From a virus, in the IMG/VR virus record IMGVR_UViG_3300030339_000198, positions 1 through 27,631 of that record: a stretch of DNA of 27,631 bases; one strand, given 5' to 3'. The stretch's first letter is position 1; every line of letters begins with the position of its first letter. The notes below the pieces were generated by a model. The model was not told the origin of the DNA, did not search any database, and saw only the letters and a list, made by a program, of their open reading frames with translations. Of the stretch, positions 1-27,631 are shown piece by piece. Position numbers and translations under genes: made by a program.

Positions 1-146
1 AGGAGGGATTATATCATTATTACTGAAAACCTCCACCTCAATAACTTAGGCTCTACTCTACTTGCTTCGTGTATATACTATTAATACATACCTTATTTTC
101 AACTAAGAATATTGTCTTAGTATATAGCTTTCGATAGTCGTTGAAG

Positions 147-180
147 AATAATTAAAAATTATAATCTTTAGAAATGTGTG
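147..180 (-). repeat. 3' arm of intron P6a stem (inverted repeat)
   Basis: Together with 971-1001 this forms a long inverted repeat bracketing the HNH ORF: a perfect 14-bp outer match (TTTAGAAATGTGTG against CACACATTTCTAAA) plus a further 11-bp match (AATAATTAAAA), separated by a small internal loop. It lies exactly between the Q and R core elements, where P6a is expected. Confidence 0.8.
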
Positions 181-937
181 TGTATCTATCTTTACTTCTT
201 ATTCTATTTAAAGTTCTATATAAACTTCCCTTCTTATTTTTATCTTGATTGTTTATATCAAATCCCATGTTTTTTAATATTTCCTTATTATTCATATTAG
301 TTTCCATATACTTGCATATAGTATGTGCTTCATTATCAGAGAATAGTTGATCATTTCTACTGGATTCTGGAATATTATATAGACATGATATAGATTTCCA
401 TATTTTCTTATTTTTAATTGAAGATATAATATCTTTCATCTTTTCATCATAACCTATTCCAGCAAAATTACATACATCTTTATAGTTCATTCTCTCTTGT
501 AAAGCTTGACATATTTTATGTACTGTATTGTTATCCAATTTAGCCCAATCATGTTCTTCTCCTTGTTTTCTTAACCCCATTCTATATGAATGTAAACCAT
601 TCTCACTATTATTACACCATTCTAGAACACATGTTTCATTAATTGTTTTTATACCAAGCATATGATTTACTTGATATGATTCAGGGTTTTCTATTGGATT
701 GAAACACATCATTACTAATCTATGAATAAGAAAATCTTGGAATCCGTTTATACATGCTAATTTTATTTTTTCATATCCTCTACCCACATTAGTCAAATTC
801 ATATTACACATACTAAATTCACTATAAACCTTCCCGTAATTACTCACTAAATAATATGGTTTTACATAAGGAATATAATCTGATACTCTTCTCCATTCTT
901 CTATTAATGGTGGTACTCTATACATAAATTGATTCAA
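152..937 (-). CDS. Intron-encoded NUMOD4/HNH homing endonuclease
   Basis: 261 aa. The N-terminus has a NUMOD4-type pattern (W15, then YYLVSNYGKVYS at about 28-39). An HNH_3-type nuclease core follows, with H72, the N91-H92 pair, LEW at 105-107, N113 and H116. The C-terminal 140 residues contain two similar helix-turn-helix-like stretches (about 130-160 and 200-230), probably for DNA recognition. The family makes a specific break in intronless alleles so the intron can spread. The start is a TTG at 935-937 with GAGGTG 7-8 nt upstream; an ATG four codons in is the alternative, but the paralogue at 4991-5782 has the same N-terminal length. The last codons (167-180) also form one arm of the intron's P6a stem, and the stop codon lies only 7 nt before the R element, so coding and ribozyme functions overlap. 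Confidence 0.93.
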   Translation of the reverse strand: MNQFMYRVPPLIEEWRRVSDYIPYVKPYYLVSNYGKVYSEFSMCNMNLTNVGRGYEKIKLACINGFQDFLIHRLVMMCFNPIENPESYQVNHMLGIKTINETCVLEWCNNSENGLHSYRMGLRKQGEEHDWAKLDNNTVHKICQALQERMNYKDVCNFAGIGYDEKMKDIISSIKNKKIWKSISCLYNIPESSRNDQLFSDNEAHTICKYMETNMNNKEILKNMGFDINNQDKNKKGSLYRTLNRIRSKDRYTHISKDYNF

Positions 938-970
938 ATTTTATCACCTCTTTTAGTTATTATTTTATTA

Positions 971-1001
971 CACACATTTCTAAATTAATATTTTAATTAT
1001 T
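971..1001 (-). repeat. 5' arm of intron P6a stem (inverted repeat)
   Basis: This is the partner of 147-180. It lies immediately downstream (in transcription) of the Q element and upstream of the HNH ribosome binding site, so the ORF sits in the loop closed by this stem. Confidence 0.8.
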
Positions 1002-1203
1002 CCTGCTGATTATTCCTTGTTAATATTCCTTAGCACTTTAGATTCCCTAAAGCTTTTATTTCAGCTTAGAACAGGTCTATATATTGTTTCTACTTTCGTA
1101 ACCATTTCTCTATTAGATTATGGTTTATAGACTTTTGTGAACTTCCCAGCAATTAAGAGAGTTATTCGACACTATATTACTATAGTGAAGTCCCAACACA
1201 TTT

Positions 1204-2370
1204 AGGATTCCTGTTTAGCAAAACTTTCGTTCCATTATCGACTCTAATAATATCTCTAATGATTTTTACTAGTCTTTGATCCACAACCATTTGTCCATGC
1301 ATCCAAATACTATAAGCATCTGAATATGAAATGCTATACATCTTTTGTAATATGTTTACAATACGTTGTTGTAACAATTCAACCATTGCTTGGTATGGTA
1401 GTATACATTCATCTACTCTAAGTCTCCAGTTACTAATAATTACATCTCTATTAGAAAAAGAAGATCTACCACCAAAGCATTGTCTTAGTTGTCCTTTCTT
1501 AGAAGATAATATGTTTTCAATCTCTCCATATAATTCTTGATATTTTAAACACAAATCATATAGTAATTGATTTTTTGTTTTCTTACCGTAAGAACTCCTT
1601 ATGTACTTGTCGTTTAATAAAGTAACTAATTTAGTCATCATATGATACTGAGCATTAGAACTTTCGAATATAAATTTGTCAGACGTCGTTTCGGTAGGTC
1701 TGAGGAGACTAGAGAACACGGCAATAGATTGTGTAAATACTTTATCTCTATTCTTCATGATGTGGTCATATTTTTCTTTCTTCTTAGGAGTATAATAGAA
1801 CTGCATGATCTCGTCAAATTTCTCTTTAAAATCTATTAACCCTAAACCAAAATATCTTTCTTCTTTCTTTTCCTTATCTGGTTGATATTCTACAATTATT
1901 TTATGCCCATTTTGATCTTTCTTCTCTTCATATCCTATAATCTTTTCAAATTTCTTAGGAGAAATATATGATGCTATTGCTTTAAATAGATTAGGATGTA
2001 TAATCCAATAATTTTGAACAGTCATCCAACCAAATATATTTAAATTATCATCTACATATTTTACTTTAGTCCCACAATCTGGACATATAGCTCCGTTATG
2101 AATTCTTTGATTAACATTACCACATGTACATTTGTATCTATTATCAAACGCATTTATATCTCCTAGACCTTGTCCAAATTTAGTAGAGAAAATACCTGAT
2201 GGATTCTTCAGATCTTTCTTGAATGAACTTTGAATTCCACTAAGAACAAAACCATCCTCATATAATATATTATATTTCTTGTCCTCATCCATATTAATAA
2301 CTTCTAGTGTGGGTTCATATGTAAAATTCGGATTATTAGGATACGAGCATTTTACCTCAAAATTTCCCAT
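1204..2370 (-). CDS. RNA polymerase beta-prime N-terminal part, exon 1 (interrupted by group I intron)
   Basis: 389 codons of exon (the unspliced frame reads on 7 more residues to a stop at 1180). It is the N-terminal portion of a phage multisubunit RNAP beta-prime. The zinc-binding domain is C81, C83, C96, C99 (pattern CxCG-x12-CxxCG). The switch/lid region matches GRSSFSNRDVII at 301-312, the counterpart of bacterial GRRVDYSGRSVIV. The exon ends at VLLNRNP (383-389), the counterpart of VLLNRAP just before the metal-binding NADFDGD loop. That catalytic loop is therefore not in this window and must lie in exon 2. An ATG start is preceded by GGAGGGAG. A class 1 promoter at 2448-2464 and a terminator for the upstream gene separate it from 2558-3160. 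Cellular beta-prime is a single chain; splitting into N and C genes is typical of phiKZ/AR9-like phages. Confidence 0.92.
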
Positions 2371-2447
2371 TTATATTTTTCTCCCTCCAGTATAAAGTAT
2401 ATTTTATTTAATAAAACTATCACAATACAATCATCCCCTCTCAATAT

Positions 2448-2464
2448 TATAATATATAATTATA
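2448..2464 (-). promoter_or_regulatory. Class 1 (early-type) promoter element
   Basis: Minus-strand TATAATTATATATTATA. One of eight near-identical copies in the window. It lies between the terminator of the upstream unit and the RNAP beta-prime exon, 78 nt before its ATG, the longest spacing of the set. Confidence 0.65.
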
Positions 2465-2470
2465 ACGGAT

Positions 2471-2502
2471 ATTAAAAAATAAAGAGGTTTTTACACCTCT
2501 TT
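2471..2502 (-). terminator. Rho-independent terminator after 2558-3160
   Basis: Minus strand AAAGAGGTGTAAAAACCTCTTT (written in two parts: AAAGAGGTG and CCTCTTT arms) followed by ATTTTTTAAT. The stem is 7 bp. Confidence 0.85.
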
Positions 2503-2557
2503 ATAAATAATAAATTATATATAGAAAACCTCTCAACATTATATAGTTTGTGTATAT

Positions 2558-3160
2558 TTATTTTTCTATAAATTCTACTAATAAATGAGGTTCATCATAT
2601 ATTGATTCATTACCTGAATCTTTATATGATACTATGATTTTATAACCTTCTTTAATATCATCAAATTCAAAACTTGTACCAGTACAATCTATATCTGTAG
2701 AAATTCCTATTTTATTAATTGAGTGTAAATAATAAATTTCGCTATCTGTGAATACACATTTAGTTATTCCAAAATCAACAATTATATTATTAGTACAAAT
2801 ATTACCCATATTGATTTCTTCTGATAATGTTATAAGTTCTTTTAATCTTTCTATTTCATTTATTTTTTCTTTTATACCAGATATTATTTCTTCTTTATTT
2901 ATCTCTTGCAAATTACCTAATTTATGATGTTTCATTACAATAGATTCATTGTCACCAAAACAATGTTGATCTAAAATATAAGGTCCTTCTATTTTACATT
3001 CATTCACTTCTCTTATTAATTTTTGACCATTATCAAAATCTAATTCAAATTTAATTATATCAGATATTGTCACGGGTTTAATTATATAAACCATAAACTC
3101 AAATAATCTACAATATTTTCCCTCTTCATTTATATACCAAATATGTCCTTTTTTATCCAT
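2558..3160 (-). CDS. Hypothetical protein (200 aa), third gene of MBL operon
   Basis: I do not recognise the family. It is a soluble, acidic protein with a mid-protein helical stretch (about 100-120, EEIISGIKEKINEIERLKEL) that could be a short coiled coil between two beta-rich halves. There is no signal peptide or membrane segment. The ATG has AGGAGG about 8 nt upstream. It is the last gene of a three-gene unit (4889, 3488, 3160) driven by a class 1 promoter and closed by a terminator at 2471-2502. An early, co-expressed takeover or counter-defence role is possible from context only. Confidence 0.75.
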   Translation of the reverse strand: MDKKGHIWYINEEGKYCRLFEFMVYIIKPVTISDIIKFELDFDNGQKLIREVNECKIEGPYILDQHCFGDNESIVMKHHKLGNLQEINKEEIISGIKEKINEIERLKELITLSEEINMGNICTNNIIVDFGITKCVFTDSEIYYLHSINKIGISTDIDCTGTSFEFDDIKEGYKIIVSYKDSGNESIYDEPHLLVEFIEK

Positions 3161-3185
3161 TTATAATTCCTCCTAATTTATTGAT

Positions 3186-3488
3186 TCATACCAAGGGGTC
3201 AGCCTTAGTATTATCAGAATTTGGTATATACATACCAGTGCAACAAAAAGAAATACGGCAAGATTTATTATTTTTATTAAGAGTATGATATCCTTCTAAA
3301 CCTCCATCTCTGTCACATATTCCCGTTATTTTAGTTTCAATAAATACATCACAATTTGAAATGAATTTTAATATTTCTTCTTCACTATCATGATTAATTA
3401 ACTTTTTAACTACTTTAATAGAATTTTTAAATCCAAGAACTACTCTTAAGGATCTGGCTGCTCTAGGGATAGCTTTTTTATTAGTCAC
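3186..3488 (-). CDS. Hypothetical small protein (100 aa), second gene of MBL operon
   Basis: Not recognised. It has a basic N-terminus (KKAIPRAARSLR), a helical middle, and a C-terminal half with five cysteines (C46, C58, C77, C82, C83), too irregular to call a zinc site. It starts with GTG at 3486-3488, supported by TAAGGAGG 8 nt upstream. It sits 12 nt after the MBL gene and 25 nt before the 200-aa gene, so all three are probably cotranscribed and may act together. Confidence 0.7.
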   Translation of the reverse strand: MTNKKAIPRAARSLRVVLGFKNSIKVVKKLINHDSEEEILKFISNCDVFIETKITGICDRDGGLEGYHTLNKNNKSCRISFCCTGMYIPNSDNTKADPLV

Positions 3489-3500
3489 ATTATTTCCTCC

Positions 3501-4889
3501 TTATTTTTTATAGAATAAATTTATATCACCAAATCCACTTTCTTTAGCAATCTTATCTAACTCTTCTTTATTATCTAAATGTACAAAGAAAACTCTATCT
3601 TTATTTTTGGTTATAACACTTTTAATTTTATTAAAATTGGTATGTGGACATCCCGCAAAATCTTCAAAATAAACATCATGAAATAAATATACATTTTCAC
3701 TTCCTAATCTATTACATTCAGATCTAAAGATACTATGTATTTCTGGATGTACATCACAAGTATCCCATACAAATATAAAAGTTTTATCAGAACGATTTAT
3801 TATATATCCATACGAATACCAATCATTATATATATTATGTACTAATTTTATAGTATTTATTTTGAATTTAACAGCACTATTAGTAGACGTTACACAATAT
3901 CCTTTTTCACCTCTTATTGGTGAAGAATGAAAATCCGTACTATATAATTCTTCTCCAATTAAATGATCATTTAGCATATCTCTCATTTTTGATTGTTCAG
4001 GATATATTATTTCAGGTATTATCTTTTTAGTATGATAACAATATTCTATTAGGGTAGGTAATGAACCTGTATGATCTGAATGCATGTGTGTTATTAATAT
4101 ATTAACGTGTTTTATATAATCATATTTATTCAATATTTTCTTTACTTTAGGAAATACATCACTACCACAATCAATTAATATTAATGTATCTAGCTCTATA
4201 AAATAACAAGAAGTATTACCTAAGTCTGTATTAAATGCCGAACCTATCCCTAAGAATTCTGGGACTTTCATTGTTATAAAAGAACTTTCTTCTTTTTCTT
4301 CAGAAATGTCAGATTCATTCTTAGTTTGAATAAATCCCCTAGCTTTAATATCGTCTTTTAAATTCATTTTGTTACATTCTTGATCTATATCGAGTTCTTT
4401 CATTTGTTTATAATTTTGATCAGAATCCAGATATGCATTTCCCCATACTTCAGGAAACATAAGAGGAGTCATAGATTTCATCTCTTCTAATCCTATATCA
4501 ATAGTTTCTGTAAACATATAAACCGTAATATGACGATTTAATGATATATAGTTTTGATATTCAGCACCTTTACTTAAATCAGTAAAAACTCGTACTAAAG
4601 GTTTTCCATCCAATGAAAATAATACTACATGTAATTGGTTTTCTTCAGTAGGTTCTGGATGTGAATCTTTCCATACTTTTATAAAATTATTATCGGTGTA
4701 TTTTATTTCGTTCGATCCTCTATCAAGAGTTTCTGTAAACATACCTTTTGTGAATATATTAGTCTTTAATGATATAAATTTAACATAATCAGAACATTTG
4801 TCTAGGTCTGTAAAAACTCTTACCGTAGGTAATCCATTCTGATCAAATACTACAATATGTACTTGGTTTTCTTTGATTTTCTCTTCCAT
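3501..4889 (-). CDS. MBL-fold metallohydrolase with duplicated N-terminal domain
   Basis: 462 aa. The C-terminal 250 residues are a metallo-beta-lactamase fold: LGIGSAF (213-219), the dinuclear zinc motif H268-x-H270-x-D272-H273 (THMHSDH), then H351, D376 (FVWDT) and H437 (FFVHLD). The full set of RNase Z/phosphodiesterase-type metal ligands is present, so it is probably active. The N-terminus has two copies of a ~70-residue module (7-75 and 83-150), each starting ENQ(V/L)H(I/V)V and carrying VRVFTDL and MFTET; I do not recognise this module. An acidic linker (about 150-205) follows. MBL phosphodiesterases are known as phage anti-Pycsar proteins (Apyc1), and tRNase Z is another relative; the substrate here is unknown. 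It is the first gene after a class 1 promoter, with an AAGGAG site before the ATG. Confidence 0.85.
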   Translation of the reverse strand: MEEKIKENQVHIVVFDQNGLPTVRVFTDLDKCSDYVKFISLKTNIFTKGMFTETLDRGSNEIKYTDNNFIKVWKDSHPEPTEENQLHVVLFSLDGKPLVRVFTDLSKGAEYQNYISLNRHITVYMFTETIDIGLEEMKSMTPLMFPEVWGNAYLDSDQNYKQMKELDIDQECNKMNLKDDIKARGFIQTKNESDISEEKEESSFITMKVPEFLGIGSAFNTDLGNTSCYFIELDTLILIDCGSDVFPKVKKILNKYDYIKHVNILITHMHSDHTGSLPTLIEYCYHTKKIIPEIIYPEQSKMRDMLNDHLIGEELYSTDFHSSPIRGEKGYCVTSTNSAVKFKINTIKLVHNIYNDWYSYGYIINRSDKTFIFVWDTCDVHPEIHSIFRSECNRLGSENVYLFHDVYFEDFAGCPHTNFNKIKSVITKNKDRVFFVHLDNKEELDKIAKESGFGDINLFYKK

Positions 4890-4928
4890 TTATAAACATC
4901 TCCTTAAAATTTGATTTATATACACTTA

Positions 4929-4945
4929 TATAATATATAGTTGTA
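4929..4945 (-). promoter_or_regulatory. Class 1 (early-type) promoter element
   Basis: Minus-strand TACAACTATATATTATA, 40 nt before the ATG of the MBL gene and just after the terminator of the HNH gene. Confidence 0.65.
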
Positions 4946-4958
4946 GGAGATGTTATTC

Positions 4959-4990
4959 GTTAAAATATAGAGAGGGATAATCCCTCTCTA
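4959..4990 (-). terminator. Terminator after free-standing HNH gene
   Basis: Stem arms TAGAGAGGG and CCCTCTCTA at 4968-4990, starting right at the HNH stop codon, then a T-rich tail (TATTTTAA). Confidence 0.85.
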
Positions 4991-5782
4991 TCATCCTCTT
5001 GAAGATTTAGCACCATTTCTAATAGCATTCATATCATTATTTAATTTATTTATAACTTCTGATGGTATGTTTTCTAAATCATAATTCATAGATTTTAAAA
5101 TGTTATTATTATCCAATCCGTCAGAGATATGATTTAATATAATTTCTATTTGATTATCATTAAAAATTTGATAATGAGGTTTACTGATATCAAAATTATA
5201 TTGTAAGGATATATCAGACCAACTACGATTATGTTTAATTGAACTAAGAATATCGCTTATACTTTTATCTACATCTCTATTCAACATAATTCTAGATATA
5301 TCTTTATACGGCATCCCTATTTGTAAGTATTTGCATATTTGATGGACTTGTTCATTTGTCAGAGTAGCATTATATTTAGTTTCACATTTAGAGACCAAAT
5401 TCATTCTCATTGCGTGATCCATATTTTCTCTATTAGTACAATATTCTAATACTTCTATTTCATTTATTGTTTTAATACCCAATACATGATTTACTTGATA
5501 TTTTTCTGGGTTTGGTATTGGGTCAAAACATAACTTTACTCCCCTATGAACAGAGAAATGTTTTTCTTCTCTATTACCAACATGAAATTCTGGTTTTAAT
5601 CTTAATTTTAACTCTTCATAACCTTTCTTACTTATTTTTGGTTTTAGATTTCTATTTGCAACTTCACTATATATTTTCCCTTTATTAGTTATTGTGTATA
5701 TATCTTGAATTTCTGGAAAATAATCAGCTATTCTTTCCGTTGATTCGGGTATTATTGGTATTCTAGTCATAAACGTTTTCAT
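4991..5782 (-). CDS. Free-standing NUMOD4/HNH homing endonuclease, paralogue of the intron-encoded one
   Basis: 263 aa, alignable along its whole length with the intron ORF at 152-937: the same MxxFMxR-P start, NUMOD4-like IYTITNKGKIYSE (28-40), HNH residues H79, N98-H99, N120 and H123, and the shared NPEKYQVNH-x-LGIKTINE block. The C-terminal half again contains helix-turn-helix-like repeats. It has its own terminator (4959-4990) and AGAGGTGATG before the ATG. It follows the beta-prime C-terminal gene after a terminator, and no group I core elements are visible around it, so I regard it as a free-standing homing endonuclease gene. It may target a nearby gene in related phages that lack it. 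Confidence 0.9.
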   Translation of the reverse strand: MKTFMTRIPIIPESTERIADYFPEIQDIYTITNKGKIYSEVANRNLKPKISKKGYEELKLRLKPEFHVGNREEKHFSVHRGVKLCFDPIPNPEKYQVNHVLGIKTINEIEVLEYCTNRENMDHAMRMNLVSKCETKYNATLTNEQVHQICKYLQIGMPYKDISRIMLNRDVDKSISDILSSIKHNRSWSDISLQYNFDISKPHYQIFNDNQIEIILNHISDGLDNNNILKSMNYDLENIPSEVINKLNNDMNAIRNGAKSSRG

Positions 5783-5797
5783 TTAAATCATCACCTC

Positions 5798-5809
5798 TAA
5801 CAGTATGTA
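5798..5809 (-). promoter_or_regulatory. Possible weak class 2 (late-type) promoter
   Basis: TACA-TACTGT-TA on the minus strand, 16 nt before the HNH start. It matches the AAC(A/T)-N6-TA pattern except at the first base; low confidence. Confidence 0.25.
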
Positions 5810-5820
5810 CGACCTATAGT

Positions 5821-5858
5821 AAAAAAATAAAATATAGAGAGGAATTATCCTCTCTATA
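5821..5858 (-). terminator. Terminator after RNAP beta-prime C-terminal gene
   Basis: Stem arms TATAGAGAGG and CCTCTCTATA at 5833-5858, followed on the minus strand by a T-tract (TTTATTTTTTT). Confidence 0.88.
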
Positions 5859-5866
5859 ATGAATAA

Positions 5867-7090
5867 TTAAAAATGTCCTGTAAAAGCTTTAAGTGGATTC
5901 ATCTCAGTAAATTTAATTGTAGAATCGTGGAAACCCTTCATCGTTTTTTGTTTTTGAGTTGCTGCTATAATAGATAAGGCTAGACCTATATTCTTAAATC
6001 CTAATCTAAAGAACATGTTTCCAGCACATTTATTACAATATCCATTTTTCGATTCACACATATTAGAGAATCTCATTTTAACAACTTTATTTATATATTT
6101 TTTCATATTTTTACTTGTCATTTCAATTAAATCTGGACCATCAATTATATAATTATACATATATTCTTCTACATTTTTATCCGTTAAGAAAACCTCAATA
6201 TATCTTTTAGTTAAACAATCAGATCCTCCGTCCATGAGTACGACATGTTGATACGCGGACGATATTTGCTTCTCTTTGTAACCTCCAAGTGCCGTTAAAC
6301 GGCTTCTACCATAAGGTCCACTAGCCAATGAATTAGACATAGGAGCATAGTCTTTTTTAGATATACCATTCATATAATTACTCATAATTATATTATATTC
6401 ACCAGTGTCTGGGTCTCTTGTAGCACCTTTACTAACAAACATGTTTTTAAAGTTATTACCAAAGCTTCCTCTTGCACCAGAATCAAATAAATCCATAGAC
6501 TCATCACCATCTAAATACACTCTCATGTAATCTAATACTTCTTGTTCCATTTGATCAGCAGCAAAAGGATCTTTAGCATCTATTCTCTCTTTATATTTCT
6601 TCTTATATAATTCATTTAATTTCTTAGCTGCTACTGTACCACAGGTTAACATTTTTTCACTCATGGTTGGAGAAATTATAGAAACAAATGGCATGAACTT
6701 TTCACATCTCATAAAAAAATAATCCATGTCATCTGTAGTAATATCATCTTCCATTAAAGCATAAGATAATCTGGAATTCATTTTACCAAACTCTTTACCA
6801 TTTATAGTTTTATTTATATAACCATCGAATACATGTGTAAATTTCTCTGATATAAAATGGATATTAAACATCCATAATCCAACAGTTGTTAAGAAAGGTT
6901 TTTTATTCTTCCAAGGAGATTCACCATAAGCATCCTTAGGAATCATTATTTCATCATAAGGATTAAATCTTGCTTTACCATTAAACTCTCCAAACATTTT
7001 TATTACTGTTGATTTAGTAACATCAGAAGGTTTAAGATTTAATATATATTTTACATCTTCTTCTTTATCAATCATTTTAGGATATCTCAA
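5867..7090 (-). CDS. RNA polymerase beta-prime C-terminal part
   Basis: 407 aa, the C-terminal half of a split phage RNAP beta-prime. Visible landmarks in order: PFLTTVGLWMFN (65-76, like TTVGR-xxFN), DSGARGSFGNNFKNMF (203-218, like DSGARGS in bacterial beta-prime), a trigger-loop region with NGISKKDYAPMSN (241-253), the second zinc site C292, C345, C352, C355, and SIIAATQKQKTMKGFH (373-388), the counterpart of [21 protein letters not shown]. The protein ends soon after that, as expected for phiKZ-like enzymes. The start is TTG at 7088-7090, with AAGGAGG 8 nt upstream. It is transcribed before the N-terminal gene and separated from it by the HNH and MBL units. No class 1 or 2 promoter is obvious in the 27 nt after the previous terminator, so readthrough is possible. 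Confidence 0.93.
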   Translation of the reverse strand: MRYPKMIDKEEDVKYILNLKPSDVTKSTVIKMFGEFNGKARFNPYDEIMIPKDAYGESPWKNKKPFLTTVGLWMFNIHFISEKFTHVFDGYINKTINGKEFGKMNSRLSYALMEDDITTDDMDYFFMRCEKFMPFVSIISPTMSEKMLTCGTVAAKKLNELYKKKYKERIDAKDPFAADQMEQEVLDYMRVYLDGDESMDLFDSGARGSFGNNFKNMFVSKGATRDPDTGEYNIIMSNYMNGISKKDYAPMSNSLASGPYGRSRLTALGGYKEKQISSAYQHVVLMDGGSDCLTKRYIEVFLTDKNVEEYMYNYIIDGPDLIEMTSKNMKKYINKVVKMRFSNMCESKNGYCNKCAGNMFFRLGFKNIGLALSIIAATQKQKTMKGFHDSTIKFTEMNPLKAFTGHF

Positions 7091-7110
7091 TTATAATACC
7101 TCCTTTCAGA

Positions 7111-7141
7111 AAAAAATAAAGAGCTACCTAAATAACTCTTT
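7111..7141 (-). terminator. Terminator after 7152-7535
   Basis: AAAGAG and CTCTTT arms (7118-7141) with a longer, imperfect loop, then ATTTTTTT. Weaker than the others. Confidence 0.65.
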
Positions 7142-7151
7142 ATGTTTAAAA

Positions 7152-7535
7152 TCACCTACATATTTCAGCATATTTCATTATATAATTAGAAACTAAACTA
7201 TATAATTCTTCATAACCATCTTCTTGTATATCAAGCATTTTTCCATATACATATGATTTGTCTTTTAAAGCTAAATTTACATTAATCTCTATCTCATATA
7301 ATATATATGCTTTATTATCTATAATCTGACATACTTTATGTAAATGTTTTTCATTCATTATATTTATATGATCAAATATAATACATATTCCATTTAAATT
7401 ATCTTTTTCTAAAGTCCATATAGGTTTTCTTAAAAAATTATTATTTAATTTTACTAATATATAAGGTATATCAACATTATTTATATTATTATATACTAAT
7501 ACTTTTAAATCACCTTCATATAATTTCTTTTCCAT
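7152..7535 (-). CDS. Hypothetical protein (127 aa)
   Basis: Not recognised. It is predicted to be a small soluble alternation of beta strands (KVLVYNNIN, PYILVKLNN, GICIIFDHI, YILYEIEIN) ending in a helix. The ATG follows AAAGAAGG. It has its own class 1 promoter 38 nt upstream, inside the short gap after the virion-protein genes, and a terminator before the RNAP beta-prime C-terminal gene. It may be expressed early and supply readthrough transcription into RNAP. Confidence 0.7.
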   Translation of the reverse strand: MEKKLYEGDLKVLVYNNINNVDIPYILVKLNNNFLRKPIWTLEKDNLNGICIIFDHINIMNEKHLHKVCQIIDNKAYILYEIEINVNLALKDKSYVYGKMLDIQEDGYEELYSLVSNYIMKYAEICR

Positions 7536-7572
7536 TTATATTACCTTCTTTCAAATTATTAATTATGTATTC

Positions 7573-7589
7573 ATTAATATATAATCATA
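7573..7589 (-). promoter_or_regulatory. Class 1 (early-type) promoter element, diverged
   Basis: Minus-strand TATGATTATATATTAAT, 38 nt before the ATG of 7152-7535. It differs from the consensus at two or three positions. Confidence 0.5.
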
Positions 7590-7606
7590 ATTTGTATTAG
7601 ATAATA

Positions 7607-8455
7607 TTATGGAAGTACTTGATATATTATATCAAATGCTTTATCTTCATCTATTAATAATTCTGTAGTAAGATTTAATACTGTATATGGTCTTATATCT
7701 TGGAAATAATCAAAACCATTTATTGTCTTCTTCCATGCAGTTAATAATGATATTTGGGATATTCTAGCATCAGCCATAGATGTTGTATATCTAAACCAAT
7801 CTCTACAATCATCTGTTGTTATTTTAAAGTAGTATTGAATAAATGATTCTACTTCTTCTTTCTTTGCTCTTTCAGAACTATATATATTTTCATCTATAGG
7901 AGTTCCATCTAAGAATTGTTGTTTATATTCAGGAGTACCTTCCCATGTTTTGAAATTATAAGCTATTCTAGCATCACCTTTTTTTCTACCAAAATATTTA
8001 GCTCTTTGTGCTACTGTAATATCATTAGCAACTGGTACATATTTAAATGGCACTAGATCTTCAGGTTCAATTCTTGAAGCATATTTAACTAACTTCTTTT
8101 GAGATAAATCTGGACCACTACCATTCTTACCAACAGCAATTAAGAATACGTATTCACCAGGTCTACCACCTTCTCCTGTATATGGTTCATTAACACTATT
8201 ATCTAATACTAAATCAGTATTATATGTAGGAGTCCAAATCTTAGGTTTTATTACAGGACATATTCTTTGAGCATTATAAGTAGAACCTGCGAGTACAACT
8301 TTATTATGTAATGGATCTGAACCAAAAATATCTTTACCAGTTGCATGATCTTTGATAAATATACGATTCTTTCTACTAAACTCATCAATTTGATTTTTGT
8401 CTGTTATATTTATCCTATCACTTACTTTTACTATTTCATTTTTAAGTATAATCAT
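7607..8455 (-). CDS. Probable virion structural protein (282 aa)
   Basis: I cannot name the family. The protein is soluble, rich in aromatic and charged residues, with no signal peptide, and has a compact Gly/Pro-rich central segment (NEPYTGEGGRPGEY) followed by helical regions. It follows the 821-aa gene by 26 nt and has its own class 2 promoter overlapping that gene's stop. The ATG has AGAGGAGG upstream. Late-type promoter and position suggest a particle component (neck, tail or baseplate), but this is context rather than homology. Confidence 0.6.
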   Translation of the reverse strand: MIILKNEIVKVSDRINITDKNQIDEFSRKNRIFIKDHATGKDIFGSDPLHNKVVLAGSTYNAQRICPVIKPKIWTPTYNTDLVLDNSVNEPYTGEGGRPGEYVFLIAVGKNGSGPDLSQKKLVKYASRIEPEDLVPFKYVPVANDITVAQRAKYFGRKKGDARIAYNFKTWEGTPEYKQQFLDGTPIDENIYSSERAKKEEVESFIQYYFKITTDDCRDWFRYTTSMADARISQISLLTAWKKTINGFDYFQDIRPYTVLNLTTELLIDEDKAFDIIYQVLP

Positions 8456-8478
8456 TATTTATTCCTCCTCTTTTTCTT

Positions 8479-8490
8479 TATTTATATGTT
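8479..8490 (-). promoter_or_regulatory. Class 2 (late-type) promoter, AACA-N6-TA
   Basis: Minus strand AACATATAAATA, overlapping the stop codon of the 821-aa gene and 24 nt before the ATG at 8455. Fits the recalled AR9 late consensus AACA-N6-TW exactly. Confidence 0.6.
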
Positions 8491-10947
8491 TTCCTCTTCT
8501 AAATCTATCTTAGTATCATTTATAAATAATCTTTCAGTAATTCCTATATTGGTTCTCTTAGTCAAAGTACCATATATTCTTATTACATCTTTTATACCAA
8601 CTTCTGATTTTTTATTTAGATAAACATATGTTGATGATATTTTATCTACTATATCTATTAGGTCTGAACAATTTCTAGGTTTATTATTATAACCATGAAT
8701 ATATATTTGTTCTCTAATATCTATACTATCTTTTTTATTTAAATAAATATTCAAAATTATATTATCTAATATTCCAATCATATCACTTTTATGCAATTCA
8801 TAATTAATTCTAATTCTATCTATGATACCAACAGCGTTATCTAATTTATCATCAAATTTATATATAGTATTAATATTAAGTATTGTACTCTTATATGATT
8901 TAAAGAAATTTATAACTTCATACATATACATTTTTATAGATTCTGAAGATACTGTAGGAATTCTATACCATAAGAATTTAAAATCGTCAGAGTCCATATA
9001 AGATTCTATTATATATACAATATCATTAATAGTATTACTAATTTTAGAAGTCCTTTCATCTTTATCTTTTATATCTCTTATATCCTGAATAGATTTATAT
9101 AAAATAGGATTTTTATCTTTTATAAAATCAGTATATCCTGTTGCAGTAGTACCATCCGATTTTTTAAAGAATTCCATATTAACTTCAGTTGTTAATAATG
9201 CATCGTATAATGATTTATAAATATCGTATATATCTTTATTATCAGCCGTTCTCATTTCTTTACATATGTGATCATATACTTTAGTATTTTGTGTGAATAT
9301 ATACATCAATTGATTATATGTCAATATAGATGAATCTGGTATTTGAAAATCTGCTACTCCTAATTCTTCTAAAGTATAACCTTTATTAGCTACATAGTTT
9401 CCCAATAATTCTAAATTAGCTTTAAAATTAAAACCATTTATAGTAAGAACTTCTGTTGGTTTATATAATATATTATCAGTGACTCCTATATACATATAAC
9501 CTAAAGCAAATAAGTATACTAATATATCGGTAAATTTAAAAGATGTTATTGTACTTATTGTAGGTATTTTTAATAATAATTGATCTTCTATAAATACATC
9601 ATCAAAAAGCATATTATAAAAATATGTAGTTTGAAATGATAATTGAGTCATTGAATATACACTATCTATTGACATATACTGAGATCTAAGAATGTTAAAT
9701 TCATAATCGATTATTTTTTTTCTTATATATTCATGGTCTTGATCTCCATCCCAATATTTATCCTGAGAAACAATTTCGTCATAAGAAAATTGATTAATAG
9801 GTTGATTTATATAATTATCAGGTATTTTATCAATAGGAACTTTGATAAATTTTAAATCGTAATTCGTAGAGTCATCTTCATTAAAAGTATAATTTCCATC
9901 TGAATCTTGTAATCTTTCTTTTAATATATAATATTTAAATACTTCTATATTGTCAAATCCAAATAAAGAACTAATATCAACTATACTCTGATGACTAGCT
10001 CTATACTTTTTTAATCTATTTAGATTTCGTACCATTGCTAGTTGATACTTCTTTGGAATATCAGGAAAATAATCTATACCATTAGATTCAAATATCAATT
10101 CTATAGTTTTTAAATCAAATATATCTCCTTTTATAAAGAAGTCAGGAATTTTAGCAAATATATCAGATAAAGTAGTTATAATAATAAATATAGATATAAA
10201 GGCATCATAATTATCTGATTTATATTTATATGCATCAGAATAAACTCTTTTCATAGTATATTGTCTATTTATTTCATAACTAGATTCAAATCTCTTAGAT
10301 ATTTCTACTGGGATATCTGTAGGTAAATATAACAATTGAAATTCTAAAGCTTTTCTAGCTTTATATATAGAAACCTTATTAGAACCAATATGTTTCAGGT
10401 ATTTAGAATTAGGGTATTCCAATATTAATATATCAATAATACCTAATACTTGTAAAATATCTTGTTCATCTTTACTCATTTCATGTATTTTATTATTTAG
10501 ATTTATAGTATATAAAGTAGTATCTATATAACTTTCATTCAATGTTATACCTATATCTCCTATATCTGGAAGACCATTAAGCATTCGATAATAATTATTT
10601 AATTCATTATATGATTTTAAATATATATTAGTTCTATTGTTTATTATTGTTTTTTGTATAGTCGATGGTATAGTCAATGGGCTTTCTAAATAACCATCTA
10701 TATATATTGAATCTAATCCATATGATAATAATTCATCACGACTATATGAAAAATTAGATATGTTGGCTTTGGAATCTAGACATTTTATATATAAATCTGA
10801 ATTTTTGATTGAGTCTAATGATTCGTATTTATTAGCACTTGTTTGATCTTTTATCTCTATATCTCTACATATAATTTTTGAATAATAAACCAATTCATCT
10901 ACTAATGGTATTGTATTACTGTTTGTAATTTTCTTTATATCACTCAT
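8482..10947 (-). CDS. Large probable virion structural protein, possibly baseplate (821 aa)
   Basis: The longest gene here. It is almost entirely soluble, Asp/Ile/Tyr-rich and alpha/beta mixed, without transmembrane segments or enzymatic motifs that I can see. The stretch YYRMLNGLPDIGDIGI near residue 118 and YRASHQSIVDISSLFGFDNIEVFKYYILKERLQDSDG (starting near 315) have the look of tail/baseplate assembly proteins of large myophages, from memory only. Near the C-terminus, short similar segments recur (DIREQIYIHG, GIKDVIRIYG, GITERLFIND), suggesting a small repeat of about 35-40 residues. ATG with AGAGGAGG upstream; class 2 promoter 22 nt before the start; a terminator ends the previous gene. 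Confidence 0.55.
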   Translation of the reverse strand: MSDIKKITNSNTIPLVDELVYYSKIICRDIEIKDQTSANKYESLDSIKNSDLYIKCLDSKANISNFSYSRDELLSYGLDSIYIDGYLESPLTIPSTIQKTIINNRTNIYLKSYNELNNYYRMLNGLPDIGDIGITLNESYIDTTLYTINLNNKIHEMSKDEQDILQVLGIIDILILEYPNSKYLKHIGSNKVSIYKARKALEFQLLYLPTDIPVEISKRFESSYEINRQYTMKRVYSDAYKYKSDNYDAFISIFIIITTLSDIFAKIPDFFIKGDIFDLKTIELIFESNGIDYFPDIPKKYQLAMVRNLNRLKKYRASHQSIVDISSLFGFDNIEVFKYYILKERLQDSDGNYTFNEDDSTNYDLKFIKVPIDKIPDNYINQPINQFSYDEIVSQDKYWDGDQDHEYIRKKIIDYEFNILRSQYMSIDSVYSMTQLSFQTTYFYNMLFDDVFIEDQLLLKIPTISTITSFKFTDILVYLFALGYMYIGVTDNILYKPTEVLTINGFNFKANLELLGNYVANKGYTLEELGVADFQIPDSSILTYNQLMYIFTQNTKVYDHICKEMRTADNKDIYDIYKSLYDALLTTEVNMEFFKKSDGTTATGYTDFIKDKNPILYKSIQDIRDIKDKDERTSKISNTINDIVYIIESYMDSDDFKFLWYRIPTVSSESIKMYMYEVINFFKSYKSTILNINTIYKFDDKLDNAVGIIDRIRINYELHKSDMIGILDNIILNIYLNKKDSIDIREQIYIHGYNNKPRNCSDLIDIVDKISSTYVYLNKKSEVGIKDVIRIYGTLTKRTNIGITERLFINDTKIDLEEENI

Positions 10948-10968
10948 TATATAATACCTCCTCTATCT

Positions 10969-10980
10969 TATTTATATGTG
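10969..10980 (-). promoter_or_regulatory. Class 2 (late-type) promoter, CACA-N6-TA
   Basis: Minus strand CACATATAAATA, 22 nt before the 821-aa gene. One mismatch to AACA-N6-TA; the 11 bases after the first are identical to the site at 8479-8490. Confidence 0.5.
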
Positions 10981-10984
10981 AAAA

Positions 10985-11016
10985 GATAAAAAATAAAGAG
11001 AGTATTAAAACTCTCT
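10985..11016 (-). terminator. Terminator after 11020-11841
   Basis: Arms AGAGAGT (minus, 11010-11016) and ACTCTCT (10997-11003), then TTTATTTTTTA on the minus strand. Confidence 0.85.
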
Positions 11017-11019
11017 ATT

Positions 11020-11841
11020 TTATATACCTAAAGCTATTAGTATACCATTTAATCTATGTAATGTAAGTCTTATGTAAAATTTTATCCTTGATTTTATAGG
11101 TTCATTCTTTAATACAACTTTTACTAAACTCTTATTTACTGCATGTAATAACCAAAAATTTACATCATAATTATCCATTATTTCTTTCACAGTAGTATTT
11201 CTTGTAAAATATCGGTACTCATAAATTCCATTGTCGAATATATAGCTTGAACAATCTACATCTACAATCTTAAGACATCCAGTACATAATGGAGTTTCAT
11301 TAATTTTAGTAGCATATTTATTAGTATAAAATTTAGTACCTCCACAATTAGGACAAGTTATATAACTTTTTTGCTTTTCTTCTTCATGTCTTTTTTCCTT
11401 TTGCTTTTCTTCTTCATGTCTTTTTTCCTTTTGCTTTTCTTCTTCATGTCTTTTTTCCTTTTGCTTTTCTTCTTCATGTCTTTTTTCATTTCTTTTAATA
11501 TTCATAAAGATATCAAAAGAAGCATTAGTTTCTCTATATTTTATAAATTCATCAACAATATCACTATTTGCTGAATTAAAAGGTGGAGTTTGTGGTGGTC
11601 GTTGTGGTTGTACTGGTGGAGGTGAAGTTTGTTGTGTATATGGATTGTAATTTGTATAAGGATTATTTTTTACTGGATTAGAGTATTGTGAAGATTGATT
11701 TGGTGGTTCTTCATATTTAAACATAATCTTTTTAATTTTAAATTGAGCTTCTTTTACTTCTTCCAAAGTATTTCCATTAGATATAGTTCTATTTTTTAAT
11801 GCTTGTATTTTTCTTTTATCACTTTCTGATATTGGTAACAT
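11020..11841 (-). CDS. Zinc-ribbon protein with proline-rich linker and 10-aa tandem repeat
   Basis: 273 aa. Parts in order: a short helical N-terminus, a Pro/Gln/Asn-rich disordered segment (roughly 45-95, NPYTNYNPYTQQTSPPP and onward), a highly charged run of four KRHEEEKQKE units encoded by a 30-bp direct repeat (11371-11490), a zinc ribbon CPNCGG...CTGC, and a C-terminal helical domain of about 80 residues. The charged run should form a single helix acting as a spacer. The start chosen is the third in-frame ATG (11839-11841), because GGGGGGA lies 9 nt before it; earlier ATGs at 11850 and 11859 fall at or before that ribosome site. Class 1 promoter 36 nt upstream. Function unknown; DNA/RNA or protein binding by the ribbon is possible. 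Confidence 0.75.
   Translation of the reverse strand: MLPISESDKRKIQALKNRTISNGNTLEEVKEAQFKIKKIMFKYEEPPNQSSQYSNPVKNNPYTNYNPYTQQTSPPPVQPQRPPQTPPFNSANSDIVDEFIKYRETNASFDIFMNIKRNEKRHEEEKQKEKRHEEEKQKEKRHEEEKQKEKRHEEEKQKSYITCPNCGGTKFYTNKYATKINETPLCTGCLKIVDVDCSSYIFDNGIYEYRYFTRNTTVKEIMDNYDVNFWLLHAVNKSLVKVVLKNEPIKSRIKFYIRLTLHRLNGILIALGI
11371..11490 (-). repeat. Four tandem 30-bp direct repeats (coding)
   Basis: Four head-to-tail 30-bp units, the first three identical and the fourth with a single base change near its end. Period 30 keeps frame and encodes KRHEEEKQKE. The near-identity suggests recent expansion by slippage or unequal recombination. Confidence 0.95.
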
Positions 11842-11876
11842 TTTAAACATTCCCCCCATTTAAATTTATTCAATAA

Positions 11877-11893
11877 TATAATATATAACTATA
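11877..11893 (-). promoter_or_regulatory. Class 1 (early-type) promoter element
   Basis: Minus-strand TATAGTTATATATTATA, an exact match to the commonest form, 36 nt before the chosen ATG of 11020-11841. Confidence 0.68.
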
Positions 11894-11900
11894 ATCTTTT

Positions 11901-11935
11901 TTGTTAAAATATAGAGATGACCTTAGCCATCTCTA
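11901..11935 (-). terminator. Terminator after holin gene
   Basis: TAGAGATG and CATCTCTA arms (11912-11935), followed by ATTTTAACAAAAAA on the minus strand. It lies about 40 nt after the holin stop. Confidence 0.8.
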
Positions 11936-11975
11936 TACATATTCATGACAAGAGATTATAATTATGTTTGTCCAA

Positions 11976-12227
11976 TTATTTATTTTTAAATTGTTTATAA
12001 ATTTGATTGGCATAAGTAGAACAAGCTACAGTTAATATTCCTTGTATAAAAGAATTGATAGATAAGTCTTTCATTAAAAGCATAGACATTATAATTCCTA
12101 TAGGTAATAATAAAATAGGAATAAATTTATCATCTATCTTTTCAGTAGATTTAAATAATGTACCTATATAATATAATACAGGTATTAGTATAATTGTTTT
12201 ATCATTTATATAATTCATTAAATCCAT
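11976..12227 (-). CDS. Holin, Hol44 / phage_holin_5_2 type
   Basis: 83 aa. Two clear hydrophobic segments (about 10-25, IILIPVLYYIGTLF, and 33-50, FIPILLLPIGIIMSMLL) are followed by an amphipathic, weakly hydrophobic stretch (SINSFIQGILTVACSTYANQIYKQ) and a basic tail. The IQGIL...YANQ(I/L)(Y/I)KQ ending is typical of this Firmicutes holin family as I know it. It would make the membrane lesions that release or activate the endolysin. The frame is open a further 81 codons upstream, but the ATG at 12225-12227 has AAGGAGAAATATT in front of it and the extension overlaps the divergent plus-strand gene, so the short form is chosen. Unusually, the endolysin is on the other strand, 1.8 kb away. Confidence 0.85.
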   Translation of the reverse strand: MDLMNYINDKTIILIPVLYYIGTLFKSTEKIDDKFIPILLLPIGIIMSMLLMKDLSINSFIQGILTVACSTYANQIYKQFKNK

Positions 12228-12251
12228 AATATTTCTCCTTTCATCTATAGT

Positions 12252-12263
12252 TATTATACAGTT
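12252..12263 (-). promoter_or_regulatory. Class 2 (late-type) promoter, AACT-N6-TA
   Basis: Minus strand AACTGTATAATA, 25 nt before the holin ATG. It carries T in place of the last A of AACA, as does the site at 15080-15091. Confidence 0.45.
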
Positions 12264-12265
12264 GA

Positions 12266-12277
12266 AACATTTTAATG
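12266..12277 (+). promoter_or_regulatory. Class 2-like promoter, AACA-N6-TG
   Basis: AACATTTTAATG, 17 nt before the TTG start of 12294-12995. It matches the AACA box and spacing but ends TG instead of TA. It is divergent from, and adjacent to, the holin promoter. Confidence 0.4.
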
Positions 12278-12293
12278 AAAGGATGTGATTGAA

Positions 12294-12995
12294 TTGAATG
12301 ATTTTAATGCTTTCCCAGAGGTTGATTTTTTCTTGGATATGGAAGGAAACCCCACAATATCTAGCCCTAATAGTTGTTATCAGATAGCTTTCTATCAAAC
12401 TCAAGAATCTCTTATGGATACGGAGGTCTATAAACAATTTCTTAAAAATTCTATACAAAGATTCAGACACTCAGTAACATACAAACATTACAAAGGATTC
12501 TTAATGGAAATGGGTTTGAATAGGTGTCAATTTATGAGTAATATAACAACAGATTTGAATGCTGATTCAAAATCAAAGCGAGATGCTATAACATTAGAGA
12601 TGCATCATTCTATATTAACTATATATGATATAGGTTATATGATCTGTGAGCATACTCTAAAGACTCAAGGTAAAATCAATTCATTTAAACTATCAGAATT
12701 AATTAGACAAGAACATATACTTCATAATGTTCCCTTATGTTTCTTATCATTAACTCCTCACCAATTATATCATAATGATGATAATTTTTATATATCACCT
12801 AAAATGGTATTTGGTAATTGGTATGATTTTATAAATAAATATTATATGGGAATAAGTCAAGATATTGCATTTAAGATTATATTCTATCTTAAAAGATGTA
12901 TGGATGAAGATGGATTGTCTAATGATAATAAACTGTTAGATTTAAGAAATAAAATAATGGATTGGTCTAATTGTGGTGCAGTAGTTAATTTTTAG
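12294..12995 (+). CDS. HNH-like protein of unknown function, paralogue of 22793-23617
   Basis: 233 aa. It shares with 22793-23617 the central blocks: a pair of histidines followed by a xTxYDI motif (MHHSILTIYDI, about 105-115), then VPLxxxxxHxxxH (VPLCFLSLTPHQLYH, 146-160), then a VFGN-xxxFxxxYY/EPY block. A His-His strand followed by a hydrophobic-Leu-x2-5-His-x3-His element looks like a diverged HNH/endonuclease-VII-type site, although the spacing is long and I cannot confirm catalysis. A GTG at 12285 lies 1 nt from the Shine-Dalgarno (GAAAGGA, 12277-12283); TTG at 12294 gives 10 nt, the same leader pattern as the endolysin, and is preferred. It ends in a bidirectional terminator shared with 13031-13510. 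Confidence 0.75.
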   Translation: MNDFNAFPEVDFFLDMEGNPTISSPNSCYQIAFYQTQESLMDTEVYKQFLKNSIQRFRHSVTYKHYKGFLMEMGLNRCQFMSNITTDLNADSKSKRDAITLEMHHSILTIYDIGYMICEHTLKTQGKINSFKLSELIRQEHILHNVPLCFLSLTPHQLYHNDDNFYISPKMVFGNWYDFINKYYMGISQDIAFKIIFYLKRCMDEDGLSNDNKLLDLRNKIMDWSNCGAVVNF

Positions 12996-13004
12996 AAAAA
13001 ATAA

Positions 13005-13026
13005 AAGGTGGACAATTGTCCACCTT
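13005..13026. terminator. Bidirectional terminator between convergent genes
   Basis: A perfect 22-bp palindrome with arms AAGGTGGACAA and TTGTCCACCTT. A T-rich run follows on plus (GTTTTTATT) and on minus (TTATTTTTTC). Confidence 0.9.
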
Positions 13027-13030
13027 GTTT

Positions 13031-13510
13031 TTATTGTTTTAAATTAAATTCAGTCAATATTTCATCATAAAGTTTTCCAGCTTCATTATATTCTATATAT
13101 TTATCTCTATTTGTAACATATGGTTTTAATTCTATTTTATCACCCCATGGTAATTTGGTTATATAATACCATGGACCAAAACATCCCATAGAATTTTGAT
13201 ACGAATCTTTGCCTAATTGAAAACCGAATTTTTCTTTTATTTCTTTTTCAGCTTCTAAATAATTCTCATCAAGAGATAAATACCCAGATGTAATTGAGAT
13301 GTATCCTAATGGGGTATATATTTTTGATGGAGTGTTATAATAATATTCAACCATTATTCCTTCTGAATTTTCATCTACCTGATTATAATATTGATTTGGA
13401 CTTTCATTACACAACACTGTCAGTACTTTGTGCTTCTCATATATTTCTTGAATATCTTTTCTAATTTTTAATGCTGTTAAAACTTTTTCTTTAATTAATT
13501 CTTTATTCAT
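13031..13510 (-). CDS. Hypothetical protein (159 aa)
   Basis: Not recognised. A helical N-terminus (ELIKEKVLTALKIRKDIQEIYEKH) is followed by a mixed alpha/beta body containing MGCFGPWYYITKLPWGDKIELKPYV, rich in aromatics. Two cysteines (C34, C109) give no metal pattern. It is 25 nt after 13536-13901 and probably cotranscribed with it from the class 1 promoter at 13942-13958. It ends in the palindromic bidirectional terminator. The ATG has GAGGAGAG about 8 nt upstream. Confidence 0.7.
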   Translation of the reverse strand: MNKELIKEKVLTALKIRKDIQEIYEKHKVLTVLCNESPNQYYNQVDENSEGIMVEYYYNTPSKIYTPLGYISITSGYLSLDENYLEAEKEIKEKFGFQLGKDSYQNSMGCFGPWYYITKLPWGDKIELKPYVTNRDKYIEYNEAGKLYDEILTEFNLKQ

Positions 13511-13535
13511 TTAAATCTCTCCTCTATTTTATGTA

Positions 13536-13901
13536 TCAAGCTATTCCTAATTTTTCTTTGAATCTTATATCTATTCTTTTTAAGAATCTATAATAAGCAT
13601 TTAATGTGTAAATGAAACATTTTATTTCGCCCACACTTGTACCTTTTTCTAGATTATATATTTCATAAATTTTGTCCATTTGTAATATGTAAGTATTTAT
13701 ATCTTTTATTTCTTGAGTAAATACTTCTAATTCATTTATGTCATTTATTAATGTTTCTATTAATTGGTTTCTATTTGAATATAGATGTTTTATCATTTCA
13801 TTATCTACTTTAGTAAATACATATACTACATCATGTTCTTTTAATAATTCAACACTCCCTCTATTTAATCTTTGTATTACATTAATAATTTCTTTCATCA
13901 T
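13536..13901 (-). CDS. Hypothetical helical protein (121 aa)
   Basis: Not recognised. It is almost all alpha-helical, with heptad-like segments (NRNQLIETLINDINELEVFTQEIKDINTYILQMDKIYEIYNLEK), so it may oligomerise. The ATG at 13899-13901 is chosen because AGGAG ends 10 nt before it; upstream TTG/GTG codons at 13907/13910 are too close to that site. First gene of a two-gene unit with 13031-13510, 41 nt after a class 1 promoter, so probably early. Confidence 0.7.
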   Translation of the reverse strand: MMKEIINVIQRLNRGSVELLKEHDVVYVFTKVDNEMIKHLYSNRNQLIETLINDINELEVFTQEIKDINTYILQMDKIYEIYNLEKGTSVGEIKCFIYTLNAYYRFLKRIDIRFKEKLGIA

Positions 13902-13941
13902 ATTCAACACTCTCCTAAATAATAATATTATATTTCACTAT

Positions 13942-13958
13942 TATAATATACAGTTATA
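13942..13958 (-). promoter_or_regulatory. Class 1 (early-type) promoter element
   Basis: Minus-strand TATAACTGTATATTATA, 41 nt before the ATG at 13901. It lies in the divergent gap with the endolysin. Confidence 0.62.
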
Positions 13959-13978
13959 ATATTGAACTTTTACTAAAA

Positions 13979-13990
13979 AACATATAAGTA
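13979..13990 (+). promoter_or_regulatory. Class 2 (late-type) promoter of the endolysin, AACA-N6-TA
   Basis: AACATATAAGTA on the plus strand, 28 nt before the endolysin ATG. An exact match to AACA-N6-TW, and found on the opposite strand to most other copies. Confidence 0.6.
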
Positions 13991-14017
13991 ATTAAAATAA
14001 AGAAAGGATGTGTTTTT

Positions 14018-15037
14018 ATGTCATTAAATTGGATACAGGATGATAATAGTAAAAAATGGTTTGCTTCGGAAGATAATGTAAATATTCTAGGATGGAAAAA
14101 AGATAATGAAAAATGGTATCATTTAAATGATAAAGATGGTTCATTGGATACTGGATTTTTCCAAACAGCAACTAATCAAGACCATTGGTTTTTTTCTTAT
14201 TCGGAAAAAACTGAAAAAGATGGAGATACTCATTATGTTGGTGAAATGTCTACAGGATGGATTGAATATAAAGGAAGTTGGTATTATTTATATCCTCAAG
14301 AAACTGGCAATTATGGAATTAAATATCAAGAAGGAGCTATGGCTACTAATTGGGTGAAACTTGGAGATAAACAAAAATGGTATTATCTTTTAGAGAAAGA
14401 TACATATTATAATGGAATGACTTATTCTAAAGGTTCATGTGTATGTAACACTATATTAGAAATTAATGGTCAAAATTATTCTTTTGATAAGAATGGTGTG
14501 TGGCAATTGGATTATTCAAGATCAAGCGATTCGTTAGTATCCGATTCATTAGTTTCTTATGTAGCTGGTTGGGAATCGGGAGAATGGAGTTCAGAATCAG
14601 AGAATGCATATGAAGATCCATATTATCCAGGAGATCAAAGATATTGGACTATTGGTTATGGTACATGTTATTGTGCAATCCCTGAAGCTTTCCCTAACGG
14701 ATTGAGTTCTACATGTACACAAGACCAAGCCTTAGGTTGGTTAAAACAAGAAATAAATTTAGTAGCAAATACTATTAAATCTGCTTTAGGTGATAATTAT
14801 AATTCTATCTCACAACAAGCATTTGATTGTTTATGTGATATTGGATATAATGCTGGTACTGGAGCTGTAATAGGAGGTAATACTTGGAAAGCTATTATAT
14901 CAGGTGATTCAGATTTAATAACAACTAAATTGATGAGTTGGAATAAGGCTAATGGTGTAGTAAGTTCAGGGTTAACTAAGAGATGTGAATCTAGGGTTGA
15001 AATGTGTTTAAATGGAGTTTATAATTCCGATCATTAA
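14018..15037 (+). CDS. Endolysin: N-terminal cell-wall-binding repeats, C-terminal GH24 lysozyme
   Basis: 339 aa. Residues 1-165 carry several aromatic cell-wall-binding repeats (GWKKDNEKWYHL 25-36, GWIEYKGSWYYL 80-91, NWVKLGDKQKWYYL 111-124, then a final Phe-Asp-x-x-Gly-Val-Trp unit), of the choline-binding/CW_binding type. A Ser/Asp linker follows (168-179). Residues 180-339 are a T4-type lysozyme (GH24): candidate catalytic Glu186 or Glu189, AYEDP with D200, YWTIGYG (209-215), QAFDCLCDIGYNAGTGA (267-283) and GLTKRCESRVE (318-328). It cleaves the peptidoglycan glycan strand between NAM and NAG. The binding part precedes the catalytic part, opposite to most endolysins of Gram-positive phages. 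No signal peptide, so holin-dependent export is expected. Start ATG with GAAAGGATG upstream; ends in a strong terminator. Confidence 0.92.
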   Translation: MSLNWIQDDNSKKWFASEDNVNILGWKKDNEKWYHLNDKDGSLDTGFFQTATNQDHWFFSYSEKTEKDGDTHYVGEMSTGWIEYKGSWYYLYPQETGNYGIKYQEGAMATNWVKLGDKQKWYYLLEKDTYYNGMTYSKGSCVCNTILEINGQNYSFDKNGVWQLDYSRSSDSLVSDSLVSYVAGWESGEWSSESENAYEDPYYPGDQRYWTIGYGTCYCAIPEAFPNGLSSTCTQDQALGWLKQEINLVANTIKSALGDNYNSISQQAFDCLCDIGYNAGTGAVIGGNTWKAIISGDSDLITTKLMSWNKANGVVSSGLTKRCESRVEMCLNGVYNSDH

Positions 15038-15041
15038 AATT

Positions 15042-15071
15042 ATAAGAGTGGTTATTCCACTCTTATTTTTT
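15042..15071 (+). terminator. Terminator after endolysin
   Basis: Arms ATAAGAGTGG and CCACTCTTAT with a short loop, followed by TTTTTTA. Confidence 0.9.
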
Positions 15072-15079
15072 ATATCTTA

Positions 15080-15091
15080 AACTTTTAAATA
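15080..15091 (+). promoter_or_regulatory. Class 2 (late-type) promoter, AACT-N6-TA
   Basis: AACTTTTAAATA, 27 nt before the ATG at 15118 and just after the endolysin terminator. Same AACT variant as the holin site. Confidence 0.45.
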
Positions 15092-15117
15092 ATAAAAAAT
15101 ATTAAGGAGTGTTGATT

Positions 15118-15597
15118 ATGGAATTTTATTACGGATATATAATTATAGTTACGGTTATTATATTAAGTCTACTAGCTAGACGTATACAGGTAAAAAATAA
15201 ATGTGATGTCATTATGACTAATGCTGAAGTTGTCGCATTAGATAGACAATTTGTAAATAATATGGATGTAATCCCAATGTTGGATATATTTGTAGAGGAC
15301 TGTATGATAAATGTAATATCTAAAAATATAGATTATGCTAAATTACAATCTGTATCCAGAGATAATCAAATAGAAATACTTAATCTAGTATCTAATACAG
15401 TATCAGAAAGAATTTCACCATCTTTAATCAATAGATTGTCAACAGTATATAATAAGAATTGTATGACGGATGTATTGGCTGAAAGATGTTATTTAAAAGT
15501 ATTAGAATGGGCTAGAGAAATAAATGGACAAAAATATAAATCAGATGATGAAGCTAAAGAGTTTAATTTTAGTTTTGAAGCAGACGAAGATAGATAA
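15118..15597 (+). CDS. Single-pass membrane-anchored protein (159 aa), next to endolysin
   Basis: One N-terminal transmembrane segment (about residues 3-20, YYGYIIIVTVIILSLLA) is followed at once by RRIQVKNK, which by the positive-inside rule puts the 130-residue body in the cytoplasm. The body is helical with an acidic end. I do not recognise it; it is too long and has too few membrane spans for a usual holin, and a lysis regulator or antiholin is only a guess from position. The ATG at 15118 has AAGGAG 8 nt upstream; the in-frame GTG at 15109 overlaps that site and is rejected. Its own promoter and a shared bidirectional terminator make it monocistronic. Confidence 0.72.
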   Translation: MEFYYGYIIIVTVIILSLLARRIQVKNKCDVIMTNAEVVALDRQFVNNMDVIPMLDIFVEDCMINVISKNIDYAKLQSVSRDNQIEILNLVSNTVSERISPSLINRLSTVYNKNCMTDVLAERCYLKVLEWAREINGQKYKSDDEAKEFNFSFEADEDR

Positions 15598-15602
15598 AAT
15601 AT

Positions 15603-15625
15603 GGATATGGGTCAACCCCATATCC
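15603..15625. terminator. Bidirectional terminator between 15118-15597 and 15627-16430
   Basis: Arms GGATATGGG and CCCATATCC with a 5-nt loop. T-rich on the plus side (TTTATTTATA), weaker on the minus side. Confidence 0.8.
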
Positions 15626-15626
15626 T

Positions 15627-16430
15627 TTATTTATATCTAAATTTTATTGATCCTATGTATCCCCACAATTCTCTTATTATATTTAGATTACATATAGTAT
15701 TTATATGTTTTAAATCATCCCTTTCTATATATGGTAAATAGTTTGAATGATTCTTGGTATTTATAATATATCTAGACATATTATCGAAATTACGATAATA
15801 TTCAACATCTAACTCTAATCCTACGTATAGTTGATTAAATGATGCTATTAATTTAATGGTCTCTTCTACACCTTCCAATTCAGCAGACTGAAATACAGCT
15901 AATAAAAAATCTAAGAAGAAATTCTCATGTTTAACTAACTCTTCAGGTTTCATTCCTTTTATTGTTATCTTCTCTTTTTGAGAGAATGAATCGTACATAT
16001 AATATGCTTCTAAATCTTTATGATCTAGACTATAAAATGAAGAAAAAGTGTTATTATTGAGAAATTCTATATTCTCAAACTTAGTAATTTTGGCTGTTTT
16101 ATTTATCAAGAATATAGCATCATTTCTTATTGACAATACATCTGTATCTGATATATCATTAGCTTCAAAAAATAACTTTCTAGATTCCTCAATACCTTGT
16201 TGTTTTATTTTTATTATCTTAGGATTGTTCTTTTCCATTTTACCTATAGTAATTTGTCTTTCCATTCTAGGACATTTTAAAAAGTATTGATATTGACTCT
16301 CTGATAAAATTCCATATTTAAATAATATATTAATATTAGCTTTAGATATATCATACTCTCTTATTAATTGAGAAATTATAAATGGTATTTCAGCTTTGTA
16401 TCTTATATGTTTGTATAATTTACTGCTCAT
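15627..16430 (-). CDS. Hypothetical protein (267 aa)
   Basis: No family that I can name. It starts with a basic helix (KLYKHIRYK), then a segment that could fold as a helix-turn-helix (IREYDISKANINILFKYGILSESQYQYFL, about 23-51). A beta-rich middle follows (VLSIRNDAIFLINKTAKITKFENIEFL), then an all-helical C-terminus. The combination is compatible with a DNA- or RNA-binding phage protein, but nothing decides it. ATG preceded by AAGGAAG. It is monocistronic between a terminator upstream (16456-16488) and the convergent terminator downstream. AACAAAAAATAT before it is a near miss to the class 2 pattern. Confidence 0.72.
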   Translation of the reverse strand: MSSKLYKHIRYKAEIPFIISQLIREYDISKANINILFKYGILSESQYQYFLKCPRMERQITIGKMEKNNPKIIKIKQQGIEESRKLFFEANDISDTDVLSIRNDAIFLINKTAKITKFENIEFLNNNTFSSFYSLDHKDLEAYYMYDSFSQKEKITIKGMKPEELVKHENFFLDFLLAVFQSAELEGVEETIKLIASFNQLYVGLELDVEYYRNFDNMSRYIINTKNHSNYLPYIERDDLKHINTICNLNIIRELWGYIGSIKFRYK

Positions 16431-16449
16431 AAATTAACACTTCCTTAAT

Positions 16450-16488
16450 ATTTTTTGTTAAAAAATAGAGTAGGAAACCCTACTCTAT
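16450..16488 (-). terminator. Terminator at the end of the long RNase H operon
   Basis: Arms ATAGAGTAGG and CCTACTCTAT (16465-16488) then TTTTTTAACAAAAAA on the minus strand. Confidence 0.88.
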
Positions 16489-16527
16489 AATTTTATAATT
16501 AGGGGTAATGATAACATCAGTAATATG

Positions 16528-17037
16528 TTAGAAATATTTTGAAATATTATCATTTGTGATTATTGATTTTTTGACAATATCCTCACCATTTTCCATTACA
16601 AATAGATTTAAGAATCTCTTTCTATCTTGTTCAAAATTATATAATGAACTTTTATTCATTATAACTTCTTGACCATATTCATAGTCTTCAGGATTATAAC
16701 AAATAGTGGAGATAATATTATATCTTTGTTGTAAAAATTTTTGTAATGATTCTGTAATTACATCCCAACCATCTCCCATAGTAATTAATATGACTATACT
16801 TTTACCTTCAAATACTGGAACTATTATATTCATCAATTCCATAAACACTATATTATTCTCTAGAATAAATTTGGCATACATCATATCAAATAACTTTGGT
16901 TCTAATGATGTACACTCATATGGAGGTGCTAAGTTTACTCTTTGGAATCCCATTTTAAAAGAACTTAAATTTAGAAAATATGTATCTTTTGTTATATACA
17001 ATTTACTCAATGTATCTGATGTCATAAATGTAACCAT
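16528..17037 (-). CDS. Hypothetical protein (169 aa), possible relative of its upstream neighbour
   Basis: Not recognised. Its middle (about 55-105: LFDMMYAKFIL...VFMELMNIIVPVFEGKSIVILIT...ITESLQKFLQQRYN) has the same order of hydrophobic helix, G-K/N-x-I(V/I)(I/L) strand and (L)xKF helix as residues 70-125 of 17043-17726, so the two may be diverged tandem duplicates. This is a by-eye similarity and weak. The alpha/beta pattern could be a Rossmann-like fold. ATG preceded by GAGGTTAG, 5 nt after the upstream stop. Last gene of the operon. Confidence 0.7.
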   Translation of the reverse strand: MVTFMTSDTLSKLYITKDTYFLNLSSFKMGFQRVNLAPPYECTSLEPKLFDMMYAKFILENNIVFMELMNIIVPVFEGKSIVILITMGDGWDVITESLQKFLQQRYNIISTICYNPEDYEYGQEVIMNKSSLYNFEQDRKRFLNLFVMENGEDIVKKSIITNDNISKYF

Positions 17038-17042
17038 ATTAA

Positions 17043-17726
17043 CTAACCTCTGTGAACCATAGGTTTTAAAAATTTACCTATAGTTTTCACTTGTTCTTTA
17101 TAATTATAGAAGTATAGTGCATAATCTTCTAATGTTGGATTAGGATTCTTTAAATATGGTTTCATATCCATACTTAATTTAATTATAACATTATCAGAAA
17201 ACCATTCTGATTTAGGGAAATCCATAAATAAATCTTCTATTGTATAGAAATTAAATAGATATAATAATTCTATTATATTCTTAGTATAATTCAAATCAAA
17301 ACTACAAGGTCTATCCATATTAGTTCCTATAATTCCTATAATCAATCCAAACGTGATCCCTGCAAACTTCATCAATTGTGGTACAAAAGTATCTGCATGA
17401 TCTTTTGAGGTATACAATATGATATTGTTTCCTTTACATAGAGATGCTATTATAAGCATAAAAGTAGTCAATGGTTCTTGACTTTGAAGATACCTAAAAT
17501 AATTAGTTTCAAAAGCTTCGTTACCTTCTTCTATTTGAGACATAAATGATTGATAATCTGGAAGTAGGGAACTGGCAATATTCCCTTGTTGTGCTCTGAT
17601 TGTTCTAAATAGATTCTGATCTATATCTTGACCATCTTGTAAAAACATAACAATTGTATTAGGTGCTATGCATTGATGTACAACAATATTAGGATCAGTC
17701 GTTAAATATATATCACCAGTAATCAT
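17043..17726 (-). CDS. Hypothetical protein (227 aa)
   Basis: Not recognised. A beta-rich start (ITGDIYLTTDPNIVVHQCIAPNTIVMFLQDGQ) is followed by a hydrophobic alpha/beta centre (TFMLIIASLCKGNNIILYTS, FAGITFGLIIGIIGTN) and a helical, acidic end. The hydrophobic runs are interrupted and look like buried strands rather than membrane spans. It is tightly packed between 17745-18086 (18 nt) and 16528-17037 (5 nt) in the RNase H operon. ATG with AAAGGGG upstream. See the weak similarity noted for the next gene. Confidence 0.7.
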   Translation of the reverse strand: MITGDIYLTTDPNIVVHQCIAPNTIVMFLQDGQDIDQNLFRTIRAQQGNIASSLLPDYQSFMSQIEEGNEAFETNYFRYLQSQEPLTTFMLIIASLCKGNNIILYTSKDHADTFVPQLMKFAGITFGLIIGIIGTNMDRPCSFDLNYTKNIIELLYLFNFYTIEDLFMDFPKSEWFSDNVIIKLSMDMKPYLKNPNPTLEDYALYFYNYKEQVKTIGKFLKPMVHRG

Positions 17727-17744
17727 ATAATATATTCCCCTTTC

Positions 17745-18086
17745 TTAATAATCCAATAATATGAAATCATGAAATGGATCATTTAATATATTTACAAAAT
17801 CGAATAAACTTTGTCTATATTCTTTAGATAATGATTTTAGATCATATGAAGCTATCATTTGTTTTAATTGTTCATACTTTTCTTTATTTAATATTTGATA
17901 ATTGATTATCTCTTTATCTTTTTCATCATCATATAATTCTAATGAAATACAAGAATCTTGTACTTTGTCTAAAAAGTAAGCTATAATATCACTAAACCAT
18001 ATATTTGATTGTCTTGATACAAATTCATCACAATATTTATTATCTATTTTTTTATTCCCTTTACATAATATTAAATTAGTACTCAT
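17745..18086 (-). CDS. Hypothetical protein (113 aa)
   Basis: Not recognised. Small, acidic and helical, with LILCKGNKKIDNKYCDEFVSRQSN at the N-terminus and a C-terminal helix-rich segment (YEQLKQMIASYDLKSLSKEYRQSLFDFVNILND). No motif or membrane segment. It sits 13 nt after the kinase-like gene in the long operon; ATG with AAAGGAG upstream. Confidence 0.68.
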   Translation of the reverse strand: MSTNLILCKGNKKIDNKYCDEFVSRQSNIWFSDIIAYFLDKVQDSCISLELYDDEKDKEIINYQILNKEKYEQLKQMIASYDLKSLSKEYRQSLFDFVNILNDPFHDFILLDY

Positions 18087-18099
18087 ATATTCTCCTTTC

Positions 18100-19350
18100 T
18101 TAATATAAATGATCGTTATCTTGATCTACTTTTTGTTTCATCTTTCTGATCTTCTCTACATATTCTACATCATCTTCTTGATTGTATTCTGTATTGATTT
18201 GACTATTTTCTTCAAAATCCGAATCTTTTAAATTAAATTTATTAAGTATATTTTCTTCATCATCTTCTTCGTCTAATATATTTTGATTTATTATCTCTCC
18301 AAGATTAGAAGGAATTTCTAATTTATCTTTATGTATTTCTGTAGTAGATCTAACTCTTACTTTTTGTTCTATGATATTAGGAATATTAGTTTCAGATTTA
18401 GATTGCTCTTTAATTCTATTTCTTCTTCCATTAGGAACAAAATCATCATAGATTTGTTGATCCTTAGTAGATGGAGTTATTCTATTAGATGATCTATCTA
18501 TAAAATCACTTTCATTACCACCTATAATTGATTCTAAATTTTCTCCTTGATATAAATATACTTTTGACATAACGTCATTCACTCCTTTTACATATATTAT
18601 ATTATTATCAATACTTGATTGTAAATCTTTTGCGAAGTATCTTTTTCCACATTTAGTACATATTATATTATCAAAAGTCTTATCATAATCTATAAGACCA
18701 GAACAATTAACCCCAGATGCTTTGTCCTTTAATGTGCAATATAACTTATTACCATCTAATTTATACATGTAAGGAAAGTCTAATAGTACAGGACCAAAAC
18801 CTTTCCTTACACCATAATTTTGAAAGAATTCTATACAACCAATATCATCTAGAACATATTTACCTATTATTCTATTTACTATTAAATCAAAAACATCTTC
18901 TGCTACTTGTGCAAATTCTTCAAATAATCTAATTGGTTGTACTACCTCTGTAGTGGATACTACACCACATGAATGTACATCGAATATTTTTGTACAGAAT
19001 GGTTTTAGATAGAATTGATTTTCATATTCTCTTAAAGAATCAGATAATCCTACAGAATCAAATGCTATCTTAAGACAAAATGAATTGTCTTCTAAATATC
19101 TATATATGACCCTATTTGTCCCAGAAAACCATCTTCTAAATCCCTTAGAGTATACTATTTCATTAATTAACCTTTTCTTTTCCTTAACATTTCCTGCTAA
19201 CTTATTTGATTTTGCGATATTATATAATTCATATATTTCAGATTCTATAAAGAAATTAGAAACATTTGGACCCATTAAAGCATCAAAATGGAATTCTAAT
19301 GGGCTTCGTTCTTCATTATAAAGAATATCTAGCACATTAACTTTACTCAC
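18100..19350 (-). CDS. Kinase-like fold protein with zinc ribbon and disordered acidic tail
   Basis: 416 aa. Residues 75-200 resemble a protein-kinase-like fold: a loop with G77 and a strand FCLKIAFD (91-98) with K94 as the would-be ATP lysine, an acidic helix with E108/E110, and GFGPVLLDFPY (184-194), where LLDF recalls the DFG metal-binding segment. No clear HRD loop is visible, so it may be a pseudokinase or a different fold. A zinc ribbon follows: C205, C216, C231, C234 (CTKCGKRY). Residues from about 280 to 416 are disordered, with an Asp/Glu-rich patch (EEDDEEN) and a basic end. GTG start overlapping the upstream stop (GTGA) with AGGAGG before it, suggesting translational coupling to 19347-20138. 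Function is not established. Confidence 0.6.
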   Translation of the reverse strand: MSKVNVLDILYNEERSPLEFHFDALMGPNVSNFFIESEIYELYNIAKSNKLAGNVKEKKRLINEIVYSKGFRRWFSGTNRVIYRYLEDNSFCLKIAFDSVGLSDSLREYENQFYLKPFCTKIFDVHSCGVVSTTEVVQPIRLFEEFAQVAEDVFDLIVNRIIGKYVLDDIGCIEFFQNYGVRKGFGPVLLDFPYMYKLDGNKLYCTLKDKASGVNCSGLIDYDKTFDNIICTKCGKRYFAKDLQSSIDNNIIYVKGVNDVMSKVYLYQGENLESIIGGNESDFIDRSSNRITPSTKDQQIYDDFVPNGRRNRIKEQSKSETNIPNIIEQKVRVRSTTEIHKDKLEIPSNLGEIINQNILDEEDDEENILNKFNLKDSDFEENSQINTEYNQEDDVEYVEKIRKMKQKVDQDNDHLY

Positions 19351-20138
19351 ACCCCATATCCTCCTGCATTTCTTTTTTCTATTTCGATCAAGATTCTATT
19401 CATAAAATCCTTTCTTGCAGCAACATTTTCAGATTTTTCTTCATAGTGAGGAAGATTAGATTCTAAATCATCTATAGATACATTCATAGGTCCATTGTTG
19501 TCATACATACTGTTGAAATAATCAGATGAATCACCTTTGTGTACTCCTACTAAACTTTTATAACTATCTTTATTATATAATCTAGCCAAGTTCTCTGTGT
19601 TTCTTTGTTTCTCTTCATCTCTTATTATATCATCTACCAGATTGGCAGACTTATCCATGAATTCGTTGAAAGTACAATCTTTAGGAACTAATGTTTGTCT
19701 ATAATCATACACTTTAGACTGTGCCTCAAATATAGCAGATGATGTTTGATTTTCTGGTATGTTATAGAATGTATTTAATAACATCATCTGATTTTTTACT
19801 TCTTTAGATACATCTTCTTCAAACACTGGATCATATAATTCTCCCATTAAAGATTCGTTTACTGTCTCATTACTACATTTACTAGCAGACATACTGATAG
19901 CTTTCATAACGTCACCTTGTTGTCTCATTTGTTCTTTCATATGTATTTGTTCTTGTTTTTTCTTTTCTTCTTCTAGATATGGATTGTAATAATTATAATT
20001 GTTAGTATAATATCCTCCCATATTATTATATCCAGCAGAAGATATTGGTTCACCTAAATGATTATATCCAGCAGGTTCGGAAGATGGACCACCAATTGGA
20101 TTGGGAGGGATATAGTTATTGTTATTAAAAAACTGCAT
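19347..20138 (-). CDS. Hypothetical protein with Asn/Gly/Tyr/Pro-rich N-terminus (263 aa)
   Basis: The first 60 residues are low complexity (NNNNYIPPNPIGGPSSEPAGYNHLGEP and YYTNNYNYYNPY), probably disordered or assembly-prone. A charged helix follows (EEEKKKQEQIHMKEQMRQQ, 56-74), then a helical body. No family recognised; similar compositions occur in phage particle or nucleus-associated proteins, but that does not decide anything. It has an internal class 1 promoter 33 nt upstream overlapping the end of the preceding gene, and its stop overlaps the GTG of the kinase-like gene, so the two may be made together. Confidence 0.7.
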   Translation of the reverse strand: MQFFNNNNYIPPNPIGGPSSEPAGYNHLGEPISSAGYNNMGGYYTNNYNYYNPYLEEEKKKQEQIHMKEQMRQQGDVMKAISMSASKCSNETVNESLMGELYDPVFEEDVSKEVKNQMMLLNTFYNIPENQTSSAIFEAQSKVYDYRQTLVPKDCTFNEFMDKSANLVDDIIRDEEKQRNTENLARLYNKDSYKSLVGVHKGDSSDYFNSMYDNNGPMNVSIDDLESNLPHYEEKSENVAARKDFMNRILIEIEKRNAGGYGV

Positions 20139-20170
20139 AATGTTATCTCCCTTCTAAGATCTATCAGTTC

Positions 20171-20187
20171 TATAATATATAACTATA
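20171..20187 (-). promoter_or_regulatory. Class 1 (early-type) promoter element, internal to operon
   Basis: Minus-strand TATAGTTATATATTATA overlapping the stop codon of 20183-20905, 33 nt before the ATG at 20138. No terminator precedes it, so it boosts rather than starts the operon. Confidence 0.65.
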
Positions 20188-20905
20188 ATTTAAATTCGTA
20201 TTCATCATAAAGTTTTTCTACAGTTGCACATTTTTCATTATATATTTTCATCATTCTTAAGAAATATTCACCAGTTATTTCTATCTCTGGTTTAACATGT
20301 CCAAGATAAAAACATATTAATTCTACAAATAGTTTCATTAAAGTATATGTGTACACATCAGCTATTCTTCCTACCACATGTATCATTCGATTAGAATCTA
20401 TTGGGTCGTTGTTAACTTCACCTAGCATGTAAATATTAAATAAAGTTTCAGCTTTTGTCATTCCTTCTAAAAAGAAATTTTGATAAATTATATTAATATC
20501 TTTTAACTTTCCATCTATTATAAAATCACCAAAGAATGTATTATATATATGTATTGAGGTTATACGGAATAATTTCTCGCAATTATAGCGACATGAACTA
20601 TCATCTGAATTTGATCTTAAGAGTGAATTAAATAACATTTCACCTAAAACTTCTCTTTTATCAATATTAGTAATATCAGAATTGATATAATTACATAATT
20701 GTCTTGTGGTTGTTGTTAATAAATATTCTGTTCTATTTCTAAATAAATCAGCGATATTACGTGAGTTTACTCTATCAGCTATGAACTGTTGCCTACATAA
20801 ATTATCATTCATAGTTTGATATATAGTCCTCACATTTGGTGCTCCTGGGAACATGTCGTCTCTTCTCATAAATGTTTTTAATTCTGATGTTATCATTTTT
20901 TCCAT
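20183..20905 (-). CDS. Hypothetical protein (240 aa)
   Basis: Not recognised. Helical throughout, with NVRTIYQTMNDNLCRQQFIADRVNSRNIADLFRNRTEYLLTTTTRQL in the first third and a hydrophobic helix pair near the C-terminus (YTLMKLFVELICFYLG), too polar-flanked to call a membrane span. ATG with GAGGAGAATG upstream; an ATG three codons in is possible. Third gene of the RNase H operon, 27 nt after 20933-21376. Confidence 0.7.
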   Translation of the reverse strand: MEKMITSELKTFMRRDDMFPGAPNVRTIYQTMNDNLCRQQFIADRVNSRNIADLFRNRTEYLLTTTTRQLCNYINSDITNIDKREVLGEMLFNSLLRSNSDDSSCRYNCEKLFRITSIHIYNTFFGDFIIDGKLKDINIIYQNFFLEGMTKAETLFNIYMLGEVNNDPIDSNRMIHVVGRIADVYTYTLMKLFVELICFYLGHVKPEIEITGEYFLRMMKIYNEKCATVEKLYDEYEFKL

Positions 20906-20932
20906 TTTTCATTCTCCTCTATTATAAAATTT

Positions 20933-21376
20933 TTATTGAAAATATTTAGTAACTAAGTTTTTTATAGAATTAATATCTACAATTATATTCAACCTATTCA
21001 ATTCTATTTTTATTGATTCTGATAAAATATCTGAATTAGATTTGTCTAACTGCTCTTCAAAGTAAATATTAGTTAAAACCTTATCAGTTATTTCTATTAT
21101 ATTATTAGATTGAATCGAAGGTAAATTATTTAAAGCTGATATAAAATCTGTAAGTTCTTTTCTAAAGTTTAATCTCTTTAGATATGTATTAGAATAATTT
21201 GTAACATTAACAGATCTTTGTTTACTAGGAACATAATCATTATCATCTAGATGATTATTATATTTTGGAGATAATCCTTGTAAGTTTTGTTCCTCTTGCC
21301 ATGGTAATCTTATTAGATTTGGTTGTTGTATTCCAATGTCATATTGTGATGGTAGATAATTATTATCATTATACAT
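20933..21376 (-). CDS. Hypothetical protein (147 aa)
   Basis: Not recognised. The first 60 residues are polar and probably disordered (YNDNNYLPSQYDIGIQQPN and NNHLDDNDYVPSKQRS), and the rest is a helical domain with regular hydrophobic spacing (ELTDFISALNNLPSIQ, ILSESIKIELNRLNIIV). The N-terminal tail resembles in style that of 19347-20138 in the same operon. ATG with AGAAAGGATG upstream; 7 nt after the RNase H-like gene. Confidence 0.7.
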   Translation of the reverse strand: MYNDNNYLPSQYDIGIQQPNLIRLPWQEEQNLQGLSPKYNNHLDDNDYVPSKQRSVNVTNYSNTYLKRLNFRKELTDFISALNNLPSIQSNNIIEITDKVLTNIYFEEQLDKSNSDILSESIKIELNRLNIIVDINSIKNLVTKYFQ

Positions 21377-21383
21377 TGTTTAT

Positions 21384-22100
21384 TCATCCTTTCTTAAATT
21401 GATTTGTTATATTTCTAAATTGTTCTAAACCTTGTTTATTATTATAGAAGTCTCTATAAACCATTTTTTCAGTTTTCATACCTATTAAACTTTTCTCTAC
21501 ATTATCTAAATAAACTTTTGTCATTATATCTACTTCATTGTTATACTTAGATAGATTTTCTATTAAATTAGTAGAAGGGTTTATATTGTTTATTGTTCTA
21601 AATACATTAATAGCGTTGTCTACTGAATCTTTATTCTTTACATCAACATGTCCTTTTTGATGATAGAAATTTATGTAGAGTTGATTGGTAATTATGTCAT
21701 CGATTATGTTTTTAAATGTATCTTGATTTTCTACAGGTTTTCTAGAACTATTTACAAATGATCCATTTTTAGCATTCTTTATCCATGAATCTAACCATAC
21801 ATTTAATCCTGATATACATATATTAGAATCGGCAAATAGATTTATAACTCTAAATCTATATTTATACATATTAGCAAGAAAAATTCCTAATCTTACTGCT
21901 TGTATTTCTCCAGAGTTATTAGTAGAATCATAAGATAAATATGCTTGTTGATTACAAATATAAGGCAAACCATTGAACGTGGTGACTGCGACTGCACCTG
22001 GGCATGCTATAAAATAGTTTCCTACCATTTTTACAGAAGCATCTGTAAACACATTTAAAGTATAAGGATTAAAAATTTCATCTACAATTAAATCCTTCAT
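21384..22100 (-). CDS. RNase H-like nuclease (RNase HI fold)
   Basis: 238 aa. The DEDD metal ligands are visible: D20 in LNVFTDAS, E65 in NNSGEIQAV, D91 in FADSNICISGL, and D191 in YNNEVD, with the HQKGH motif (H151) before the last, as in RNase HI. About 45 extra residues follow the last Asp and about 15 precede the first strand, so it is longer than E. coli RNase HI (155 aa). It should cut the RNA of RNA:DNA hybrids, for example in primer removal or R-loop clearance. The start is the ATG at 22098-22100, because AAAGGGGG ends 10 nt before it; ATGs at 22109 and 22124 lie at or before the ribosome site and against the promoter. Head of the longest operon, 28 nt after a class 1 promoter. Confidence 0.85.
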   Translation of the reverse strand: MKDLIVDEIFNPYTLNVFTDASVKMVGNYFIACPGAVAVTTFNGLPYICNQQAYLSYDSTNNSGEIQAVRLGIFLANMYKYRFRVINLFADSNICISGLNVWLDSWIKNAKNGSFVNSSRKPVENQDTFKNIIDDIITNQLYINFYHQKGHVDVKNKDSVDNAINVFRTINNINPSTNLIENLSKYNNEVDIMTKVYLDNVEKSLIGMKTEKMVYRDFYNNKQGLEQFRNITNQFKKG

Positions 22101-22127
22101 ATAATACATTCCCCCTTTGTACATCTA

Positions 22128-22144
22128 TATAATATATAACTATA
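22128..22144 (-). promoter_or_regulatory. Class 1 (early-type) promoter element
   Basis: Minus-strand TATAGTTATATATTATA, 28 nt before the ATG of the RNase H-like gene and after the terminator at 22172-22203. Confidence 0.66.
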
Positions 22145-22171
22145 AATATAATTATATACCTATCCCTTTCT

Positions 22172-22203
22172 CATTAAAAAATAGAGATAGCCTAAGCTAT
22201 CTC
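22172..22203 (-). terminator. Terminator after 22264-22773
   Basis: Arms GAGATAG and CTATCTC (22184-22203), then ATTTTTTAAT on the minus strand. Confidence 0.85.
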
Positions 22204-22263
22204 AAATTGAGTGTGTATTAAATTAAGATGTTTTTTATCAATTTATAGTTATATTTGTTGTAT

Positions 22264-22773
22264 TTATTTACATTCACATTTCTTCTTACCACATTTCTTA
22301 CACTTAGTTTTTGATGTAGAATTCTTTGTTGTTACTTTAATACCTTTTTCTTTTATATCATCAATAGTTTTCTTTATCTTCTCTTTTTCTTCTTTACCTT
22401 TTTTCTTTAAAGATTTAAGTATAGAAGCTTTTTCATCAAATACCAGATAAGTATTAGACAAATTCATTCCTACTGATACATTTTCCTCAAGTTGACAAAC
22501 TTTATCTAGAGCTTCTTTAATAGTACAATCACAATATTCTGATAGATTATATATATCATTATAATCTACATAATTTTCTGTACCAATTGAAGTTACTCTC
22601 TCTTGTACAGGAATATCCTCTACTCTATATATAAATTCCTCTGGCATTTCTGTACATTCAGAAAAGAATTGTTCTATATCAGAATCAATACTTTGTTCTG
22701 ACATATGTTTATAGTTATTTGTATCAATACTAGCACATTCTTGCATAATACTTAAAGTCTTATCATTTAACAT
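22264..22773 (-). CDS. Hypothetical protein with acidic body and Lys/Cys-rich tail (169 aa)
   Basis: Not recognised. Residues 1-110 are acidic; 112-140 form a very basic helix (KSLKKKGKEEKEKIKKTIDDIKEKG), and the end is TKCKKCGKKKCECK, with four cysteines in a CxxC-x4-CxC pattern that could hold a metal ion. A cysteine pair (YCDC) also occurs near residue 80. The basic tail suggests nucleic acid contact. ATG with AAGGAGG upstream, 19 nt after the HNH-like gene, with which it probably shares the class 2 promoter. Confidence 0.7.
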   Translation of the reverse strand: MLNDKTLSIMQECASIDTNNYKHMSEQSIDSDIEQFFSECTEMPEEFIYRVEDIPVQERVTSIGTENYVDYNDIYNLSEYCDCTIKEALDKVCQLEENVSVGMNLSNTYLVFDEKASILKSLKKKGKEEKEKIKKTIDDIKEKGIKVTTKNSTSKTKCKKCGKKKCECK

Positions 22774-22792
22774 TCTTAGTCCTCCTTATATT

Positions 22793-23617
22793 TTAAATTA
22801 CTTGTAAGTTCTTTGGTTTATCTCTTACCATAAATACTTTTCTATCATATAAATCTCTATCTCCTAATTTTAATTCTATAACAGGAGATGATTCTTGTTG
22901 TCTCAAAGTATCAATTCTTTGATTCATTTTTTCTACAATAGAATCATAAGTTGGTAATTGGTACACATCTGTCATATCTAAATATAAATAATTTCTTTCA
23001 ATTAATCTTATATTCTTTGCTAAGTCTGAATTATATACAGAAGTATATTTTCTTATTTTATCTAATAGTAGTCTGGTTTCTGGTTCAAAATAAGGTTCAT
23101 ACATTCCTATAAATCTTTCTATATTCCCAAATACTTTATCCATAGGCACAAATAAATAATTACCATGTACCAATTCATGAACAGTTTCTGATAATGGGAC
23201 TAATCCCACTAATAAAGAATAATGTAGATACATTACTTCTTCTGCTACTAAATTCTCATTTATAGAATGTCTCATTCTAACACGTTTATTATAGATTGTT
23301 CTAGTAATATCATATAAAGTAAAAGGTTCATGATGAATATGGATTTTGATCTTATAATTATTCTCATTGGAAACATTTTGCATGAAAGCACATTTATTCA
23401 TATCCATATTATCTCTTAGATAATTAGTTAGTTGTCTATACTCAAATGAACCACGGCATATTTTTTCTATGTTACCCATGTATTTTGAGAATTCTTTTTC
23501 ATTCATTAAATCATAATCATCTACGTCAAATTTAGGTACAGATGGTATTTTATGAACATGTGAAGGATTAGGATCATTGTCAAATAAAATCTCCTTAATT
23601 TCATACGGGTCTCGCAT
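22793..23617 (-). CDS. HNH-like protein of unknown function, paralogue of 12294-12995
   Basis: 274 aa. The conserved core shared with the plus-strand paralogue is IHIHHEPFTLYDI (92-104, H95-H96), then VPLSETVHELVHGN (140-153, H147, H151), then VFGNIERFIGMYEPYF (162-177). The His-His strand and the later PL-x4-H-x3-H look like a diverged HNH/beta-beta-alpha metal site, but no canonical Asn is assigned. It differs in having a ~95-residue C-terminal extension and a longer N-terminus. The start region is unusual: the Shine-Dalgarno lies between the arms of a perfect 10-bp inverted repeat that ends directly at the ATG. It leads a two-gene unit with 22264-22773. Confidence 0.75.
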   Translation of the reverse strand: MRDPYEIKEILFDNDPNPSHVHKIPSVPKFDVDDYDLMNEKEFSKYMGNIEKICRGSFEYRQLTNYLRDNMDMNKCAFMQNVSNENNYKIKIHIHHEPFTLYDITRTIYNKRVRMRHSINENLVAEEVMYLHYSLLVGLVPLSETVHELVHGNYLFVPMDKVFGNIERFIGMYEPYFEPETRLLLDKIRKYTSVYNSDLAKNIRLIERNYLYLDMTDVYQLPTYDSIVEKMNQRIDTLRQQESSPVIELKLGDRDLYDRKVFMVRDKPKNLQVI

Positions 23618-23646
23618 AACATATCAACTCCTTTTATTGATATGTT
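23618..23646 (-). promoter_or_regulatory. Inverted repeat enclosing the Shine-Dalgarno of 22793-23617
   Basis: Perfect 10-bp arms AACATATCAA and TTGATATGTT with a 9-nt centre TAAAAGGAG that holds the ribosome binding site; the ATG follows the second arm directly. It could be an RNA hairpin or a DNA operator overlapping the class 2 promoter. Confidence 0.55.
23635..23646 (-). promoter_or_regulatory. Class 2 (late-type) promoter, AACA-N6-TA
   Basis: Minus strand AACATATCAATA, 18 nt before the ATG at 23617. If it starts transcription at its last base, the mRNA begins almost at the ribosome site. Confidence 0.55.
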
Positions 23647-23650
23647 TTGA

Positions 23651-23677
23651 TAAAAAATAAAAGGCTAATTAAAGCCC
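23651..23677 (-). terminator. Terminator after 23679-24233
   Basis: Arms AGGGCT and AGCCTT (6 bp with one G.U) directly after the stop codon, then TTATTTTTTATC on the minus strand. Confidence 0.7.
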
Positions 23678-23678
23678 T

Positions 23679-24233
23679 CTATTTTTTAAATGTATTTGGA
23701 TATGCATTATTAATTGCATCATATGTAGATCCATTGAAAACCGAAGAAACCATTCCTATTAAACCATTGTCTATAAATAAATTAGCTAAATTGCTAATAT
23801 TTTTTATATCCTTAATATTAAGTTTTAATTTTTCTTCTATTAACCATATCACAGCTTCTTTAGAAGTTTCTTTGTCCCAATAGTTATTAGCTACTCTATT
23901 AAATTCCCATCGTTTAAATTTATTTGGATAAGCTGAATTTATAGCATCATATGGAGAATTATTAAATTTATCATGCAACATGCTATATAATCTTGTATCT
24001 TTAAACATTTCAGCTGATAATTCTTTTTTCAATTCATCATCTGTAAGTTTTAATTTTTCTTCTATTAAATATATAATAATTTTATTAGCGTTATCTAAAG
24101 CTTCTGGTTTTTTCCAAAAATCTGTTGGAAATCTTTTTATATATTTACCTGCTAATACATTTTTATATATTTCTATAGCAGAAAGATTTAATAAATCAGA
24201 TTTAAATTCCTTTTTTGATTTATATTTTTTCAT
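23679..24233 (-). CDS. Two-repeat protein, DUF4046-like (184 aa)
   Basis: Two tandem ~80-residue units, each running W-x4-A/E-A, then (I/V)IWLIEEKLKL or IIYLIEEKLKL, then a helix, then a short (L/M)(L/V)x4-(F)(N)(N/G)S-(P/T)YDAINxAYPN(K/T)FK close. The first unit covers about 38-105 and the second 117-184. From memory this matches DUF4046-type repeats of Bacilli, where I believe they occur alone or next to nuclease domains; a DNA-binding role is plausible but not shown. ATG with AAGGAGTG upstream, 13 nt after the metallopeptidase-like gene, so cotranscribed with it from the class 1 promoter at 24801-24817. Confidence 0.72.
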   Translation of the reverse strand: MKKYKSKKEFKSDLLNLSAIEIYKNVLAGKYIKRFPTDFWKKPEALDNANKIIIYLIEEKLKLTDDELKKELSAEMFKDTRLYSMLHDKFNNSPYDAINSAYPNKFKRWEFNRVANNYWDKETSKEAVIWLIEEKLKLNIKDIKNISNLANLFIDNGLIGMVSSVFNGSTYDAINNAYPNTFKK

Positions 24234-24246
24234 TTATTTTCACTCC

Positions 24247-24756
24247 TTACTTTTTTAATCTTCTATTAAGAACTATACCAGCTAATGTATAGATATACAT
24301 CCTATTAATTTTAGTAAAATCAAATTGATTACTATAGGCTTCTTTCTCTATATCTTGGTCCATGTAACCTTCTAAATTGGTTATAGTTGTATATTCATTT
24401 AAGAATTTCTCTTGTGAATATCTACCTTCTATATCTTGTTTATAATGGGTTAATTCATGCACTATCGCAGCAGTAATATTAAGGAATAATTCACCATAGT
24501 TTTTGAGTTTAAAAAGTTTAGCTAATTCATAAGGACATATAAACAATTCTTTTGTATCGAATTTATATAACCCATAAACAGTAGGTAAGTCAAATGATGT
24601 ACATAATTGGATAAATGGGGCTGATTCTATATTTAAATATTCTTTAATCTTTGGTAGTACAAGACCTATAAATTCTATACAATCTTCTGTAACTTTCTCA
24701 TCTACTACTATTGGTTTTTTACTCATATAATGTTTTAATGTTTTTATAAATACCAT
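24247..24756 (-). CDS. HEXXH zinc metallopeptidase-like protein (169 aa)
   Basis: IVHELTHYKQD gives the zinc-binding H100-E101-x-x-H104 motif, with E139 (EKEAYSNQF, 137-145) placed 35 residues later as a likely third ligand, the gluzincin arrangement. The layout (strand-rich start with YGLYKFDTKELFICP, then the HELTH helix) resembles small SprT/IrrE-like phage metallopeptidases. No signal peptide, so it would act in the cytoplasm; the substrate is unknown, and host-regulator or phage-protein cleavage are both possible. ATG with AAAGGAG upstream; class 1 promoter 45 nt before it, suggesting early expression. Confidence 0.75.
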   Translation of the reverse strand: MVFIKTLKHYMSKKPIVVDEKVTEDCIEFIGLVLPKIKEYLNIESAPFIQLCTSFDLPTVYGLYKFDTKELFICPYELAKLFKLKNYGELFLNITAAIVHELTHYKQDIEGRYSQEKFLNEYTTITNLEGYMDQDIEKEAYSNQFDFTKINRMYIYTLAGIVLNRRLKK

Positions 24757-24800
24757 ATTAATACGCTCCTTTAAAATAATTTATATTGTTTATTCATAAA

Positions 24801-24817
24801 TATAATATACAATTATA
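24801..24817 (-). promoter_or_regulatory. Class 1 (early-type) promoter element
   Basis: Minus-strand TATAATTGTATATTATA, 45 nt before the metallopeptidase-like gene, directly after the terminator at 24831-24864. Confidence 0.65.
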
Positions 24818-24830
24818 ATAAAGTATTTTT

Positions 24831-24864
24831 ACAAAAAAGAAAGAGGAGAATTATCCCCTCTCTT
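24831..24864 (-). terminator. Terminator after 24868-25677
   Basis: Imperfect stem GAGAGGGGA / TTCTCCTCTT (24842-24864) followed by CTTTTTTGT on the minus strand. Confidence 0.75.
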
Positions 24865-24867
24865 TGA

Positions 24868-25677
24868 TTATTTGTTATAATTATTTTTATATTTTTCATA
24901 ATCTGAAATATCTAATTTATTTATAGAAAATAAATAATCTAAATAAGATTGAGCTAGGCTAATTTCTTTTATTTGTTTTCTATTTTCTATAAGCTCATCA
25001 TATAATCTCTTATTGTTATAATTATTATAATCATGTTGTTCCTGTTCTATTCTTCTATCATTTTGATTTTCTTCTATATCTAATAATTCTTTTCTAATTC
25101 GTTGAGCTATTATAGAGTCTCTTAACAACATCGCTATATTTAATATAGATCTTTTGTTTAAAAGTATGTTGCTATTATTTGCAAATCTTTGATTATTGTA
25201 TATGAAATATCCTTTCATATTAATTATTTTAGTAGAGTTCATTTCGAACTCTACTAAAGGTTCCATATCTTCATACACAGAATTAATCATATTTTTAATA
25301 TCAGAACCAGATAATATTTTCATTCCATTTTGTAGAAGTTCATCTCTATTTCTTTTTATAACAGTATTTATAGTATCCTCTGGGACTTCAAAGTATTCTG
25401 CAACCATTTTTACATTACAATAATTTAAATGTGATAGCGTCATAATATTTTTAACTTTTGTCATTACAAAATCATTATTTAACATTCTATTTCTGGTAGA
25501 TACATCAGTTAATATATCATCTTCAGTTGATATAATATTACTCATACATAATTCATAAGGATTATTTGTTATTGGAAATTGAACTGGTTGAGTGTTAAAA
25601 TATTGGTTAGAATTGCTTTCTAATTGATTTGATATTTCAATATTTATTTCTTTATCTCTTTTCATAAAGTTTTTCAT
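24868..25677 (-). CDS. Antirepressor/Bro-N-like regulatory protein (269 aa)
   Basis: Residues 88-127 (VKMVAEYFEVPEDTINTVIKRNRDELLQNGMKILSGSDI) look like a helix-turn-helix-type domain, and 172-203 (LLNKRSILNIAMLLRDSIIAQRIRKELLDIEE) match the R-x-ILN-x-MLLRDS-x-(I/V)A-x-x-(I/V)R-x-LLDIEE signature that I associate with phage antirepressor-like/KilA-type proteins of Firmicutes. A charged coiled coil follows (205-245). It probably binds DNA and regulates transcription. ATG with AAAGGAG upstream; last gene of the 26831-24868 unit, 24 nt after 25702-26571. Confidence 0.7.
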   Translation of the reverse strand: MKNFMKRDKEINIEISNQLESNSNQYFNTQPVQFPITNNPYELCMSNIISTEDDILTDVSTRNRMLNNDFVMTKVKNIMTLSHLNYCNVKMVAEYFEVPEDTINTVIKRNRDELLQNGMKILSGSDIKNMINSVYEDMEPLVEFEMNSTKIINMKGYFIYNNQRFANNSNILLNKRSILNIAMLLRDSIIAQRIRKELLDIEENQNDRRIEQEQHDYNNYNNKRLYDELIENRKQIKEISLAQSYLDYLFSINKLDISDYEKYKNNYNK

Positions 25678-25701
25678 ATTATCATTCTCCTTTTAATTTT
25701 G

Positions 25702-26571
25702 TTATATTAATCTAGGTTTATTTTTATTAAATATTACAAACTCTTCATTCAGTAAATTATTTACATAGATATCATCAAACATGATATCTGATTCTATATA
25801 ATAATATTTAACTCCATTTTCTAATTCATATTCATCTGGTAAATTTATGGTTATATCTTTAATTTTCAATGATATTAAACTAGAGAATAATTTATCATTA
25901 TTTGTATATATAAGGGATAAAAACATTGGTAGATCTGGATTTATCATATATAATTCAACAAAATTATTTTCTTTATGTAATACATCAACTGATACTACTT
26001 CTAGTTCACCGTTAGATGATATTAGATATATAGGATCATAATTATCATTTACTGTTTTACATATAGAGTTCTTATTATATTCCATTTCTTTAGATATTTT
26101 TAATTCATATATTCTCCCTAAAGAATCTTTTATAATAAATTCAGATTTATCATCCATAAAATATTTATCCTTAATATATATTATAAATTTTCCATTATAA
26201 TTATAATATTTAACTATAAGACTATCACAAAATATTTCATCTTTATTATTTTTTAAAGGATATTTCCATATGGTAATGATTAATAATTCTTTATCTTTTG
26301 TAACTGGTATATTTATTATATAATTATTATTAAAGCCAATTAATTCAAATTTATCTATTATTGTCTTATATTTCTTAATATTTTTAATCTTATTATTATC
26401 TTTTGTTATTTCTTTATATTCCTCATAATTTAATAATATTGATTCTTCACCATTGTCTTCATTATACTCAAATTTTCTGTCATCCCTTAAATATTTAGTA
26501 TGTTTAATTTCAAATTCTCCTCTTAAGTTTTCAATCTTTATTATATTATCAAAATTTAAATTAAATTTCAT
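25702..26571 (-). CDS. Hypothetical beta-rich protein (289 aa)
   Basis: Not recognised. Dominated by short alternating strands rich in Ile, Tyr and Asn (YIINIPVTKDKELLIITIWKYPL, KFIIYIKDKYFM), typical of beta-sandwich phage structural or fibre proteins, though no repeats or chaperone motifs are present. Its ATG overlaps the stop of 26568-26831 by 4 bases (ATGA), implying translational coupling. The composition is even more AT-driven than the neighbours (long Lys/Asn/Ile runs). Confidence 0.7.
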   Translation of the reverse strand: MKFNLNFDNIIKIENLRGEFEIKHTKYLRDDRKFEYNEDNGEESILLNYEEYKEITKDNNKIKNIKKYKTIIDKFELIGFNNNYIINIPVTKDKELLIITIWKYPLKNNKDEIFCDSLIVKYYNYNGKFIIYIKDKYFMDDKSEFIIKDSLGRIYELKISKEMEYNKNSICKTVNDNYDPIYLISSNGELEVVSVDVLHKENNFVELYMINPDLPMFLSLIYTNNDKLFSSLISLKIKDITINLPDEYELENGVKYYYIESDIMFDDIYVNNLLNEEFVIFNKNKPRLI

Positions 26572-26831
26572 ATCATTTTCTCCTTTATTATATTAAAATC
26601 AGCAGGCAATTTTTCTAATTCTAACCATCCCATATCCAAGGATACACCACAATTATATATCCCTCTACCAATCCATTTTTCTAATATATACCATGCTCTT
26701 TTATAATTAATTCCAGATATTTTTATTATTTCTCTTACACTTTTATCTCCACGTGTTAATATCATGTAAAATAACATTGTTTCTTCACTTTTCCTAAGAT
26801 TTAATAATCTTTTATATTTTAATATATTCAT
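26568..26831 (-). CDS. Small winged-helix-like protein (87 aa)
   Basis: The segment MLFYMILTRGDKSVREIIKISGINYKRAWYILEKWIGRGIYNCGVSLDMGWL (19-70) has the order of a winged helix: helix, S-V-R-E-I-I helix, turn at SGI, recognition helix NYKRAWYILEKW, then a G-x-Y strand wing. It is probably a small DNA-binding regulator, coupled by a 4-base overlap to 25702-26571. ATG with AAGGGGAG upstream. No class 1 or class 2 promoter is obvious in the gap after the terminator at 26859-26885. The fold call is by eye. Confidence 0.65.
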   Translation of the reverse strand: MNILKYKRLLNLRKSEETMLFYMILTRGDKSVREIIKISGINYKRAWYILEKWIGRGIYNCGVSLDMGWLELEKLPADFNIIKEKMI

Positions 26832-26858
26832 TTTAATCTCCCCTTATTAAAAATATAA

Positions 26859-26885
26859 AATAAAAAGAGGGAACTAAGTCCCTCT
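26859..26885 (-). terminator. Terminator after 26890-27210
   Basis: Arms AGAGGGA and TCCCTCT (26866-26885) with a T-rich tail TTTTATTTTATA on the minus strand. Confidence 0.88.
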
Positions 26886-26889
26886 CTAA

Positions 26890-27210
26890 TTAAAACATCC
26901 CTAATCTACTATTTCTATTCATAGTTCTTAAATTATACATAAGATTATGCACCCTAATACGAGATGCTTCTTTTGCTTTGAGTTCATCTATTATTTCATT
27001 TTCTAAAAGATTCATTATTTCTTCTATTGAATTTGATTTGATAAGTTTCTCAAAGTTATATTTTATTGGAGAAACAAACTCCGATTGTTCTTGAGTTAGA
27101 TTATATTCTTTCATAAGATATTCTATTCTAAGTTTATAATCTACATCTCCACTTCTTTCTATTATGTAATATAATCTAGTATGTATTCCTTGTGATTCAA
27201 ATCTACTCAT
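26890..27210 (-). CDS. Hypothetical protein (106 aa), coupled to AAA+ ATPase
   Basis: Not recognised. All-helical and charged (KLRIEYLMKEYNLTQEQSEFVSP, IEEIMNLLENEIIDELKAKEASRIRVHNLMYNLRTMNRN). Its ATG (27208-27210) lies inside the last codons of the ATPase gene (8-base overlap), so it is probably translated with it and may be its partner or regulator. It ends in a strong terminator. Confidence 0.68.
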   Translation of the reverse strand: MSRFESQGIHTRLYYIIERSGDVDYKLRIEYLMKEYNLTQEQSEFVSPIKYNFEKLIKSNSIEEIMNLLENEIIDELKAKEASRIRVHNLMYNLRTMNRNSRLGMF

Positions 27211-27631
27211 TTATACCCACCACTATTTTCTTTAAAATATATTCTTGAACTTTTGCGGGACTATATGTAACACAATCTTTAAACTCATCTAATTCTAATA
27301 TCTCTTTAGGATTTATGTCAAAACTCATACACATCTTAGAAGCTTGATCTTCGTCTAATTGACTTATTTCATATTTATAATCAAATCTACCAGATCTTTT
27401 TATTCTTTCATCAACTTTATCTATATAATTGGTAGTAGCTATAAATATTATATCTGATGGTGATTCTTGTCCGTCTAACCAATTCAATAATAAACTTAAT
27501 TTTTTATTCTTTTCATTGAATGAGTTATCTTCATTTTCTGATAGATCAATTTCTTCTAATAATATTATTGAAGTTCTTATTCTGCGAGTTCTACCGTTAA
27601 TATCATTAACAGTATTCTTTAATTGACCATA
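27203..27631 (-). CDS. AAA+ ATPase, C-terminal part (5' end beyond window)
   Basis: The frame is open to the window edge; 142 residues are visible. Walker B is SIILLEEIDLS; sensor 1 is IIFIATTNYID; the arginine-finger/box VII region is DERIKRSGRFDYKYEIS. Together with the linking LSLLLNWLDGQ, which matches the LL-N-x-LDG of BCS1/FtsH-type AAA proteins, this points to a BCS1-like classical AAA ATPase. Walker A is outside. It probably remodels a protein complex; the target is unknown. A TTG at 27485-27487 could pass for a start, but it lies inside the AAA core and has no ribosome site. The small helical gene 26890-27210 overlaps its end. Confidence 0.9.
   Translation of the reverse strand, partial: YGQLKNTVNDINGRTRRIRTSIILLEEIDLSENEDNSFNEKNKKLSLLLNWLDGQESPSDIIFIATTNYIDKVDERIKRSGRFDYKYEISQLDEDQASKMCMSFDINPKEILELDEFKDCVTYSPAKVQEYILKKIVVGINE

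Follow-up and report, generated by a model that had tools for sequence, protein, structure and literature searches.

Mobile group I introns that encode HNH homing endonucleases are already known, and introns of this kind in phage RNA polymerase (RNAP) genes are known from AR9 and phiPA3. In the annotation of AR9, gene g270 appears in two pieces and g189 in six, and one study (PMC5312081) locates the early gene g190 in a g189 intron. In phiPA3 (PMC11620839), a putative group I intron that encodes an HNH enzyme (gp210) lies beside conserved RNAP aspartates in the beta-like gene of the virion RNAP (vRNAP; gp211/209), and the enzyme nicks the intron-free gene of phiKZ to the benefit of its own phage. 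RNA reads support splicing for 37 of the 76 group I introns predicted in gut huge phages (PMC12393476), and a review (PMC12908238) holds that introns thrive at conserved residues such as active sites, where imperfect deletion gives a non-functional protein.

Here we report an element which is very probably a mobile group I intron, itself probably of subgroup IA, in the gene for the N-terminal part of the non-virion RNAP (nvRNAP) beta-prime subunit of an uncultured jumbo phage; from its sequence we infer splicing, cleavage and homing. Its closest counterpart, AR9 g270/g271, has an insert in the same gene that shares the R and S words and includes an HNH ORF. In AR9, however, the insert is 897 nt long and lies in the metal loop (SGDYDG^DVLN, the caret marking the insertion point), whereas the NRNP^T site is empty. 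In the phiKZ-type Pseudomonas phages SL2, OMKO1, PaZh_1 and KEN49, gp55 homologues are interrupted in the same two motifs by inserts that contain R and S words, and the NRNP-motif insert contains an annotated HNH ORF in SL2 and an unnamed ORF in OMKO1; these phages differ in that the motif is split one codon earlier (HRN^PT) and in having extra inserts at APN^ADFDGD and/or DFDGD^Q. In Staphylococcus phage LY01 the same nvRNAP motif holds an insert that bears R and S words, but it is split two codons earlier (LNR^NP) and only 161 nt long, with no room for an HNH ORF. The phiPA3 case (PMC11620839) concerns another subunit of the other polymerase and an endonuclease that was assayed, whereas ours is read from sequence. 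A literature search with a scope outside the AR9 genome paper (Lavysh 2016) returned no account of introns at the NRNP motif of nvRNAP beta-prime genes, nor was the wider pattern of introns in nvRNAP catalytic motifs found described within that scope. What is new is the NRNP^T insertion point, which is empty in the other 19 loci that we inspected.

Results

The record and its longer counterparts

The window analysed, 27,631 bases long, comprises an entire viral record, the 5' end of which falls inside the group I intron. It is the reverse complement of positions 37,824-65,454 of a 263,571-base record (G001), with 99.993% identity. G001 is the source of contig L002, and L001 belongs to a third record; window positions 1-7370 are identical in L001 and L002, and the scan of P0001 matched these two only. 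The missing 3' part of the intron and the second exon are readable in both, beyond window position 1. Elsewhere in the window, an ORF at 11020-11859 (minus strand) encodes tandem copies of KRHEEEKQKE, with a zinc-ribbon-like CPNCGG motif after them.

The interrupted gene and its junction

Exon 1 (positions 1204-2370, minus strand) comprises 389 codons ending in TKVLLNRNP, and its product matches the RNA polymerase subunit family PHROG 2987 (E 5.7e-43). In the phage collection 91 records match this protein; identity is 29.0% over 95% with phiR1-37 g274 and 31.3% over 71% with AR9 g270. Since g270 is annotated as the N-terminus of the non-virion RNAP beta-prime subunit, the gene is assigned to the nvRNAP beta-prime N-terminal subunit, an assignment based on homology to g270 and PHROG 2987 together with the metal-binding DFDGD motif. 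Pfam RNAP models gave matches below the cut-off only, and the window record yielded no match to PF00623.

The 3' end of exon 1 reads AAC AGG AAT CCT (NRNP), and the first intron base is 1203. Outside the window, exon 2 (L002 7496-7834) continues in frame for 112 codons and contains AADFDGD. Joining L002 6167 to 7496 yields a predicted spliced protein of 501 aa that reads NRNPTIAYGSILYSKVIDISFDYSLQIPLGILGLLAADFDGDVLNV, with NRNP^TIAYGS followed by AADFDGD. The PHROG 2987 profile is continuous over the junction, exon 1 covering positions 47-381 and exon 2 positions 382-474; with the same profile searched in six frames, the match of exon 1 extended over 47-387, that is, six positions inside the intron. 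Exon 1 ends in U and the intron in G (L002 7495), the site being set by protein continuity. Relatives are uninterrupted at this point, with NRNP^TIS in BpSp and AR9, NRNP^SIN in phiR1-37 and NRNP^TIN in L031.

The arginine of NRxP and the three aspartates of the metal loop have a role in catalysis. As counted on the sequence, the junction is followed by 31 codons before the first residue of the loop and by 33 before its first aspartate. The original prediction had placed a group I intron directly behind the NRNP codons of a phage RNAP beta-prime gene and had expected the S element and a second exon outside the window. Both were found beyond position 1, the exon in frame; the loop, however, is AADFDGD and not NADFDGD, and the proposed position immediately before it has to be revised given the intervening codons. 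Left unspliced, the ORF at 2370-1180 encodes 396 residues ending in NRNPKCVGTSL at a stop codon, without the metal loop, which agrees, as far as sequence can tell, with the expectation that the unspliced mRNA would give a chain devoid of its catalytic centre.

Intron anatomy

The intron is 1,328 nt long; its first 1,203 nt occupy positions 1-1203 of the window (minus strand, as are all elements given here by window position), and the last 125 nt lie beyond the record, in L002 from 7371. All helices were placed by hand. P1 (1191-1207) pairs the exon sequence UCCU (1207-1204) with an internal guide GGGA (1194-1191), with a U.G pair at the splice site, and is lengthened by AA/UU, reproducing the UCCUAA/UUGGGA helix first proposed along with the P, Q and R elements. 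The P2 hairpin CACUAUA/UAUAGUG (1170-1187) has 7/7 pairs, one of them altered on both sides relative to the paralogues described below. The 5' strand of P3, AACUCUC (1157-1163), finds its partner GGGAGUU outside the window, at L002 7383-7389 (7/7 pairs), and P4 is formed with 6/6 pairs between the P element UUGCUG (1147-1152) and the Q element CAGCAG (1003-1008). The 5' strands of P6 (1002-995) and of the 15-bp P6a (984-970) together span 970-1002; the 3' strand of P6a (181-167; L002 7190-7204) is formed by codons near the end of the HNH ORF, and that of P6, AAUUAUUC, lies at 146-153 (8/8 pairs). The R element, which is the P7 5' strand GACUAU (134-139), pairs 6/6 with AUAGUC at L002 7419-7424, outside the window, and the S element and P8 (7/7 pairs) were found in L001/L002 beyond window position 1. 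Read by eye, P10 is weak, with about 2 bp. The window has a single copy of the R word TTCAACGACTATCGAAA, at 145-129, and 0/100 shuffles contained it with at most two mismatches.

Two paralogous introns of the same genome, in the topoisomerase and DNA polymerase genes, preserve P1, P2, P3 and P6 as paired helices despite letter changes. P3 has 7/7 pairs in each of the three copies (AACUCUC/GGGAGUU here, AACCUAU/AUAGGUU and AACCUUU/GAAGGUU in the paralogues), and P1 is GGAU/GUCC in both paralogues vs UCCU/GGGA here, guide and exon changing together. P4 includes one nonstandard pair in the topoisomerase copy and one in the polymerase copy (5/6 each). The blastn match between our intron and the topoisomerase copy (83% identity over 212 bases) begins at the first predicted intron base (L002 6168) and, on the topoisomerase side, at the second base of that intron. 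Together with the continuity of PHROG 2987 at 381/382, this match bears out the splice site predicted at 1204/1203.

The element thus combines a P1 with U.G and guide, a P/Q/R/S core with P3-P8 and P7, and a terminal G, the traits of group I introns. In subgroup IA, R is separated from the P3 3' strand by a P7.1/P7.2 insert. Here 145 nt, which may pair in this way, lie between the P7 5' strand and the P3 3' strand, and this long insert, together with an ORF in the P6 loop, makes IA the most likely subgroup. A hand reading of P3 and P4 in the AR9 intron was discarded (4/7 and 5/7 pairs), and AR9 was poorly aligned in the 5' half of a MAFFT alignment of the ORF-less introns.

The endonuclease ORF

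The P6 loop contains an ORF (152-937, minus strand; L002 6434-7219) of 786 bases and 261 aa with a TTG start. It matches the HNH families PHROG 59 (E 2.7e-22), PHROG 959 (E 1.7e-16) and also PHROG 1492, which, with its open frame, identifies it as a putative HNH homing endonuclease, an HNH ORF having been read from the letters in the original prediction; against Pfam, HNH and NUMOD4 matches were below the cut-off (NUMOD4 E 0.2). The protein shares 57/164 identical residues with the ORF of the topoisomerase intron and 101/256 with the product of a free-standing HNH gene at window 4991-5782 (minus strand). The latter is flanked by the vRNAP beta-prime C gene (5867-7090), which matches AR9 g264, and by a metallo-beta-lactamase-like ORF identified by eye. 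Because the 3' strand of P6a lies inside the ORF, translation to its end should open this helix, an effect that may carry functional weight. Downstream, at L002 7893-8721, a sequence with the MKQFMT start seen in HNH genes and an early stop has, by eye, the appearance of a decayed endonuclease gene.

Model searches

Rfam searches of the window and of L001/L002, the check originally suggested for the core, gave no match over the cut-off, RF00028 included. In a relaxed RF00028 search (E up to 10) of G001 and G002, three sister introns were listed and the nvRNAP copy was absent, and relaxed Rfam searches of window 1-7200 returned only chance-level snoRNA and sRNA matches. The likely cause is the 786-base ORF that separates the intron halves, and for this reason the Rfam miss is not counted as an exclusion. 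Taken alone, the 3' half of the intron (L002) scored 16.8 bits (E 0.044) against the group I model, in an alignment that was largely out of register except in the S region.

Two models were built from the introns themselves. The first (R1) used five intron 3' halves, four from this phage, the nvRNAP copy included, and that of AR9; it matches five of the six introns of the phage, the vRNAP intron being the exception, and its match to the nvRNAP copy proves nothing. The second (R2), made from five other introns with the nvRNAP copy left out, has no predicted base pair and scores sequence only; it finds window positions 145-33 at E 2.9e-18 and the full copy in L013 at 1.3e-24. Neither model lists the vRNAP intron at E up to 1. 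A weak R1 match (E 0.054) was observed in G001 at L017 2906-3024 (minus strand). A 33-base pattern scan matched the RNAP and topoisomerase copies only, in two records, and a word scan of G001, which gave many chance matches, was used only for re-inspecting known copies.

Other introns of the same phage

Our searches identified five further introns in G001, in or near conserved motifs, giving a total of six introns in five genes. The gene for the topoisomerase II large subunit is interrupted at SD^ADKDGDH (L015 2650-3802; 1,153 nt), with an ORF matching PHROG HNH families at 2e-29, and that for a DNA polymerase, of family B by its motifs, at ITD^TDS (L019 7402-6675, minus strand; 728 nt), with an ORF remnant containing a stop, seen by eye. 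The anaerobic ribonucleotide reductase NrdD carries two introns without an ORF of at least 60 aa, one at about L011 10010-10510, between QSV and QYGGVS (an approximate point), and one of 446 nt at TMG^CRTQ (L011 11019-11464). Finally, a second beta-prime N gene (G001 225096-222285, minus strand) has its metal loop split at VEGDY^DGDQLT by an intron of 1,231 nt with an HNH ORF (8.2e-29). This gene matches the 'viral RNA polymerase beta-prime subunit' of Madawaska, MarsHill, PB50 and Machias, in which the other beta-prime gene is annotated 'non-viral', and is therefore taken as that of the vRNAP. Further introns hidden by ORFs may exist in G001.

Insertion points among relatives

We inspected 20 nvRNAP beta-prime N loci (L002-L005, L024-L029, L031, L032 and L038-L045; L030, of the same length as AR9, was not counted), a small part of the matching records (282 with the Noxifer query alone). 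At least one insert was present in 13, namely in the gene studied here and in AR9, PB50, AH12, Machias, LY01, phiKZ, SL2, OMKO1, PaZh_1, KEN49, PS119XW and L032, while seven were insert-free (BpSp, Goe21, phiR1-37, Madawaska, LPJP1, Noxifer and L031); several loci were picked because the gene appeared in pieces, and this share is not a frequency. Nine distinct insertion points were found, eight of them within NRNPT or xADFDGDQ. IGG^R (L032) is the one outside them. In the first motif the points are LNR^NP (LY01), HRN^P (SL2, OMKO1, PaZh_1 and KEN49) and NRNP^T, occupied in the phage studied only (1/20 loci). In the second they are x^AD (phiKZ, SL2, PaZh_1, KEN49, AH12 and Machias), AD^YDGD (AH12 and Machias), DFD^GD (L032), DYDG^D (AR9 and PB50) and DFDGD^Q (KEN49, OMKO1 and PS119XW).

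Both the R and the S word lie within the insert in 16 of 18 junction rows. Insert b of L032 contains neither exact word, and for this reason enters the count of insertion points but not that of proven introns. The exon ends in U in 18/18 rows and the intron in G in 17/18 (PS119XW being the exception), the junctions having been placed with this rule in mind. The junction row of PS119XW has a wrong right end; this insert, as well as the junctions Machias b, KEN49 c and OMKO1 b, which were missed by the search words, were placed from tblastn and the sequence itself.

In KEN49, the gene of which has three inserts, ADFDGD forms an 18-nt exon between two of them (L043 5969-5986), and in AH12 (L024 3643-3648) and Machias (L039 2981-2986) a 6-nt micro-exon, GCCGAT, encodes Ala-Asp, including the first catalytic aspartate, between two introns in tandem, each about 180 nt long. 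The annotated beta-prime protein ends before or inside the metal loop in AH12, PB50, phiKZ, SL2, KEN49, OMKO1 and Machias; that of KEN49 ends at HRN, and those of AH12 and Machias before the loop. Close relatives may differ: AR9 has its intron at DYDG^D, and in Goe21, of the same genus, the gene matches in one piece; LY01 has an intron at LNR^NP, and Madawaska, about 98% identical over LY01 exon 1, has none. These comparisons support the view that the catalytic motifs of phage RNAP beta-prime genes are an unusually saturated intron target, with apparent micro-exons down to 6 and 18 nt. In the Staphylococcus phages Machias, AH12 and LY01 (H109-H111), the vRNAP beta-prime C gene also matches in two pieces, and an insert is likely there.

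Discussion

The anatomy of the intron, its boundaries, the empty sites and the paralogous copies are established at the level of sequence, and the following course of events would account for them. In the folded intron RNA, the internal guide would pair with the exon UCCU, and the intron would excise itself through two transesterifications started by guanosine, joining CCU to ACC and restoring NRNPTIAYGS...AADFDGD. The HNH protein would nick or cut the intron-free NRNP site of co-infecting relatives, after which the intron would be copied in or the rival damaged. A catalytic motif may have been chosen as a very constant target, at which sloppy intron loss would kill the enzyme.

Different scenarios might nevertheless explain an intron at such a position. 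A regulatory switch, in which splicing is withheld or allowed as infection proceeds and thereby times the active non-virion RNAP, was the functional reading of the original prediction. It would draw on the fact that the metal loop cannot be made from unspliced RNA, on the introns in or near conserved motifs of both RNAPs and three more enzymes, and on P6a, which shares sequence with the HNH ORF and would be disturbed by full translation. Loss of the catalytic centre, however, would follow from any intron placed ahead of an essential motif and is no sign of control. Furthermore, the inserts of several relatives are too short for an HNH ORF or absent. The presence and position of the intron differ among near relatives (AR9/Goe21; LY01/Madawaska), and a mobile element fits this variation better than a conserved control device. 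The switch is left without support, and we regard it as very unlikely. In a broader version, the six introns, which interrupt the genes of five enzymes (both RNAPs, topoisomerase II, DNA polymerase and the anaerobic ribonucleotide reductase), might act as a joint RNA gate on transcription and replication in this phage, given that all six would need guanosine and magnesium; this we consider improbable.

A gene split without splicing, in which exon 2 would be translated separately (TTG at L002 7388, 148 aa) and the two chains would assemble, is suggested by the location of exon 2 within an open ORF with a possible start and by the frequent splitting of phage RNAP subunits. Nonetheless, profile and residues are continuous at the predicted junction, the parts are separated by a ribozyme core whose internal guide matches, and the TTG start would add a 36-codon leader made of intron sequence, all of which makes this scenario extremely improbable. 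Just as implausible is a dead or decaying intron that has lost splicing, for, although in the polymerase-gene copy, as read by eye, the ORF is broken and the 3' end is short, in the nvRNAP copy the core pairs and the 261-codon HNH ORF are intact, and its two exons, both open, do not differ between L001 and L002.

As a probable mobile group I intron, the element adds one more insertion point to a picture in which group I introns have entered the two catalytic motifs of the jumbo phage nvRNAP at many points in different lineages, a pattern that merits a proper survey. It also carries a warning for annotation, as the beta-prime proteins of several relatives stop before or inside the metal loop. 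Our results highlight the nvRNAP genes as a test bed for understanding why mobile introns pick catalytic codons, how homing endonucleases serve as weapons between phages, and whether or not splicing limits phage gene expression.
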